Shown piece after piece: positions 1 through 64,000 of a stretch of DNA of 64,000 nt (positions are counted from its first letter, which is position 1; the number at the start of each line of letters is the position of its first letter). Source of the stretch: Gillisia sp. Hel_I_86 (lineage in GTDB: Bacteria; Bacteroidota; Bacteroidia; Flavobacteriales; Flavobacteriaceae); NCBI RefSeq assembly GCF_007827275.1, contig NZ_VISE01000001.1:3038001-3102000 (forward strand), written 5' to 3'. The notes under the pieces are model-generated. The model was not told the origin of the DNA and made no database searches. It was given only the letters and a program-made list of their open reading frames with translations. The position numbers were made by a program, and so were the translations under genes.

Positions 1-7
1 TTAATAA

Positions 8-45
8 AAAAAAGCCTGCTTCAATTTTTGGAAGCAGGCTTTTTC
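8..45. terminator. Rho-independent terminator, bidirectional
   Basis: A perfect hairpin of about 14 bp (arms at 9-22 and 31-44, with core GCCTGCTTC) has an 8-nt loop and is flanked by A and T runs. It could end transcription from either side. The gene it serves lies to the left of the window. Confidence 0.8.
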
Positions 46-59
46 ATTTATCACACTGG

Positions 60-290
60 TCCGATAGTTAATTATCGGGATTGTCGAATTGTGGTCGTAG
101 TTCTTAAGAGGCTTCGACAGGCTCAGCCTGACATTTATTTAAGTTCTCATTCTGAAAGGAGCGAAGCGGATTGAAGAATCTCATTTAATTTTGACTTAAT
201 TAATGTTAATAGGGTTCCCTGAGATTCCTCCTGCGTCGGAATGACAACAAATTAAAATTGGATTGTCAAACTGAGCCTATCGAAGTTTCT
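60..290. repeat. Intergenic palindromic repeat units
   Basis: This gene-free stretch holds three of the repeat families seen across the window: a CCGATA..TATCGGG hairpin followed by TTGTCGAA (60-93), the GCTTCGACAGGCTCAG family (111-133, and in reverse at 265-290), and an imperfect inverted repeat whose arms carry GAGCGAAGCGGATTGAAGAA and GATTCCTCCTGCGTCGGAA (about 150-247). No ORF of note is present. Confidence 0.75.
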
Positions 291-300
291 ATTGGAAAAC

Positions 301-335
301 AAAAAAGCCACCTCTCTCAAGGCAGCTTTGGTGTT
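301..335 (-). terminator. Probable terminator of fumC
   Basis: Read on the minus strand, an imperfect hairpin (arms 321-329 and 304-312, with two mismatches) is followed by six T. It lies about 60 nt past the fumC stop. A short CCCTCATTGAGGG palindrome (375-387) sits between the stop and this hairpin. Confidence 0.5.
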
Positions 336-393
336 GTTGAAAATTTAAAAAATCAAGAACCTCGGGACATTAAACCCTCATTGAGGGATTAAA

Positions 394-1791
394 TTATTTC
401 AAGCCTCCAACCATATCATTTGGTTTTACCCACTCGTCAAACTCTTTTTCTGTAACATACCCTAAATTTACAGCTTCCTGTTTTAAGGTAGTACCATTGG
501 CATGAGCTGTGTTTGCGATTTCAGCTGCTTTATAATATCCAATCTTGGTGTTTAAAGCAGTGACCAACATCAACGAATTATCCAAAAGTTCCTTGATCCT
601 TTTCTTATTTGGTTCAATACCTTTAGCACAATTTTCATCAAAAGAAGTGCAAGCATCTCCAATTAGTTGTGCGCTTTGTAAGAAGTTGGCAGCCATTACA
701 GGTTTAAAAACGTTCAATTCAAACTGCCCTTGCATACCGCCTACGCTTATAGCAACATCGTTCCCCATTACCTGTGCGCAAACCATGGTTAATGCTTCAC
801 ATTGCGTTGGATTCACTTTTCCAGGCATAATAGAAGATCCAGGTTCGTTTGCAGGAATACTTATTTCCCCAATTCCACTTCTAGGCCCAGAGGAAAGCAT
901 TCTAATGTCATTGGCAATCTTATTTAGGGAAACTGCCAATTGTTTTAAAGCACCGTGGGACTCCACGAATGCATCATGAGCCGCCAAAGCTTCAAACTTA
1001 TTGGGAGCAGTCACAAAAGGGAGTCCTGTGAATTTTGCTATAAATTCAGCTACGCGTTTGGAATATCCTTTTGGAGTATTTAAGCCGGTCCCTACCGCCG
1101 TTCCACCTAGCGCCAACTCTGCTAAATGTGGCAATGTGTTTTCTAAAGCTTTTATCCCATGGTCCAATTGCGCAACATACCCGCTAAATTCCTGTCCCAG
1201 GGTTAGGGGAGTGGCATCCATAAAATGGGTACGGCCAATCTTGACCACATCCTTGAATTCTTCAGATTTCTTTTTAAGCGTGTTCCTTAATTTTGTAACT
1301 CCCGGTAAAGTAACTTCACTCACCTTTTTATATGCAGCAATGTGCATTCCAGTGGGAAATGTATCGTTGGAAGATTGGGATTTATTTACATCGTCGTTTG
1401 GTTGAAGGGTTTTTTCCCCCTCTCCAATAATTTTTCCAGCAAGTTGATGTGCGCGGTTAGCGATCACTTCGTTTAAATTCATATTGCTTTGGGTACCACT
1501 TCCAGTTTGCCATATCACCAAAGGAAATTGATCGTCGTGTTTTCCGGCAAGGATCTCCTCACAAACTTGTGCTATATAATCTCTTTTTTCTACAGGTAGG
1601 ACTCCAAGTTCGCAATTGGTAAAGGCAGCTGCTTTTTTAAGATATGCAAAACCATACACTATTTCCAACGGCATGCTTCCCGGGGCACCAATTTTAAAGT
1701 TGTTTTTAGAACGCTCGGTTTGTGCTCCCCATAACTTATCTGAAGGCACTTTAACCTCTCCCATCGTGTCTTTCTCTATTCTGTAGTCCAT
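394..1791 (-). CDS. fumC: Class II fumarate hydratase
   Basis: The 465-residue product interconverts fumarate and L-malate in the cytosolic TCA cycle, without an iron-sulfur cluster. It carries the fumarase/aspartase signature [11 protein letters not shown] at about residue 319 and the [16 protein letters not shown] segment, which holds the active-site histidine, near residue 186. Length matches the family (about 465). The start is the only well-placed ATG; a TAAATTTG core on the minus strand at 1819-1812 may be its -7 box. The gene stands alone, divergent from a tiny membrane protein. Aspartase and argininosuccinate lyase share the fold, but the FumC-like motifs run through the whole length. 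Confidence 0.96.
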
Positions 1792-1900
1792 AGTTTTTTT
1801 AAATTAGGTTACAAATTTACAGTTTCAAGATTTTTATTTCTTTAATTTTCCTACAAATTTTTGAAGTTTTTCTGCTGAATATTTTATATGGCATGTTTTT

Positions 1901-1940
1901 ACCAAAAAATCGACTTTTATACTAAAAAATCGATTTTTAT
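1901..1940. promoter_or_regulatory. Tandem 20-bp palindromic repeat, possible operator
   Basis: Two adjacent 20-bp copies (1901-1920 and 1921-1940) match at 18 of 20 positions. The second contains the palindrome AAAAATCGATTTTT. Their 20-bp spacing puts both on the same helical face, and they end at the -33 box of the promoter just downstream. This suggests a binding site for a dimeric regulator, which is an inference. Confidence 0.4.
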
Positions 1941-1972
1941 TTGGCAAAACGCCCTAAGACTTCCTATCTTTG
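1940..1972 (+). promoter_or_regulatory. Bacteroidota-type promoter
   Basis: TTTG (1940-1943) and TATCTTTG (1965-1972) are separated by 21 bp, fitting the -33/-7 consensus of Bacteroidota housekeeping sigma. The small ORF starts 27 nt further on. Confidence 0.65.
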
Positions 1973-1998
1973 CTTCGATTTAAAAATCTCCAGAAAAT

Positions 1999-2175
1999 AT
2001 GTTTGAATTTGATCAATATTTAGGCTTCTTAGCATTTTTAGTTATTTTAACCATGGGATTTTGGTTGATGATATTTTTAGTAGCAATAGTTCCATATTGG
2101 ATTGGTGGATCTGTTACTGAAATGCTTAAAGAAATGCGCGAAAAAAGGAAAAAAGAAAAGGAGCTAAAAGCGTAG
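1999..2175 (+). CDS. Small single-pass membrane protein, 58 aa
   Basis: The ORF reads MFEFDQYLGFLAFLVILTMG at its start and has one long hydrophobic segment (about residues 8-37) followed by a strongly charged tail rich in Lys and Glu (about residues 43-58). That pattern predicts an inner-membrane protein with a cytoplasmic basic tail. A good promoter lies upstream and a strong terminator follows, so it looks like a monocistronic gene. I do not recognise the family. Confidence 0.6.
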   Translation: MFEFDQYLGFLAFLVILTMGFWLMIFLVAIVPYWIGGSVTEMLKEMREKRKKEKELKA

Positions 2176-2240
2176 TATTTAGCTTTTACTTTTTAATCTA
2201 TACAATACCGTAGCTTGTGCTACTCATCTTTTTTATACAA

Positions 2241-2276
2241 ACAAATAGAGGTTGCCATTTGGCAACCTCTATTTGT
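2241..2276. terminator. Strong bidirectional terminator
   Basis: A perfect 16-bp stem (2241-2256 with 2261-2276) has a 4-nt loop and A/T-rich ends. It separates the small membrane gene from the convergent TonB-dependent receptor gene and can serve both. Confidence 0.85.
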
Positions 2277-2292
2277 TAATCGATATTGGAAA

Positions 2293-4788
2293 TTATCCTT
2301 CAAACTCTCCTCCATCATCACCGTTAGTGCTCTCTCTTTTACGTTGCTGATTTTTCTTTTGATTGAACCTATAGATCAACGATAAGGTAATTTGCCTTTC
2401 TCTCCATTGAAATTCACTTTCCTGAATAAATCTATCTGTAGTTGTTACCGAAGAACGTTTTCTTGTATTTAAAAGGTCACGTGCGTTTAAGGATAAAGTG
2501 GCATTGTCCTTAAGGATCTCTTTGCTTAAAGCGACATCGATGCTAAAAATCCCATCAGATTTTGTTTGTGAATTTTCTGAAGGACCAAAATAAAATGCAT
2601 TTGTTTGCCATTCAATTTTTGCAGGCAAGCTTACTTTAGAGCTAAACCTTGCAAAAAAGCTTTCGTTTTTCGATCCAAAATCTACTCCATTGAAGTCTCC
2701 TTCTTTTTTAAACTGAAAGAAATTGATGCTCCCATTAAGACGTAACCATTTGGCTGGATTGTACAATATGCCGGCCTCTGCACCAATACGTTCATTGGTT
2801 CCTAAATTTATGGGAATGGTTCTAATAATCTCTATTCCATCAATAAATTCCCCGGTACCTTGCTGAACGCGTTCAAAAGCATCAGTTTCATATTGATAAT
2901 AAATTGAAGAGGTAAGCGTTATTTTTTTCCACCGCTTTAAATAGCCAAGATCGAAAGCACTTGCATAGGCGGGAGCCAAGTTGGGGTTTCCTTGAAAGAC
3001 ATTTGTTCTACTGGATCTGGATGGAAATGGATTTATAAACCAACCTCTAGGCCTGTTGATCCTTCTATTATAGCCCAGCGTAATATTTTCGTTCTCTGCT
3101 ATTTCATAAATCAAATTAACGGTAGGAAAGAGTCCCAAATAATTATTATCAAAGTTAACATCTATTGGGAAACCAAAAGATGCCGTGATTTCCTCCTCGC
3201 TTAATTTGGAATCTATAGTTCCCTTTAATTGTGTGTTCTCTAGCCTGAGTCCCAAAAGGAAAGAAAAGTCACCAAATTTTGTCCCGTATTGTGTGTAAAC
3301 TGCATTTACATTTTCGGTATAATCGAATACATTCGTTAGCGTATCATTTACCAAAAGTTGAAGGCTTTCAGGATCTTGTTGCTTTAAGGTATAATCTGTA
3401 ACATCATTTTCAAAGCTTCCTCGATACCCGGCTTCAAATTGGGAATCTTCCCCAATTGGTCGAACATAATCTACTTGGATAAGGAATTCATTTTGCTTTT
3501 CTATTGAGGTTGTTTCTTCGTCTGCAAGAAATCCTATTTCTTGCGACGAATCGCTAAAAAGGACATCTTCAGAAATAAGTGAAGGTTGTTCATTTTTATC
3601 ATATTCATATTGAAAATCGGCAGTTAATTCATGCCCTTCTTCATCAAACTTATTGCTGTAGTTCAAGGCAAATTGATAGCTGTTACCATCTTCGGTTACA
3701 AATTCCCGCCTAAGTGTTTGCACCGCGAAGTCATTATCTATAAATCTGTTTGTATAATTTTCAGTTAAATCATTATTATTCCCCAATCTGTAAAATGCAC
3801 TTGCCGTAAGTGAAGACATTTCTGTAATATAATATTCTATACCAAGATTTGTGTTAAAACTTCTTCTTAGCCTATTATAATCCCTGTCTTCCACAACCCT
3901 GTCGAACGTTCCATTAAAATATCGAGTATCAAAAAAGGCATTTCCAGGCCCATTACGGTAGTTTAAGCTAGTGGTGTTAAAAAGATTGAATTTGTCTTTT
4001 CTTAAGTTGGCATTCGCGCTAAGGCCGTAATCAGCTGGAGTTCCCGCATTGGCGGTTAGAGAGCCGTTAAAACCTAGCGTTTTCTCTTTTCTTAGGATAA
4101 TATTCAGGATTCCAGCGGTACCTTCGGCATCATATCTTGCAGAAGGAGAAGTGATTACTTCTACACGGTCTATGGCTTCCGCGGGCAATTGTCCCAAAAC
4201 ATTGGTGGAACCAAATCCTGCCATTGCAGAAGGTTTTCCGTTAATTAAAACACGAACATTTTCATTTCCCCTAAGGCTAATTGCGCCTTCCACATCTACG
4301 GATACCGAAGGAACATTACTTAATGCATCGCTTACGGTACCGCCTTTGGTAGTAAGATCTTTTCCAATATTATAGATCTTTTTATCCAACCTAACTTCTA
4401 CTTGTGTAGTTTCGGCACGTACAATCACTTCATCTAAACTGGAAGAACTTATCCCTAATTTGATAGTTCCAAGGTCTAGATCTGATTCTATTGTTCGATT
4501 TTTAAAGCTTTTTGGAGTATAGGATATAAACTCTATAGTAATGTTATAAACTCCTGGGGGAACTTTTATGGCAAACTCGCCTTTAATATCGGTAACGCCT
4601 CCATCAAGGAATTTGGGATCACTTGGTCTCGTGATTGCTACGGTTGCATATTCCAGTGGAACATTTAATGCATCGTCCATTACCTTACCTGAAATTGTAA
4701 ATTCTTTGGATTGAGAGTAGCCCGAATAGGAGCTGGAAATAAAAAAAATCAGCACAAAGCTGAAAACTAGGAATTTTCTGAAGGTCAT
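2293..4788 (-). CDS. TonB-dependent outer-membrane receptor, CarboxypepD_reg type
   Basis: The 831-residue protein begins with a signal peptide (about residues 1-26, ending SGYSQS). A carboxypeptidase-regulatory-like beta-sandwich follows at about 30-115 (ISGKVMDDALNVPLEYATVA), then a plug domain at about 140-235 (LSNVPSVSVDVEGAISLRGN), then a large beta-barrel of the outer-membrane protein beta-barrel 3 type. The last strand ends at LIYRF and a charged tail of roughly 25 residues follows, which is unusual for a barrel end. It would import or sense a ligand at the outer membrane using TonB energy; the substrate cannot be told. No SusD-like partner is next to it. A small Spy-like gene lies 84 nt upstream on the same strand. 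Confidence 0.92.
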   Translation of the reverse strand: MTFRKFLVFSFVLIFFISSSYSGYSQSKEFTISGKVMDDALNVPLEYATVAITRPSDPKFLDGGVTDIKGEFAIKVPPGVYNITIEFISYTPKSFKNRTIESDLDLGTIKLGISSSSLDEVIVRAETTQVEVRLDKKIYNIGKDLTTKGGTVSDALSNVPSVSVDVEGAISLRGNENVRVLINGKPSAMAGFGSTNVLGQLPAEAIDRVEVITSPSARYDAEGTAGILNIILRKEKTLGFNGSLTANAGTPADYGLSANANLRKDKFNLFNTTSLNYRNGPGNAFFDTRYFNGTFDRVVEDRDYNRLRRSFNTNLGIEYYITEMSSLTASAFYRLGNNNDLTENYTNRFIDNDFAVQTLRREFVTEDGNSYQFALNYSNKFDEEGHELTADFQYEYDKNEQPSLISEDVLFSDSSQEIGFLADEETTSIEKQNEFLIQVDYVRPIGEDSQFEAGYRGSFENDVTDYTLKQQDPESLQLLVNDTLTNVFDYTENVNAVYTQYGTKFGDFSFLLGLRLENTQLKGTIDSKLSEEEITASFGFPIDVNFDNNYLGLFPTVNLIYEIAENENITLGYNRRINRPRGWFINPFPSRSSRTNVFQGNPNLAPAYASAFDLGYLKRWKKITLTSSIYYQYETDAFERVQQGTGEFIDGIEIIRTIPINLGTNERIGAEAGILYNPAKWLRLNGSINFFQFKKEGDFNGVDFGSKNESFFARFSSKVSLPAKIEWQTNAFYFGPSENSQTKSDGIFSIDVALSKEILKDNATLSLNARDLLNTRKRSSVTTTDRFIQESEFQWRERQITLSLIYRFNQKKNQQRKRESTNGDDGGEFEG

Positions 4789-4872
4789 AACAAACTTTTG
4801 TTGTTAGACCCATAAAATAAAGGAAGGTTTAAATGATCTTTGTTAAAAATCACTTAAACCTCCAAAATAATT

Positions 4873-5259
4873 TTATGCATCCATCAGCTCATTTGGAATT
4901 TTTTTGTTAATTCCCACATAGGCAGCAAATTGGGCATTAGTTAAGAATTTTTCCAATTTTTTATGTTCCCTTTGCTGAGTTGTCTGGAGATCCCTAATAA
5001 CAAATTTTTGGGATCTTTTAGAGTTGATAATCTCATTTTTCAAAATTGTAAATTCAATGATGGTCGCCTCCAGTTTTTTAGTTTGTTCTGGAGTCAGGCC
5101 TAATTTTCCGGTCCATTCCGAAGAAATTTCAGCAGCGATTTCTTTGATCTCCTTAGAGTGTTTATTGTGGGTATATACATGTGCAAAAACAAAACCTCCG
5201 ACCAAAATAGTCGAAAGACCTAGTAGTTGAATTCTATTTTTAACTTTCATATTCACCAT
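4873..5259 (-). CDS. Small membrane-anchored helical protein, Spy/CpxP-like
   Basis: The 128-residue product has one N-terminal hydrophobic segment (about residues 12-28) and then a helical, charged region with an LTPEQTKKLE motif near residue 56. That arrangement recalls the LTxxQ motif of periplasmic Spy/CpxP-type proteins, so a periplasmic chaperone or stress role is possible. A second ATG three codons in (5250) is preceded by a better GGTGAA Shine-Dalgarno-like stretch and may be the true start. Weak similarity; function not established. Confidence 0.6.
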   Translation of the reverse strand: MVNMKVKNRIQLLGLSTILVGGFVFAHVYTHNKHSKEIKEIAAEISSEWTGKLGLTPEQTKKLEATIIEFTILKNEIINSKRSQKFVIRDLQTTQQREHKKLEKFLTNAQFAAYVGINKKIPNELMDA

Positions 5260-5284
5260 TTTAAATAATTATATAAAATCCCAT

Positions 5285-5629
5285 TTAGGATAATAGCTTA
5301 CTTATTTTTGAGGTAGGCCTTCCTACAACTGCTTTTTCGTCATTTTCGACAATAGGCCTTTCAATTAGTTTTGGATATTTTATCAATGCCAACATAATAT
5401 CCTCGCTACTTAATTCCTTATGCTTAAATTCCTTTTTCCAAATTTCTTCTTTTGCTCTCACCAATTCAAGAGGAGTCATTCCAAGCTTTTCGATCAAATT
5501 CTCCAATTCCTCTTCAGATAAGGGAATTTTTAAATATTCCCTAACATAGAAATCTTTTCCTGAACTTTGGACCAATGCCAATCCTTCTCGGGACTTACTG
5601 CATCTGGGGTTGTGATAAACTGTAATCAT
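5285..5629 (-). CDS. ArsC-family (glutaredoxin-type) reductase
   Basis: The 114-residue protein has the ArsC fold signature: NPRCSKSR near the N-terminus, with Cys9 as the candidate nucleophile, and ERPIV near residue 90 with the conserved Arg. The length is typical for arsenate reductase (glutaredoxin) relatives. True arsenate reduction is not proven, because no ars operon genes (arsR, arsB, acr3) are nearby and Spx/YffB-like relatives share the fold. Confidence 0.85.
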   Translation of the reverse strand: MITVYHNPRCSKSREGLALVQSSGKDFYVREYLKIPLSEEELENLIEKLGMTPLELVRAKEEIWKKEFKHKELSSEDIMLALIKYPKLIERPIVENDEKAVVGRPTSKISKLLS

Positions 5630-5687
5630 TATTTAAATTTAAAATACGGAATTATTATTACTTTTTCCTTTAAAAGATAGCATAATA

Positions 5688-6786
5688 TCAATCTTCATGC
5701 CGTTGGCCCATCATCATGAGGTATGCCTTCAAAAAAGGGTCTAGCGCGCCGTCCATAACGGCATCCACATTTCCTGTTTCTTCTGCGGTTCGCACATCTT
5801 TTACCAATTTATAAGGATGCATCACATAATTTCTTATTTGAGAGCCCCATTCTATTTTCATCTTGGAATCTTCTATCTCTCTACGCTGTGCCTGTTGTTT
5901 TTGAAGTTCAATCTCATAAAGTTGACTTTTAAGCAGCTGCATCGCCTTTGTTTTGTTCTCCAATTGCGAACGGGTTTCAGAATTTTCTATCACAATCCCA
6001 GTGGGGGCGTGGCGTAACCTAACAGCAGTTTCCACCTTATTTACGTTTTGTCCACCTGCACCAGAAGAGCGCATGGTCTCCCAAGAGATCTCCGATGGAT
6101 TTACATCTATTTCTATGCTATCATCTACAAGAGGGTACACATAAACCGAGGCAAAAGAAGTATGTCTTTTGGCGTTACTATCAAAAGGGGAAATACGTAC
6201 CAATCTATGTACGCCATTCTCACCTTTTAACCAACCAAAAGCATATTCTCCTTCAATTTCTATTGTCACCGTTTTAATACCAGCAGATTCCCCACCTTGA
6301 TAATTCAATTCTTTAAGCTTAAATCCTTTAGCTTCGGCCCAACGAAGGTACATTCTCATAAGCATCTCTGCCCAATCGCAACTTTCTGTACCACCGGCTC
6401 CGGCTGTAATCTGTAAAACTGCGCTTAAACTATCACCTTCTTCAGAAAGCATATTTTTAAACTCAAGGTCTTCAATTAATCCTAGGGCCTTTTCATGCCG
6501 ATTTTCTACATCTTCTTCACTGGCTTCGTCTTCCTTGTAGAATTCGTATATGACCTCGAGATCTTCAACAAGCGTTTCCCCGACTAAATAATCGTCTACC
6601 CATTTTTTTTCAGCGTTAAGATCACGCATTAGGGCTTCGGCTTTTTTAGGATTGTCCCAAAAATCTGGGGCGTATGTCTTCTCCTCTAAATTGGAGATTT
6701 CTATTTGTTTGGCATCAACGTCAAAGATACCTCCTTAACGCTACCAGGCGATCTTTAAGATCTTTTATATGTTCTGAAGTGATCAT
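5688..6786 (-). CDS. prfB: Peptide chain release factor 2, with programmed +1 frameshift
   Basis: RF2 terminates translation at UGA and UAA. The gene is in two frames: the ATG at 6786 opens 21 codons ending CTT, followed by an in-frame TGA (6723-6721), and the reading continues after a +1 slip at CTT-T into GAC (6722-6720) down to 5688. The joined product is 365 residues, the same length as E. coli RF2. Just before the slip is AGGAGGTATCTTTGAC, with the internal Shine-Dalgarno-like AGGAGG and the slippery CTTTGA. The SPF recognition tripeptide (RISPFDSNAKRHTSF) and the GGQ catalytic loop (SSGAGGQNVNKVET) are both present. A tool that ignores frameshifting will report only the 313-residue downstream part. 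Confidence 0.96.
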
Positions 6787-6883
6787 ATCTGTTTTTAATT
6801 TCAGTAAAAATAGAATTAAACACAGGTTCTTAAAACTATTTTACAATAATTTTATAGTTTTAGGCAACTTTTAATATTAGCCT

Positions 6884-9283
6884 ATGAAGCCATTTTTAGC
6901 TATTTTCCTGTACCTCAGTATCACAAGCCCTTTTTACGGCCAAACTTCTTCAGAAAAAGAAAATCTTCAGAAATATAAGGGTTTTTTCAATTTTGAATAT
7001 TCCGGGAAAGAGGATAAGATCTTTTTAGAAGTAAAAGATTTGGATACTGAATTCTTATATGTGCATTCCCTTACCACAGGAATTGGATCTAATGATGTTG
7101 GACTGGACAGAGGTCAAATTGGAAATGAAGCTGTGGTGAAATTTATAAAAGCAGGTAATAAATTGCTTTTAATTCAGCCAAATCTAAAATATAGGGCGAT
7201 TACCGAAAATGTTTTAGAGAAGAAGAGTGTGGAGGAAGCATTTGCAACTTCTGTTTTATATGGTTTTGAAATCAAAGAGGAAAAAGGCAATACCTATATC
7301 ATAGATTTTACTCCTTTCCTAATGGAAGATGCCCATGGCGTTGCAACGAAACTCAAACGGGGAAATCATGGAAATTTTAGTTTGAACACATCCAAAAATG
7401 TGCTGTCTCTGGAAAGAACCAAGGCATTTCCCGAAAATGTGGAATTTGAGGCTTTATTGACTTTTGATGGGGAAGCTACAAGCCAAACCCTTAAAGAAGT
7501 ACTGCCCAATAATAATGCTATCACGGTTACCCAACATCATTCCTTCGTGAAGTTACCCGATGATAATTATAAAAAGCGGGCTTTCGATCCCAGAAGTGGA
7601 GCGATCTATATTTCTTATTTAGATTATTCCTCCCCGGTTTTTGAACCTATAGAAAAGCGATATATTACCAGGCACCGTTTAGAAAAGAAAGATCCTAGTA
7701 AGGATGTAAGTGAAGCGGTAGCACCTATTATATATTATTTGGATCCCGGAACTCCAGAGCCTGTGAAATCTGCTCTTTTAGATGGTGCGAATTGGTGGAA
7801 TGAAGCTTATGAAGCTATTGGATATAAAGATGCCTTTCAGGTTAAGATGTTGCCAGAAGGTGCAGATCCATTAGATGTGAGATATAATGTAATACAATGG
7901 GTGCATAGGTCAACTAGGGGTTGGAGCTATGGAGCTAGCGTTATAGATCCAAGAACAGGGGAAATCATTAAAGGACATGTGAGTTTGGGGAGCTTAAGAA
8001 TTCGGCAGGATTTCCTCATAGCTCAAGCATTGTTGAATAGACCATTTGTCGAAGGAGACGAAAACCCCTCTAAAATGATGGAAATGGCAATTGCCAGAAT
8101 CAGGCAGTTATCTGCACACGAAGTGGGACATACCTTGGGATTTGCTCATAATTTTGCAGCGAGCACCAATGAAAATGCTTCGGTTATGGATTATCCGCAT
8201 CCACAATTCAAATTGGAGAATGATGAGATTGTGGTAGCTGATGCCTACAGTACTGGAATTGGAGCATGGGATAAAATCACCGTAAAATATTCGTATGCCG
8301 ATCTGCCTTCTGAAGTAAAAGAAAAGGAATTTTTAAATTCCGTATTAGCGGAAGCATCCGAGAAAGAACTTCGATTTATAACCGATAGTGATGCAAGGGC
8401 TTCTGGAGGAGCCAATGCTTTTGGGCATTTATGGGATAATGGAAGTTCTCCTGCTGAAGGCTTAAAAGATTTGTTAGAAATAAGAAAGAAAGCGATCGCT
8501 AATTTTTCTGTAGATAATATAAGAGCAGGAGAATCCTATTCCACTTTGGAAGATGTGTTTGTTCCCTTGTATTTTTTACATAGATATCAAACCGAAGCAG
8601 TTTCAAAAGTTATTGGAGGTTTGGATTATTCGTATGCGGTAAAAGGGAACGAGCCAAACCCCGTGAAGACCATTTCTGCTGAAGATCAAAAAATGGCATT
8701 TTCGGTATACCTTAAAACATTGGATGCCGAAGTTTTAGCGATCCCGAAAGATAAATTGGAATTGTTTCCGCCGAGAGCTTATGGATTTGGAAGAAGTAGG
8801 GAATCCTTTAAAAGCAATACAGGTGTTGCTTTCGATGCCTTGGGAGCAGCCGGAACTGCCAGTAATTTAAGTTTGCAATATTTGCTTCATCCAGAACGAG
8901 CTGCCAGATTGATTCAGCAAAAAGCTTTAAATCATTCACAATTAGGATTAGATGAAATGTTGGTCGAATTAACTAATAGCACCCTTAAAAAAACATTTAA
9001 AGATCCATATTTGCAGCAAGTTCAAAACACTATAAACTATAATGTTTTACAGCACCTGTTTAATTTGGCAGTGAATAAGAAATCTATTCCTCAAGTGAAA
9101 GCGGTTACCCACTCGACAATTACTTCTTTAGAATCTTGGTTAATATCCAATTCTAATAATGAGGTGTTTAGATCGCAACTTTTATTTGAAATTGAACAGT
9201 TTAAAGAACATCCAGAATTATTTAAGCCACTTATTCAGGTACCAAAAATCCCGGATGGCTCACCTATTGGAAGTTTTAATTAG
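6884..9283 (+). CDS. Secreted zinc-dependent metalloprotease, DUF5117/DUF4953 type
   Basis: The 799-residue protein starts with a signal peptide (about 1-19, ending PFYGQ). The extended zinc motif HEVGHTLGFAH puts ligands at His412, His416 and His422 with the catalytic Glu413; a downstream SVMDYP segment is the usual Met-turn position. Architecture and length fit the large Bacteroidota family annotated as zinc-dependent metalloprotease with DUF5117 and DUF4953 regions. It is expected in the periplasm or outer membrane; the substrate is unknown. No Por secretion tail was recognised at the C-terminus. Confidence 0.9.
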   Translation: MKPFLAIFLYLSITSPFYGQTSSEKENLQKYKGFFNFEYSGKEDKIFLEVKDLDTEFLYVHSLTTGIGSNDVGLDRGQIGNEAVVKFIKAGNKLLLIQPNLKYRAITENVLEKKSVEEAFATSVLYGFEIKEEKGNTYIIDFTPFLMEDAHGVATKLKRGNHGNFSLNTSKNVLSLERTKAFPENVEFEALLTFDGEATSQTLKEVLPNNNAITVTQHHSFVKLPDDNYKKRAFDPRSGAIYISYLDYSSPVFEPIEKRYITRHRLEKKDPSKDVSEAVAPIIYYLDPGTPEPVKSALLDGANWWNEAYEAIGYKDAFQVKMLPEGADPLDVRYNVIQWVHRSTRGWSYGASVIDPRTGEIIKGHVSLGSLRIRQDFLIAQALLNRPFVEGDENPSKMMEMAIARIRQLSAHEVGHTLGFAHNFAASTNENASVMDYPHPQFKLENDEIVVADAYSTGIGAWDKITVKYSYADLPSEVKEKEFLNSVLAEASEKELRFITDSDARASGGANAFGHLWDNGSSPAEGLKDLLEIRKKAIANFSVDNIRAGESYSTLEDVFVPLYFLHRYQTEAVSKVIGGLDYSYAVKGNEPNPVKTISAEDQKMAFSVYLKTLDAEVLAIPKDKLELFPPRAYGFGRSRESFKSNTGVAFDALGAAGTASNLSLQYLLHPERAARLIQQKALNHSQLGLDEMLVELTNSTLKKTFKDPYLQQVQNTINYNVLQHLFNLAVNKKSIPQVKAVTHSTITSLESWLISNSNNEVFRSQLLFEIEQFKEHPELFKPLIQVPKIPDGSPIGSFN

Positions 9284-9300
9284 AAATAATTAGGCTTTTC

Positions 9301-9405
9301 ATCATGCTGAACTGGTTTCAGCATCCCAATAGGCAAGGAGGAGACCCTGCACCTCCCGATGCGTCCGGACTGGATGACGAGCTAATCAATTCCTGGCTGT
9401 ACAAA
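9301..9405. repeat. Palindromic repeat in the metalloprotease-ltaE gap
   Basis: It contains the ATGCTGAAC..GTTTCAGCAT palindrome family (from about 9304) followed by GCATCCCAATAGG and a short GC-richer tail. The same palindrome recurs at 23.8, 24.3, 46.9, 54.9 and 58.7 kb. Confidence 0.65.
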
Positions 9406-9458
9406 AAGTGGATATAAATGAATAAATAAATTTTATAAAATAAATTCAGAAAAAATAT

Positions 9459-10487
9459 ATGAAAGAAATAGATCTACGTAGCGATACCGTTACCCGTCCA
9501 ACAAAAGAAATGCTACAAGCTATTATCTCGGCAAAGGTGGGAGACGATGTTTATAAAGAAGATCCTTCTGTAAATGAGTTGGAAAAGAAGTTAGCCGATA
9601 TGTTTGGTATGGATGAAGCTTTGTTTTTCCCAACAGGGAGTATGGCAAATCAGGCGGCAATAAAGTTGCATACCCAACCAGCCGAGCAATTAATTTGTGA
9701 TAAATGGGCCCATGTGTACAATTATGAAGGAGGAGGAGTTTCATTTAACAGTGGCGTTTCCTGTAAACTCGTAGATGGAGATCGCGGGATGATCACTGCG
9801 GCACAAGTAGAAGAGAATATCAATCCGCCAGATTTTTACCATAGTCCTTTAACGAGCTTGGTTTGCTTGGAGAATACCACAAATAAAGGTGGAGGTGCAT
9901 GTTACGATCTGGAAGAGATCAAAAGAATTCGAAAGGTTTGTAATTCGCACGGACTAGGTTTGCATTTGGACGGGGCTAGATTGTTTAATGCGCTGGTTGC
10001 AAAGGGAGAATCCCCCAAAGATTACGGGAAGTTGTTCGATACTATTTCGATTTGCCTTTCCAAGGGATTAGGAACCCCCATGGGTTCTGTGCTGATTGGG
10101 AATTCAGATCTTATGAAAAATGCCATTCGAGTGAGAAAAGTATTAGGTGGTGGAATGCGCCAAGTTGGGTTTATGGCAGCTGCGGGTATCTATGCATTGG
10201 ATAATCATGTAGAAAGATTAGCCGAGGACAATAAGCGGGCAAAAGAAATAGGAAATACTCTAGCTGGTTTGCCATATATACTGAAGGTAGAAGCTGTAGA
10301 AACCAATATCGCGATCTTCTACTTAAAAGATGCTTTCAACGAAGAAAGCTTCATGAAACAGCTTCAGAAGGAAAATATTAGAATAAGCAATATGGGGCAA
10401 GGAAAGCTTCGGATAGTTACACATTTGGACTATACAGAAGAGCTCCATCAGAAATTCCTAAAGGTGCTGAAAAACATTCAGTTATAA
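9459..10487 (+). CDS. ltaE: Low-specificity L-threonine aldolase
   Basis: This PLP-dependent fold-type I enzyme of 342 residues cleaves L-threonine or allo-threonine to glycine and acetaldehyde. The N-terminus has the family LRSDTVTRPT motif; HLDGARLFNA near residue 170 supplies the PLP-binding Asp, and Lys202 in CLSKGLGTPMGS is the Schiff-base lysine. The start follows an AGAAAAAATAT stretch with no strong Shine-Dalgarno, as is usual in this phylum. It is separated from both neighbours and probably monocistronic. Confidence 0.94.
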   Translation: MKEIDLRSDTVTRPTKEMLQAIISAKVGDDVYKEDPSVNELEKKLADMFGMDEALFFPTGSMANQAAIKLHTQPAEQLICDKWAHVYNYEGGGVSFNSGVSCKLVDGDRGMITAAQVEENINPPDFYHSPLTSLVCLENTTNKGGGACYDLEEIKRIRKVCNSHGLGLHLDGARLFNALVAKGESPKDYGKLFDTISICLSKGLGTPMGSVLIGNSDLMKNAIRVRKVLGGGMRQVGFMAAAGIYALDNHVERLAEDNKRAKEIGNTLAGLPYILKVEAVETNIAIFYLKDAFNEESFMKQLQKENIRISNMGQGKLRIVTHLDYTEELHQKFLKVLKNIQL

Positions 10488-10584
10488 ATAGACCAAAAAA
10501 GCTTAACAGAAGATTATAAGCCAAGAGCACCCTAAACCCTCATATTTTATATAATTTCCCAAAAAATTAAAATTAGCCAGAAAT

Positions 10585-11100
10585 ATGAAGAATGTATTAC
10601 CAAGAAAAGAAGTTCCAGAACTTCTTGTAGATACGGTAAATGGGATGACATGGAATCTTCGCGACCAGCAACCCAAGAACTTTACATTAGTTGTTTTCTA
10701 TAGAGGTTTGCACTGCCCAGTGTGTAAATCTTATTTGGAAGAACTAAATTCTAAAATAGAAAGGTTTAGGGACAAAGGTGTAAACGTAATATGCATAAGT
10801 TCCAATACAGGTTCGCTTGCTGAAAAAACAGCAACAAAATGGGATATCGAAAAGCTAACTATAGGTTTCGATTTTTCTATTGAAAATGCGAGAAAATGGG
10901 ATCTTTATATTTCTGAAGGTATCAACGAAAAGGAGCCAGAAAGGTTCTTTGAGCCGGGATTGTTCTTAATAAAACCAGATAATACTTTGTATGCCGCATC
11001 TATCCAGAGTATGCCGTTTGCAAGGCCAAAATTCGATGAGCTTTTAAAATCCATTACATTTATTTTGAATGAAAAGTATCCAGCTAGGGGAGAAGCTTAA
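10585..11100 (+). CDS. Thioredoxin-fold protein, AhpC/TSA family
   Basis: The 171-residue protein has a peroxiredoxin-like thioredoxin fold with a GLHCPVCKSY site, that is a CPVC pair at Cys44 and Cys47 right after the first beta strand, and a late cis-Pro-like segment. The CXXC spacing is unlike 2-Cys peroxiredoxins, which use a single peroxidatic Cys in PxxTxxC, so disulfide reductase or atypical peroxidase activity are both possible. No signal peptide is present, so it is cytosolic. Confidence 0.8.
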   Translation: MKNVLPRKEVPELLVDTVNGMTWNLRDQQPKNFTLVVFYRGLHCPVCKSYLEELNSKIERFRDKGVNVICISSNTGSLAEKTATKWDIEKLTIGFDFSIENARKWDLYISEGINEKEPERFFEPGLFLIKPDNTLYAASIQSMPFARPKFDELLKSITFILNEKYPARGEA

Positions 11101-11147
11101 TAGTTGTAATGAAAAACATATGCTTATCCGTTTACACACCTAAAAAT

Positions 11148-11250
11148 AGGTTTTGTCTCCCTAGCGGAGTCGAAGGGTTAAAAAAAGACGTCTCGACTGC
11201 GCTCGACGTGACATTTTTAGTTCCATTATGCCTTTCAGGCGTATTAGCGG
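11148..11250. repeat. Intergenic palindromic repeat
   Basis: It carries CTAGCGGAGTCGAAGGG and CTCGACTGCGCTCGACGTGACA units, members of the CTCGACTCCGCTCGA family found elsewhere in the window. A 73-codon ORF across it is an artefact of the repeat. Confidence 0.6.
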
Positions 11251-11274
11251 ATGTACAAAAAAAAACATATAAAT

Positions 11275-11313
11275 TGAGCCAAACAAAATGCAAGTTGCTT
11301 TTGTTTTGGCTCA
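11275..11313. terminator. Bidirectional terminator
   Basis: The hairpin has arms TGAGCCAAACAAAA and TTTTGTTTTGGCTCA with one bulged base. It lies between the AhpC-like gene and the convergent ybaB gene. Confidence 0.6.
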
Positions 11314-11353
11314 GTTTAATTCTACTCTAAAGGACTTCAATAGGAGTCTTTTC

Positions 11354-11677
11354 TTATTTAAACATATCCAATCCGGGAATATCCGGCATTCCATCTTTGG
11401 CAACTGCTGCAAGTTCAGCTTCATTAATGTCTGATGCTTTGGTAATTGCTTTGTTCAAAGTTAAAACCAAGTAGTCCTCTAATTGCTCTTTATCTTCCAA
11501 CAACTCATCTGCAATAGAAATATTTCTAATTTCCCTGGTTGCCGTAATAGTTACTTTTAAAAGGCCATCGCTGGATTGCTCATCTATCAATACCGTTTTA
11601 AGGCGCTCTTTTGTAGCTTCCACTTTCTCTTGGGTTTCTTTGATTTTATTCATCATCCCCATCATATCTCCAAACAT
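11354..11677 (-). CDS. YbaB/EbfC family nucleoid-associated protein
   Basis: The 107-residue DNA-binding dimer belongs to the YbaB/EbfC family. It starts [20 protein letters not shown] with an amphipathic helix, has the central beta stretch [18 protein letters not shown], and ends with Gly/Pro-rich [11 protein letters not shown], all family hallmarks. It is divergent from oligopeptidase B, 63 nt away. In many bacteria ybaB sits beside recR and dnaX; neither is here. Confidence 0.9.
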
Positions 11678-11740
11678 AGTTTCTTTTTTAAAATTATTAA
11701 ATACAAATTTATTAATTTACAATACGATATAACACTAAAA

Positions 11741-13879
11741 ATGAAAAGACTCTTACTTTTTTTATTAGGAAGCCTTACCTTTGTAAATTCTAATACATTA
11801 GCACAAAATCACCCTATATTGAAAACTGAAATTTATCCTCCAAAGGCTAAAAAGATTGCCAAAGAATTAAAAGCTCATAATAATGTGAGAATCGACGATT
11901 ACTACTGGTTGAATGACAGAGAGAACCCGGAAGTGATTAATTATCTCGAAAAGGAAAATGAATATAATGAGCAAATGACTGCGCATACCAAGCAGTTTCA
12001 GGAGGATCTTTTTGAGGAAATGAAAGCTAGGATCAAAGAGGATGATTCATCTGTTCCTTATAAGTTGAATGGATATTGGTATTTAACACGATTTGAAAAA
12101 GGGAAGGATTACCCGATATATTCCAGAAAAAAAGAAAGTCTGGATGCTCCAGAGGAAATTTTATTCGATGTGAATAAAATGGCTGAAGGTCACGAATATT
12201 ATAGTTTAGGTGGATTAAATGTGAGTCCGGATAATAAGCTGATTGCCTTTGGAGTAGATACGGTAAGTAGGAGAAAGTATACCATTCAGGTAAAAAATCT
12301 TGAAACAGGGGAAATTTTAAACGAAAAGATTAAAACCACCACCGGAGGTTCCACTTGGGCCAATGATAATAAAACCCTTTTTTATACCAAAAAAGACGAG
12401 AAAACTTTACGTTCCAATCAAATTTATAAACATGTATTGGGAACCAAATCCAAGGATGGTCAGTTGGTATTTGAAGAAGAAGATGAAACATACAATACCT
12501 ATATCTACAAATCCAAGTCGAAAAAATACTTGGTAATAGGCAGTCATAGTACGTTGACCAGTGAATTCAGAATATTGGAGGCAGATACTCCAAATGGGGA
12601 ATTCAGAATTGTACAACCCAGGGAAAGAGGTTTAGAATATGGATTTACGCATTTTGAAGATTCATTTTATATTTTGACCAATAAAGATGGCGCAACCAAT
12701 TTTAAATTAATGAAAACGCCGGTAGATAAGACTGGCAAAGAAAATTGGGTTGAGGTAATTCCCCATAGGGAAGATTACCTACTGGAGGATATAGATATTT
12801 TCGAACACTATTTGGTGATAAGTGAGCGAAATGAAGGCTTGAATAAAATTAAAATTATCAAATGGCATTCAGATGAAAGCTATTATCTACCCTTCGATAA
12901 TGAAACATATACTGCTTACACCAGTATCAATCCCGATTTCGACACGGACATCCTTAGATACACATACAATTCCTTAAACAATCCAACTTCGGTCATAGAT
13001 TTCAATATGACTACCAAAGAGAAATTGGTACTTAAAGAACAAGAAGTAGTAGGAGGCAAATTCAAGAAAGAAAATTATACCACGGAGCGTGTTTGGGCCA
13101 CTAGCCAAGATGGGACAAAAATCCCTATTTCTCTTGTTTACAGGAAAAATCTTAAGAAGGATGGTTCCAATCCATTATTACAATATGCCTATGGATCGTA
13201 CGGTTCTACTATAGACCCTTATTTTTCCAGTGTGCGATTGAGTTTATTGGACAGGGGTTTTATTTATGCCATTGCTCATATTAGAGGGGGAGAATATTTG
13301 GGAAGAGCCTGGTACGAAGATGGGAAGTTGCTTAAAAAGATGAATACTTTCACAGATTTTATAGATGTTTCAAAATATTTAATAGACCAAAAATATACTT
13401 CCGAAAAACATCTATATGCGATGGGTGGTTCTGCCGGTGGTTTGTTGATGGGGGCTATAATGAATATTGCTCCAGAATTATACAATGGAATCATTGCTGC
13501 AGTTCCTTTTGTAGATGTGGTGACTACCATGTTGGATGACTCCATTCCGCTTACAACTGGGGAATATGACGAATGGGGAAACCCAAACAAGGAAGAGTAT
13601 TATAAGTATATGTTATCTTATTCGCCATATGATAATGTTAAAAAGCATAACTATCCCAATATGCTGGTTACAACGGGATTACATGATTCCCAGGTTCAAT
13701 ATTGGGAGCCTGCAAAATGGGTAGCTAAATTGAGGGAATTAAAAACAGATACCAATAAATTGCTGTTTCATATAAATATGGATGCAGGGCATGGAGGTTC
13801 ATCTGGAAGATTTGAAGCATTAAAAGAAGTAGCAGAGGAGTATGCCTTTTTATTAGACTTAGAAGATATTACACAGTAA
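11741..13879 (+). CDS. ptrB: Oligopeptidase B-like S9 serine peptidase
   Basis: The 712-residue enzyme starts at the ATG at 11741, chosen because it opens a clear signal peptide (MKRLLLFLLGSLTFVNSNTL AQ) and because the upstream in-frame extension overlaps the divergent ybaB gene. A seven-bladed propeller domain (about 80-430) precedes an alpha/beta-hydrolase domain with GGSAGG at Ser564, Asp649 (GLHDSQ) and His684 (DAGHGG), completing the catalytic triad. It cleaves short peptides, in family members after basic residues. Export to the periplasm is predicted, unlike E. coli PtrB. Confidence 0.92.
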   Translation: MKRLLLFLLGSLTFVNSNTLAQNHPILKTEIYPPKAKKIAKELKAHNNVRIDDYYWLNDRENPEVINYLEKENEYNEQMTAHTKQFQEDLFEEMKARIKEDDSSVPYKLNGYWYLTRFEKGKDYPIYSRKKESLDAPEEILFDVNKMAEGHEYYSLGGLNVSPDNKLIAFGVDTVSRRKYTIQVKNLETGEILNEKIKTTTGGSTWANDNKTLFYTKKDEKTLRSNQIYKHVLGTKSKDGQLVFEEEDETYNTYIYKSKSKKYLVIGSHSTLTSEFRILEADTPNGEFRIVQPRERGLEYGFTHFEDSFYILTNKDGATNFKLMKTPVDKTGKENWVEVIPHREDYLLEDIDIFEHYLVISERNEGLNKIKIIKWHSDESYYLPFDNETYTAYTSINPDFDTDILRYTYNSLNNPTSVIDFNMTTKEKLVLKEQEVVGGKFKKENYTTERVWATSQDGTKIPISLVYRKNLKKDGSNPLLQYAYGSYGSTIDPYFSSVRLSLLDRGFIYAIAHIRGGEYLGRAWYEDGKLLKKMNTFTDFIDVSKYLIDQKYTSEKHLYAMGGSAGGLLMGAIMNIAPELYNGIIAAVPFVDVVTTMLDDSIPLTTGEYDEWGNPNKEEYYKYMLSYSPYDNVKKHNYPNMLVTTGLHDSQVQYWEPAKWVAKLRELKTDTNKLLFHINMDAGHGGSSGRFEALKEVAEEYAFLLDLEDITQ

Positions 13880-13881
13880 TT

Positions 13882-13912
13882 AAAAAATTCGCCTTAAATT
13901 TGGGCGTTTTTT
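13882..13912 (+). terminator. Weak terminator of ptrB
   Basis: A short CGCC..GGCG stem is extended by A-T pairs and followed by six T, directly after the ptrB stop codon. Confidence 0.5.
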
Positions 13913-13981
13913 AGGATTAAAATTGGATTAATAATTTATTCTAAATTTTTAATCCTTAAATTGGTTAAAGAATTTTATTTT

Positions 13982-15022
13982 ATGGTAGAAAAGAAAAAGG
14001 TTTACGATAATATATTGCAATTAATAGGAGATACACCTTTGGTTCGGTTGAATTCCATTACCAAAGAATTTAACGGAGATTTTTTCGCAAAAATTGAAGC
14101 TTTTAATCCCGGGCATTCTTCCAAGGATAGAATTGCTTTATTTATTATTGAAGAGGCAGAAAGAAAAGGTATTTTAAAACCTGGAGATACTATCATTGAA
14201 ACTACTTCTGGAAATACCGGATTTAGTATTGCAATGGTGAGCGTTATAAAAGGATATAAATGTATTCTTGCAGTTAGTTCTAAATCTTCTGCAGATAAAA
14301 TAGATATGCTAAGAACAATGGGGGCCAAAGTTTATGTGTGTCCTGCGCACGTTCCAGCAGACGACCCACGTTCTTATTATGAGGTTGCTAAAAGATTGCA
14401 TCTGGAAAATAAAGGTTCGGTATATATCAATCAATATTTTAATGAGCTTAACATAGATGCTCACTACAATTCTACAGGTCCTGAACTTTGGGAACAAACA
14501 GAGGGAAAATTAACTCATTTAATTGCATGTAGTGGAACTGGTGGTACTATTTCTGGAGCCGCACGATTTTTGAAAGAGCAAAACCCTAATATTCGAGTTA
14601 TAGGAATAGATGCATTTGGATCTGTGCTGAAGAAATTTCATGAGACCGGAGCGCTCGATAAAGATGAAATATATCCTTACAGAATTGAAGGTTTGGGTAA
14701 AAATCTAATTCCATCTGCAACCGATTTCGAAATTATTGATGAGTTTATTAAGGTAACAGATGAAGATAGTGCCCATACTGCCAGAGAGCTTGCAAGAACC
14801 GAAGGATTGTTCGTTGGGTATACAAGTGGAGCAGCAATGCAGGGGATAAAACAATTGCAGGAACAAGGAGAATTTGATGAAAATAGTAAAGTAGTCGTTC
14901 TTTTTCCTGACCATGGCTCTAGGTATATGAGTAAAATTTACAATGATGACTGGATGGAGGCTCAAGGCTTTTTTGATGCTAAAAGAGAGGCAGAGTCGCA
15001 GCCGATAGAAATAATAAAATAA
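13982..15022 (+). CDS. CBS/cysteine-synthase family PLP enzyme, candidate cysteate synthase
   Basis: The 346-residue enzyme is of PLP fold-type II. Lys48 in NPGHSSKDR is the Schiff-base lysine, TTSGNTGF is the Asn loop and [11 protein letters not shown] binds the PLP phosphate. The second half resembles human cystathionine beta-synthase more than CysK ([36 protein letters not shown]), but no CBS or haem domain follows. The active-site loop has GHSS where CysK has GGSV or similar, hinting at a different substrate. The start is the ATG at 13982; a TTG seven codons upstream is the alternative. It sits before an alpha-oxoamine synthase gene. Reported sulfonolipid pathways use a cysteate synthase of this superfamily; function here is inferred. 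Confidence 0.85.
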
Positions 15023-15043
15023 GGATGCGATATTTATACACTT

Positions 15044-15090
15044 ATTAAAACAAAAAGCATCCTAATAAGAAGGATGCTTTTTGTTTTAAT
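15044..15090. terminator. Strong bidirectional terminator
   Basis: A perfect 20-bp stem (15044-15063 with 15071-15090) has a 7-nt loop and oligo-A/T ends. It separates the PLP synthase from the next gene, so the two are not one simple transcript. Confidence 0.88.
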
Positions 15091-15117
15091 AGCGGGAGCA
15101 GGTGGTTAAATATTATA

Positions 15118-15149
15118 TTGTAAAATTGAGTTGTATTTAAGTACTTTTG
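15118..15149 (+). promoter_or_regulatory. Bacteroidota-type promoter of the oxoamine synthase
   Basis: TTG (15118-15120) and TACTTTTG (15142-15149) are separated by 21 bp; the coding start is 24 nt downstream. Confidence 0.55.
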
Positions 15150-15172
15150 CAACTTGTAAATAAAAAGAATCT

Positions 15173-16432
15173 ATGAAAGATTTATTTGATAAAATATATA
15201 AGGATAAAGGACCTTTAGGAAAATGGGCGCAACAAGCAGAAGGATATTTTGTGTTCCCCAAGCTGGAAGGACCAATTTCCAATAGAATGAAATTTCGTGG
15301 GAAAGAGGTGATCACTTGGAGTATTAATGATTATTTGGGCCTTGCCAACCATCCTGAAGTGCGAAAAGTGGATGCTGAGGCTGCTGCCGAATATGGTTCT
15401 GCATATCCAATGGGTGCCAGAATGATGAGTGGTCATACAGATATGCATGAAAAGCTTCAGAATGAACTTGCTTCCTTTGTAAATAAAGAAGCTTCTTATC
15501 TTTTGAACTTTGGGTATCAAGGAATGGTATCTACCATTGATGCATTGGTATCCAAAGCAGATGTGATTGTTTACGATGTAGATGCGCATGCTTGTATTAT
15601 AGATGGGGTGAGATTGCATTTAGGTCAGCGTTTTACCTACAGGCATAACGATATGGAAAGTATCGAAAAGAATTTACAACGAGCTACTAAAATATGTGAG
15701 CAAACAGGAGGTGGAATCTTGCTTATCTCTGAAGGTGTTTTTGGAATGCGGGGAGAACAAGGTAAATTGAAAGAAATCGTTGAGCTTAAAAAGAAGTATA
15801 ATTTCAGGCTTTTTGTAGATGATGCGCACGGATTTGGTACTCTTGGCGCAACCGGAGCAGGAGCAGGTGAGGAGCAGGGAGTACAAGATGATATAGATGT
15901 GTATTTTGCAACTTTCGCGAAATCTTTAGCTAGTACAGGCGCTTTTATTGCCGGAGATAAAGAGATCATGGATTATTTAAAATATAATCTACGTTCCCAA
16001 ATGTTCGCAAAATCCTTACAAATGCAATTAGTTGTAGGTGCCTTAAAGCGTTTGGATATGCTTAGGACAATGCCACAACTTAAAGAAAAATTGTGGGAGA
16101 ATGTAAATGCCCTACAAACGGGTCTTAAAGACAATGGTTTCGATATAGGGACTACACAAAGTTGTGTAACCCCGGTTTATTTAAAAGGTAGTATTCCAGA
16201 AGCTATGGCTTTGGTGAGAGACCTTAGGGAAAACCATGGTATTTTCTGTTCTATTGTAGTGTATCCGGTAATTCCAAAAGGATTGATCCTTTTAAGGATG
16301 ATTCCAACTGCTACGCATACTATGGAAGACATAGAACTTACGTTAACTGCTTTCTCTGCGATTAGAGAACGATTGGAGAACGGAACATATAAAAGATTAT
16401 CTGCTGCGGTTACAGCATCGTTAGGCGAATAG
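15173..16432 (+). CDS. Alpha-oxoamine synthase (SPT/KBL/cysteate acyltransferase family)
   Basis: The 419-residue PLP enzyme of the AONS family condenses an acyl thioester with an amino acid, releasing CO2. Evidence is the NDYLGLANHPEV motif near residue 45, VDDAHGFGTLG near 220 with the PLP-binding Asp and His, and Lys250 in ATFAKSLASTG. Bio and threonine genes are absent, so 8-amino-7-oxononanoate synthase or KBL are unlikely. Serine palmitoyltransferase (sphingolipid) or cysteate fatty-acyltransferase (capnine-type sulfonolipid) are the plausible roles; the CBS-like PLP synthase immediately upstream favours the second. It has its own promoter and a strong terminator. Confidence 0.85.
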   Translation: MKDLFDKIYKDKGPLGKWAQQAEGYFVFPKLEGPISNRMKFRGKEVITWSINDYLGLANHPEVRKVDAEAAAEYGSAYPMGARMMSGHTDMHEKLQNELASFVNKEASYLLNFGYQGMVSTIDALVSKADVIVYDVDAHACIIDGVRLHLGQRFTYRHNDMESIEKNLQRATKICEQTGGGILLISEGVFGMRGEQGKLKEIVELKKKYNFRLFVDDAHGFGTLGATGAGAGEEQGVQDDIDVYFATFAKSLASTGAFIAGDKEIMDYLKYNLRSQMFAKSLQMQLVVGALKRLDMLRTMPQLKEKLWENVNALQTGLKDNGFDIGTTQSCVTPVYLKGSIPEAMALVRDLRENHGIFCSIVVYPVIPKGLILLRMIPTATHTMEDIELTLTAFSAIRERLENGTYKRLSAAVTASLGE

Positions 16433-16446
16433 TTGTGCAAGTATTG

Positions 16447-16491
16447 TAAAACAAAAAATCCACCTAATTTTTAGGTGGATTTTTTGTTTTA
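16447..16491. terminator. Strong bidirectional terminator
   Basis: A perfect 21-bp stem (16447-16467 with 16471-16491) has a 3-nt loop and ends in A/T runs. It follows the oxoamine synthase stop by 15 nt. Confidence 0.88.
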
Positions 16492-16565
16492 TAATCAGAG
16501 ATCAGGAGATAACTACATACGTTTTTATTACTTGTTTTGAATGTTAACAATTATTAAGGTCACGG

Positions 16566-16628
16566 AGGTCTCGACTTCGCTCGACCAGACAACTAATTGT
16601 CTCCTCGAGCGGAGTCGAGAGGTTTTTT
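16566..16628. repeat. Palindromic repeat forming a large hairpin
   Basis: CTCGACTTCGCTCGA and TCGAGCGGAGTCGAG face each other across a short AATTGTCT-type centre and are followed by six T. It is a full inverted pair of the CTCGACTCCGCTCGA family and may double as a terminator between two convergent genes. Confidence 0.7.
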
Positions 16629-16642
16629 GTCAGGAATTATTA

Positions 16643-17620
16643 TTAATTTTCCTCCGGAATATCTTCTATTTTATCTTTATTTTGCCTCTTTTCTGTTCGT
16701 TTTCTTCTTCTATCACCCTCATAAGAATCATCCAAGTATTCCTCTTTCTTATGTAGGTCCAATCTGTATGAAACTCCGGCAGCTAATTGCCATCTGTCTG
16801 GTGTGTTTTTAAAGTTAATCAATCCAGAAATATCAAACTGTAGATCATCTGAAACCAAATAAGCCATTCCAGTTCTTACGATATCATCTGCATAAACATC
16901 ACTTATAATCCCCTGATACTCCATAAATCCTGCAAATTTTGGGGTGAAAGCATGTGTAAGGGTTACAATTCCTGTGTAGGTAGGAAATTCTTCAGTTAAT
17001 TTATCTAAAATAAGGTTCATCACCAATACCCAGCTTCCCCTCCAGTTGTTTTGAGTGATTAAAGCAACTTTGGGTGTTATGGCTTTTTCCCCTTCATATA
17101 AAAAAGGATTGGTGGATTGCGAAAAATTTGCTCCTGCATAAATAGATACCGCAGGGATCAATGTTTTCCATTTAAATTTTTGGTTAGCTTTCCAGCTATA
17201 AAGATTTGGCTGGTCTGGCTTTATAGTTCTGCTAGGATCGAATATCAAGTATTTTGCACCAAAGGTGTTGGTTTTAAAATTACGGGTCTTAAATTCTACA
17301 TCATTGGCACCAATTCTTATAAACTCTGTATCATCCTCAAAAGAACCAATTAAACTGATCTCGAGAGCTTCAAAGAACAATCCATAACGCAGGGAATAAT
17401 CGGCTCCTAAAATATCTGTACTTGTGCGCAATAAGGTGTGGGTATCATTCCCATAATATCCGCCGGCTTCCAATTGAATTACTCCCGTACCCACAGAAAA
17501 TGCTCCCTGAGAAGCTCCTGGCCTATTGGAGTTTATGGTTTCGGTATATTGAGCATTGGCTATAAAACCAGAAGTTATGAGTAAAAGAATTGTAAGTAGA
17601 TTGGTTCGAAGGTATTTCAT
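16643..17620 (-). CDS. Predicted outer-membrane transporter-like barrel protein
   Basis: The 325-residue product, from the ATG at 17620, starts with MKYLRTNLLTILLLITSG and a signal cleavage near ANAQ. An upstream ATG (17644) would add eight residues before the signal peptide and is less likely. The body is rich in alternating aromatic and polar residues with repeated Gly-Ala turns, typical of a beta-barrel, and the opening NSNRPGASQGAFSVGTGVIQ resembles proteins of the putative MetA-pathway/transporter group in Bacteroidota. The C-terminal 40 residues are highly charged. Substrate unknown. Confidence 0.7.
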   Translation of the reverse strand: MKYLRTNLLTILLLITSGFIANAQYTETINSNRPGASQGAFSVGTGVIQLEAGGYYGNDTHTLLRTSTDILGADYSLRYGLFFEALEISLIGSFEDDTEFIRIGANDVEFKTRNFKTNTFGAKYLIFDPSRTIKPDQPNLYSWKANQKFKWKTLIPAVSIYAGANFSQSTNPFLYEGEKAITPKVALITQNNWRGSWVLVMNLILDKLTEEFPTYTGIVTLTHAFTPKFAGFMEYQGIISDVYADDIVRTGMAYLVSDDLQFDISGLINFKNTPDRWQLAAGVSYRLDLHKKEEYLDDSYEGDRRRKRTEKRQNKDKIEDIPEEN

Positions 17621-17729
17621 ATAGGTTATTGTTAGTCTGGTCAAATATAGAAGATTTTATTATTTTTTTATGGATATGGATACCCTATTTGTCTCCTCAG
17701 AATAGTAATTTTGCATAAACTTTATACAA

Positions 17730-18002
17730 ATGCACGAAGCATCATTCGAAAGTATTTTGAAAACCGTATTAATAATCTTGTTGATATATTTCGGTTTTAA
17801 AATTTTTATAAAATGGTTTGGACCACTGATCTTAAAATGGTTCCTGAAACGCGTTGGACAAAAGTTCCAACAACAATTTAATGGTTCAACTGCTCAAAAA
17901 AGTCAAAAGAAGGGGAAAGTTGAGATAAATTCAGACATCCCAAAAACAAGTAAATCCAATAAAAAAGTAGGGGAGTACATTGATTTCGAAGAAATTGATT
18001 AA
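17730..18002 (+). CDS. DUF4834-like small membrane protein
   Basis: The 90-residue protein has one hydrophobic N-terminal helix (about 8-30), a basic amphipathic stretch (KWFLKRVGQKFQQQF) and an acidic end (YIDFEEID). This pattern matches the DUF4834 family of Bacteroidota. It precedes the yfhO-like gene by 25 nt on the same strand, so the two are likely cotranscribed. Function unknown. Confidence 0.75.
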   Translation: MHEASFESILKTVLIILLIYFGFKIFIKWFGPLILKWFLKRVGQKFQQQFNGSTAQKSQKKGKVEINSDIPKTSKSNKKVGEYIDFEEID

Positions 18003-18027
18003 TTTTCGTTCCTATTAAATTCTATCC

Positions 18028-20448
18028 ATGATTAGATCCTTAAAAGGTTTTCTACCACATCTTTTTGTGGTTTTTGGCTTTATCATTATTTCCCTAGCCT
18101 ATTTTAGTCCTGTGCTCCAAGGAAAAGAGATTTTTCAAAGTGATATCGTTCAGTATACGGGGATGGCAAAGGAGCAAAATGACTTTAGAGCCGAAACCGG
18201 GGAAGAACCTTACTGGACAGATGCTGCTTTTGGTGGTATGCCAACCTATCAATTGGGTGCTTACTATCCTCATAATTATATTAAAAAGTTGGATTCGGCT
18301 TTACGTTTTTTACCTCGACCGGCAGATTACCTCTTTTTATATTTCATAGGTTTCTATATTCTCTTATTGGTCTTAAAACTGGATTATAAGATCGCCTTTT
18401 TAGGAGCCTTGGCCTTCGGGTTTTCAACATATTTAATAATAATTCTTGGAGTTGGTCATAATGCGAAAGCACATGCCATTGCCTATATGCCCATGGTGCT
18501 GGCCGGAATTCTATTGTGTTTCAGAAACAACTATATCGGTGGATTTCTGCTTTTATCTTTTGCCATGGCATTGGAAATTGGTGCAAATCACTTTCAGATG
18601 ACCTATTACTTGTTGCTCTTGGTTTTGGTCTTGGGCTTGGTGTACCTAATTGATGCCTTCAGAAAAAAACAACTCCCACATTTTTTTAAAGCACTGGGGG
18701 TAATGGCACTTGCCGTTTTATTGGCAATTGCAACGAATGCCACAAATTTAATGGCCACTCAGGAATATACTCAGTTTAGTACCCGCGGCGATACGGGTTT
18801 AAGTATTACTGCGGAAGGAAAACAAAAGGAAACTGCCGGTTTAACTTATGATTATATCACCGAATATAGCTACGGAATAACTGAAACCCTGAATCTCTTT
18901 ATTCCCAGGTTTATGGGTGGTTCCAGTTCTGAAAAGCTTGGGGAAGGTTCCGAAATGTACAAACAATTGTTGCGTATGGGAGCTTCCCCTGCCCAAGCAA
19001 AAGATTTTGCAGGGAATGCGCCAACCTATTGGGGAAAACAGCCTTTTGTTGGAGCACCGGCTTATATTGGGGCCAGTGTGATCTTCTTGTTTGTGTTTGC
19101 ATTATTCTTGATTAAAGGAAGATTAAAATGGTGGATCGTAGGAGGAACGATTTTATCCCTCATCTTATCTTGGGGGAAGAATTTTGGTTTTGTAACTGAG
19201 TTCTTCATAGATTTTGTACCGCTTTATAATAAGTTTCGTGCGGTTTCTTCCATTCAAGTTATAGCCGAATTGTGTATTCCTATCCTTGCAGTTTTTGGTT
19301 TGCATAAACTCTTCAATAATTTTGAAGATGAGGAAGAAAAACTTCATGCTTTAAAATGGGCAACTATAATCACAGGTGGTTTAGCATTAGTATTACTTGT
19401 TCTGAAGTCGGTATTATTTAGTTTTAGTGGAGGGAGTGACTCGGTTTATATAGAGCAAATGGGAATAGAATTCGTTCGGGCTTTGAAAGAAGATAGAATG
19501 GCCATTTTCACTGCCGATGCCATTAGATCCCTTATTTTGGTGTTGATTGCTGCAGGTTTTATATACGCCTATTTAAAAAAGCTCGCGAACAAGAACTTAA
19601 TTATCCTTGGTTTTGCCTTTTTAATTTTATTCGATCTAGTAGGTGTGGACAGAAGATATGTGAATAACGAAGATTTTGTTGCCGCAAGGGTGATGAACAA
19701 ACCTTTCCAGAAAACTGCTGCAGATAATATGATTTTAGAAGATCAAGGCCATTATAGGGTTTTCGATCTTGCGGAAAGCCCTTTTAATACGGGTAGGACT
19801 TCCTATTTTCATAATTCCATTGGGGGCTATCATGCGGCTAAGCCTGGCAGAATGCAGGATTTGTTCGATTTTTATATTTCGAAAAACAACATGTCGGTGT
19901 TAAATATGCTTAATGTCACATATATTATAGTGCCAACAGAAGAAGGGCCCATTGCACAAGAAAATCCCAATGCCTTTGGAAATGCTTGGTTTGTTGAAAA
20001 CATAAAATGGGTGAATTCTCCAGATGAAGAGATTTTAAGCCTGGCAGAAACCGATTTAAAATCTACTGCGGTCATTAATTCTGAATTTAAAACGCCGGAA
20101 ATTAAGGTGAGCAAAGCACAAGATTCCACTGCCAGCATAAAGTTGATCTCCCAACAACCAAATGAATTGGTTTATGAATCTGTTTCTTCAAAAGACCAAT
20201 TTGCAGTGTTTTCTGAAATGTATTATGAGCATGGCTGGCAAGCTTTTGTGGATGGAAAAGAAACACCCCATTATAATGTAGATTATGTTTTAAGGGGAAT
20301 GCAAGTTCCTGCTGGAGCGCACACAATTACTTTTAAATTCGAGCCACAGGTTATTAAAACGGGAAGCAGTATTGCACTTGCCAGTTCAATTTTGCTTGGG
20401 CTCCTAACTCTTGGCGGAATATTCCTTTCCTTTAGGAAGAAGGAGTAA
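18028..20448 (+). CDS. YfhO-family multi-pass membrane protein
   Basis: The 806-residue protein has a dozen or so hydrophobic segments between residues 12 and 540 and again at the C-terminus (about 775-800), with a large loop at about 40-75 containing QSDIVQYTGM and a soluble region at about 560-770. This is the YfhO layout, a GT-C-like membrane glycosyltransferase family. In Firmicutes YfhO helps glycosylate teichoic acids; in Gram-negatives the role is open. A glycosyltransferase and a flippase follow within 1.6 kb, so surface polysaccharide or glycoprotein work is a reasonable guess. Confidence 0.88.
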   Translation: MIRSLKGFLPHLFVVFGFIIISLAYFSPVLQGKEIFQSDIVQYTGMAKEQNDFRAETGEEPYWTDAAFGGMPTYQLGAYYPHNYIKKLDSALRFLPRPADYLFLYFIGFYILLLVLKLDYKIAFLGALAFGFSTYLIIILGVGHNAKAHAIAYMPMVLAGILLCFRNNYIGGFLLLSFAMALEIGANHFQMTYYLLLLVLVLGLVYLIDAFRKKQLPHFFKALGVMALAVLLAIATNATNLMATQEYTQFSTRGDTGLSITAEGKQKETAGLTYDYITEYSYGITETLNLFIPRFMGGSSSEKLGEGSEMYKQLLRMGASPAQAKDFAGNAPTYWGKQPFVGAPAYIGASVIFLFVFALFLIKGRLKWWIVGGTILSLILSWGKNFGFVTEFFIDFVPLYNKFRAVSSIQVIAELCIPILAVFGLHKLFNNFEDEEEKLHALKWATIITGGLALVLLVLKSVLFSFSGGSDSVYIEQMGIEFVRALKEDRMAIFTADAIRSLILVLIAAGFIYAYLKKLANKNLIILGFAFLILFDLVGVDRRYVNNEDFVAARVMNKPFQKTAADNMILEDQGHYRVFDLAESPFNTGRTSYFHNSIGGYHAAKPGRMQDLFDFYISKNNMSVLNMLNVTYIIVPTEEGPIAQENPNAFGNAWFVENIKWVNSPDEEILSLAETDLKSTAVINSEFKTPEIKVSKAQDSTASIKLISQQPNELVYESVSSKDQFAVFSEMYYEHGWQAFVDGKETPHYNVDYVLRGMQVPAGAHTITFKFEPQVIKTGSSIALASSILLGLLTLGGIFLSFRKKE

Positions 20449-20519
20449 CTGATTTTTAGAAGTCAGTATATAAATATTTATGATTTTTATTCTATTGGTT
20501 TTAAAACAATTAAATTATG

Positions 20520-20552
20520 TTGTTTTGTCAGTTCGAGCGCAGTCGAGAACTT
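20520..20552. repeat. Single palindromic repeat unit
   Basis: TTTTGTCAGTTCGAGCGCAG followed by TCGAGAAC is a member of the CTCGACTCCGCTCGA family, in the 163-nt gap between yfhO and the glycosyltransferase. Confidence 0.5.
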
Positions 20553-20611
20553 TTTAGCTCAAAAGAGAGGTATCTCTTTATCTTTATAAAGGATCGATCT
20601 AAACTTCCCCT

Positions 20612-21892
20612 ATGAAAAAAGTTTTAATTATAACTTATTATTGGCCACCGGCTGGAGGTCCTGGGGTGCAACGCTGGTTGAAATTTGTAAAATATTTACA
20701 AGATTTTGATATAGAACCTATTGTTTATATTCCGGAGAACCCGGATTATCCAATTCTCGATAAAAGCCTTTTAGAAGAGGTTCCAAAAGGGATAACCATA
20801 CTAAAAAAAACCATTTTTGAACCCTACTTTTTAGCCAAGTTCTTCTCTAAAAAGGAGACTTCCACTATTAGCAGCGGGATAATTAAAGAAGAGAATACTC
20901 AAAATTTTCTTCAAAAGCTGTTTTTATATATCCGTGGAAATTTCTTTATCCCGGATGCGCGGAAATTTTGGATCAAGCCATCGGTAAAGTACCTTTCCAA
21001 TTATCTTTCAGAAAATAATATAGATACCATTGTGACCACTGGGCCGCCACATAGTCTTCATCTTATTGGCCTTGGTTTGAAGAAAAAGTTAGGTTTAAAA
21101 TGGTTCGCAGATTTTCGGGATCCTTGGACAGAAATAGGATATCATAAAAAGTTGAAATTATCTGCTTCAGCCAAAGCTAAACATATTGCTTTGGAAACGG
21201 AGGTCTTAACTTCCGCAGATCATATAATTACCACAAGTTTTTCAACCCAAAAAGAATTCAAATCAAAAACCAATACACCGGTAACTGTAATTACTAATGG
21301 GTATGATTCCAGTACTGGGGTTTCTTCGGAACTGGATCAAAAATTCACTTTATCGCACATAGGATCTTTACTTTCTGGCAGAAACCCTGAAAACCTGTGG
21401 AAAGTTCTACAAGAACTGACTTCAGAAAATAAAGATTTTAAAAAAGATTTTGTTTTGAAATTAGTGGGGACGGTAAGTAAAGATGTTTTAGTTTCGCTTA
21501 AAGCTCATGGATTAGAGACTTATTTAGAATTACCGGGTTATGTTTCCCATAAAAAAGCCAATGGAATTCAGCAAACATCACAAGTATTGCTTTTAATGGA
21601 AATTGATAGTCCTGAAACCAAAGGGATTATTCCGGGGAAGCTGTTTGAGTATATGGCCGCAAAACGCCCTATTTTGGCATTGGGGCCAAAAGATTGGGAC
21701 GTAAATAACATATTGAAGGAAACCAATGCGGGAACTTATTTTGGGTATCTGGAGGAAGCGGGTTTAAAAGCCCATATTTTGAGTATGTATAAATTATACA
21801 AAACCCAGCAATTAAATGTTAACTCCGTAAACATTGAAAAATATAGTCGAAAGAAGCTTGCCTGGGAATTGGCTAAAATTTTAAAAGAGTAG
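20612..21892 (+). CDS. Glycosyltransferase, GT4-like
   Basis: The 426-residue cytosolic or membrane-associated enzyme is of GT-B fold. The N-terminal domain opens ITYYWPPAGGPGVQRWLKFV, a Gly-rich donor-domain loop typical of GT4 enzymes. The C-terminal domain contains the GNPENLWK-like stretch and PETKGIIPGKLFEYMAAKRP near residue 335, the sugar-nucleotide motif region. It overlaps neither neighbour and ends 9 nt before the flippase gene, so it forms a two-gene unit with it. Sugar donor and acceptor cannot be told. Confidence 0.9.
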   Translation: MKKVLIITYYWPPAGGPGVQRWLKFVKYLQDFDIEPIVYIPENPDYPILDKSLLEEVPKGITILKKTIFEPYFLAKFFSKKETSTISSGIIKEENTQNFLQKLFLYIRGNFFIPDARKFWIKPSVKYLSNYLSENNIDTIVTTGPPHSLHLIGLGLKKKLGLKWFADFRDPWTEIGYHKKLKLSASAKAKHIALETEVLTSADHIITTSFSTQKEFKSKTNTPVTVITNGYDSSTGVSSELDQKFTLSHIGSLLSGRNPENLWKVLQELTSENKDFKKDFVLKLVGTVSKDVLVSLKAHGLETYLELPGYVSHKKANGIQQTSQVLLLMEIDSPETKGIIPGKLFEYMAAKRPILALGPKDWDVNNILKETNAGTYFGYLEEAGLKAHILSMYKLYKTQQLNVNSVNIEKYSRKKLAWELAKILKE

Positions 21893-21901
21893 ATTTAACC
21901 A

Positions 21902-23359
21902 ATGGGAGTTATAATTAAGCAGTCTTTTAAAAACATGATCACCACCTATTTTGGGTTTGGGATCGGGGCGATAAATACGCTCTTTTTGTTCACCTATTTT
22001 TTGGAAAAGGAATATTATGGACTTGTTAGCTTCTTGCTGTCTGCAGCCAACTTGGTTTGGCCATTTATGGCTTTTGGAGTTCACAATACCCTTGTAAAAT
22101 TTTACACCTCCTATAAAACAAAAGAAGAAAAGGATAAATTATTAAACCTGATACTACTTTTACCTGGTGGAGTTTCAATTTTATTGGGTCTTATAGGAGT
22201 TTTTAGCTATAAATGGTTGTTGGCGTACTTTGAAGCGGGTAACCAGCTCGTACAGCCTTATATCTGGCTTATCTTTATCATAGCCTTTGCAACTGCCTAT
22301 TTCGAAGTTTTCTTCGCTTGGTCAAAAATTAACTATCAGAGCGTATTTGGTAATTTTATGAAAGAAGTATTTCATAGGCTTTGCATCACTCTGTTATTAT
22401 TCTTGGTTTACTTCTCAATAATTACAGTGGAATATTTTATATATGCTATGGTTTTGGTATTCGTATTAAGGGCGATTTCGATGCAAGTCTATGCTTTCTC
22501 TTTATACAAGCCGAAATTTAATTTCTCACTTCCAAATAATTTAATTACAGTTTTGAAGTATTCAGCCCTTATTTTAATTGCGGGATCTGTGGCAACAATT
22601 TTACTGGATCTGGACAAGGTGATGATTGAACATTACCTACCAATTGAAAATGTGGCGATTTACGGAATTGCAGTTTATATTGCTACGGTGATTTCGGTGC
22701 CCCAAAAGGCGATGCATCAAATTATTCATCCGCTTACAGCAAGTTTGTTAAATAATAACGATAAAAAGTCATTGGAAAATTTATACAAGCGAAGTTCATT
22801 GACCTTGTTGGTTATAAGTGCAATAATTTTTGTGCTGATCATTGTAAATATCAATCAGCTTTATTTATTGATTCCCCAGGAATATCAAATAAGCACGGTG
22901 ATTATTTTGCTTTTGGCGGTTGTGAAGTTGTTTGATAATATGCTGGGCAATAATAACAGTATTCTCTTTAATTCCGATTATTACAGATTGGTGCTTGTAT
23001 TTGGAATTATACTCTCGATTGTTGCATTTGTTTTTAACCTGCTTCTAATCCCGGCATATGGAATTCTTGGTGCTGCAATTGCCAGTTTTTTGGCTTTTTC
23101 AGTTTATAATGTTTCAAAATTATTGATTGTTCTCAATAAATTTAAGATGCAACCTTTTACCTTAAAAACAGTTTATATCCTGTTGTTTACAGCAGTCTTA
23201 ACTGCCACCTTCTACTTTTGGGAATTTCAATTCCATCCAATCATAAATATCATTCTGAAATCTATATCAGTAACCGCTATTTATGGATTTGTGGCGCTTA
23301 GATTTGGTTTTTCTGAAGATATAAATCGGTTGGTAAGAAAATATATAGGTAATAAGTAA
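21902..23359 (+). CDS. Polysaccharide flippase, Wzx/MATE-like
   Basis: The 485-residue protein has about 14 hydrophobic helices spread over its whole length, and no signal peptide beyond the first helix. Composition and length fit the polysaccharide biosynthesis (oligosaccharide flippase, MOP superfamily) family that moves lipid-linked glycans across the inner membrane. It is cotranscribed with the upstream glycosyltransferase. No polymerase or ligase gene is in the window, so this is not a complete O-antigen locus. Confidence 0.88.
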   Translation: MGVIIKQSFKNMITTYFGFGIGAINTLFLFTYFLEKEYYGLVSFLLSAANLVWPFMAFGVHNTLVKFYTSYKTKEEKDKLLNLILLLPGGVSILLGLIGVFSYKWLLAYFEAGNQLVQPYIWLIFIIAFATAYFEVFFAWSKINYQSVFGNFMKEVFHRLCITLLLFLVYFSIITVEYFIYAMVLVFVLRAISMQVYAFSLYKPKFNFSLPNNLITVLKYSALILIAGSVATILLDLDKVMIEHYLPIENVAIYGIAVYIATVISVPQKAMHQIIHPLTASLLNNNDKKSLENLYKRSSLTLLVISAIIFVLIIVNINQLYLLIPQEYQISTVIILLLAVVKLFDNMLGNNNSILFNSDYYRLVLVFGIILSIVAFVFNLLLIPAYGILGAAIASFLAFSVYNVSKLLIVLNKFKMQPFTLKTVYILLFTAVLTATFYFWEFQFHPIINIILKSISVTAIYGFVALRFGFSEDINRLVRKYIGNK

Positions 23360-23770
23360 GAATATATGCGTGTGCAAATTTCATCTAAAAGGTTCCTGAT
23401 GCGCTCATCATTCAGTGCCGCATCGGTTTAACATTTTTTGTCATTCTGAACGTAGCGAAGAATCTCAATGAAGTTATTGGTTTTTCCCTGAGATTCCTCC
23501 TTTGTCGAAATAACAATGTACGCAGCCCTGTCATCCTGAAGGGAGCGTAGCGCACTGAAGGATCTCAACGGAGTTATTGGTTTCCCTGGGATTCCTCCTT
23601 TGTCGGAATGACAATAATATGTCATCCTGAAGGGAGCGTAGCGCACTGAAGGACCTCAACGGAGTTATTGGTTTCCCTGGGATCCCTCCTTCGTCGGAAT
23701 GACAAATGAGGAACGTCATCCTAAATGAAGCAGCAATTCGTTATAAAAATAGTTCCCGACTCCGCTACCA

Positions 23771-23893
23771 TTGACGTGTTTTTATTTATTTGTGAATCCA
23801 AGACCCTGAAACCAGTTCAGGGTAACGATGCGGAATTGTCGTCATGCTGAACTTGTTTCAGCATCCCATCAGCTTATATAAAAAACACGTCAA
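23771..23893. mobile_element. 123-bp MITE-like element, copy 1
   Basis: It is bounded by terminal inverted repeats TTGACGTGTTTTT and AAAAACACGTCAA. Inside are two further palindromes, CCCTGAAACCAGTTCAGGG and ATGCTGAACTTGTTTCAGCAT. No coding capacity. Near-identical copy at 24278. Confidence 0.55.
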
Positions 23894-24277
23894 TTTCCTA
23901 CGCTGGATAATTTTTTATCACGGATCTCGAAATGACCTTTTTTTTAAATATTCGTGAATTCGTGGCATTAAAAAAACACTTCGATATAATAGGGATTCCT
24001 CCTTTGTCGGAATGACAATAATATGTCATCCTGAAGGGAGCGTAGCGCAGTGAAGAATCTCAATGAAGTTATTGGTTTTTCCCTGAGATTCCTCCTTTGT
24101 CGAAATAACAATGTACGCAGCCCTGTCATCCTGAAGGGAGCGTAGCGCACTGAAGGACCTCAACGGAGTTATTGGTTTCCCTGGGATCCCTCCTAGCGTC
24201 GGGATGACAAATGAGAGAAATGTCGTTCTAAATGAAGCAGCAATTCGTTATAAAAATAGTTCCCGACTCCGCTACCA

Positions 24278-24400
24278 TTGACGTGTTTTTATTTATTTGT
24301 GAATCCAAGACCCTGAAACCAGTTCAGGGTGACGATGGGGAATTGTCGTCATGCTGAACCTGTTTCAGCATCCCATCAGCTTATATAAAGAACACGTCAA
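24278..24400. mobile_element. 123-bp MITE-like element, copy 2
   Basis: It has the same length and internal palindromes as copy 1, with a few substitutions and one mismatch in the right terminal repeat (AAAGAACACGTCAA). It lies in the second block of the duplicated cluster, so it probably arose by block duplication rather than by independent insertion. Confidence 0.55.
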
Positions 24401-24647
24401 TTTCCTACGCTGGATAATTTTTTATCACGGATCTCGAAATGACCTTTTTTTTAAAATATTCGTGAATTCGTGGCATTAAAAAAGCACTTCAAGAAATATA
24501 ATTTCCCCTTTGTTGGAATGACAAAGAAAGTCAAATGTCATTCTGAACATAGTGAAGAATCTCAAAGGAATAGAAATTTTCTATTTAAAATCCTTCCTTA
24601 CCTTGAGAGGATATTTGGATTGAAAAAGCCCTCAATGAGGGCAAAAC

Positions 24648-24690
24648 GAAAATCCCCACGACATTTTTCAATATCCGTAGGGATTTTCTA
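24648..24690. terminator. Probable terminator of the Tyr-rich gene
   Basis: GAAAATCCCCACG and CGTAGGGATTTTC pair with one wobble around a 15-nt loop. It lies just past the minus-strand stop codon at 24715. A small GCCCTCAATGAGGGC palindrome is next to it. Confidence 0.5.
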
Positions 24691-24714
24691 ACTAACCAAC
24701 CAAAAAATTTAAAC

Positions 24715-25980
24715 TTATCTTTTTCTTACAGAACTTCGTGCATCATCACCGGAAGAAGAAGATCTTCCTGATCTTGAGGTTTGTGCGTCTGTACTCTCTC
24801 GAACGCTTTCCTGTCTATTGTTATTTTGTGACTGCCGGGTTGTGGCAGCTCTTGAAGCACTTGAAGTTCTTCCTCTTTGTACCGTAACCGTTCTGTTAGG
24901 GGAACTTGTTCGGGTAGCTACAGCGTTGCTTTTTCTAGTTTCAGGAGCGCTATTTACTGTTCGTGAATCCTGCTGTCTACTTGTGGCAACATTCGTACGC
25001 CCGTTAGAACTTCTTTGTGTGGAAATAGTTCTTCCTTCATTAATAGTGCTGGTAGCTCTAGTTGCAACACCAGAGGAATTTCTATTGGATCTCACCGCAG
25101 CTTCATGTTGCTCATTATTGAAAATTTCTTTCCTGGAAGTACTTCTGGAATTAGAACTTCTTTCCCTCAATTTGTTGCTACTTGCACCTCTACTAGAACG
25201 AGCTGAACTATTTCTTGAAGCGGCATAATTATTTCTACTGCTTGCGTCAACCGAAGATCTACCAGATGTAGAACGAATATTTCTTACCTCTGAAGTCCTT
25301 CTTCCATTGTTATACGCAACATTACTATTACTTGGTCTATAATAATCTTGTTTGCTCTTATGTTGATAATTATTGCTTTGATAATATGTTACATACTGTG
25401 TATAATTAACTCTTATTGGCTCATAATATGCCCTATAAGGCTCATAGTATACAACTCTATAAGAACTGTGGGGCCTTGCATAATATTTATGCCAAGGTTG
25501 GTATACATATCTGGAATTATATGCATTTATGTATCCTGAGTAATGTACAGGTCTATGAAAGCTGTTATACCTAATATTTAAACCTCCAATCCTAGAAACA
25601 TTTCCGTATCTATTATAATCTATAAAGATATTACCAGCTTGGATTATTCTTCCGTAGTAATCGTAATATACAGGCACATTTTCAATTTGAATTACAGCAC
25701 CATAATCATCATACTGTACATAAGGGTCGTAGTTATAACCTGAATTATAACTGATATTTCCTCTTGGGGGCGAGATCCGACCTGCATTCCTTGAAAATTG
25801 CGGATCGTAATAAAAATCGAATTCCCCATTTGGATAAACTGCAAATTCAACGCCGCCTTCAACAAAAATAAACGACTCCCCATAGTTGTTAGATGGAATC
25901 GAACTAGAATTATCAGTAGCACCGGCAGAAGCCGACCATCCAACGAAAAGCATCGAAAATAAAAGTGCTATATTTTTCAT
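24715..25980 (-). CDS. Secreted low-complexity protein, Tyr/Asn-rich then Ser/Arg-rich
   Basis: The 421-residue product has a signal peptide (about 1-20, MKNIALLFSMLFVGWSASAG). Residues about 50-210 are very rich in Tyr, Asn and Gly, with a recurring motif of the form YDYYGRIIQAGNIFIDYN. Residues about 215-421 are dominated by Ser, Arg, Thr and Asn with no predicted fold. The two halves look like a Tyr-rich beta-repeat region and a long disordered basic tail. I recognise no enzyme motif. A cell-surface or envelope-binding structural role is possible; the basic tail could bind LPS or nucleic acid. Confidence 0.75.
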   Translation of the reverse strand: MKNIALLFSMLFVGWSASAGATDNSSSIPSNNYGESFIFVEGGVEFAVYPNGEFDFYYDPQFSRNAGRISPPRGNISYNSGYNYDPYVQYDDYGAVIQIENVPVYYDYYGRIIQAGNIFIDYNRYGNVSRIGGLNIRYNSFHRPVHYSGYINAYNSRYVYQPWHKYYARPHSSYRVVYYEPYRAYYEPIRVNYTQYVTYYQSNNYQHKSKQDYYRPSNSNVAYNNGRRTSEVRNIRSTSGRSSVDASSRNNYAASRNSSARSSRGASSNKLRERSSNSRSTSRKEIFNNEQHEAAVRSNRNSSGVATRATSTINEGRTISTQRSSNGRTNVATSRQQDSRTVNSAPETRKSNAVATRTSSPNRTVTVQRGRTSSASRAATTRQSQNNNRQESVRESTDAQTSRSGRSSSSGDDARSSVRKR

Positions 25981-26414
25981 AGGGGCGATTTTAGGTTAAA
26001 CAGATTAATTTTAGTTGGTGGTTGATGCTTCAACTATTACAAACTACGTGCCAAAATATGGGTATTTTCCCTTGTGTTATAAATTCAATCAAAATATTAA
26101 TGGATTTAATCCCTAGTTAAGGGTTTGATCCTCCGAGGCCCATCTCGCAGAGCCAAGAGTGTCGTCGGATAAAAATCTCGGAAATCTGCGAGTAACTAAT
26201 ATTGATAATGATTAGAAGCTGCTAACCAGCTTCCCTAGCTCATTCCATCGGGTGTATTTAAGGGCATGCTTTTGATACTATTTTGGTTAGAACACATTAA
26301 AAAAATCATCATATAAATTTCATTGCATTATCAGTTAGCTACAATTAAGTCTTTGTTCTTGTTTCTAATAGCCAAGCGATCTATAATCTTTACCAGATAC
26401 TAAATGATTGATTT
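25981..26414. other. Gene-free gap upstream of the uvrA stop
   Basis: This 434-nt gap has no credible ORF. The one structure seen is an inverted repeat, CTCGCAGA (26144-26151) with TCTGCGAG (26185-26192), separated by 33 nt. The rest is AT-rich and unremarkable. Confidence 0.5.
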
Positions 26415-29201
26415 CTATAATTTCCCTTTTAGAAAAGGAGCAGTATAGGACTTCTTATTCTTGGCAATTTCTTCCGGTGTTCCTTCAGCAATTAGATATC
26501 CTCCATTTTCTCCACCGTCCAATCCGAGGTCTATGATATGATCGGCACATTTTACCAGATCCATATTGTGCTCTATTACAATTACGGAATGCCCCTTTTC
26601 GATAAGCGCATTAAAAGATTTCAATAATTTCTGAATATCATGAAAATGCAAACCGGTAGTTGGTTCATCAAAAATGAAGAGCGCTTTATCCTTGGTTGTT
26701 CCCTTAACAAGAAACGAAGCCAATTTTATTCTTTGGGCTTCCCCGCCAGAAAGGGTAGAGCTACTCTGACCCAGTTGCACATATCCTAATCCAACATCCT
26801 GCAGAGGCTGCAGCTTTTTAGTGATTTTTGAAATATCGTTGTTAGTAAAGAAGTCAATAGCATCATTAATGGTCATTTTTAGAATGTCATCTATATTTTT
26901 GTCTGCAAATTGAACTTCTAATACTTCCTTCTTAAAACGTTTTCCTTTACAAGTTTCACATTCCAGATGAACATCGGCCATAAATTGCATTTCTATGGTC
27001 ACTTCTCCTTCTCCTTTACAGGTTTCGCATCTTCCTCCATCTACATTAAAAGAAAAGTGTTTTGCCTTAAATCCGCGAATAACAGATAGTTTCTGATTGG
27101 CAAAAAGGTTCCTGATATCATCGTAAGCCTTGATATAGGTAACAGGATTGGATCTGGAAGATCTTCCTATAGGATTTTGATCTACAAATTCTATAGATTT
27201 GGTGTTTTTATATTCCCCTTCGATATCTGTAAATTGTCCTGCTTTTTCACCATAGCCCCCAATGCTTTTTTGCAATGCAGGATACAGTATTTTTTTAACC
27301 AAGGTACTTTTACCACTTCCAGAAACTCCAGTAACAGCAGTAAAGACTCCCAATGGAAATGTTACATCTATATTTTTAAGGTTGTTTTCCCTAGCTCCAA
27401 TAATTTTCACGAATTGTTTGGAAGTTCTCCTTTTCTTCGGCACTTCAATCCGCATGGTGTTGTTTAAGTATTTAGAGGTCAGTGAATTAGCTTTTAATAT
27501 ATCCTCAAAGGAACCAGTTGCAACCACTTCACCACCATGCGTTCCGGCTTCGGGTCCTATATCAATTATTTCATCGGCTTCGCGCATGATATCCTCATCG
27601 TGTTCAACCACAATTACTGTATTCCCTAAATCCCTAAGATTTTTGAGTACTTCTATTAATTTCTTGGTATCTCTTGGATGCAATCCAATAGATGGCTCAT
27701 CTAGAATATACATGGATCCTACAAGGCTGCTTCCCAGAGAAGTCGCCAAGTTGATGCGTTGCGATTCTCCTCCAGAGAGGGAATTTGACTTTCTATTTAA
27801 TGTGAGATAATCCAATCCAACATTCGAAAGAAATTGCAGTCGATTATTAATTTCAGCTAAAAGGCGCTTTGCAATTTGGGTATCATACTCATTAAGCTGA
27901 AGCCCACTAAAGAATTCCCGAACCTTGTCTATAGGTTTTTCAACAAGATCGGTAATGGTAGCCCCACCAACTTTTACATAATTCACCTCTGGCCTCAGTC
28001 TCTTTCCTTTACAAACGCTGCACCTGGTTTTTCCCCTGTACCTGGATAACATTACTCTATTCTGAATCTTATAAGCTTTAGATTCCAGGAATTCGAAAAA
28101 TGTATTTAATCCTTCAAAATGGGAATTCCCATTCCAGATAAGATCTTTTTGCTCCTGAGTTAATTCGAAATAGGGTTTATGGATTGGGAAATTGAATTTA
28201 TGTGAATTGTTCACCAATTGATCCCGATACCAACTCATGCTTTCACCTCTCCAGGGAAATATTGCATTTTCGTATACCGACAGGGCTGTATTTGGAACAA
28301 CAAGATCTTCATCAATTCCTATGACATCCCCATAACCTTCACATTTGGGACAAGCACCATAAGGATTATTAAAACTGAAAAGATGCACATTGGGCTCCAA
28401 AAACAAGATTCCATCGAGTTCGAACTTATTGCTGAAATGCCTTAATTTATTATCAGATAGACTTTGAAGGTAGATTTCCCCTTTTCCTTCAAAAAATGCA
28501 GCTTGGGTTGCATCAGCCAATCTATTCTGAAAATCTTCATCATCTTTGGTTACAATTCTGTCTACAACCAAGGAAACATCTTCAGCATTTAAATTATCCA
28601 GGGTAGTTTCATCTATTCTTACCACATTCTCCTTCACCTTTATTCTGCTATAGCCTTGTTGTAAGAGGACATTCAATTTCTCCTTCAGTATCCTGCCATT
28701 TTCTAAATGGATAGGGGAGAGCAGCAGCATTTTTTCGCCTTCAGGAAAGGACTTTACATAATTTATAACATCTGTTACGGTGTCTTTTTTAACTTCATCC
28801 CCAGAAACAGGGGAATAGGTTTTGCCTATACGAGCAAATAATAATTTAAAATAATCATAGATCTCTGTAGAAGTGCCAACGGTAGAACGGGGATTCGTTG
28901 AATTTACTTTTTGTTCAATAGCGATGGCAGGAGCAATTCCCTTTATATAATCTACTTTTGGCTTGTTCAATCTTCCAAGAAACTGTCTTGCGTAAGAGGA
29001 TAAACTTTCTACATACCGGCGCTGTCCTTCAGCATACAGCGTATCGAAAGCTAAACTAGATTTCCCGGAACCCGAAAGCCCGGTGATTACCACTAATTTA
29101 TTTCTCGGTATTACAACATCAATATTTTTTAGATTATGAAGTTTTGCACCTTTGATTATTATGTTTTCTTTGGGGTTAACCTTTGAAATATCTACAGCCA
29201 T
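26415..29201 (-). CDS. uvrA: Excinuclease ABC subunit A
   Basis: The 928-residue UvrA recognises bulky DNA damage in nucleotide excision repair. It has two ABC ATPase modules: Walker [14 protein letters not shown] near residue 45 and [10 protein letters not shown] in the second half, with signatures [12 protein letters not shown] and [12 protein letters not shown]. Zinc-binding Cys pairs are seen at [25 protein letters not shown] and CETCKGKRF. The start is placed at the ATG at 29201 ([12 protein letters not shown]); the in-frame extension up to 29348 is hydrophobic, not family-like and would run into the promoter of the divergent sigma gene. Ordinary length for the family. Confidence 0.96.
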
Positions 29202-29443
29202 GAAATTATTTTGTCGAAATAAAACGCAAAGGTACTCAATAAGAATCAGTGTAAAAAGTGAACAAATTCTATATGATTTGTTAAATAATCGGCATTTAGT
29301 TTGCTTAAGTAAAATATATGTTGCTATATTTGGAGCATCAACGAACATCCCAAAAATCTATTGCCTATTGCATAAAGTTACTTTTGTAAGTTAAAAACCT
29401 AACCTGAAGGTATTCTTATATACCCGATAACAAAGTAACTATT

Positions 29444-30028
29444 ATGGATTACATTAAGGCAACTGATGCTGCGCTAGTGCAAGAGTATATTCAAGGAAAT
29501 GAAAATGCCCTTTCCACTCTAATAAATAGACATCAACAACGTATTTACAGTTTCATCTATTCGAAGGTTTTTGATAAGGATATTTCTGAAGATGTTTTTC
29601 AGGATACTTTTATAAAAGTCATCAATACCCTAAAAAGGGGAAAATACAATGAAGAAGGTAAGTTTTTGCCTTGGGTAATGCGTATTGCACATAATTTGGT
29701 GATAGATCATTTTAGAAAGAACAAGCGAATGCCCAAGTTTCAGAACACCGGGGATTTTAATATTTTCTCGGTACTTAGCGATGATGATCTAAATATCGAA
29801 AAGCAGCTGATTAAAGATCAAATTGAATGCGATGTTCAGGAATTGATCAAAGAGCTTCCAGAAGATCAATTGGAAGTTTTAACGATGCGGATCTATAAAG
29901 ATATGAGTTTCAAAGAGATTTCAGAGAGTACCGGAGTAAGCATTAATACTGCTTTGGGAAGAATGCGCTATGCCCTAATTAATTTGAGAAAATTAATTGA
30001 AAAACATAACCTCATTTTAACAAATTAA
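29444..30028 (+). CDS. ECF-type RNA polymerase sigma factor
   Basis: The 194-residue protein has sigma-70 region 2 at about residues 25-95 (ISEDVFQDTFIKVINTLKRG; FLPWVMRIAHNLVIDHFRK) and region 4 at about 135-185 (helix-turn-helix MSFKEISESTGVSINTALGR). A TACTTTTG core at 29379-29386 may be its own -7 box. It is divergent from uvrA. No anti-sigma gene follows; instead a conserved-looking 49-residue protein is next, 58 nt downstream. Confidence 0.93.
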   Translation: MDYIKATDAALVQEYIQGNENALSTLINRHQQRIYSFIYSKVFDKDISEDVFQDTFIKVINTLKRGKYNEEGKFLPWVMRIAHNLVIDHFRKNKRMPKFQNTGDFNIFSVLSDDDLNIEKQLIKDQIECDVQELIKELPEDQLEVLTMRIYKDMSFKEISESTGVSINTALGRMRYALINLRKLIEKHNLILTN

Positions 30029-30086
30029 TTTACAATAAGATTGTTTTAAATACGTTCTTCATTTATACTAACTTAAAGTTAAGCAA

Positions 30087-30236
30087 ATGGAGCACCTTTA
30101 CACAAAATCTTCGAAAGAAGAACAATTGAACAAATTAAACCCCAAAAAGGAAACCCTTCAGTTTCTTTTAAATTATTCTAAAGCCCTGCGAATCACTAAA
30201 TACAAGCAGTTGAGCTTCGATACGATCTTAAATTAG
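30087..30236 (+). CDS. Small protein downstream of the sigma factor, 49 aa
   Basis: The ORF reads MEHLYTKSSKEEQLNKLNPK at its start and ends with NYSKALRITKYKQLSFDTIL N. It is basic and helical with no membrane segment, begins 58 nt after the sigma gene and is closed by a terminator. From memory, flavobacterial sigma genes are often followed by short proteins with a similar LLNYSKAL ending, which supports reality. A small regulator or partner of the sigma factor is possible but unproven. Confidence 0.6.
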   Translation: MEHLYTKSSKEEQLNKLNPKKETLQFLLNYSKALRITKYKQLSFDTILN

Positions 30237-30274
30237 CATAAAAAAGGCCTATTTTAAATAGGTCTTTTTTATGC
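30236..30274 (+). terminator. Terminator of the sigma-factor operon
   Basis: Arms around GCATAAAAAAGGCCTATTT and AAATAGGTCTTTTTTATGC pair almost perfectly and start within the stop codon of the 49-residue ORF. Confidence 0.78.
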
Positions 30275-30414
30275 TTTACTCCCAAATACTTTTAAAATTT
30301 CTTATGTATATCCAGTTTTGCATCAAGTAAAGCATTTTACCGCCTGGTGTACCCTGTCGCGAGGTATCAGGAGTTTAAGGGTTTTTAACAACTCATTGAG
30401 ATGCTGGAACAATT

Positions 30415-31400
30415 CTATTCAAATGTCATCCCGAACTTGAAGGGATCTCTTCTTTTGAGGCAATTCTGCTCCAATGAGATCCTTCAGTACGCTGCGCTCC
30501 CTTTAGGATGACATCTTTGTTCATTTGTCAAACTGAGCCTATCGAAGTTTGTGAAAAACCGCATATGCTCTTTTTGATAGTTCTTTGTCATCCCGACGAT
30601 AGGAGGGATCTCTTATGAAAAAGATTCTGCTTCATTGAGATTTCTCGACTCCGCTCGAAAAGACATTTAAATATTAAGGTTTTCGTTTAAAGATAGCATT
30701 GATTTTAAGTCCTCCCCTTTGGGGAGGATTTAGGAGGGGATGACAGTTAGTTGTCAACCTAACCTCCCGATTGCTGGGATCTCTTATGAAAAAGATTCTG
30801 CTTCATTGAGATTTCTCGACTCCGCTCGAAAAGACACCTCATTTTCATCCCGATCTCAGGAGGGCTATCTTCTTTTGAGGCAATTCTGCTCCAATGAGAT
30901 CCTTCAGTACGCTGCGCTCCCTTTAGGATGATATCTTTGTTCATTTGTCAAACTGAGCCTATCGAAGTTTGTGAAAAACCGCATATGCTCTTTTTGATAG
31001 TTCTTTGTCATCCCGACGCTAGGAGGGATCTCTTATGAAAAAGATTCTGCTCATTGAGATTTCTCGACTCCGCTCGAAAAGACATTTAAATATTAAGGTT
31101 TTCGTTTAAAGATAGCATTGATTTTAAGTCCTCCCCTTTGGGGAGGATTTAGGAGGGGATGACAGTTAGTTGTCAACCTAACCTCCCGATTGCTGGGATC
31201 TCTTTTGAAAAAGATTCTGCTTCATTGAGATTTCTCGACTCCGCTCGAAAAGACACCTCATTTTCATCCCGATCTCAGGAGGGCTATCTTCTTTTGAGGC
31301 AATTCTGCTACTTTGAGATCCTTCAATACGCTGCGCTCCCTTCAGGATGGCATTTCTGTTAATTTGTCAAACTGAGCCTGTCGAAGTTTGTCACAAATCG
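30415..31400. repeat. About 420-bp tandem repeat array
   Basis: A composite unit is repeated head to tail: the TCTTTTGAGGCAATTCTGCT landmark occurs at 30451, 30871 and 31290, giving periods of 420 and 419 bp, with the third copy partial and more diverged. Each unit is built from smaller families: CTCGACTCCGCTCGA, CTGAGCCTATCGAAGTTTG, GTACGCTGCGCTCCCTTTAG and a CCTCCCCTTTGGGGAGG hairpin. No gene is present; short ORFs inside repeat together with the unit. Confidence 0.88.
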
Positions 31401-31436
31401 CAGGATCTCCTTCTTAAAACAATAGATATATATCTT

Positions 31437-32090
31437 TTATTTCTTCTTGTAATATTCATCAAGGACTTGCTTTCTCCCAATAGTTTTTGTGATAATGTCT
31501 TTTTCTAAATTCCATGCCCTAGCTGGGGAATATTGGCGACCATAATAAATTATTTGAAGATGGAGCTTGTTCCAGAGCGCCCTGGGAAATAATCTTTTTG
31601 CATCCTTTTCGGTTTGAACCACATTTTTGCCATTGGTTAAATTCCATCGGTACATCAATCTATGGATATGCGTGTCCACTGGAAATGCCGGGATCCCGAA
31701 AGCTTGAGACATCACTACACTCGCGGTCTTATGGCCAACGGCGGGCAAAGACTCCAAAGCCTCAAAGCTCATAGGGACTTCTCCGTTGTATTTATCTATT
31801 AGAATATGGGAAAGCCCGTAGATTCCTTTTGCTTTCATTGGAGACAAACCAACAGGCTTTATGATTTCCCGAATTTCTTCCACCGAAAGTTTAATCATCG
31901 CATTGGGATTATCTGCCTTTGCAAACAACAATGGAGTAATCTGGTTCACTTTTACATCTGTAGATTGTGCAGACATAAGCACTGCAATCAATAATGTGTA
32001 AGGACCTTTATGATCTAAAGGAATAGGAACTTCAGTATAAATTTCATTTAACGTATCTATAACGAACTGCACCTTTTCTTGTTTATTCAT
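31437..32090 (-). CDS. nth: Endonuclease III, HhH-GPD DNA glycosylase
   Basis: The 217-residue base-excision-repair enzyme removes oxidised pyrimidines. The helix-hairpin-helix LPAVGHKTASVV gives catalytic Lys121, and PVDTHIHRL gives catalytic Asp139. The four C-terminal cysteines that hold the [4Fe-4S] cluster in E. coli Nth are missing; the region reads IIYYGRQYSPARAWNLEKDI with no Cys. The 5' end is 2 nt from the start of the divergent bcp reading frame's longest form. It is bracketed by repeat arrays on its 3' side. Confidence 0.93.
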   Translation of the reverse strand: MNKQEKVQFVIDTLNEIYTEVPIPLDHKGPYTLLIAVLMSAQSTDVKVNQITPLLFAKADNPNAMIKLSVEEIREIIKPVGLSPMKAKGIYGLSHILIDKYNGEVPMSFEALESLPAVGHKTASVVMSQAFGIPAFPVDTHIHRLMYRWNLTNGKNVVQTEKDAKRLFPRALWNKLHLQIIYYGRQYSPARAWNLEKDIITKTIGRKQVLDEYYKKK

Positions 32091-32121
32091 AATGCCTAAA
32101 TTTATGGCTAAAATAAGAATA

Positions 32122-32571
32122 ATGATAAAATTAAAAGTAGGAGATAAGGCTCCGGGATTTTCAGTAAAAGATCAGGATGGAAATGTTATAAAGCTTTCAG
32201 ATTATTTAGGCAAGAAAGTTGTCCTATTTTTCTATCCAAAAGCCAGCACTCCTGGATGCACGGCAGAGGCGTGTAATTTAAGGGATAATTGGGAACAGTT
32301 TCAGGAAAAAGGCTATCAAATTCTGGGTGCAAGTGCCGATAGCGAAAAAAGACAGGCTAATTTCAAAAATAAATATGATTTGCCATTTCCTTTATTGGCC
32401 GATGAAGACAAGAAAGTGATTGACGCCTATGGGGTGTGGGGACCAAAGAAATTTATGGGAAAAGAATACGATGGAATTCATAGAACTACGTTTGTCATTG
32501 ATGAAAAAGGGGTAATCGAGGATATTATTACGAAAGTTAAAACCAAAGACCATACAGCGCAGATATTGTAA
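32122..32571 (+). CDS. bcp: Thiol peroxidase, BCP/PrxQ type
   Basis: The 149-residue peroxiredoxin reduces hydrogen and organic peroxides with thioredoxin as electron donor. Peroxidatic Cys46 and resolving Cys51 lie in STPGCTAEACNLRDN, the Cys-X4-Cys arrangement of the PrxQ/BCP group. The start at 32122 (MIKLKVGDKAPGF) is chosen because the family begins there; ten extra in-frame codons upstream abut the divergent nth start. Confidence 0.94.
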   Translation: MIKLKVGDKAPGFSVKDQDGNVIKLSDYLGKKVVLFFYPKASTPGCTAEACNLRDNWEQFQEKGYQILGASADSEKRQANFKNKYDLPFPLLADEDKKVIDAYGVWGPKKFMGKEYDGIHRTTFVIDEKGVIEDIITKVKTKDHTAQIL

Positions 32572-32589
32572 CTGGTATATTCTGTGATT

Positions 32590-33530
32590 CTTCTCCTTTG
32601 AAATTTCTCGACTCCGCTCGAAATGACATTTAAATATTAAGGTTTTCGTTTAAAAATAGTATTGATTTAAGTCCTCTCCTTTGGGGAGGATTTAGGAGAG
32701 GATGATAGTTCTTTGTCATCCAGATGATAGGAGGGATCTCTTTAGAAAAAGATTCTGCTCCATTGAAATTTCTCGACTCCGCTCGAAATGACATTTAAAT
32801 ATTAAGGTTTTTGTTTAAAAATAGCATTGATTTTAAGTCCTCTCCTTTGGGGAGGATTTAGGAGGGGATGACTGTTGGTTGTCATCCCGTCAGGAGGGAT
32901 CTCAATGTAAAGGATTCTGCTGGGTTGGGATCCTTCAGTACGCTGCGCTCCCTTCAGGATGACATTTTTGTTCATTTGTCAAACTGAGCCTGTCGAAGTT
33001 TGTTACAATCACATGATCTCTTTTCAAAGAGTTTCTGCTCCATTGAAATTTCTCGACTCCGCTCGAAATGACATTTAAATATTAAGGTTTTTGTTTAAAA
33101 ATAGCATTGATTTTAAGTCCTCTCCTTTGGGGAGGATTTAGGAGGGGATGACTGTTGGTTGTCATCCCGTCAGGAGGGATCTCAATGTAAAGGATTCTGC
33201 TGGGTTGGGATCCTTCAGTACGCTGCGCTCCCTTCAGGATGACATTTTTGTTCATTTGTCAAACTGAGCCTGTCGAAGTTTGTTACAATCACATGATCTC
33301 TTTTCAAAGAGTTTCTGCTCCATTGAAATTTCTCGACTCCGCTCGAAATGACAACCCAAGTCATTTCGAAATGAGCTTTTTGAGCGATTGAGAACTCCCA
33401 CAATTCAAGATGCAGATTTCTCGACTCCGCTCGAAATGACATTTAAATATTAAGGTTTTTGTTTAAAAATAGCATTGATTTTAAGTCCTCCCCTTCGGGG
33501 AGGATTTAGGAGGGGATGACAAGGAGGGAT
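32590..33530. repeat. 280-bp perfect tandem duplication in a repeat cluster
   Basis: Reading the two blocks base by base, 32761-33040 and 33041-33320 are identical, and a third copy begins at 33321 but diverges after about 30 bp. Each unit holds the CTCGACTCCGCTCGA, CTCTCCTTTGGGGAGG, GTACGCTGCGCTCCCTTCAG and CTGAGCCTGTCGAAGTTTG families, which are also used in the 30.4-31.4 kb array. Flanking partial units occur on both sides. No gene lies in the 960-nt gap. Confidence 0.9.
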
Positions 33531-33532
33531 CC

Positions 33533-33907
33533 CTACTTTACTCTTTGTACAGATTTAATAACTGCTTTCTCCAAACAGTTTTCAATTTCCAACTCGAATT
33601 CCCCCATTTCCAGCTCTTCAGAAATGAAATAGACCTTACAGGGTTCTTTTTTAGTGTCACTTTTTCCAAAATCCACGTTTCCGCTTTTTAAGATGGTTGA
33701 AACAACAGCAGTGTCCAATTTATGGTTGGCGAAATAGGTAAGTACAGTTTCAGAAAAAACACGCTCTTTATTCCTGATGTTTTTAAGTGTCCTGGCATTT
33801 GGAGAGTAATCGCAAGAAGCCTTTTTTCCTCCAAGAAAAAACATTAATATGCCAATTCCCATGATAAGACCCACAGAGAAAAACCCAAGTCTTTGAATAA
33901 AATTCAT
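33533..33907 (-). CDS. Small membrane-anchored protein, possibly DUF4258
   Basis: The 124-residue protein has an N-terminal transmembrane segment (about 8-27) followed by ASCDYSPNARTLKNI and a soluble domain of mixed alpha/beta pattern with two further Cys. From memory, small proteins of this kind annotated DUF4258 sit beside alanine dehydrogenase in Flavobacteriaceae; here the spacing to ald is 3 nt, so they are cotranscribed. Its stop lies right at the edge of the repeat cluster. Function unknown. Confidence 0.65.
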   Translation of the reverse strand: MNFIQRLGFFSVGLIMGIGILMFFLGGKKASCDYSPNARTLKNIRNKERVFSETVLTYFANHKLDTAVVSTILKSGNVDFGKSDTKKEPCKVYFISEELEMGEFELEIENCLEKAVIKSVQRVK

Positions 33908-33910
33908 AAA

Positions 33911-35110
33911 TTAAAATATAAGTAAATTGATATCCCGGTAAGAAAGATCAAACCAGTCTGCAATAGATTTGTTGGTTAAAATTCCGTGGTAAAAGTACAA
34001 TCCATTTCGCAAACCTTTATCATATCTCAAGGTATTTTCAAGACCACCCTGTTCTGCGATATGCAAAAGATAAGGCGTAAAAATATTGCTTATTGAAACT
34101 GAAGCAGTTCTGGCATATCGGGATGGAATGTTGGGCACACAATAGTGTATTACTCCGTGTTTCTTAAAGATCGGTTTGTCGTGTGTTGTAATTTCACTTG
34201 TTTCCACACAGCCACCCATATCTATACTTACATCAATAATTACAGCGCCATTTTTCATGCTCTGTACCATTGCTTCTGAAATTAGAATAGGAGAGCGGTT
34301 CTTGCCCCGAATAGCACCAATTAATACATCGCAACGTTTTAAAGCTTTCGTTAAATTTTTAGGCTGAATGGTAGATGTGTAAAGCGTCCTGCCAATATTT
34401 GTTTGGATATTCCTCAATTTGGTAAGGCTGCTATCAAAAACTTTTACATTTGCTCCCAATCCTACGGCAGATCGGGCAGCAAACTCCCCCACGGTTCCCG
34501 CTCCCAAAATCACCACTTCTACGGGAGGCACCCCACTGATGTTTCCAAACATCAACCCATTTCCTTCGGTATAGTTGCTCATAATTTCTGAAGCGATCAA
34601 TACCGAAGCCGTTCCGGCAATCTCGCTTAAAGCCCGTACCGCAGGGTACGATCCATCTTCGTCCCTAATAAATTCGAAGCCCAATGCGGTAATACGTTTG
34701 GCAGCCAGTTTTTGGAAATATTCCTTGCACTGGGTCTTTAACTGCAAGGCAGAAATTATGGTGGTTTGAGTATTTATCATTTCCAGTTCCTCGCTGGAAG
34801 GGGGCTCTACTTTAAGAATGGTAGGGCAGGAGAATACTTTTTTTGTATCTTTGGTAACCTCGGCACCGGCATCGGAGTAATCCTTATCGCTAAACCGGGC
34901 CCATTTTCCGGCATTGGATTCTATGATCACCCGATGCCCGTGTGCGGTAATGGCCGCAACGGCATCTGGAGTTAAACAAACCCTTTTTTCCTGGTACGAA
35001 GTTTCCTTTGGGATGCCAATAAACAGCTCGCCTTTATTCTTATAGATTTCCAGGGTTTCTTCCTGCGGAATTAACTGTTCTTTGGTAAATGGAGTTGGTT
35101 TTTCTATCAT
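33911..35110 (-). CDS. ald: Alanine dehydrogenase
   Basis: The 399-residue NAD-dependent enzyme belongs to the alanine dehydrogenase / transhydrogenase-alpha family, which interconverts L-alanine with pyruvate and ammonia. The N-terminal domain has GIPKETSYQEKRVCLTPDAV, and the NAD domain has VVILGAGTVGEFAARSAVGL near residue 205 and VIIDVSIDMGGCVETS near 290. It is slightly longer at the N-terminus than the 370-residue classical Ald. It is the first gene of a short minus-strand unit with the small membrane protein. Confidence 0.9.
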   Translation of the reverse strand: MIEKPTPFTKEQLIPQEETLEIYKNKGELFIGIPKETSYQEKRVCLTPDAVAAITAHGHRVIIESNAGKWARFSDKDYSDAGAEVTKDTKKVFSCPTILKVEPPSSEELEMINTQTTIISALQLKTQCKEYFQKLAAKRITALGFEFIRDEDGSYPAVRALSEIAGTASVLIASEIMSNYTEGNGLMFGNISGVPPVEVVILGAGTVGEFAARSAVGLGANVKVFDSSLTKLRNIQTNIGRTLYTSTIQPKNLTKALKRCDVLIGAIRGKNRSPILISEAMVQSMKNGAVIIDVSIDMGGCVETSEITTHDKPIFKKHGVIHYCVPNIPSRYARTASVSISNIFTPYLLHIAEQGGLENTLRYDKGLRNGLYFYHGILTNKSIADWFDLSYRDINLLIF

Positions 35111-35230
35111 GCCTAAGGTTGTACAAAAGATTCAAATTACAACATTTTTGGGCAATTTAGGAGGTGTTTTTAAATAAAAAATTTCTTGAAACCAACCATC
35201 CCCGAGCTAGAGCCGTGGAGGAATTTTTAG

Positions 35231-35830
35231 TTAAAGTTTTTGGTAGTAATCCTCTGTGGGCTCGGGCCTAAAGTTAAAACCTTTATGTTTTACATCATCG
35301 AATTCCTTTTGTTCCCTGGTGGACATCGATTTGGAAAAAATAGTCACATCGGTTTCATTCAATTCACTAAGATCTATCCCGTAGATCCTATCGAAGATTT
35401 GTATTCGAACAAGATATACAATAACCAAAATCCCAAAAAAGAATGGAGCTAAATATATCAAACCATCGATATCCATTGGATCTTTAACCTTATAAACATC
35501 ATCATAAACTGTGCTTATAATTTGATAAACATACATTGAAATAGGGATCAAAATAGAATGATACCACCAATGCTTGCAGGTGAAAAACCAAATTAAAAGA
35601 AGGAATAATGGAGTGATTTTGCCAAAATAGGTCCACATAGCGGTCATTACATCTTCATAATACTTACTTTCGTAGGTAAAAAAAGAATTTTCCCAAACGG
35701 GACCGCTTGGGAAAATTTCGTATAAATAAAAGATATAAGGTGAAAAAGCTATTGAAAACCCAATTAAACTACCCGTTAGTAGGAATACGGATTTTCGACC
35801 TAAGAACGGCTTCTTTTTGAATTGTGTCAT
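35231..35830 (-). CDS. Four-helix membrane protein of unknown function
   Basis: The 199-residue product has four hydrophobic segments (about 16-37, 66-88, 90-110, 128-150) and a charged C-terminal tail of about 45 residues with Glu/Asp/Lys. No family recognised. It starts inside the 3' end of a small secreted-peptide ORF, which suggests translational coupling. Confidence 0.7.
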   Translation of the reverse strand: MTQFKKKPFLGRKSVFLLTGSLIGFSIAFSPYIFYLYEIFPSGPVWENSFFTYESKYYEDVMTAMWTYFGKITPLFLLLIWFFTCKHWWYHSILIPISMYVYQIISTVYDDVYKVKDPMDIDGLIYLAPFFFGILVIVYLVRIQIFDRIYGIDLSELNETDVTIFSKSMSTREQKEFDDVKHKGFNFRPEPTEDYYQKL

Positions 35831-35918
35831 TATTACTATTATCGTTTTCTGTAGTTGAAGTTACAAAAAAAGTTGCGCCAAAAATGGCTGCGGCGAATAA
35901 GATAGCTTTAATTTTCAT
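35769..35918 (-). CDS. Small secreted peptide, 49 aa
   Basis: The ORF starts MKIKAILFAAAIFGATFFVT, a convincing signal peptide, and ends RSKIRIPTNG. It overlaps the start of the next gene by 62 nt in another frame. Short exported peptides with a KIRIPTNG-like end look familiar from flavobacteria, but I cannot name the family. Too short for most gene callers. The overlap and signal peptide together argue for a real gene. Confidence 0.5.
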   Translation of the reverse strand: MKIKAILFAAAIFGATFFVTSTTENDNSNNDTIQKEAVLRSKIRIPTNG

Positions 35919-36198
35919 AAATTATAGGTTTTAAATGTTGGTTTCGTATTGATTTCTGAAACAAACCTATAATTTTATAAAATGCTTACACTAACCGCAT
36001 TAATCGTACCTTTGCACCTTTTTTTGAGGCAAAAATAGCCTGTATTTTCAACAATTTTACCTGTCAAAAATAAGCTAAAAATCACCCTCGTTCGCTGAAT
36101 TACGAAATTTTTAAAATCCCACCTTTTTTGCGGGCTCATTTTGTATTAATTTTCTTACAATACTGTTCACGCAGGTTTCCGACGCCTTGTCGAATTAA

Positions 36199-36603
36199 TT
36201 AACAAAACTTTAACGTTCGGGCACCATTGTTTTGGATCAAAACCTCCAATTTTTGAACATCCCCATCCAATAGTTTTTCTATTTTTTGAGGCCATTCAAT
36301 AAATTTCCAGGTGTCGAGGTTCAAATAATCCTCGATCCCCATGTCCAGGGCTTCCATTTCGTCCTCAATCCTATAAAAATCGAAATGAAAGATCTTTCCT
36401 TGATCTGTTTGATATTCGTTAACTAGTGAGAAAGTAGGGCTGGACGCCAAGTCTGGCGCGCCAAGGGCTTTTACAAGCGCTTTGATAAGAGTAGTTTTAC
36501 CCGCTCCCATGTCCCCATAAAATAACAGCGTTTTGCTATTAACTTCGGAAAGTAATCGCATAGCTATTCTATCAATTTCTGATAGCTCGTAGGTTAACGT
36601 CAT
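36199..36603 (-). CDS. tsaE: tRNA threonylcarbamoyladenosine ATPase TsaE
   Basis: The 134-residue P-loop ATPase works with TsaB and TsaD to form t6A37 on ANN-decoding tRNAs. Walker A is GDMGAGKTT at residues 30-38; a Switch-like SSPTFSLVNEY follows near residue 58 and HFDFYRIEDEMEALDMGIED near 73 supplies the Walker B region. Length is normal. It is the gene after porX on the same strand, 43 nt away. The 280-nt gap on its 3' side holds no gene. Confidence 0.95.
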   Translation of the reverse strand: MTLTYELSEIDRIAMRLLSEVNSKTLLFYGDMGAGKTTLIKALVKALGAPDLASSPTFSLVNEYQTDQGKIFHFDFYRIEDEMEALDMGIEDYLNLDTWKFIEWPQKIEKLLDGDVQKLEVLIQNNGARTLKFC

Positions 36604-36646
36604 TCAAAATTAGATTTAAGGCTCTGTAAAGATATGTAATTTATTC

Positions 36647-38197
36647 TTATCTAGGCAATAAGACCACAAACGGGATGATCATTTCCTCCATGGAAACCCC
36701 TCCATGCTGGTAGGTATTTCGAAAATAGTTAACATAATAATTGTAATTGTTTGGGTAGGCAAAAAAGGAGTCGCCTTTTGCAAAAATAAATGAGCTGCTC
36801 ATATTGATGCTTGGCAAGTGGATTTTCTTGGGGTCTTTTGCTTCCAAAACCTCTTTTTTATCATAGGTAAGGCTCTTTCCAGTCTTATACCTTAGGTTGA
36901 GGCTGGTATTTTTATCCCCTATTACTTTAGAAGGGGTCTTTACATTGATGGTTCCATGATCTGTGGTCAAGATCAATTTGAATCCCAATTGTTGTGCTTG
37001 CTGAATGATTTCGAGCAAAGGAGAGTTCTTGAACCAACTTTGGGTCAAGGACCTGTAGGATTTATCGTTGGATGCCAATTCCTTGATGACCTCCATTTCG
37101 GTTTTGGAATGCGAAAGCATATCTACAAAATTATAGACCACCACCGTTAAATCGTTATCTTTTTGAGTTTTGAAATTTTCTACCAAACGTTTTCCGGCTT
37201 TAAGGCTGGTAATTTTATGGTATTCAGATTTTATATCCAACCTCAATCTTTTTAGCTGAGCCTCCAAAAACTCTGCTTCAAACATGTTTTTTCCGCCATC
37301 CTCTGTATCGTTTAACCAATATTGAGGGAATTGCTTTTCCATTTCGCTTGGCATCAGGCCACTAAAAATGGCATTTCTCGCGTATTGTGTGGCGGTGGGA
37401 AGGATGCTGTAAAATGTGGTTTCCTGGTCTTTTTTATAATAGTGGTTAATGGTGGGTTCGAAGGCCTTCCATTGATCGTACCTCATGTTGTCTATTACTA
37501 TAAGTATGGTAGGCTGGGTTTTACTGATTTCTGGAACTATCTTTTCCTTGAACAACCTATGGGACATGATGGGGGCATCGGCATTTTCTTCGAACCAATG
37601 TGGATAATTTTTATCCACAAACTTGCAAAATTGATTGTTGGCTTCCAGTTTTTGGGACTCCAGGATTTCGAACATCCCGCTATCTTCAATCGTTTCCAAT
37701 TCCAATTCCCAATAAATTAAACGCTGGTATAGTTCTGCCCAACCTTCAAACGAGTTTATATCGTTCATATCCATGGAAATTTTACGGAATTCCTGCTGAT
37801 AGTTGGACGTGGTTTTTTCGGTAATCAACCGGGAGTGGTCGAGATTCTTCTTCAAGCTCAATAAAATCTGATTAGGGTTTACAGGTTTTATAAGGTAATC
37901 GGCTATTTTAGAGCCAATAGCTTCTTCCATGATATATTCTTCTTCACTTTTGGTGATCATCACAATGGGGACGTCGGCACGCTTTTCCTTTATTTCAGAT
38001 AAGGTTTCCAAGCCGGTTAATCCAGGCATGTTCTCATCCAAAAATACAATGTCAAAATTCTGGGTATCTATTTGTTCTATTGCTTCGGTACCACTTTTAC
38101 ATGTAGTTACTTCGTAATTCTTGGATTCTAAAAAGATGATATGTGGCTTTAGCATGTCGATTTCATCATCTGCCCAAAGTATTTTTATTTTATTCAT
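36647..38197 (-). CDS. porX: PorX: response regulator with PglZ domain
   Basis: The 516-residue cytosolic regulator of the type IX secretion system has an N-terminal receiver domain (about 1-120) with acidic pocket Asp10/Asp11, phosphoacceptor Asp54 in FLDENMPGL and LIKPVNP with the conserved Lys near residue 105. A linker leads to a C-terminal PglZ (alkaline-phosphatase superfamily) domain at about 200-510, seen in NMRYDQWKAFEPT, VYNFVDMLSHSKTEME and LTTDHGTI. In Porphyromonas and Flavobacterium PorX works with the sensor PorY and an ECF sigma. porY is not here. No DNA-binding domain is present, as expected. Confidence 0.95.
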   Translation of the reverse strand: MNKIKILWADDEIDMLKPHIIFLESKNYEVTTCKSGTEAIEQIDTQNFDIVFLDENMPGLTGLETLSEIKEKRADVPIVMITKSEEEYIMEEAIGSKIADYLIKPVNPNQILLSLKKNLDHSRLITEKTTSNYQQEFRKISMDMNDINSFEGWAELYQRLIYWELELETIEDSGMFEILESQKLEANNQFCKFVDKNYPHWFEENADAPIMSHRLFKEKIVPEISKTQPTILIVIDNMRYDQWKAFEPTINHYYKKDQETTFYSILPTATQYARNAIFSGLMPSEMEKQFPQYWLNDTEDGGKNMFEAEFLEAQLKRLRLDIKSEYHKITSLKAGKRLVENFKTQKDNDLTVVVYNFVDMLSHSKTEMEVIKELASNDKSYRSLTQSWFKNSPLLEIIQQAQQLGFKLILTTDHGTINVKTPSKVIGDKNTSLNLRYKTGKSLTYDKKEVLEAKDPKKIHLPSINMSSSFIFAKGDSFFAYPNNYNYYVNYFRNTYQHGGVSMEEMIIPFVVLLPR

Positions 38198-38321
38198 TTA
38201 AATTGAATTTATAAGCGAATACGGTTCTCATATAATTACCGTTATCTGGCTATTAGTTTAGGAGCTGCCCTTTTTGGACATCATATATGTATATTTGTTA
38301 TAATTGTAAAGAATTTTAAGC

Positions 38322-39551
38322 TTGGCCAACAAAACAAAACTCAAAATATTTAACGATCCAATTTACGGTTTTATTACTATTCCATCGGAACGGATCTTTA
38401 AGATTATTGCACATCCCTACTTTCAAAGATTGCGCCGTATTTCGCAAATGGGAATGTCGTATTTGGTGTACCCGGGAGCTCATCATACTAGATTTCACCA
38501 TGCATTGGGAGGCTTGCATTTAATGCAGCAGGCAATAGAGATTCTTCGGTTTAAGGGGGTTGAGATCAATAAAGAGGAAGAAGAAGCTTTGCAAATAGCT
38601 ATTTTGTTGCATGATATTGGGCATGGACCTTTCTCCCATGCAATGGAGCATAGTATTGTAGAAGGGGTTTCGCATGAGTGTATTTCGCTCTTGTTTATGG
38701 AGGAAATGAATGCTGAATTTAACCAAAGTTTAACTTTGGCAATTGAAATTTTTAAAGGTAGCTATTCCAGAAAGTTCATGAATCAGTTAGTATCCAGTCA
38801 ATTGGATATGGATAGGTTGGATTATCTAAAAAGGGATAGTTTTTATACGGGAGTGCCCGAAGGGAACATAAATAGCGAACGTATAATCACTATGCTCAAT
38901 GTGGTGGACGATCACTTGGTTATCGAGGAAAAGGGGATTTATTCTGTAGAGAAGTTTTTGGTGGCAAGAAGGCTTATGTACTGGCAGGTCTATCTCCATA
39001 AAACCGGGGTTGCCGCGGAACAACTCCTGATAAGGGTATTAAAAAGAGCGAAAGAATTGATCGATCTTGGAGAAAACCTGGCTGGTAGCCCCGCCCTGGC
39101 TTTTTTCTTACATAATAAAGTAACTATAGATAAGTTCGATTCAGATACCTTAGGAACATTTGCAAAACTGGATGACTACGATATTGTTTCAGCAATGAAA
39201 GAATGGATGGAACATGAAGATTTTGTACTCAGCAATTTATGTAAGATGTTGTTGAATAGGGATCTGCTAAAAGTGAAATTGAAAAAGAAAAAGATCGATC
39301 CAGGGAAACTCAAGAAGTATGCACTGCCACTTCAGAAGAAATATAATATAACCGAAGAGGAAGCAAGTTATTTCGTGTTTAGTGGGGAGATTTCCAATGT
39401 GGCCTATTCCAGCGAGAATGATAATATTCAGATATTGCATAGAAATGGCAAAATCAGTGATGTGGCGAAGGCTTCAGACCAATTAAACCTGGTCGCGCTG
39501 TCCACAGAAGTCACTAAATATTATATCTGTTATCCTAAGACCATACATTAA
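38322..39551 (+). CDS. HD-domain phosphohydrolase
   Basis: The 409-residue protein belongs to the HD superfamily of (d)NTP or nucleotide phosphohydrolases. The metal site is seen in [11 protein letters not shown] near residue 50 and [17 protein letters not shown] near 90, matching the dGTPase/SAMHD1-like group. The start is TTG at 38322: an in-frame stop lies 15 nt before it, no ATG is available, and the next residues ([16 protein letters not shown]) are the usual N-terminus of the family. It is divergent from porX and ends 23 nt before lpxD. Confidence 0.9.
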
Positions 39552-39574
39552 CAATTTTTTTTACTTTTGCCAGA

Positions 39575-40591
39575 ATGAAATTTACTGCAGCACAAATAGC
39601 CGAGTTATTAAATGGTACTGTCGAGGGGGATCCGGAAGCAGAAGTGGATAAGTTGGCAAAAATTGAAGAAGGTACCGAAGGTTCGCTAACATTTTTAAGC
39701 AACCCTAAGTATACCTCTTATATCTATTCTACTAATGCAACTATAGCCATAGTTAGTGATGATTTCAGCATAGATCAAGAAATCGATACTACATTGATCA
39801 GGGTTAAAGACCCTTATAAAGCATTTTCTACCTTGCTCGAGTATTACAATCAGGTGAAATTGACTAAAATTGGGGTAGAGCAACCTCATTTTATTGCTGA
39901 ATCTGCAACTTATGGTGAGAATATTTACTTAGGAGCTTTTTCATATATAGGTGAAAACGTGAAAATTGGAAACGATGTAAAAATATTTCCCAACACTTAT
40001 ATAGGTGATAATGTTGTTATTGGAAATAATACTGTTATTTTTCCGGGAGTTAAGATCTATTCTGAAACTATTATAGGAAAATTTTGTGTGATCCATGCGG
40101 GGGTTGTGATGGGAGCCGATGGTTTTGGTTTTAGCCCCAGTGATAATGGAGAGTACAATAAGGTGCCTCAAATAGGAAATGTTATTGTAGAAGATAATGT
40201 GGACATTGGAGCAGGAACAACCATAGATAGGGCAACTTTAGGTTCTACTATAATTAGAAAAGGTGTGAAGCTGGATAACCAAATACAGATTGCGCATAAC
40301 GTGGAAATTGGAAATGATACTGCGATTGCGGCACAAACGGGGATTGCTGGTTCCACGAAAATTGGCAAGAATTGTTTGATTGGTGGGCAAGTTGGATTTG
40401 CAGGCCATTTAACAATTGGGGACAGAGTAAAAATCCAGGCACAGTCTGGAATTGGAAGAAATATTGGCGACGATGAAATTGTACAGGGCTCGCCCGCATT
40501 TGGATATGGAGATTTCAACAAGTCGTATGTCCACTTTAAGAACCTTCCCAAAATAGTTAATAGATTGAATAAAATAGAAAAAAAAATATAG
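39575..40591 (+). CDS. lpxD: UDP-3-O-acylglucosamine N-acyltransferase
   Basis: The 338-residue enzyme adds the N-linked acyl chain in lipid A synthesis. An N-terminal uridine-binding domain (to about 100) precedes a left-handed beta-helix of isoleucine-rich hexapeptide repeats ([20 protein letters not shown] and so on). The catalytic His lies in QIAHNVEIG near residue 240. A TACTTTTG core immediately upstream (39562-39569) would give a very short or absent leader. It is the first gene of the lipid A block; lpxC starts 1 nt after its stop. Confidence 0.95.
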
Positions 40592-40592
40592 C

Positions 40593-41993
40593 ATGGCTGA
40601 AATCATTTCAAAACAGCAAACTATAAAGAATGAGATCTCTCTAAAAGGAGTTGGACTTCATACTGGAAAAGAAGTAACCCTTACTTTTAAACCTGCCCCT
40701 GAAAACACGGGCTATGTTTTTAAAAGAATGGATTTGGATAACCAACCAACCATCGATGCAGATGTTATTTATGTGGTAAATACACAGCGCGGCACCAATC
40801 TTGAAAAAGATGGAATAACTATCCAAACTTCAGAGCATGTGCTTGCTGCTTGTGTAGGCCTGGAAATAGATAATATTATTATAGAGCTCGATGCATCTGA
40901 ACCTCCAATCATGGATGGTTCTTCCAAATTTTTTGTTGAAGCTTTGGAAGAAGCAGGAATAATTGCTCAGGAATCTGATCGGGACGAATTTATTGTAAGT
41001 GAAGTTATTTCTTATAAGGACGAAGCTACTGGCAGTGAATTGATTGTAATGCCATCAGATACGTATCAGGTGACCACTATGGTAGATTTTGGCACCAAAG
41101 TCCTAGGCACCCAAAATGCTTCTCTAAATAAATTGTCCGATTTTAAATCGGAGATTGCAGATGCACGTACGTTCAGTTTTTTACATGAAATTGAAACATT
41201 ATTGGAGCATGGCCTTATTAAGGGAGGTGATCTAAATAATGCCATTGTTTATGTAGATAAAGAATTGAGCCCGGAAACCATGTCCAAACTAAGGGATGCC
41301 TTTAAAAAGGACAATATCTCTGTAAAACCCAATGGAATCCTGGATAACCTTACTTTGCACTATCCAAATGAAGCAGCAAGACATAAATTGTTGGATGTGC
41401 TTGGGGATCTGGCTTTAATTGGAACCCGTATCCGGGGAAAGGTGATTGCTACCAAACCCGGTCATGAAGTCAATACCCAGTTCGCCAAGAAATTATCGAA
41501 GATAATAAAGACCGAACGCAGGAACAATGTACCTAAAATAGATTTTGACAAGGCTCCTTTGATGGATGTTAACGATATCATGAATATTTTGCCGCATCGT
41601 CCGCCATTTTTGTTGGTGGACAAAATTTATTCCCTTTCCCCAACTTGTGTCATTGGGATGAAAAACGTTACGATGAACGAGCCATTTTTTGTTGGACATT
41701 TTCCGGGGAAACCGGTGATGCCAGGAGTTTTACAAGTGGAGGCAATGGCGCAAACAGGTGGGATCCTGGCGTTGAAATCTGTTCCCGACCCAGAAAACTA
41801 TCTTACATTTTTCATGAAAATAGATAATGTAAAATTTAAACAGCAAGTGGTCCCTGGAGATACATTGATCTTTAAACTAGAACTATTGGCGCCAATAAGA
41901 AGAGGAATTTGCCAAATGCAGGGATATGCCTATGTAAACGGTAAATTAGTAACAGAAGCTATATTGATGGCTCAAATCGTAAAAAACAAATAA
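40593..41993 (+). CDS. lpxC/fabZ: Fused LpxC deacetylase / FabZ dehydratase
   Basis: The 466-residue bifunctional enzyme is typical of Bacteroidota. The N-terminal part (about 1-300) is LpxC, the zinc-dependent UDP-3-O-acyl-GlcNAc deacetylase that commits to lipid A: EHVLAACVGLEIDN near residue 78 and LHYPNEAARHKLLDVLGDLA near 253 carry the zinc ligands. The C-terminal part (about 315-466) is the FabZ hotdog dehydratase: ILPHRPPFLLVDKI, GHFPGKPVMPGVLQVEAMAQ with catalytic His and Glu. The fusion ties fatty acid elongation to lipid A output. Confidence 0.97.
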   Translation: MAEIISKQQTIKNEISLKGVGLHTGKEVTLTFKPAPENTGYVFKRMDLDNQPTIDADVIYVVNTQRGTNLEKDGITIQTSEHVLAACVGLEIDNIIIELDASEPPIMDGSSKFFVEALEEAGIIAQESDRDEFIVSEVISYKDEATGSELIVMPSDTYQVTTMVDFGTKVLGTQNASLNKLSDFKSEIADARTFSFLHEIETLLEHGLIKGGDLNNAIVYVDKELSPETMSKLRDAFKKDNISVKPNGILDNLTLHYPNEAARHKLLDVLGDLALIGTRIRGKVIATKPGHEVNTQFAKKLSKIIKTERRNNVPKIDFDKAPLMDVNDIMNILPHRPPFLLVDKIYSLSPTCVIGMKNVTMNEPFFVGHFPGKPVMPGVLQVEAMAQTGGILALKSVPDPENYLTFFMKIDNVKFKQQVVPGDTLIFKLELLAPIRRGICQMQGYAYVNGKLVTEAILMAQIVKNK

Positions 41994-41999
41994 GTCAGT

Positions 42000-42788
42000 A
42001 TGAATCAGCCTTTAGCTTATGTACATCCTGGAGCAAAAATCGCAAAAAATGTGGTGATAGAGCCTTTTACCACCATTCATAATAATGTGGTGATAGGGGA
42101 AGGTACCTGGATAGGTTCTAACGTAACTATTATGGAAGGTGCCAGGATCGGGAAAAATTGCAGCATTTTTCCAGGAGCAGTAATTTCCGCAGTACCACAG
42201 GACAAGAAATTCAATGACGAGGAAACCACAACCGAAATAGGGGACAATACAACTATTCGGGAATGTGTGACCATAAACCGTGGAACTTCAGATAGAATGA
42301 AAACCGTGATTGGTAAGAACTGTTGGATTATGGCTTATTGCCACATTGCGCATGACTGTGTGGTAGGGGATAATTGCGTTTTTTCCAATAACAGTACATT
42401 AGCGGGACATATTAATGTTGGGGACTATGTGATTTTAGCAGGAATGGCTGCTATACAGCAATATTGTAGCATTGGAAACCATGCTTTTGTAACTGGTGGA
42501 TCTATGGTTAGAAAAGATGTGCCGCCTTTCGTGAAGGCAGGACGGGAACCACTTTCTTATGTAGGTATAAATTCCATAGGTCTAAGGCGCCGTGGTTTTA
42601 ATGTTGAAAAGATTAGGGAGATACAAGATATCTACAGGATCTTGTATCAAAAAAATTATAACAATTCTCAGGCAGTTGCCATAATTGAAGCAGAGATGCA
42701 AGCAACGGCGGAGCGTGATGAGATCTTGGAATTTATCAAGAACTCCCAACGTGGAATTATGAAAGGATATTTTAGTTCATCAAATTAA
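42000..42788 (+). CDS. lpxA: UDP-N-acetylglucosamine O-acyltransferase
   Basis: The 262-residue trimeric enzyme carries out the first acylation of lipid A synthesis. Left-handed beta-helix hexapeptides run from about residue 5 to 185, including the catalytic His in CHIAHDCVVG near residue 121, and the helical C-terminal domain follows. It lies 6 nt after lpxC/fabZ and 11 nt before efp, in one operon. Confidence 0.96.
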   Translation: MNQPLAYVHPGAKIAKNVVIEPFTTIHNNVVIGEGTWIGSNVTIMEGARIGKNCSIFPGAVISAVPQDKKFNDEETTTEIGDNTTIRECVTINRGTSDRMKTVIGKNCWIMAYCHIAHDCVVGDNCVFSNNSTLAGHINVGDYVILAGMAAIQQYCSIGNHAFVTGGSMVRKDVPPFVKAGREPLSYVGINSIGLRRRGFNVEKIREIQDIYRILYQKNYNNSQAVAIIEAEMQATAERDEILEFIKNSQRGIMKGYFSSSN

Positions 42789-42799
42789 ATTAAAAAGCA

Positions 42800-43366
42800 A
42801 TGGCAAGTACAAGTGATATTAGAAATGGGTTATGTATCCGTTATAATCATGACATCTATAAGGTAGTAGAATTTTTACACGTAAAACCAGGGAAAGGACC
42901 TGCTTTTGTTAGAACTAAATTAAAAAGTGTAACCTCTGGAAAGGTGTTGGACAATACGTTTTCTGCAGGGCATAAAATTGAAGACGTGCGAGTTGAGACT
43001 CATAAATTTCAGTTCCTATACCACGATGGGGAATTTTATCATTTTATGAACGTTGAAGATTATACACAAATACGTTTATTGGAAACTGCCCTGGATATGC
43101 CTAAACTTCTTAAAGAAGGTGAGGTTGTTACCGTATTGATCAATACTGAAGACAACATGCCCCTTACTGTAGATATGCCGGCAAGTGTTGTCCTTGAGGT
43201 TACCCATACAGAACCGGGAGTAAAAGGAAATACAGCTACCAATGCTACAAAACCTGCAACGGTGGAAACCGGGGCAGAGGTAAATGTGCCACTTTTCATC
43301 AATGAAGGGGACAAGATTAAAATAGAGACAGATAAGGGAACTTATAAGGAGCGGGTAAAAGAGTGA
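42800..43366 (+). CDS. efp: Translation elongation factor P
   Basis: The 188-residue factor relieves ribosome stalling at polyproline. Three beta domains are present; the modified loop is KPGKGPAFV with Lys32 at the tip, the position that is beta-lysylated in E. coli. No epmA or epmB gene is seen in the window, so the modification here is open. The stop codon TGA sits in the first unit of a GAGTGAA repeat tract that continues beyond the gene. Confidence 0.96.
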   Translation: MASTSDIRNGLCIRYNHDIYKVVEFLHVKPGKGPAFVRTKLKSVTSGKVLDNTFSAGHKIEDVRVETHKFQFLYHDGEFYHFMNVEDYTQIRLLETALDMPKLLKEGEVVTVLINTEDNMPLTVDMPASVVLEVTHTEPGVKGNTATNATKPATVETGAEVNVPLFINEGDKIKIETDKGTYKERVKE

Positions 43367-43462
43367 AGAGTGAAAGAGTGAAGGAGTGAAGAGTGAAGGA
43401 GTGAAGAGTGAAGGAGTGAAGAGTGAAGAGTGAAGGAGTGAAGAGTGAAGAGTGAAGAGAGA
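43357..43462. repeat. GAGTGAA(G) short tandem repeat tract
   Basis: About a dozen 7- to 8-nt units of GAGTGAAG or GAGTGAAA type run from the last codons of efp for roughly 100 nt. The efp stop codon is part of the tract. Confidence 0.85.
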
Positions 43463-43507
43463 AAGTGCAAAGTGAACCTGGAAAGATGGATCAAATTAAC
43501 GTTACAG

Positions 43508-43555
43508 CGTTACTGCGTCACAACATCACAACGTTACTGCGTCACAACATCACAT
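43508..43555. repeat. 24-bp direct repeat, two copies
   Basis: A CGTTACTGCGTCACAACATC block occurs at 43508 and again at 43532 with a 24-bp period; a shorter related GTTACAGCGTTACTG lies just before it. It is in the leader of the lpxD paralogue. Confidence 0.8.
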
Positions 43556-43570
43556 AAACTATAAAAATAT

Positions 43571-44500
43571 ATGAAATTTCCTCAGAAGCATACGCTTCAA
43601 CAAATAGCTACAATCATCTCCGCTACGTATGTTGGCGAATCTGATTTTCCGGTGTTTGGAATGAATGAGATCCATGTAGTTACAGAGGGGGATATTGTTT
43701 TTGTAGATCATCCAAAATATTATGATAAGGCATTGAATTCTGCCGCAACTATTATTTTGATCAATAAAGAAGTGGAATGCCCTCCGGGAAAAGCGCTGCT
43801 TATCTCAGAGGATCCCTTTCGGGATTTTAATAAGCTCACCGAATATTTTAAACCTTTTGAAAAATCTGATTTTAAGATCGCAGATTCAGCTCAAATAGGA
43901 AAAAATACCATTATTCAGCCTAACGTTTTTATAGGCAATGATGTGAAAATAGGTGATAACTGTAGGATTCACTCCAATGTAAGTATTTACGATAACACTA
44001 TTATTGGCAATAATGTAATTATTCATGCAGGTACTGTTTTGGGGGCCGATGCGTTCTATTTTAAAAGCAGGCCCAGCGGATACGATAAACTGCTTTCTGG
44101 AGGCCGCGTGGTTATAGACCATGATGTGGAAATTGGAGCTTTATGTACAATAGATAAAGGTGTTTCTGGAGATACTTTCATAGGGGCTGGAACCAAACTG
44201 GATAATCAGGTTCAAATAGGTCATGATACCATTATAGGTAAAAAATGCCTTATTGCATCGCAAACAGGTATTGCCGGTTGTGTTATAGTGGAAGATGAAG
44301 TAAGTATTTGGGGACAGGTTGGAATTAGAAGCGATGTTACCATTAAAAAAGGCAGCGTTCTTATGGCTCAATGTGGGGTTTCCAAAACTACTGAAGAAAA
44401 TACCAGTTATTGGGGATCGCCAGCACAGGAATTCAGGACAAAATTAAGACAGATGGCAGCCGTAAAAATGCTTCCGGGAATCATAGATAAATTAAAATAG
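43571..44500 (+). CDS. LpxD-like acyltransferase paralogue
   Basis: The 309-residue left-handed beta-helix protein has the same layout as LpxD: a small N-terminal domain (to about 90), hexapeptide repeats (IQPNVFIGNDVKIGDNCRIH), and QVQIGHDTIIG near residue 215 holding the candidate catalytic His. Compared with the lpxD gene 4 kb upstream, it is shorter and clearly diverged, including an extra insert YFKSRPSGYDKLLSGG. It may acylate a different sugar nucleotide or act in a related envelope path; second lpxD-like genes near efp are common in this phylum. Confidence 0.88.
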   Translation: MKFPQKHTLQQIATIISATYVGESDFPVFGMNEIHVVTEGDIVFVDHPKYYDKALNSAATIILINKEVECPPGKALLISEDPFRDFNKLTEYFKPFEKSDFKIADSAQIGKNTIIQPNVFIGNDVKIGDNCRIHSNVSIYDNTIIGNNVIIHAGTVLGADAFYFKSRPSGYDKLLSGGRVVIDHDVEIGALCTIDKGVSGDTFIGAGTKLDNQVQIGHDTIIGKKCLIASQTGIAGCVIVEDEVSIWGQVGIRSDVTIKKGSVLMAQCGVSKTTEENTSYWGSPAQEFRTKLRQMAAVKMLPGIIDKLK

Positions 44501-44506
44501 AAAATC

Positions 44507-44920
44507 ATGGGTTTGAGCGAAAAACAACTTGTAGAATCTTTTTATACTTCGGAATTTTATAAAGATCCCTCGCAAGTTTCCAAGCATTTTCATACCGATG
44601 CCGAATTATATTGGAACAGCAGTGCAGGTTTTAATAAAATGAATGTAAAAAAGCTGGAAGGAATTTGTGCTGAAATGGCGAAATCTTTTGAATATTTACG
44701 ACCTGTAATCAGCCATTTGCTGCAAGATGATAAAACGGTTACCATAAGGATTACCTATTTTACACAAACCATTGAGAATCCGGACGAAGAAATTCCTTTA
44801 GCGCATATGGTTGCTATCTGGGAAATTAAGGACGGAAAAATGTTCAAAGGATACCAAATGAGCCAACCAGCAGATGATTCTTCGGAAAACCTTAGTTCCT
44901 TTATGGGAACAAACTTTTAA
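44507..44920 (+). CDS. NTF2-like (SnoaL-type) protein
   Basis: The 137-residue protein has a cone-shaped NTF2-like fold signature: an N-terminal helix (EKQLVESFYTSEFYKD), SKHFHTDAELYWNSSAGF, and long beta strands ending VAIWEIKDGKMFKGYQM. The catalytic role, if any, is unknown. It begins 6 nt after the lpxD paralogue and is probably cotranscribed with it. Confidence 0.82.
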   Translation: MGLSEKQLVESFYTSEFYKDPSQVSKHFHTDAELYWNSSAGFNKMNVKKLEGICAEMAKSFEYLRPVISHLLQDDKTVTIRITYFTQTIENPDEEIPLAHMVAIWEIKDGKMFKGYQMSQPADDSSENLSSFMGTNF

Positions 44921-44980
44921 AAAGGCTTTAAGGTTTCTATTTAAAAACATACTTTTGCAAAGCAAAAAATTATAACAATT

Positions 44981-45865
44981 ATGAGCGTTTTAGTCAATAA
45001 AGATTCAAAGATAATAGTTCAAGGTTTCACGGGAAGTGAAGGTACATTTCATGCTGAACAAATGATAGAGTATGGAACCAATGTTGTTGGAGGGGTAACT
45101 CCAGGAAAAGGTGGACAATCTCATTTGGACAAGCCTGTTTTCAATACGGTATCACAAGCTGTAAAAGAAACGGGAGCCAATGTTTCCATTATTTTTGTGC
45201 CGCCAGCTTTTGCTGCAGATGCCATTATGGAAGCTGCAGATGCTGGGATTGAAGTAATTATTACAATTACTGAAGGTATTCCGGTTTCAGATATGATCAA
45301 AGCAAATAATTATATTCAAAATAGGTCATGTAGACTTGTTGGGCCTAACTGTCCAGGGGTAATTACTCCAGGAGAAGCAAAAGTTGGAATTATGCCTGGT
45401 TTTGTGTTCAAAAAAGGAAAAGTAGGAATTGTTTCCAAATCTGGAACTCTTACTTACGAAGCTGCAGATCAGGTTGTAAAACAAGGTTTGGGAATTTCTA
45501 CTGCAATTGGAATTGGTGGGGATCCAATTATTGGAACAACTACGAAAGAAGCAGTGGAATTGTTGATGAATGATGATGAGACCGAGTGTATCGTTATGAT
45601 TGGTGAAATTGGTGGTCAGTTGGAAGCAGATGCTGCACAATGGGTCAAGGCCAATGGGAACAGAAAACCAGTTATTGGATTTATCGCGGGAGAAACTGCA
45701 CCAGCAGGTCGTACCATGGGACATGCAGGAGCAATAGTGGGTGGTAGTGAAGATACTGCACAGGCTAAAAAAGAGATTCTTCGTGAAAACGGAATCCACG
45801 TTGTAGATTCTCCAGCTGAAATTGGAAAGAAAGTTGCTGAAGTACTTAAAACTGTGAATGCATAA
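44981..45865 (+). CDS. sucD: Succinyl-CoA synthetase alpha subunit
   Basis: The 294-residue CoA-binding subunit catalyses substrate-level phosphorylation in the TCA cycle. It has [15 protein letters not shown] near residue 13, [16 protein letters not shown] near 128 and the phosphohistidine in [13 protein letters not shown] near 246. A TACTTTTG core at 44950-44957 is a likely -7 box. sucC is not adjacent, as often in this phylum. Confidence 0.96.
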
Positions 45866-45886
45866 TTAAGTAAACGTCACTATATT

Positions 45887-45939
45887 TTAAAAAAGCCTCT
45901 TGATTTCTCATTAAATGAGTAATTTCAAGAGGTTTTTTT
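45887..45939 (+). terminator. Terminator of sucD
   Basis: AAAGCCTCTTGA pairs with TCAAGAGGTTTT (45925-45936) around a second small CTCAT..ATGAG hairpin; seven T follow. Confidence 0.8.
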
Positions 45940-45995
45940 ATTTTATTGCTTTTGGGTTTTACTATATTTGAATCAACTAAAAAAGAAATTTTTAT

Positions 45996-46742
45996 ATGAA
46001 GTTACTAGAAGGTAAAAATGCTATTATCACTGGAGGTAGTAGGGGTATTGGGAAAGGTATTGCCGAAGTGTTTGCAAAGCATGGAGCAAATGTGGCTTTT
46101 ACCTATGCCTCTTCTATAAACGCGGCGAATGAGTTGGAGAAAGAATTAAACGGCCTTGGTGTGAAAGCAAAGGGTTATAAATCGAATGCAGCAAACTACG
46201 AAGAAGCTCAAGAGCTCATTAAAAATGTTGCAGAGGATTTTGGTGCGATAGATATCGTGATCAACAATGCAGGAATTACCAAAGATAATTTATTGATGAG
46301 AATGACCGAAGAGGATTTTGACGCTGTAATAGAAGTGAATTTAAAGTCGGTTTTTAATATGACCAAAGCAGTGCAGCGTACCATGTTAAAACAACGTTCG
46401 GGAAGTATCATCAATATGAGTTCTGTAGTAGGGGTTAAAGGAAATGCTGGTCAGGCAAATTATGCAGCTTCTAAGGCAGGAATCATAGGGTTTTCTAAAT
46501 CCATGGCATTAGAGTTAGGATCTCGAAACATTAGGACCAATGTAATTGCTCCTGGGTTTATAGAAACAGAAATGACCGAAAAATTGGATGAGAAAACTGT
46601 CCAAGGATGGAGGGAATCCATTCCGTTAAAAAGGGGTGGAACTCCAGAGGATATTGCAAATGCATGTGTTTTCTTGGCAAGTGACCTTAGTAGTTATGTG
46701 ACAGGCCAAGTAATTCACGTAAATGGTGGGATGCTTACCTAG
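45996..46742 (+). CDS. fabG: 3-oxoacyl-ACP reductase
   Basis: The 248-residue SDR enzyme reduces beta-ketoacyl-ACP with NADPH in fatty acid elongation. It has GGSRGIGKG near residue 12, NNAGIT near 88, the Ser (MSSVVG) and YAASK active-site residues near 138-155, and a C-terminal GQVIHVNGGM. A TATATTTG core at 45963-45970 is a likely -7 box. Its full-length similarity to FabG is clear, but many SDRs of other function look alike. Confidence 0.92.
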   Translation: MKLLEGKNAIITGGSRGIGKGIAEVFAKHGANVAFTYASSINAANELEKELNGLGVKAKGYKSNAANYEEAQELIKNVAEDFGAIDIVINNAGITKDNLLMRMTEEDFDAVIEVNLKSVFNMTKAVQRTMLKQRSGSIINMSSVVGVKGNAGQANYAASKAGIIGFSKSMALELGSRNIRTNVIAPGFIETEMTEKLDEKTVQGWRESIPLKRGGTPEDIANACVFLASDLSSYVTGQVIHVNGGMLT

Positions 46743-46841
46743 TGATATTAAGAATATAAATCAATTCTCATGAAATATATAGAAAATTGGTTTTTTTGGT
46801 AAATAAAATTTAAGTATATCCGTTTTTTGTCATAATAATTA

Positions 46842-47020
46842 TCTCGTCACCCTGAATTTAATTCAGGGTCTCAATTTGTTTTAATGATTTATACTGTTAT
46901 GAGATTCTGAAACAAGTTCAGAATGACGATGCGGAATTGTCGTCATGCTGCCCCGATGCTTCGGGGGTTTGAGCATCCCAATAAGTCGGGGCTTAGACCC
47001 TGAAACCAGTTCAGGGTGAC
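46842..47020. repeat. Composite palindromic repeat in the fabG-vWA gap
   Basis: This stretch of the 373-nt gap contains CGTCACCCTGAATTTAATTC, GACCCTGAAACCAGTTCAGG and the ATGCTG..CAGCAT-related block GTCGTCATGCTGCCCCGATG with CTTCGGGGGTTTGAGCATCC. The last block is the uninterrupted version of the site into which the IS at 57.3-58.7 kb inserted. Confidence 0.8.
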
Positions 47021-47115
47021 GAAATTGTAAAGTGCCTTGTTGGAACCAAAGGATGTGCATTTAGGTTTTTGACAGGTAAATGAAATTATTTATTAGCTGA
47101 ATTCAATTTTTATAA

Positions 47116-49161
47116 ATGCCAATAGCGACAATTTTATATATAAGCCTAGCTGCAATTTTTTCGCTGGGTTTTGTTTTTTTTAGCTATTTCTTCCGAAGTA
47201 AAAAAAACGGTAAGCAAACCTATTTTCTAGCCATTGCACGGTTTCTGACGCTTTTTATATTGTTATTATTGCTTATAAACCCTCAAATAAAACAACTGGA
47301 ATTTGAAATTGAAAAGCCAGATTTGATTCTGGTAGTAGATCAATCTGCCTCGATTGCAAATTTAGAAAAGGCAGATAGCGTTGGTTCTTTTGTGGAGTCT
47401 TTGAAAAAAAATGATGCACTAGCTGAACGATTCAATATTACTGAATATGGCTTTGGGGAGGAATTAAACCAAAATACTGGAGATAATTACCAATTTAATG
47501 AGAAGAAAACAAATATCCATAATGCCCTCAATCAATTAAATAAGCTCCATAAATCCACTCCCTCGGCATTGATAATTCTTTCCGATGGAAATTCTACTTA
47601 TGGGCAAGATTATGAATTTTTTAAAACAAATGAAAGCATAAAAATCCTTCCCATTATAGTTGGGGACACCACAGCAACCTTAGATCTTTACATCGCTGGC
47701 CTCAATGTGAACAAATATGCATTTTTAAATAATAAGTTCCCTGTAGAGGTAATTTTAAATTACTCCGGAAATAAAACCCTAAAAGGGGATTTTCAGCTAA
47801 AAGCGGGAAAAAATGTTTTATTCAGTAAAACCGTAGATTTTGATAAAGACCGCTCTTCTGAAATTATTACCACAACTTTAACGGCAAAACAAATTGGAAC
47901 CATAATTTATGAAGCTTCCATTTCTTCTTCGGAAAATGAAAAGAACCGCTTTAATAATAAAAGGAGTTTTGCGGTTGAAGTGATCGATGAAAAATCGAAG
48001 ATCTTGCTGGTGTCCGATATTTCTCATCCCGATCTGGGAGCACTAAAAAAATCCATCGAAAAGAATGAGCAAAGGGAGGTGATTTTGAAAGATGTAGATA
48101 ATATTAATATTTTAGAATTAACTGGTTTTCAATTAATTATATTATACCAGCCGAACAATAAGTTCAATAGCTTAATCACTGAAGCAGATAAGCAAAAAAT
48201 CAACAAATTTATAGTTACGGGTACTCAAACAGATTGGGTTTTCCTTAATTCCCTTCAGCGGAACTTTTCTAAAAGTGCCTCCAATCAAACCCAAGATTTG
48301 TTTCCAATATATAATGGGAACTATCTTCAATTTCAATTTGAAGATTTCGGCTTCGGTAAATTGCCACCCCTGGAAGATGTTTTTGGAACTTTAGATATAG
48401 ATTCAGAAAACTCCAATATCTTACTATATCAAAAAATTGAAGGGGTTAATACAAAGCAAGCTTTATTAGGTGTTTTTCAGGACAATACCATAAAAACAGG
48501 AGTGTTGTTTGGTGAGAATATATGGAAGTGGCGATCAGCAATTTATAGAACACATCAAAGTTTTGAAAAATTTGATGAATTTATGGGAAAGTATATTCAG
48601 TATTTATCTTCAAATAAAAAACGCGATCGGTTGACGTATGAATCGGAACCCATTTATTTGGAAAATGACCAAATAGTTATTACTGCCCAGTATTTCGATG
48701 AAAACTATGTTTTTAATGCGGATGCTGATCTAACCATTCAGATATATAACCCTTCCGAAGAAAAGAGTTTTGAAGCCCAAATGTTGCCAAACTCAAATTT
48801 CTATGGTGTGGAAATAAAAGATCTCGCACCGGGAGAATATCAATTTAACATAAGGGAAGGAAGCTCCGGAATCCAGAAAAAAGGAAGTTTTACTGTACTG
48901 GAATTTAATGTGGAACAGCAACACACATCTGCTAATTTTACTAAGTTGGATTTCTTGGCTAAAAATAATCAAGGTCAGCTTTATTTTCTAGATCAACAAA
49001 AAGATTTAATTACGAACCTAATTCAAGATAAACGCTTTGTTTCTGTGCAAAAAAGCCGTGAAAAAACCGTACCTTTAATCGATTGGAAATATTTACTAAT
49101 CCTATTGATGCTAAGCCTTAGTGCCGAGTGGTTTACAAGAAAGTATTTCGGTTTAATTTAG
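47116..49161 (+). CDS. Membrane protein with von Willebrand A-like domain
   Basis: The 681-residue protein has two N-terminal membrane helices (about 5-27 and 40-58), then LILVVDQSASI near residue 75, the DXSXS metal-ion-dependent adhesion site of vWA domains, then AIIILSDGNSTYG-type strands, a long middle of beta-sandwich type, and a C-terminal helix (about 655-675). The domains between the helices would face the periplasm. It resembles the large vWA-type proteins of Bacteroidota. A prohibitin-like gene follows 19 nt later. Function unknown. Confidence 0.72.
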   Translation: MPIATILYISLAAIFSLGFVFFSYFFRSKKNGKQTYFLAIARFLTLFILLLLLINPQIKQLEFEIEKPDLILVVDQSASIANLEKADSVGSFVESLKKNDALAERFNITEYGFGEELNQNTGDNYQFNEKKTNIHNALNQLNKLHKSTPSALIILSDGNSTYGQDYEFFKTNESIKILPIIVGDTTATLDLYIAGLNVNKYAFLNNKFPVEVILNYSGNKTLKGDFQLKAGKNVLFSKTVDFDKDRSSEIITTTLTAKQIGTIIYEASISSSENEKNRFNNKRSFAVEVIDEKSKILLVSDISHPDLGALKKSIEKNEQREVILKDVDNINILELTGFQLIILYQPNNKFNSLITEADKQKINKFIVTGTQTDWVFLNSLQRNFSKSASNQTQDLFPIYNGNYLQFQFEDFGFGKLPPLEDVFGTLDIDSENSNILLYQKIEGVNTKQALLGVFQDNTIKTGVLFGENIWKWRSAIYRTHQSFEKFDEFMGKYIQYLSSNKKRDRLTYESEPIYLENDQIVITAQYFDENYVFNADADLTIQIYNPSEEKSFEAQMLPNSNFYGVEIKDLAPGEYQFNIREGSSGIQKKGSFTVLEFNVEQQHTSANFTKLDFLAKNNQGQLYFLDQQKDLITNLIQDKRFVSVQKSREKTVPLIDWKYLLILLMLSLSAEWFTRKYFGLI

Positions 49162-49180
49162 TAATCACAAATTTTTATTT

Positions 49181-49996
49181 ATGGATAAATTACCAAAGAT
49201 TGGGTTGCCAATTTTAATTTTTGTAGTTTTTTTAATTATTTTAATAGCTAAATCTACAGTTACAATCAATTCCGGTGAAGCTGGTGTTTTATATAAAACC
49301 TTTGGAGGCGGAGTTGTAACAGATCAACCACCATTGGGAGAAGGATTTCATGTGGTTGCCCCTTGGAACAAGGTTTTTGTATATGAGGTGCGTCAACAAT
49401 CTTTAGAAGAGAATATGCAAGTATTGTCCTCTAATGGATTGGAAATTAAGTTGGATGCTTCGGTTTGGTATCAACCATTATATGAAGATCTAGGAGCATT
49501 GCACCAAGATAAAGGAGAGAATTATGTGCAGCGAGTATTGCAACCAGCTGTTCGATCTGCAGCACGTGCCGTAGTTGGTAGGTATATTCCAGAACAATTG
49601 TATGCAAGTAAGCGTGAAGCGATTCAAAAGGAAATTTTGGATGAAACCAGGTTGCTTTTAAAAGATCAATATGTGCAAGTTAATGAGGTGTTGGTAAGGG
49701 ATGTTTCCCTTCCACAAAACATTAAGGAAGCAATTGAGCGAAAGTTGAGGCAAGAGCAAGAATCATTGGAATATGAGTTTAGATTGACCAAAGCTACCCA
49801 AGAGGCACAAAGACAACGTATTGATGCTGAAGGAAAAGCCAAGGCCAATGAAATCCTAAGTGCTTCGTTGAACGACAAGATCTTACGAGAAAAAGGGATC
49901 CAAGCAACTGTAGAGTTAGCTAAATCGCCTAATGCCAAGGTGGTAGTAATAGGATCTGGTGGCGATGGAATGCCTTTAATATTAGGAAATAACTAG
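49181..49996 (+). CDS. Prohibitin/SPFH-family membrane protein
   Basis: The 271-residue protein has one N-terminal membrane segment (about 8-27), then a Band-7/SPFH domain (GEAGVLYKTFGGGVVTD to about residue 190) and a coiled-coil region (RLTKATQEAQRQRIDAEGKA) ending in GSGGDGMPLILGN. Members form large ring complexes that scaffold membrane proteases or lipids. It lies behind the vWA-like gene and is probably in the same unit. Confidence 0.92.
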   Translation: MDKLPKIGLPILIFVVFLIILIAKSTVTINSGEAGVLYKTFGGGVVTDQPPLGEGFHVVAPWNKVFVYEVRQQSLEENMQVLSSNGLEIKLDASVWYQPLYEDLGALHQDKGENYVQRVLQPAVRSAARAVVGRYIPEQLYASKREAIQKEILDETRLLLKDQYVQVNEVLVRDVSLPQNIKEAIERKLRQEQESLEYEFRLTKATQEAQRQRIDAEGKAKANEILSASLNDKILREKGIQATVELAKSPNAKVVVIGSGGDGMPLILGNN

Positions 49997-50035
49997 GATT
50001 GCTGTAATCAAATCATAAAATATTCGAAACGAATT

Positions 50036-50064
50036 TTTGTTTCTAATAAAATATGCTAGATTTG
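50036..50064 (+). promoter_or_regulatory. Promoter of the histidine operon
   Basis: TTTG (50036-50039) and TAGATTTG (50057-50064) are separated by 17 bp. The leader-peptide ATG is 10 nt past the -7 box. Confidence 0.6.
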
Positions 50065-50073
50065 CGTTTATAA

Positions 50074-50130
50074 ATGAAAACAATTCAACTACATCATCAT
50101 CATTTTCACTACTGCGCTCTGGCGAGGTGA
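50074..50130 (+). CDS. hisL: Histidine operon leader peptide
   Basis: The 18-residue ORF reads MKTIQLHHHHFHYCALAR, five His in seven codons at positions 7-13. It ends 29 nt before the attenuator terminator arm. Stalling of the ribosome at these codons when His-tRNA is short would change the fold of the downstream leader. It is too short for ORF calling, yet the His run directly upstream of hisG leaves little doubt. Confidence 0.88.
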   Translation: MKTIQLHHHHFHYCALAR

Positions 50131-50191
50131 TTTGATATGTAGTAAATTCAACATATATAAAAACCCGTTTGAGCAATCGAACGGGTTTTTT
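50088..50191 (+). promoter_or_regulatory. Transcription attenuator of the his operon
   Basis: Three exclusive pairings are visible. 1:2 is ACTACAT (50088-50094, overlapping the His codons) with ATGTAGT (50137-50143). 2:3 is TTTGATATGT (50131-50140) with ACATATATAAA (50151-50161). 3:4 is a terminator with arms 50159-50172 and 50177-50190 around a GCAA loop, followed by T6. Stalling on the His codons would block region 1, favour 2:3 and open the terminator. Confidence 0.8.
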
Positions 50192-50236
50192 GTTTCCTGT
50201 TTGGTTTTCAAATCAATAATTATTCAAAATTTAAAG

Positions 50237-51100
50237 ATGAGCAAAGAAAAATTAAGAATTGCAATTCAAAAAGCAGGAAGGCTCAATGAAGATTCCCTGA
50301 AAATATTGAAAGATGCCGGAATCTCGATAGATAATGGAAAAGAACAGCTTAAAGCTACTTCCCCTAATTTCCCTTTAGAAGTATTGTACCTAAGGAATGG
50401 GGATATTCCACAATATCTTAGGGATGGAGTTGTGGATATTGCCTTTTTGGGCGAGAACGTATTGGAAGAAAAAGGCCATGATATTATCCAAGCAGAAAAA
50501 TTAGGTTTCTCTAAGTGCAGGGTTTCCATTGCAGTACCAAAATCTATGAAATATAATGGAATTGAAGATCTGGAGGGGAAGCGGATTGCTACTTCCTATC
50601 CAAATACCTTAAATTCATTCTTGAAGAAAAAAGGAATCACGGCAGATCTGCACATCATTAATGGTTCTGTAGAAATTGCGCCAAATATTGGCTTGGCAGA
50701 TGCCATTTGTGATATTGTATCCAGTGGAAATACCTTGTTCAAAAACAATTTGAAAGAAGTAGAGGTAATGATGAAAAGTGAAGCGGTTCTTGCTGTTGCT
50801 CCTAATATTTCGGAAGAAAGAAAAGAGATTTTAGCAAAACTTCAATTTAGGTTAAAATCGGTGCTTAATGCGCGGACTTCAAAATATATACTTTTGAACG
50901 CGCCAGATGCTAAATTAGCAGAGATCATTAAATTACTGCCTGGAATGCGAAGTCCTACGGTACTTCCTTTAGCAGAAAAAGGCTGGAGTTCCATCCATAC
51001 CGTAATTCAGGAAAATAAATTCTGGGAAATTATACATGAGCTAAAAGAGCTTGGAGCCGAAGGGATTTTGGTAGCCCCAATTGAAAAAATGGTATTATAA
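50237..51100 (+). CDS. hisG: ATP phosphoribosyltransferase, long form
   Basis: The 287-residue enzyme catalyses the first step of histidine synthesis, PRPP plus ATP. The start is ATG at 50237 (MSKEKLRIAIQKAGRL); a longer in-frame reading from 50132 runs through the attenuator and is rejected. The length and the C-terminal ACT-like part (about residues 215-287, LLPGMRSPTVLPLAEKGW) mark the long HisG type, which is feedback-inhibited by histidine and needs no HisZ; none is present. Confidence 0.95.
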   Translation: MSKEKLRIAIQKAGRLNEDSLKILKDAGISIDNGKEQLKATSPNFPLEVLYLRNGDIPQYLRDGVVDIAFLGENVLEEKGHDIIQAEKLGFSKCRVSIAVPKSMKYNGIEDLEGKRIATSYPNTLNSFLKKKGITADLHIINGSVEIAPNIGLADAICDIVSSGNTLFKNNLKEVEVMMKSEAVLAVAPNISEERKEILAKLQFRLKSVLNARTSKYILLNAPDAKLAEIIKLLPGMRSPTVLPLAEKGWSSIHTVIQENKFWEIIHELKELGAEGILVAPIEKMVL

Positions 51101-51115
51101 TTAATTAAAAGGATC

Positions 51116-52402
51116 ATGAACAAATTATATAATCCTAAAAAAGAAGCTTGGGAGGAATTATTAAAAAGGCCAACCCAAACTTTGGAAGATATCGAGCAAA
51201 CCGTAAATGATATTTTTTTTGAGGTAAGGGCGAAAGGAGATGTTGCCGTTGCAAAGTACACCGATCTTTTTGACGGCGTGAAGTTGGAAGGTTTTAAGGT
51301 TTCTTCTGAAGAAATTGAGGGGGCCAAGAACGTTGTAAGTTCTGAATTGAAGAATGCAATTCAGTTGGCAAAATCAAATATTGAAAAATTCCATAGGGCA
51401 CAAAAAACTCCAAAAATTGAAGTGACCACTACCAAAGGAGTAGAATGCTGGCAAGAAAAACGGCCTATCCAAAAAGTTGGGCTTTATATTCCTGGTGGAA
51501 GTGCACCGTTATTTTCAACTATTTTAATGCTCGCTACTCCTGCCAACATCGCTGGTTGTAAAGAGATCGTATTGTGTACCCCGCCAGATAAGGATGGAGA
51601 GATAAATCCGGTTATCCTGTATACCGCCACACTTTGTGGAGTAGATAAAATTTTCAAGATTGGTGGGATCCAAGCTATTGCAGCTCTAACATTTGGGACA
51701 AAAACTGTTCCGAAGGTTTATAAGATATTTGGTCCCGGGAATCAGTTTGTGACCGTTGCAAAGCAATTGGCTACGAAGTTCCATGTAGCGATAGATATGC
51801 CGGCAGGACCTTCTGAGCTACTTGTGGTGGCAGACGATAGTGCCGATGCTGCCTTTGTTGCATCAGACCTTCTTAGCCAAGCAGAACATGGGGCAGATAG
51901 CCAAGTAATCCTTATTTCTACTTCAGAAAAAATGTTGGAAGCTGTGGAGCAGGAACTGGAAATACAGTTAGAGGCATTACCAAGAAAAGACATGGCTCGA
52001 AAGTCCATTGCGAATTCTAAACTTATCTATTTAAAAAGTAAAGAACTGGCGATGGAAATAATCAACGAATATGGTCCAGAACATCTTATTGTTTGCACCG
52101 CAGATAATGCATTTTATATTGAAAATATTTCAAACGCAGGTTCCGTGTTTATCGGGAATTATACGCCGGAAAGCGCTGGGGATTACGCTTCTGGAACAAA
52201 CCATACCTTACCAACCAATGGTTTTGCTAAACAATATAGCGGAGTTAACTTAGATAGTTTTATGAAAAGCATGACTTTTCAGAAAATATCTGAAGAAGGA
52301 ATCAAGAATATTGGTCCTTCAATAGAAATAATGGCCGAAGCCGAAGGGCTACAGGCACATAAAAATGCAGTGACCCTAAGACTTAACAAGCTGAAGGAAT
52401 AA
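51116..52402 (+). CDS. hisD: Histidinol dehydrogenase
   Basis: The 428-residue enzyme carries out the last two oxidations, L-histidinol to L-histidine, with NAD and zinc. It contains LYIPGGSAPLFSTILMLATP near residue 125, AGPSELLVVADD near 230 and the signature with TNHTLPTNGFAKQYSGVN near 365. It lies 15 nt after hisG, and its stop overlaps the hisC start by one base (TAATG). Confidence 0.96.
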   Translation: MNKLYNPKKEAWEELLKRPTQTLEDIEQTVNDIFFEVRAKGDVAVAKYTDLFDGVKLEGFKVSSEEIEGAKNVVSSELKNAIQLAKSNIEKFHRAQKTPKIEVTTTKGVECWQEKRPIQKVGLYIPGGSAPLFSTILMLATPANIAGCKEIVLCTPPDKDGEINPVILYTATLCGVDKIFKIGGIQAIAALTFGTKTVPKVYKIFGPGNQFVTVAKQLATKFHVAIDMPAGPSELLVVADDSADAAFVASDLLSQAEHGADSQVILISTSEKMLEAVEQELEIQLEALPRKDMARKSIANSKLIYLKSKELAMEIINEYGPEHLIVCTADNAFYIENISNAGSVFIGNYTPESAGDYASGTNHTLPTNGFAKQYSGVNLDSFMKSMTFQKISEEGIKNIGPSIEIMAEAEGLQAHKNAVTLRLNKLKE

Positions 52403-53451
52403 TGGAAAAAGTTTTCGAAACAAACAAGTTGGTGAGACCTAACGTTTTGGCTTTAAAAGCCTATTCTTCAGCCAGGGATGAATATACTGCTGAGGGATCA
52501 AAAATGATCTTTTTAGATGCCAATGAAAATCCGAATGAAACGGGCGTGAATAGGTATCCAGATCCGCAGCAAAAGAAATTAAAAGCGAAGCTTTCAGAAA
52601 TAAAAAAGATTCCTATAAATAATATTTTGTTGGGAAATGGTAGCGATGAGGTTTTGGACCTTATATTTAGGGCTTTTTGTGAACCTGGGATAGACAATAT
52701 AATCACATTACCCCCAACTTATGGGATGTACAATGTTTTAGCTGGGATCAATAATGTGGAAAGCAGGGAAGTTTTGCTCACAGAAGATTTTCAGCCTAAC
52801 GTAAATGAGATTTTTAAAAGTGTAAATGAAAATACGAAATTGATCTTTTTATGTTCCCCAAATAACCCCACCGGAAACTCTTTTAGGAGAAATAAAATTA
52901 CTGCAATAGTAGAAAAATTTGAAGGCCTTGTAGTTTTGGATGAAGCTTATATCGATTTTTCTGAACAGGCTAGTTGGATAGAAGAACTAAATAAATATCC
53001 TAATTTGATTATTACCCAAACGCTATCCAAAGCATTCGGAATGGCAGGAATTAGATTGGGGATTTGTTATGCTTCCGAAGAGATCATGGCAATTTTAAAC
53101 AAGATCAAGCCGCCATACAATGTAAATGAATTAACTCAGAACAGGGCTTTGTACCGGCTTCAAAATATCCCAGAAGTAAATATGGAAGTAGCTGATATAA
53201 AGCTAGAAAAAGAGGTTTTATATAAAGCATTACTTGAAGTTAAATATATTGAGAAAATATTTAAATCTGATGCCAATTTTTTACTTGTTAAGGTAGATGA
53301 TGCTTTAAAAAGATATAATCAACTTCTTGCAAAAGGAGTGGTGATTCGAAACCGAACTACCCAACCACTTTGTAAAAATACCTTGCGATTTACCATAGGA
53401 ACAAAAGAGGAAAATTTGAAATTGATTAAGGTTTTGAAAAGTTTGAATTAA
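52402..53451 (+). CDS. hisC: Histidinol-phosphate aminotransferase
   Basis: The 349-residue PLP enzyme of fold-type I transfers an amino group to imidazole acetol phosphate. CSPNNPTGNSF near residue 155, VLDEAYIDFS near 180 and TQTLSKAFGMAGIRLG with the Schiff-base Lys near 213 are characteristic. The ATG overlaps the hisD stop, so translation is coupled. A repeat unit separates it from hisB. Confidence 0.95.
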   Translation: MEKVFETNKLVRPNVLALKAYSSARDEYTAEGSKMIFLDANENPNETGVNRYPDPQQKKLKAKLSEIKKIPINNILLGNGSDEVLDLIFRAFCEPGIDNIITLPPTYGMYNVLAGINNVESREVLLTEDFQPNVNEIFKSVNENTKLIFLCSPNNPTGNSFRRNKITAIVEKFEGLVVLDEAYIDFSEQASWIEELNKYPNLIITQTLSKAFGMAGIRLGICYASEEIMAILNKIKPPYNVNELTQNRALYRLQNIPEVNMEVADIKLEKEVLYKALLEVKYIEKIFKSDANFLLVKVDDALKRYNQLLAKGVVIRNRTTQPLCKNTLRFTIGTKEENLKLIKVLKSLN

Positions 53452-53461
53452 ATTTTTAAAA

Positions 53462-53532
53462 TTGTCCGTTTTGTCACCCTGAGGGTAGGCGAAGGGTTTT
53501 AAAGTATCTCGACTCCGCTCGATGTGACAGTT
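53462..53532. repeat. Palindromic repeat inside the his operon (hisC-hisB)
   Basis: GTCACCCTGAGGGTAGGCGA and CTCGACTCCGCTCGATGTGA units fill the 114-nt hisC-hisB gap. Confidence 0.65.
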
Positions 53533-53565
53533 CAATTTATCATTTTAAAACAAGAAGAAAACAAC

Positions 53566-54705
53566 ATGAAAAAAATACTTTTTATAGATCGGGATGGGAC
53601 ATTGATTCATGAGCCGGAAGATTATCAAATAGACACTTTAGAAAAGCTGGAATTCTATCCTCAGGCATTATTCTATTTGTCCAAAATAGCAAAGGAACTG
53701 GATTACGAATTTGTAATGGTAACGAACCAAGATGGTTTGGGCACCGACGCCTATCCGGAAACCGCTTTTTGGCCCATTCAGAATTTCGTTTTAAAAACAT
53801 TCGAAAATGAAGGTGTGGTTTTTAATGAGGTGCTCATGGATAGAACTTTTGCAAAGGACAATTCCCCAACCAGAAAACCCAATACTGGTTTATTGGAAGA
53901 AAATTATCTGAATAACGATGCCTATGATCTTGCTGGATCGTATATGATTGGAGACCGAATGACAGATATGGAATTTGCCCTTAATTTTGGTGGGAAAGGG
54001 ATCTTTATTGATACGCATGAAAAACTTGGCGCCGATGAGCTGAAAAATGGGCAGAAACAAATCGATAATTCGATAGCCCTCAAAACTTCCAGTTGGGAAA
54101 AAATCTATGAATTTTTAAAACTGAAAGAACGCTCTTCGGAAATATCCCGAAAAACCAATGAGACGGATATTTTTATCCGTCTTAATTTGGATGGGACAGG
54201 AAAATCCAACATTTCGACCGGATTGGATTTCTTCGATCATATGCTGGATCAAATTTCCCGCCATGGCCAAATGGATTTGGAGATTAAAGTGAAAGGGGAT
54301 TTAGAAGTAGATGAACATCATACGATCGAAGATACTGCCATTGCTCTTGGAGAAGCTTTTAGTTTGGCACTAGGGAACAAACTTGGGATTGAACGCTATG
54401 GTTTCTGTTTACCAATGGATGATTGTCTAGCCCAGGCAGCAATCGATTTTGGCGGAAGAAACTGGTTGGTTTGGGATGCTGAATTCAAAAGGGAAATGAT
54501 AGGGAAAATGCCAACAGAGATGTTTTTTCATTTTTTCAAATCCTTTGCAGATGGAGCTAAAGCAAACCTGAATATCAAAGCAGAAGGCATCAACGAACAT
54601 CATAAGATAGAAGCAATTTTTAAAGCATTTGCAAAGGCTATTAAAATGGCGGTAAAAAGGGATACCGAAAAGATGATCCTTCCTTCAACAAAAGGAATGT
54701 TATAA
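53566..54705 (+). CDS. hisB: Bifunctional histidinol-phosphatase / IGP dehydratase
   Basis: The 379-residue fused enzyme starts at ATG 53566 ([17 protein letters not shown]); 14 in-frame codons before it cover repeat DNA. The N-terminal HAD phosphatase (about 1-165) has FIDRDGT and ends with [12 protein letters not shown]. The C-terminal imidazoleglycerol-phosphate dehydratase (about 185-379) has [15 protein letters not shown] and [17 protein letters not shown] and [19 protein letters not shown] with the manganese-binding His. The fusion matches enteric and Bacteroidota HisB. Confidence 0.96.
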
Positions 54706-54739
54706 TCAAATGTATATCCGTAAACTATCATAAAGTGCT

Positions 54740-54980
54740 AAATAACGTCATTCTGAACTTGTTTCAGAATCTCATAAAGTACATTGAGACCCTGAAATGA
54801 ATTACCATTGATGTATTTTTATTTATTTGCAATTAATAGACCCTGAAACCAGTTCAGGGTGACGATGCGGTATTGTCGTCATGCTGCACTTGTTTCAGCA
54901 TCTATTTCATTAGAAAATTGAATATAACGTCAAAAACCTACGCTAGGTAAATTTTTTATCACGAGTCTCAGGATAACGAA
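54740..54980. repeat. Composite palindromic repeat between hisB and hisH
   Basis: It fills most of the 343-nt gap between hisB and hisH. It contains the GACCCTGAAACCAGTTCAGG and TCGTCATGCTGCACTTGTTT blocks and, at 54808-54933, a diverged third copy of the 123-bp element with decayed terminal repeats (TTGATGTATTTTT and ATATAACGTCAA). Confidence 0.75.
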
Positions 54981-55048
54981 AGAACTATTAGGACAGAAAT
55001 AGATGCTATAAATTTTAATAGGTGAGAAGCCTAGATCAAGTAACAACA

Positions 55049-55630
55049 ATGAAAATAGTAATTATAGATTACGGAGCAGGAAATATCCAAAGCATCAAGT
55101 TTGCTATTCAGCGATTGGGTTTTGAAGCAGTTTTAAGCAGTGACGAGCAAGAAATTAAAACTGCCGATAAAGTGATATTTCCAGGAGTGGGAGAGGCGAG
55201 CAGTGCAATGAGAATGCTAAAGCAATCTAAATTGGATCTGCTTATTCCCACTTTAAAGCAGCCTGTATTGGGGATCTGTTTGGGAATGCAATTAATGTGC
55301 ACTAAAACTGAAGAAGGAGATACCACCGGATTGGGCATTTTTGATGTTCCCGTTATAAAATTCAACAATTCGGTTAAGGTGCCACAAATTGGATGGAATC
55401 AAATTTCTGATTTGCATTCTCCTTTATTCAAGGATATTAAAGAACTCGAATATGTGTATTTGGTGCATAGCTTTTACGTACCCGAATGTGAAGAAACAAT
55501 TGCAACTTCCGAGTATGGATTGAAATATAGTACTGCCTTGAAAAAAGGTAATTTTTATGGAGTACAGTTTCATCCTGAAAAAAGCAGTGATGCAGGAGAG
55601 CAGATTTTAAAGAATTTTTTAGAACTATAA
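55049..55630 (+). CDS. hisH: Imidazole glycerol phosphate synthase, glutaminase subunit
   Basis: The 193-residue class-I glutamine amidotransferase feeds ammonia to HisF. The nucleophile Cys is in LGICLGMQLM near residue 80, and the His/Glu pair is in GVQFHPEKSS near 175. The start is ATG 55049 (MKIVIIDYGAGNIQS); a GTG nine codons upstream is the alternative but not family-like. Confidence 0.95.
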   Translation: MKIVIIDYGAGNIQSIKFAIQRLGFEAVLSSDEQEIKTADKVIFPGVGEASSAMRMLKQSKLDLLIPTLKQPVLGICLGMQLMCTKTEEGDTTGLGIFDVPVIKFNNSVKVPQIGWNQISDLHSPLFKDIKELEYVYLVHSFYVPECEETIATSEYGLKYSTALKKGNFYGVQFHPEKSSDAGEQILKNFLEL

Positions 55631-55641
55631 TTTAAAAGTAA

Positions 55642-56382
55642 ATGAGAATTATTCCAGCAATAGATATCATAGACGGTAAATGCGTGAGGCTCTCTAAGGG
55701 AGATTACAATACCAAAAAGATATATAATGAGAATCCATTAGAGGTTGCCAAAGAGTTTGAAGCCCATGGCATTGAATCCCTCCATCTTGTAGATTTGGAT
55801 GGTGCGAAGTCCAGCCATATCGTGAATCATAAGGTTTTGGAACAAATTGCGAACAACACCAATCTTAAAATTGATTTTGGAGGTGGATTAAAATCCAACA
55901 AAGATCTGGAAATCGCTTTTGAATGTGGCGCACAGCAAATTACCGGAGGAAGCATCGCAGTAAAGGATAGAAACCTGTTTCTTTCATGGATCGGGAAATA
56001 TGGAAGTGATAAAATAATTTTAGGTGCCGATGCAAAAGACGAAAAAGTGGCAATCAGTGGGTGGTTGGAAGAGTCTAAAGAAGAACTAGTTCCTTTTATT
56101 GAGGCCTATTTAAAGGATGGCTTGCAGTATGTGATTTGTACCGATATTTCTAGGGATGGCATGTTAGAAGGCCCTTCTTTTGATCTCTATGAGAAGATCC
56201 TTGCTGAAACATCTGATAATAAAAACACGATTAAGTTGATCGCTTCCGGCGGAATCTCAACTTTTGAGGAACTTCCAAGACTTGCAGAAATGGGCTGTGA
56301 AGGCACTATTATTGGTAAAGCTATCTATGAGAACAAAATCAGTTTGAAGCAATTGGAATCCTTTATTCTGAATTCTAAATAA
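55642..56382 (+). CDS. hisA: ProFAR isomerase
   Basis: The 246-residue (beta-alpha)8 barrel isomerises ProFAR to PRFAR. Catalytic Asp is in [13 protein letters not shown] near residue 8; the second Asp is in [12 protein letters not shown] near 171. Phosphate loops GGGLKS and [11 protein letters not shown] are present. It lies 11 nt after hisH and 10 nt before hisF. Confidence 0.96.
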
Positions 56383-56392
56383 TTCAAAACCT

Positions 56393-57148
56393 ATGTTAAC
56401 TAAGAGAATAATTCCTTGTTTGGATATCAAAAATGGAAGAACCGTAAAAGGAGTAAATTTTGTAGATCTTAGGGATGCTGGAGATCCCGTGGAATTAGCG
56501 GCTATTTATGCAGCTTCGGGAGCAGACGAATTGGTGTTTTTGGATATCTCGGCTACCGAAGAACGACGAAAAACCTTGGCTAATTTGGTTTTAAAGGTTG
56601 CCGAAAAAATCAATATTCCTTTTACGGTTGGAGGTGGGATTTCTTCTGTTGAAGATGTGGATATTTTACTTCAAAATGGAGCAGATAAAGTTTCCATTAA
56701 TTCTTCTGCGGTGAAAAACCCGGATTTGATCAATCAATTAACTGCTAAATTTGGGAGCCAGTGTATTACTGTGGCGATAGATGCGAAATTGATTGAGGGA
56801 GAATGGATCGTGCATTTGGTAGGAGGGAAGGTGCCCACAGAGTTGAACCTTTTCGATTGGGCTAAAGAAGTTGAAGAACGTGGAGCGGGGGAAATTTTGT
56901 TCACCTCCATGAACAATGATGGCACAAAAAATGGCTTTGCAAACGAAGCCCTTGCCAAATTATCTACAGAATTGAATATCCCGATAATAGCTTCCGGTGG
57001 AGCTGGAAATATGCAGCATTTTTGTGATGCATTTATAGAAGGAAAGGCAGATGCTGCTCTGGCTGCGAGTGTTTTTCACTTTAAGGAGATCGAAATAAAG
57101 GATTTAAAAGAAGAGTTGAGGAAAAACGGAATTCCAGTAAGGCTTTAA
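56393..57148 (+). CDS. hisF: Imidazole glycerol phosphate synthase, cyclase subunit
   Basis: The 251-residue barrel cyclises PRFAR with ammonia from HisH. It has [18 protein letters not shown] with Asp11 near the N-terminus, [10 protein letters not shown] near 82, [12 protein letters not shown] near 168 and [11 protein letters not shown] near 202. It ends 112 nt before the IS insertion point. Confidence 0.96.
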
Positions 57149-57256
57149 ATTTGACAATAATATCTAATTGGATTCATCTGTTTGATTAAAAAGTGTATTT
57201 AGCGTATAAAATTGATGATATTTTTCAATTCTTAAAGGAGATGCTGAAACCCCCGA

Positions 57257-57260
57257 AGTA
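57257..57260. repeat. Left target-site duplication of the IS
   Basis: AGTA immediately outside the left terminal repeat; the same four bases follow the right end at 58720-58723. Confidence 0.7.
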
Positions 57261-58719
57261 TCCTATCGTGTGGACACAATTATTTACTAGTTTAAGGGAT
57301 TAGCATTAATTTTACTCAAAAAATGAGAAGGGGGTTCACAGGCTTAGGGGATAAACGTTTGGTTTATCGGGGCAACAAGATTTTATCGGACCTGTTCAGC
57401 AAGAGCGTCCATTCGATCCGTCAGCTCAGCAGGAACGAATCAGACGCAAAGGCCGTTTACCGTTTTTTGCAGAACGATAGGGTCAGTGAAGAAGATATAG
57501 TAGAGAACCTGGTACATAATTGCCAGATGGCTTGTGCGGGCAAATTTGTTGTCTGTATCCAAGATACCACGGAGGTCAACCTAAGCAGCCATGGTAATAG
57601 GATCAACAAAGATGGCTTTGTGGGCACGACCAATGCGAAGAATTCCCAGGGACTGGGGTTCTTTGTCCACCCAAGTTTGGTCTTGGATGCCGTGAGCGGC
57701 ACCCCCTACGGCTATTCTGATATTAAGATCTGGAACAGGTCCTTGGACTTCAAATCAAAGCATGAAAGACAGTACGGCAAGCTGCCCATGGAAGAAAAAG
57801 AGTCCTATAAGTGGATAGAGGTGTCCAAAAACACACAGGCCTCACTAAGGGACGTGGTAGCGGGAATGGTGATCGTACAAGATAGGGAAGGGGATATCTA
57901 CGAACAGTTTGCAAGCATACCAGATGCACGAACAGATCTATTGATAAGGGCCCGTGCGGATAGGGCCTTGGCGGATGGGTCAAAATTGTTCAGCTGCCTG
58001 GCGGACCAGCCCTGTCAAGGGTCCTATGAGGTACAGGTGGATGCCTGTGCAAAGACCAGAAGGAAAAAAAGGACCGCAAAAATTGAAATCAGATATAAAG
58101 AGGTAGAACTGAAAAGGACCAGGGCGGCCAGCAAGGCAGTGGCGCCCAGCATAAAACTATATCTGGTGGAGGCCAAAGAGGCTAACCGGGCCGGGCCGGG
58201 CAGGGTGTGCTGGAGGTTATTGACAAGCCTGCCCATAGAGACCCTGGAAATGGCAGAAATGTGCGTGGAATGGTATAAGTGGAGGTGGACGATAGAAGAG
58301 GTGTTCAAGATATTGAAAAAAGAGGGCTACAATATCGAGGCGTCAGAGCTGGAGCATGGGTCATCGGTAAGAAAACTGAGCTTGTTGATAATGGAGGTCA
58401 TCATCCAACTGTTCTTGATGCGGCTGGCGTATGCAGTACCAGAAGGAGAGATGAGCGCCGATAGCTGTTTCACGGAAGAAGAGCAAGCGTTTTTAGAGCA
58501 CCAGATAATAAGACTGGAAGGTAGGACAGGGAAACAAAAAAACCCGTACAAGGAAAAAGGGCTAAAAAGATATGTTTGGGCGATAGCTAGACTTGGCGGA
58601 TGGAAAGGCTATGAAAGCAAAAGGCATCCCGGCATAACGACCCTATGGATAGGACTGAAATATTTTAAGGCGGCCATGGAAGGGTGGACGATTCATAAAG
58701 ATGTGTCCACACGATAGGA
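57261..58719 (+). mobile_element. IS4-family insertion sequence, 1459 bp
   Basis: The element is bounded by perfect 18-bp terminal inverted repeats TCCTATCGTGTGGACACA (57261-57278) and its reverse complement (58702-58719), flanked by a 4-bp AGTA duplication. It contains one intact transposase gene. It lies between hisF and hisIE, in the same direction as the his genes. Removing it and one AGTA restores CCCCCGAAGTATCGGGG, a close match to the intact palindrome at 46.95 kb. It appears complete and recent. Confidence 0.9.
57323..58717 (+). CDS. Transposase, Tn5-like DDE (IS4 family)
   Basis: The 464-residue transposase has the Tn5 layout: an N-terminal DNA-binding region (LGDKRLVYRGNKILSDLFSK; DAKAVYRFLQND), the first Asp in CIQDTTEV near residue 86, the second in IVQDREGDIYEQ near 190, and the Glu in WRWTIEEVFKILKKEG near 325. 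Base composition is clearly GC-richer than all neighbouring genes, a sign of foreign origin. The stop lies inside the right terminal repeat. No frameshift or stop was seen, so it may be active. Confidence 0.92.
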   Translation: MRRGFTGLGDKRLVYRGNKILSDLFSKSVHSIRQLSRNESDAKAVYRFLQNDRVSEEDIVENLVHNCQMACAGKFVVCIQDTTEVNLSSHGNRINKDGFVGTTNAKNSQGLGFFVHPSLVLDAVSGTPYGYSDIKIWNRSLDFKSKHERQYGKLPMEEKESYKWIEVSKNTQASLRDVVAGMVIVQDREGDIYEQFASIPDARTDLLIRARADRALADGSKLFSCLADQPCQGSYEVQVDACAKTRRKKRTAKIEIRYKEVELKRTRAASKAVAPSIKLYLVEAKEANRAGPGRVCWRLLTSLPIETLEMAEMCVEWYKWRWTIEEVFKILKKEGYNIEASELEHGSSVRKLSLLIMEVIIQLFLMRLAYAVPEGEMSADSCFTEEEQAFLEHQIIRLEGRTGKQKNPYKEKGLKRYVWAIARLGGWKGYESKRHPGITTLWIGLKYFKAAMEGWTIHKDVSTR

Positions 58720-58830
58720 AGTATCGGGGCAGCATGACGACAATTTCTCAGCGTCACCCTGAACTGGTTTCAGGGTCTAGAATTTGTGAATTTTTGAAAA
58801 TACGTCAATGGTAACTTGTTTCAGTGCAAA
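58720..58830. repeat. Palindromic repeat split by the IS
   Basis: Starting with the AGTA duplication, it runs through TCGGGGCAGCATGACGACAA, CACCCTGAACTGGTTTCAGG and TACGTCAATGG, an inverted fourth relative of the 123-bp element. Its other half lies at about 57236-57260. The 169-nt gap before hisIE holds nothing else. Confidence 0.75.
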
Positions 58831-58888
58831 CTAATATTATAAGAATTTAGAACACAAAAATTTTACTTTCAGAAGAAAATATAAAACT

Positions 58889-59518
58889 ATGGAAATAGAT
58901 TTCAATAAAAATAAAGATGGTCTGGTACCTGTAATTATTCAGGATAATAACACGAAAAATGTGTTGATGCTGGGATATATGAACGAGGAAGCCTACTTAA
59001 AAACCAATCAAGGTAATAAAGTTACATTTTTCAGCAGGACCAAAAACCGCTTATGGACGAAAGGGGAGGAAAGTGGAAATTTTCTTGAAGTAGTGAATAT
59101 CAAGAATGATTGCGACAATGATACTTTATTGATTTCTGTGATTCCGCATGGTCCAACTTGCCACAAAGGAACAGATACTTGCTGGGGAGAAACGAACAAT
59201 TCCAATTTTGGATTTCTTTCTGAACTGGAAGGAATTATAGCAGATCGTAAGAAGAAAAGTGAGATAGCTTTTGAATTGAGAGCAAAAGAGGATGCTAGTT
59301 ATGTGGTTTCCCTTTTTGATGATGGAATGAACAAGATTGCCCAAAAAGTGGGTGAGGAGGCTATAGAAACTGTTATTGAGGCCAAGGATGATAATGATGA
59401 TCTTTTCTTGAATGAAAGTGCAGATTTACTTTTTCATTATATGATATTATTAAAAGCCAAAGGTTTTGGTCTAAAAGATATTGTTGAAGTGCTGGAAAAA
59501 AGGCATACCAAAAAGTAG
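58889..59518 (+). CDS. hisIE: Bifunctional PR-AMP cyclohydrolase / PR-ATP pyrophosphatase
   Basis: The 209-residue fused enzyme carries out steps 2 and 3 of the pathway. The N-terminal HisI domain (about 1-110) has the metal-binding HGPTCHKGTDTCWG with three Cys/His ligands. The C-terminal HisE domain (about 120-209) has KVGEEAIETVIEAKDDNDD, the MazG-like metal site. It is the last gene of the operon but is cut off from hisF by the IS; a new promoter or read-through from the IS must supply its transcript. Confidence 0.95.
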   Translation: MEIDFNKNKDGLVPVIIQDNNTKNVLMLGYMNEEAYLKTNQGNKVTFFSRTKNRLWTKGEESGNFLEVVNIKNDCDNDTLLISVIPHGPTCHKGTDTCWGETNNSNFGFLSELEGIIADRKKKSEIAFELRAKEDASYVVSLFDDGMNKIAQKVGEEAIETVIEAKDDNDDLFLNESADLLFHYMILLKAKGFGLKDIVEVLEKRHTKK

Positions 59519-59529
59519 TTTTTTGGCAC

Positions 59530-59566
59530 ACATTCCCGATGCTATCGGGCTTGTCGAAGTGTGGTT
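59530..59566. repeat. Short palindrome with TTGTCGAA tail
   Basis: CCCGATGCTATCGGG followed by CTTGTCGAAGTGTGG matches the unit at 60-93. It is in the 194-nt gap between hisIE and ppsA, which holds no gene. Confidence 0.6.
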
Positions 59567-59712
59567 TGAATACTAACACAGGATGAAAATAGAATTACAA
59601 ACAGTATCAAGGTGATAAGTTTTAGTGATTTCATCTTTTTTAAATTTAAAATGTTAATAATAATCTATTGTGGAAAAAAATCTATTTTTCTAAACTGGGG
59701 ACAAAGCTTTTA

Positions 59713-62088
59713 TCATTCACCTATGTTTTCCGCTTTATTGATGTTTTCAATACCCTGTAACAAAGCGTCTGGATTAAAGGAAATACTATCAATCCCTTCT
59801 TTTACCAAAAAAGAGGCAAATTCAGGATAGTCACTGGGTGCTTGTCCGCACAACCCAATTGTAGTATTGGTTTTTTTAGCAGCGAGTATGGCCATTTTGA
59901 TCATCTGTTTAGGTGCTTCATTGTTTTCATCAAAAAGATCCATCATTAATTCTGAATCCCTATCAATACCAAGAGTAAGCTGTGTGAGGTCATTGGAACC
60001 AATTGAGAAACCATCAAAAATTCCGGAAAATTTTTCAGCTAAAATCACGTTACTTGGAATTTCTATCATTGTATATACTTCCAAAGCATGGCTCCCTCGT
60101 TTTAAGCCATTTTCTTCCATTACAGCCAGTACTTTTTTACCTTCTTCCACAGTTCTGCAAAATGGCACCATCACCTTAAGGTTGGTAAGGCCCATTTCGT
60201 CCCTTACTTGTTTGATCGCTTTGCATTCCAATGCAAAACCTTCTTTGTACAGATCATTATAATATCTGGATGCTCCCCTAAACCCGAGCATCGGATTTTC
60301 TTCTATAGGTTCAAAATCTTCTCCACCAATAAGGTTTGCATATTCATTGGTTTTAAAATCACTCAATCTTACAATAACTTCTTTTGGATAGAACGCAGCG
60401 GCAATGGTTGCTATGCCCTGTGATAGTTTATCCACGAAATAGTCCTCCTTATCTGGATATGCTTCAGTAATTTTTTCAATTTCTTTCTTTACCGTCTCCT
60501 CTTTTAGTTTATCGAATTTCACCAATGCCATTGGATGCACTTTAACCTTATGGGTAATAATGAATTCCATTCGGAGAAGCCCCACCCCGTTATTGGGGTA
60601 CCCTGCCAATTGATAAGCATTATCAGGATCGGCAAGGATCATTTTTACTTCCGTCGCCGGCATTTTAATATTGGAAAAGTCAATTTCGATTTTAGTGAAG
60701 GCACATTCTCCTTGATAGATATACCCTGTTTTCCCCTCTGCACAGGAAACGGTAATCGTCTCGTTTTCCTTAATAGTAGTTGTTGCATCTGCGCAACCAA
60801 CAATTGCCGGAACACCTAATTCTCGCGCCACAATGGCTGCGTGGCTTGTTCTGCCTCCTTTGTTGGTTACAATACCAGCAACTTGTTTTAGTAACGGGTC
60901 CCAATCTGGGGTTACGGTATCTGTAACAATAATCGTATCTGGGGACAAATGGCCTACATTTTTTGGGGAATCAAGAAGACGGGCCGTTCCATGCGTTATT
61001 TTGGAACCCACTGCATTTCCCTGGGACAATACTTTTCCTTTTTTCAAGAGTTTGTACTCCATAAAAATGTTCTTGTTTCTTATGTTGTGCACAGTTTCCG
61101 GGCGTGCCTGGATAATAAACAATTCGTTGGTGATACCGTCTTTTGCCCATTCTATATCCATTGGTTTTTGGTAGTGGCGCTCTATAATTATAGCCCATTT
61201 TGCTAAAGCGATTACTTCATAGTTAGACAATACAAATGCTCGCTGTTTATCTTTTTGGGTTTTTATATTTACAATACTTGTATTTTCTTTTTTATCGGCA
61301 TACACCATGGTTAGTTTTTTGTCGCCCAAATTCTTCTGAACAATGGGGTACTTCCCTTGTGCCAAACTCGGTTTAAAAACATAGAACTCGTCTGGGGTAA
61401 CAACCCCTTGAACAATGTTTTCGCCGAGTCCCCAAATCCCGGACAACAGCATTATATTTTCAAACCCTGATTCTGGATCGATGGTAAAACCTACTCCCGA
61501 GCATCCTTTATCTGAGCGCACCATGATTTGCACCCCCACTGATAAAGCAATAGTATCATGTTTAAACCCTTTGTCTTCCCGATATTTTATGGCGCGATTG
61601 GTATATAACGATGCAAAACAGTTTTTTACCGCTTCCAGAAGGGCTTCTTTTCCTTTTATATTTAAATAGGTGTCGTGCTGTCCCGCAAAACTTGCCTCGG
61701 GAAGGTCTTCCGCCGTGGCACTGCTTCTTACCGCAACCTCTTTTAAATCTTCACCGCATAAAATGCTATATGCATTGAAAATTTCTTCGGAAAAAACTGT
61801 TGAAAAGGTTGCGCCTAAAATAAGTTTACGTGCTTTTTTTCCTATTTCTTCAAGATTGGAATACGCTTCCCGATCCAGTTGGGTCAAGACATTTTCTATA
61901 CGTGTTTGAATTTCATTTTCTTTTAGGAATTCCCAGAATGCAAACGAGGTGGTTGCAAAACCATTGGGAATACGAACTCCTTTTGAAGTTAACTGATTGT
62001 ACATTTCCCCCAAAGATGCATTTTTGCCCCCAACCATAGCTACATCCTTAATACCAATCTCATCAAATTTTTTAATTTGTGCCTTCAT
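59713..62088 (-). CDS. ppsA: Phosphoenolpyruvate synthase
   Basis: The 791-residue enzyme makes PEP from pyruvate and ATP for gluconeogenesis. The N-terminal ATP-grasp domain holds KNASLGEMYNQL, VRSSATAEDLPEASFAGQHD near residue 125 and IMVRSDKGCSGVGFTIDP near 190. The phosphohistidine is in GGRTSHAAIVARELGVPAIV near residue 418. The PEP-binding domain ends with GLCGQAPSDYPEFASF and GIDSISFNPDALL. Full length, no defects. It stands beside a zone of decayed genes. Confidence 0.95.
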   Translation of the reverse strand: MKAQIKKFDEIGIKDVAMVGGKNASLGEMYNQLTSKGVRIPNGFATTSFAFWEFLKENEIQTRIENVLTQLDREAYSNLEEIGKKARKLILGATFSTVFSEEIFNAYSILCGEDLKEVAVRSSATAEDLPEASFAGQHDTYLNIKGKEALLEAVKNCFASLYTNRAIKYREDKGFKHDTIALSVGVQIMVRSDKGCSGVGFTIDPESGFENIMLLSGIWGLGENIVQGVVTPDEFYVFKPSLAQGKYPIVQKNLGDKKLTMVYADKKENTSIVNIKTQKDKQRAFVLSNYEVIALAKWAIIIERHYQKPMDIEWAKDGITNELFIIQARPETVHNIRNKNIFMEYKLLKKGKVLSQGNAVGSKITHGTARLLDSPKNVGHLSPDTIIVTDTVTPDWDPLLKQVAGIVTNKGGRTSHAAIVARELGVPAIVGCADATTTIKENETITVSCAEGKTGYIYQGECAFTKIEIDFSNIKMPATEVKMILADPDNAYQLAGYPNNGVGLLRMEFIITHKVKVHPMALVKFDKLKEETVKKEIEKITEAYPDKEDYFVDKLSQGIATIAAAFYPKEVIVRLSDFKTNEYANLIGGEDFEPIEENPMLGFRGASRYYNDLYKEGFALECKAIKQVRDEMGLTNLKVMVPFCRTVEEGKKVLAVMEENGLKRGSHALEVYTMIEIPSNVILAEKFSGIFDGFSIGSNDLTQLTLGIDRDSELMMDLFDENNEAPKQMIKMAILAAKKTNTTIGLCGQAPSDYPEFASFLVKEGIDSISFNPDALLQGIENINKAENIGE

Positions 62089-62253
62089 CTTTTTGGATCT
62101 TTCAGTTTATATAGTTCCAAAAGTACTTCTAGTACAAGAGGTTTGAAATGATGCCTGTCAGTACCTTATTATTTTACTGTCTGACCGGGGTCATTTTGTG
62201 TTGTTTGTACTGACTATATTTTTACTTCATGTTGATAATGAAAACAAGAAGTT
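62089..62253. other. Gap between ppsA and the dodecin remnant
   Basis: The 165-nt gap is AT-rich and has no ORF or hairpin I would trust; it should hold the promoters of both divergent units. Confidence 0.4.
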
Positions 62254-62322
62254 ATGCCTGTTTTAAAAGTGATTGAAATATTAGGGAGCTCCAAAACTAA
62301 TTTTGAAGATGCAATTAAGAAT
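62254..62322 (+). pseudogene. Truncated dodecin
   Basis: Translation reads MPVLKVIEILGSSKTNFEDA then IKN, which fits the first third of dodecin, the small flavin/CoA-sequestering dodecameric protein (usually about 67 residues). After that the frame runs antisense through the ATPase remnant to 62589, giving 111 residues of which the last 88 are not dodecin-like. The break lies near 62318-62322. Confidence 0.75.
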
Positions 62323-62640
62323 AGGTTTCTGCCACGGTTATTTTATGGCGGGGAATACAATCAAAAAGGCCATTTATTAGCGCAAGCGGGACAAGCAGTT
62401 GTTCTGGTACAGAAACAGGTTGTATTTGGGACTGTTAAAAAATTGCTCATATTCTTTTTCCACGCTCAATTGTTTTTCGAGGTTTTCTTAGCTAGGTGGA
62501 TGCCAAGGCGAGCAAATGTTTCTAGTTCTTCAAATTGGGCACAGTCAGGTTTTAAATTTCCAGCTATTTTTCGGTATGTCTTTAATTGAGCTTTACCCCC
62601 TGCTCGAGATACAGATTTTTCAATATCCACTTTACTGTCC
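62315..62640 (-). pseudogene. Decayed F1-ATPase alpha subunit, C-terminal fragment
   Basis: On the minus strand from about 62639 the frame reads [20 protein letters not shown] and [20 protein letters not shown], the C-terminal region of AtpA. After a frameshift near 62481 it continues KTIERGKRI, stop, AIF, stop, and QPVSVPEQLLVPLALINGLF DCIP. So two in-frame stops and one shift are present. The GGKAQLxxYRxIAG and AQFEELExFAR forms are closer to the alternative N-type ATPase than to housekeeping AtpA. Nothing of the rest of the operon remains in this window. Confidence 0.82.
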
Positions 62641-62838
62641 TCATGTGGGCATTTAATCCCTCATTGGGGGCTTAATTTCCTGAGGCTTGCATCGATTTTT
62701 TTAAAAGTAGTTTCTCTCGAGAATTATCGGGACATACCTCATGGGCCTGCGGCTCCGAGGCTCTTGATTTTCGACTTATCATATTTTATCATTTTTTCAT
62801 CAAATCCTGGATCCTCAAGAGGGCCCAAACACCAGAAA
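62641..62838. other. Gene-free relic zone
   Basis: No credible ORF. It includes a CCCTCATTGGGGG palindrome like those near 380 and 24630, and a GC-richer segment around 62735. Minus-strand frames give short broken stretches that I could not assign. Confidence 0.4.
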
Positions 62839-62916
62839 CTAATTTTTACCGTGGTTTAAAATAAGTTCTGGTGCTTTATCCTCTAAGGCTTGCCGAACGG
62901 TTACCAATGTTGACAT
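62839..62916 (-). pseudogene. 25-aa stub, possibly the start of a CBS-domain protein
   Basis: It starts 3 nt after the alcohol dehydrogenase stop and reads MSTLVTVRQALEDKAPELIL before ending in TAG. The VRQALEDK-like opening recalls the N-terminus of small CBS-domain proteins, which continue for about 140 residues. Here only the beginning is present. Short, so the call is tentative. Confidence 0.35.
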
Positions 62917-62919
62917 TAG

Positions 62920-63960
62920 TTATTCATTGTTAATAATGATTTTTAAAGCTTTTTCTTCTGCACCATTTAAAAACACTTGATAAGCATGTTCCAGATCACT
63001 AAGTGGGAAATGATGGGTGATCATTTTTTTCAAATCCAAACTATTGGTAGAAGTGGCTTTTAAAAGCATAGGAGTTGTATTTGTGTTTACAAGTCCGGTG
63101 GTAATGGTAAGGTTTTTAATCCATAACTTTTGAATTTCAAAATCTACCTTTTTGCCATGTACTCCTACGTTTGCAAGGTGCCCACCTGGTTTCACAATAT
63201 TTTGGCAAATATTCCAAGTCTCAGGAATTCCAACCGCCTCAATTGCAACATCCACACCCTCTGCGCCAACAATCTTTTTAACGGCTTCTTCTGCATTGGT
63301 TGTTCCAGAATTAATGGTATGCGTAGCTCCTAATTCTTTTGCCAACTGCAATCTATTCTCATCCATATCGATCATGATTATTTTGGAAGGCGAATAGAAT
63401 TGAGCTGTTAAAAGTACAGACATTCCAACGGGACCGGCTCCAATGATGGCAATTTCGTCTCCGGGTTTAACATTTCCGTACTGGACACCAATTTCATGAC
63501 CTGTTGGTAGAATATCACTTAACAAAACAGCTATTTCATCATCGATGTTCTCGGGAATTCTATGTAAACTATTATCTGCATAGGGAATCCTAACATATTC
63601 TGCTTGGACTCCATCTATCATATATCCTAAAATCCACCCCCCATTTTTACAATGTGAATACATTTGTTTCTTGCAATATTCACAAGAACCGCAGGAAGTA
63701 ATACATGAAATCAAAACTTTGTCTCCTTTTTTAAATTGAGAGACACTATCTCCAACTTCTTCAATAATTCCAACCCCTTCATGTCCAAGAATACGTCCAC
63801 TTTCAATTTCTGGGTTTTTTCCTTTGTAGATGCCTAGGTCGGTACCACAAATAGTTGTTTTTAAAACTTTTACAATTACATCTGTTTGTTTAATAATTGT
63901 TGGTTTTGGTCTTTCTTCTAAAGCGATTTTATGTTCGCCATAATAAACTAATGCTTTCAT
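62920..63960 (-). CDS. Zinc-dependent alcohol dehydrogenase (MDR family)
   Basis: The 346-residue medium-chain dehydrogenase has the catalytic zinc site in TTICGTDLGIYKG near residue 38 and GHEGVGIIEEVGD near 59, the structural zinc cysteines in CGSCEYCKKQMYSHC near 96, and the nucleotide loop GAGPVGMSVLL near 174, followed by DMDENR with the acidic end typical of NAD preference. The TGHEIGVQYGNVKPG segment and substrate-binding regions are typical of the secondary-alcohol/class III-like group. Substrate not assignable. It lies next to relics of an ATPase and a dodecin. Confidence 0.9.
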   Translation of the reverse strand: MKALVYYGEHKIALEERPKPTIIKQTDVIVKVLKTTICGTDLGIYKGKNPEIESGRILGHEGVGIIEEVGDSVSQFKKGDKVLISCITSCGSCEYCKKQMYSHCKNGGWILGYMIDGVQAEYVRIPYADNSLHRIPENIDDEIAVLLSDILPTGHEIGVQYGNVKPGDEIAIIGAGPVGMSVLLTAQFYSPSKIIMIDMDENRLQLAKELGATHTINSGTTNAEEAVKKIVGAEGVDVAIEAVGIPETWNICQNIVKPGGHLANVGVHGKKVDFEIQKLWIKNLTITTGLVNTNTTPMLLKATSTNSLDLKKMITHHFPLSDLEHAYQVFLNGAEEKALKIIINNE

Positions 63961-64000
63961 TTTTTTAATAATTTTTATAGTTAATAATTCATCTTAATTT

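Follow-up and report, generated by a model that had tools for sequence, protein, structure and literature searches.

What controls the histidine operon that begins with hisG in the window (the whole stretch of 64,000 nucleotides analysed here), and do the short His-rich reading frame and the hairpin in front of hisG act together in this control? Comparison of the locus with its relatives makes it highly likely that transcription of the his operon is controlled here by ribosome-mediated attenuation. The leader ORF and the hairpin very probably switch the his genes on together when histidine is short. The window lies in a single-contig genome, and its HisG shows 92-95% identity with seven Gillisia records and 81-83% with two others.

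Layout of the his leader region

49181-49996: upstream Band_7 gene
50036..50039, forward strand: TTTG, possible -33 element of a sigma-A promoter (from the sequence; consensus per PMC7366714)
50057..50064, forward strand: TAGATTTG, predicted -7 box of a Bacteroidota sigma-A promoter, matching TAnnTTTG
50074..50130, forward strand: ORF of the his leader peptide MKTIQLHHHHFHYCALAR, read directly (ATG 50074, TGA 50128-50130, 18 residues)
50088..50143, forward strand: protector hairpin 1:2, expected without leader translation (50088-50110 with 50126-50143, MFE fold)
50092..50109, forward strand: regulatory codons HHHHFH, predicted site of ribosome stalling when His-tRNA is scarce
50116..50174, forward strand: predicted antiterminator 2:3, outer helix 50116-50128 with 50163-50174 (A125 bulged), inner helix about 50131-50140 with 50151-50160
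50159..50191, forward strand: intrinsic terminator 3:4 with GCAA loop and U6 (from the sequence, and from pairing and covariation in 55 aligned loci)
50237..51100, forward strand: hisG, first gene of the operon (ORFs, Pfam HisG)
50237-57148, forward strand: his operon hisG-hisD-hisC-hisNB-hisH-hisA-hisF (ORFs), followed by an insertion element
58889-59518, forward strand: hisIE, after the insertion element

The leader ORF and the terminator can both be read directly, and the first-pass annotation was correct in reporting an 18-residue His-rich leader before hisG and a GCAA-loop terminator with T6, 45 nt before the hisG ATG at 50237. Its remark that the leader is shorter than the enteric one was mistaken, since 18 residues exceed the 16 that it gives for the enteric leader. 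The His codons occupy 50092-50103 and 50107-50109, that is five His in six codons. In the terminator, 50159-50172 pairs with 50177-50190 around the loop at 50173-50176, and the T6 run covers 50186-50191. The leader RNA folds at -35.8 kcal/mol, with a z of -5.4 against dinucleotide shuffles (0/200 as good). The claim that the 1:2 arm overlaps the His codons agrees with the MFE fold.

From the position of the -7 box we predict that transcription starts at about 50069, which would give a 5' UTR of 5 nt. According to the available portions of the two transcriptome papers, the sigma-A box TAnnTTTG of Flavobacterium psychrophilum lies at -12 to -5 and its leaderless mRNAs amount to 5.5% (PMC9723704), and about 3.7% of the 5' UTRs of Bacteroides thetaiotaomicron are shorter than 10 nt (PMC7366714). 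In the loci compared below, an exact TAnnTTTG no more than 60 nt from the leader start was found in 108/159 loci, against 420/7950 shuffles of the last 55 nt. The 5' UTR predicted from the box is at most 7 nt long in 49/64 close loci, 8/48 loci of the even family draw and 11/47 of the class draw. Since it is common in close loci and rare in the even draws, the near-leaderless start appears to be a clade trait and not class-wide.

Pfam matches in the operon are HisG, Histidinol_dh, IGPD, PRA-CH and PRA-PH, and hisC, hisH, hisA and hisF were named by position and sequence. The insertion element between hisF and hisIE (57251-58729) has 28-nt imperfect inverted repeats and a transposase gene (57323-58717) with Pfam matches to Tnp_DNA_bind and DDE_Tnp_1 and a Tn5 dimerisation domain below cut-off; we take this transposase to be IS4-like. 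Because the element sits between hisF and hisIE, hisIE may be separated from the attenuator-controlled transcript. In addition, the roughly 340-nt gap that separates hisNB from hisH (54706-55048) contains repeat-like stretches such as ACCCTGAAACCAGTTCAGGGTGACG, and its sequence resembles the DNA just right of the insertion element.

Conservation in relatives

All 63 hisG loci fetched by similarity carry an upstream short ORF with at least three His. Since this set is biased, genomes were drawn evenly; to count as a leader, an ORF had to be 7-45 codons long and contain at least 3 His within a stretch of 7 codons. In the family draw, hisG was present in 50/60 genomes with our own included, giving 49 others that are genus representatives. 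In the class draw it was present in 56/119, again including our own, and 51 of the 55 others were read; two of these 51 are from the same family and one is from the same order, and four genomes with hisG matches (G072, G100, G135 and G137) were left out of them. A His-rich leader precedes hisG in 48/49 other family genera and 47/51 class genomes, together 95/100 evenly drawn genomes. The same criterion was reached by 40/2000 mononucleotide shuffles, and by the opposite strand in 1/49 family and 6/51 class genomes. The threshold of 3 in 7 codons is loose: Leu reaches it as well, in 35/49 and 39/51, so that counts made with it are by themselves less specific. When 4 in 7 codons are required, His passes in 36/49 and 39/51, and the next best residue in 8 and 9. 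By these counts, conservation of the leader is far above chance. The single family miss, L103, has on inspection an HTHQ leader with a similar tail and terminator, and no leader was found in four of the 51 class genomes read. Outside the class but in the same phylum, 36 of 54 genomes with hisG were read: a candidate leader, with no shuffled control, was found in 19/23 of those with HisG of at least 40% identity (weak in L191) and in 0/13 of those near 30% identity.

The structural comparison used a close set of 112 loci (the window, the 63 similarity loci, among which L058 and L060 represent other orders, and 48 family-draw loci), the class loci and two alignments. Alignment A1 holds 61/64 loci, with L044, L058 and L060 omitted. 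Alignment A2 comprises 55 loci (the window, 48 from the family draw and six from the class draw that were judged alignable); its selection favours the structure, and L103 is absent from it, having no leader by the criterion. A His run of at least two is present in 111/112 close leaders. Runs range from 2 to 7 and their length varies by whole codons; CAT is used 375 times and CAC 42 times, and 39 runs mix both. The switching between CAT and CAC and the change of run length by whole codons favour the view that the leader is translated.

A U-tract terminator follows the leader in 112/112 close and 39/47 class loci (151/159 together). In A2, 99.0% of terminator cells are paired, and 25 cells show a two-sided change, against 4.7 in shuffles. 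The hairpin finder detected no U-tract terminator in eight class loci with leaders; because of these loci and of the four class genomes without a leader, other control modes may exist. In three class loci, L143, L148 and L154, the last residues of the His-rich leader are Ser-Ser, a GGAA-rich stretch comes after the stop and no U-tract terminator was found, so that they possibly represent another control mode; L143 and L148 also have ACACACCC and CCGGTGACG in common. Additionally, L003, L004 and L061 contain extra sequence between terminator and hisG, with inverted motifs like GGGGCAAGCC and GGCTTGCCCC.

The best conserved parts of the region are the leader tail CGCTCNGGCGAGGT and the terminator arm ACCCGTTTGAG, which are mutually complementary. 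In 61 close relatives, nine of the eleven tail-arm pairs are kept in 55 to 61 sequences and the other two in 50 and 53. Antiterminator cells in A2 are paired in 87.7% of cases, against 21.7-49.5% when the arms are slid, and 10 cells show a two-sided change (0/500 shuffles as high). One pair occurs as A-U in 28, G-U in 15 and G-C in 9 loci, and two basal pairs are weak (39/55 and 23/55). In the same alignment, neither the number of antiterminator pairs with a two-sided change (324/500 shuffles as high) nor the number of pair types (425/500) is above shuffles. The tail motif lies out of frame or past an early stop, and is kept all the same, in 8 of the 108 close leaders having it (4 further close leaders have none of the variants sought); this points to a constraint on the RNA rather than on the peptide.

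Taken by itself, the window has a tail-arm duplex no better than whole-spacer shuffles (z -1.0, p 0.2), but better than shuffles when a tail picked by hand is scored (shuffled tails as good in 12/1000). In single sequences the energy of the spacer/arm duplex is a weak statistic (p at most 0.05 in 46% of 39 class loci). Nascent-RNA folding came next, in which the RNA left free by a ribosome at the second His was compared with 50 spacer shuffles. At least six tail-arm pairs form in 112/112 close and 38/39 class loci (150/151), and the fold is at or below the 5% level of the shuffles in 102/112 and 25/39. In the window the nascent fold is better than shuffles (0/200 as good). The antiterminator arm starts inside the leader codons in 111/112 close and 26/39 class loci. 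Class members form the helix with different letters, for example GGCGAGCC with GGGCUUGCC in L133 and GGUAAGUC with GGCUUACC in L138; when arms are exchanged between class members, the mean duplex energy shifts just slightly, from -9.7 to -8.2 kcal/mol. No exact copy of the his tail-plus-terminator pattern was found elsewhere in the window's own genome.

The protector stem is less uniform. With the leader untranslated, the MFE fold contains at least five stem 1:2 pairs in 110/112 close and 39/39 class loci and leaves the terminator intact in 109/112 and 39/39; both are model counts with no shuffled control. Single pairs of the stem are kept in 27/60 to 53/56 relatives, one of them in 1/61. The expectation of the first-pass annotation that the His run and the stems are kept in relatives is thus borne out for leader, terminator and antiterminator, and is patchy for the pairs of stem 1:2.

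Proposed working of the switch and alternative explanations

The conserved ORF, the terminator and the conserved complementarity between leader tail and terminator arm are seen directly in the sequences; leader translation, stalling and histidine-dependent read-through we infer as follows. Transcription would start a few nucleotides before the leader ATG. When His-tRNA is charged, the ribosome would reach the stop codon at 50128-50130 and cover the last leader codons, the terminator at 50159-50191 would form, and transcription would stop before hisG. When His-tRNA is scarce, the ribosome would stall on the His run and open stem 1:2; the freed tail (50116-50128) could then pair with the 5' arm of the terminator (50163-50174), and polymerase would read into hisG. 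With the leader untranslated, stem 1:2 would hold the tail and the terminator would form. Geometry was modelled, with no shuffled control, for a ribosome assumed to occupy -20 to +12 relative to the A site: standing at the stop codon, it would hide half or more of the antiterminator arm in 110/112 close and 36/39 class loci, and standing at the last His, in 4/112 and 3/39. A classical mechanism in a compact layout, with the stop codon inside the predicted antiterminator arm, is well supported by the comparison.

The first-pass annotation had described three mutually exclusive hairpins and given no coordinates for 2:3. The window does contain a small ATATGT/ACATAT stem, which is the inner portion of the antiterminator drawn here, and an attenuator with this stem as its entire antiterminator might be imagined. 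Yet the stem and the terminator are both present in one MFE structure, so the stem cannot antiterminate alone. Its seven pairs hold in 28/59 to 44/51 of the 61 relatives, against 55 to 61 for nine of the eleven outer pairs. We hold this version to be very improbable. In the model, exclusion of the terminator needs the leader tail to pair with the terminator 5' arm. The exclusive hairpins of the annotation stand with that pairing and fall if 2:3 is ATATGT/ACATAT only. Its reading of the leader as a histidine attenuator is supported by the conservation in relatives, with the antiterminator drawn differently.

Two further explanations would separate the ORF from the hairpin. The terminator does sit downstream of the Band_7 gene, and a Band_7 C-terminal motif is found upstream in 53/113 close loci, which would fit a hairpin that merely ends that gene beside an incidental short ORF. 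But leader and hisG occur together in 59 close and 47 class loci without the motif within 450 nt upstream, the hairpin lies about 160 nt beyond the gene and past a promoter box, and the His run is specific, so that we give this account very little credence. Histidine could instead be sensed in some other way, for instance by a T-box or a protein-bound terminator, with the leader peptide only aiding translation of hisG; the accessible part of PMC4833913 records a proposal that leader genes near structural genes help reinitiation. Such a sensor would not need conserved His codons, and a distance of 106 nt, with the terminator in it, separates the leader stop from hisG. Moreover, no Rfam family reached its gathering threshold in the window or in ten relatives, and the T-box model had no match at the his locus, either at gathering or among 26 matches up to E 10. 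This makes another sensor very unlikely.

Related leaders and known systems

The same genome contains two further amino-acid leaders with similar complementarity. Upstream of trpE (L208, reverse strand) we found a Trp leader, MKNNTVHTWWWNNLRQNVVK, with an Rfam match to Bacteroid-trp (RF01692) of 59.4 bits, a leader RNA whose presence here counts in favour of attenuation at his; upstream of the prephenate dehydratase gene pheA (L211, 1337-1414), a leader ORF, MKNIITWTAFYYFYFYYGDKIGSVM, contains FYYFYFYY and is followed by a terminator, and is likely a Phe/Tyr attenuator. Both tails complement their terminator arms, tails and arms being chosen by eye, with shuffled tails as good in 30 (trpE) and 6 (pheA) of 1000. 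A TATATTTG box lies 5 nt before the ATG of the trpE leader and predicts a practically leaderless transcript. A simple scan around the ilvD and homoserine dehydrogenase genes, on one strand for the latter, revealed no convincing leader nearby.

A wider proposal, to which we give an even chance, is that Bacteroidia share one attenuator design for his, trp and phe. In this design the last leader codons are the antiterminator arm, which places the stop codon within region II, and some members of the class begin the transcript practically at the leader ATG and have no Shine-Dalgarno sequence there. If this is true, the shared design would correspond to the low-leak strategy which Elf and Ehrenberg name alongside the extra hairpin of enteric his (PMC1183508, as far as available), and its wide distribution would give genomic evidence of ribosomes in this phylum keeping pace with polymerase right from the first codons.

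RF00514, which we take to be the Rfam His_leader family, that is the enteric his attenuator (hisL), had no match at the his locus, neither at gathering nor among the 26 matches up to E 10, and Bacteroid-trp had none there. Weak Rfam matches to PyrR, Thr_leader and Leu_leader fell below gathering and were rejected. Vitreschak et al. 2004 reportedly made comparative predictions of amino-acid attenuators, histidine included, with some cases in Bacteroidetes/Chlorobi. Among the literature matches listed, which covered few subscription papers, we identified no paper describing this his attenuator. The available parts of the 2021 F. psychrophilum transcriptome study report a structured element at hisG, and also at pheA, in other Flavobacteriaceae and without an Rfam hit, and strong clues for leader-peptide attenuation before amino-acid operons (PMC9723704); the hisG element has the same gene position as ours, and those parts give no anatomy for it. 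The same source describes F. psychrophilum as being without Shine-Dalgarno sequences. Excerpts of PMC7366714 note that B. thetaiotaomicron sORFs recall attenuation leaders, and in a survey of the superphylum's his genes from 2021, the accessible text speaks of attenuation for enteric bacteria only (PMC8305728). Little has been described of how Bacteroidota control histidine synthesis, and the leader supplies a candidate RNA family and a testable antiterminator. It would also be a natural probe of transcription-translation coupling in bacteria without Shine-Dalgarno sequences.

The his leader is very probably a switch of a familiar kind whose present form has yet to be catalogued. Like the enteric his attenuator, it combines a His-run leader peptide with alternative RNA structures upstream of hisG; it differs in its predicted promoter, which is of the Bacteroidota type. 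In enteric his an extra hairpin keeps basal read-through low, whereas here the predicted antiterminator carries the stop codon inside its 5' arm, which is like the other strategy named in the available portion of the same analysis (PMC1183508). Bacteroid-trp, listed by Weinberg 2010 (PMC2864571, in the part available), likewise belongs to an amino acid operon of Bacteroidota as its leader RNA, and has Trp codons instead of His; in this genome its leader tail, too, complements the terminator arm.
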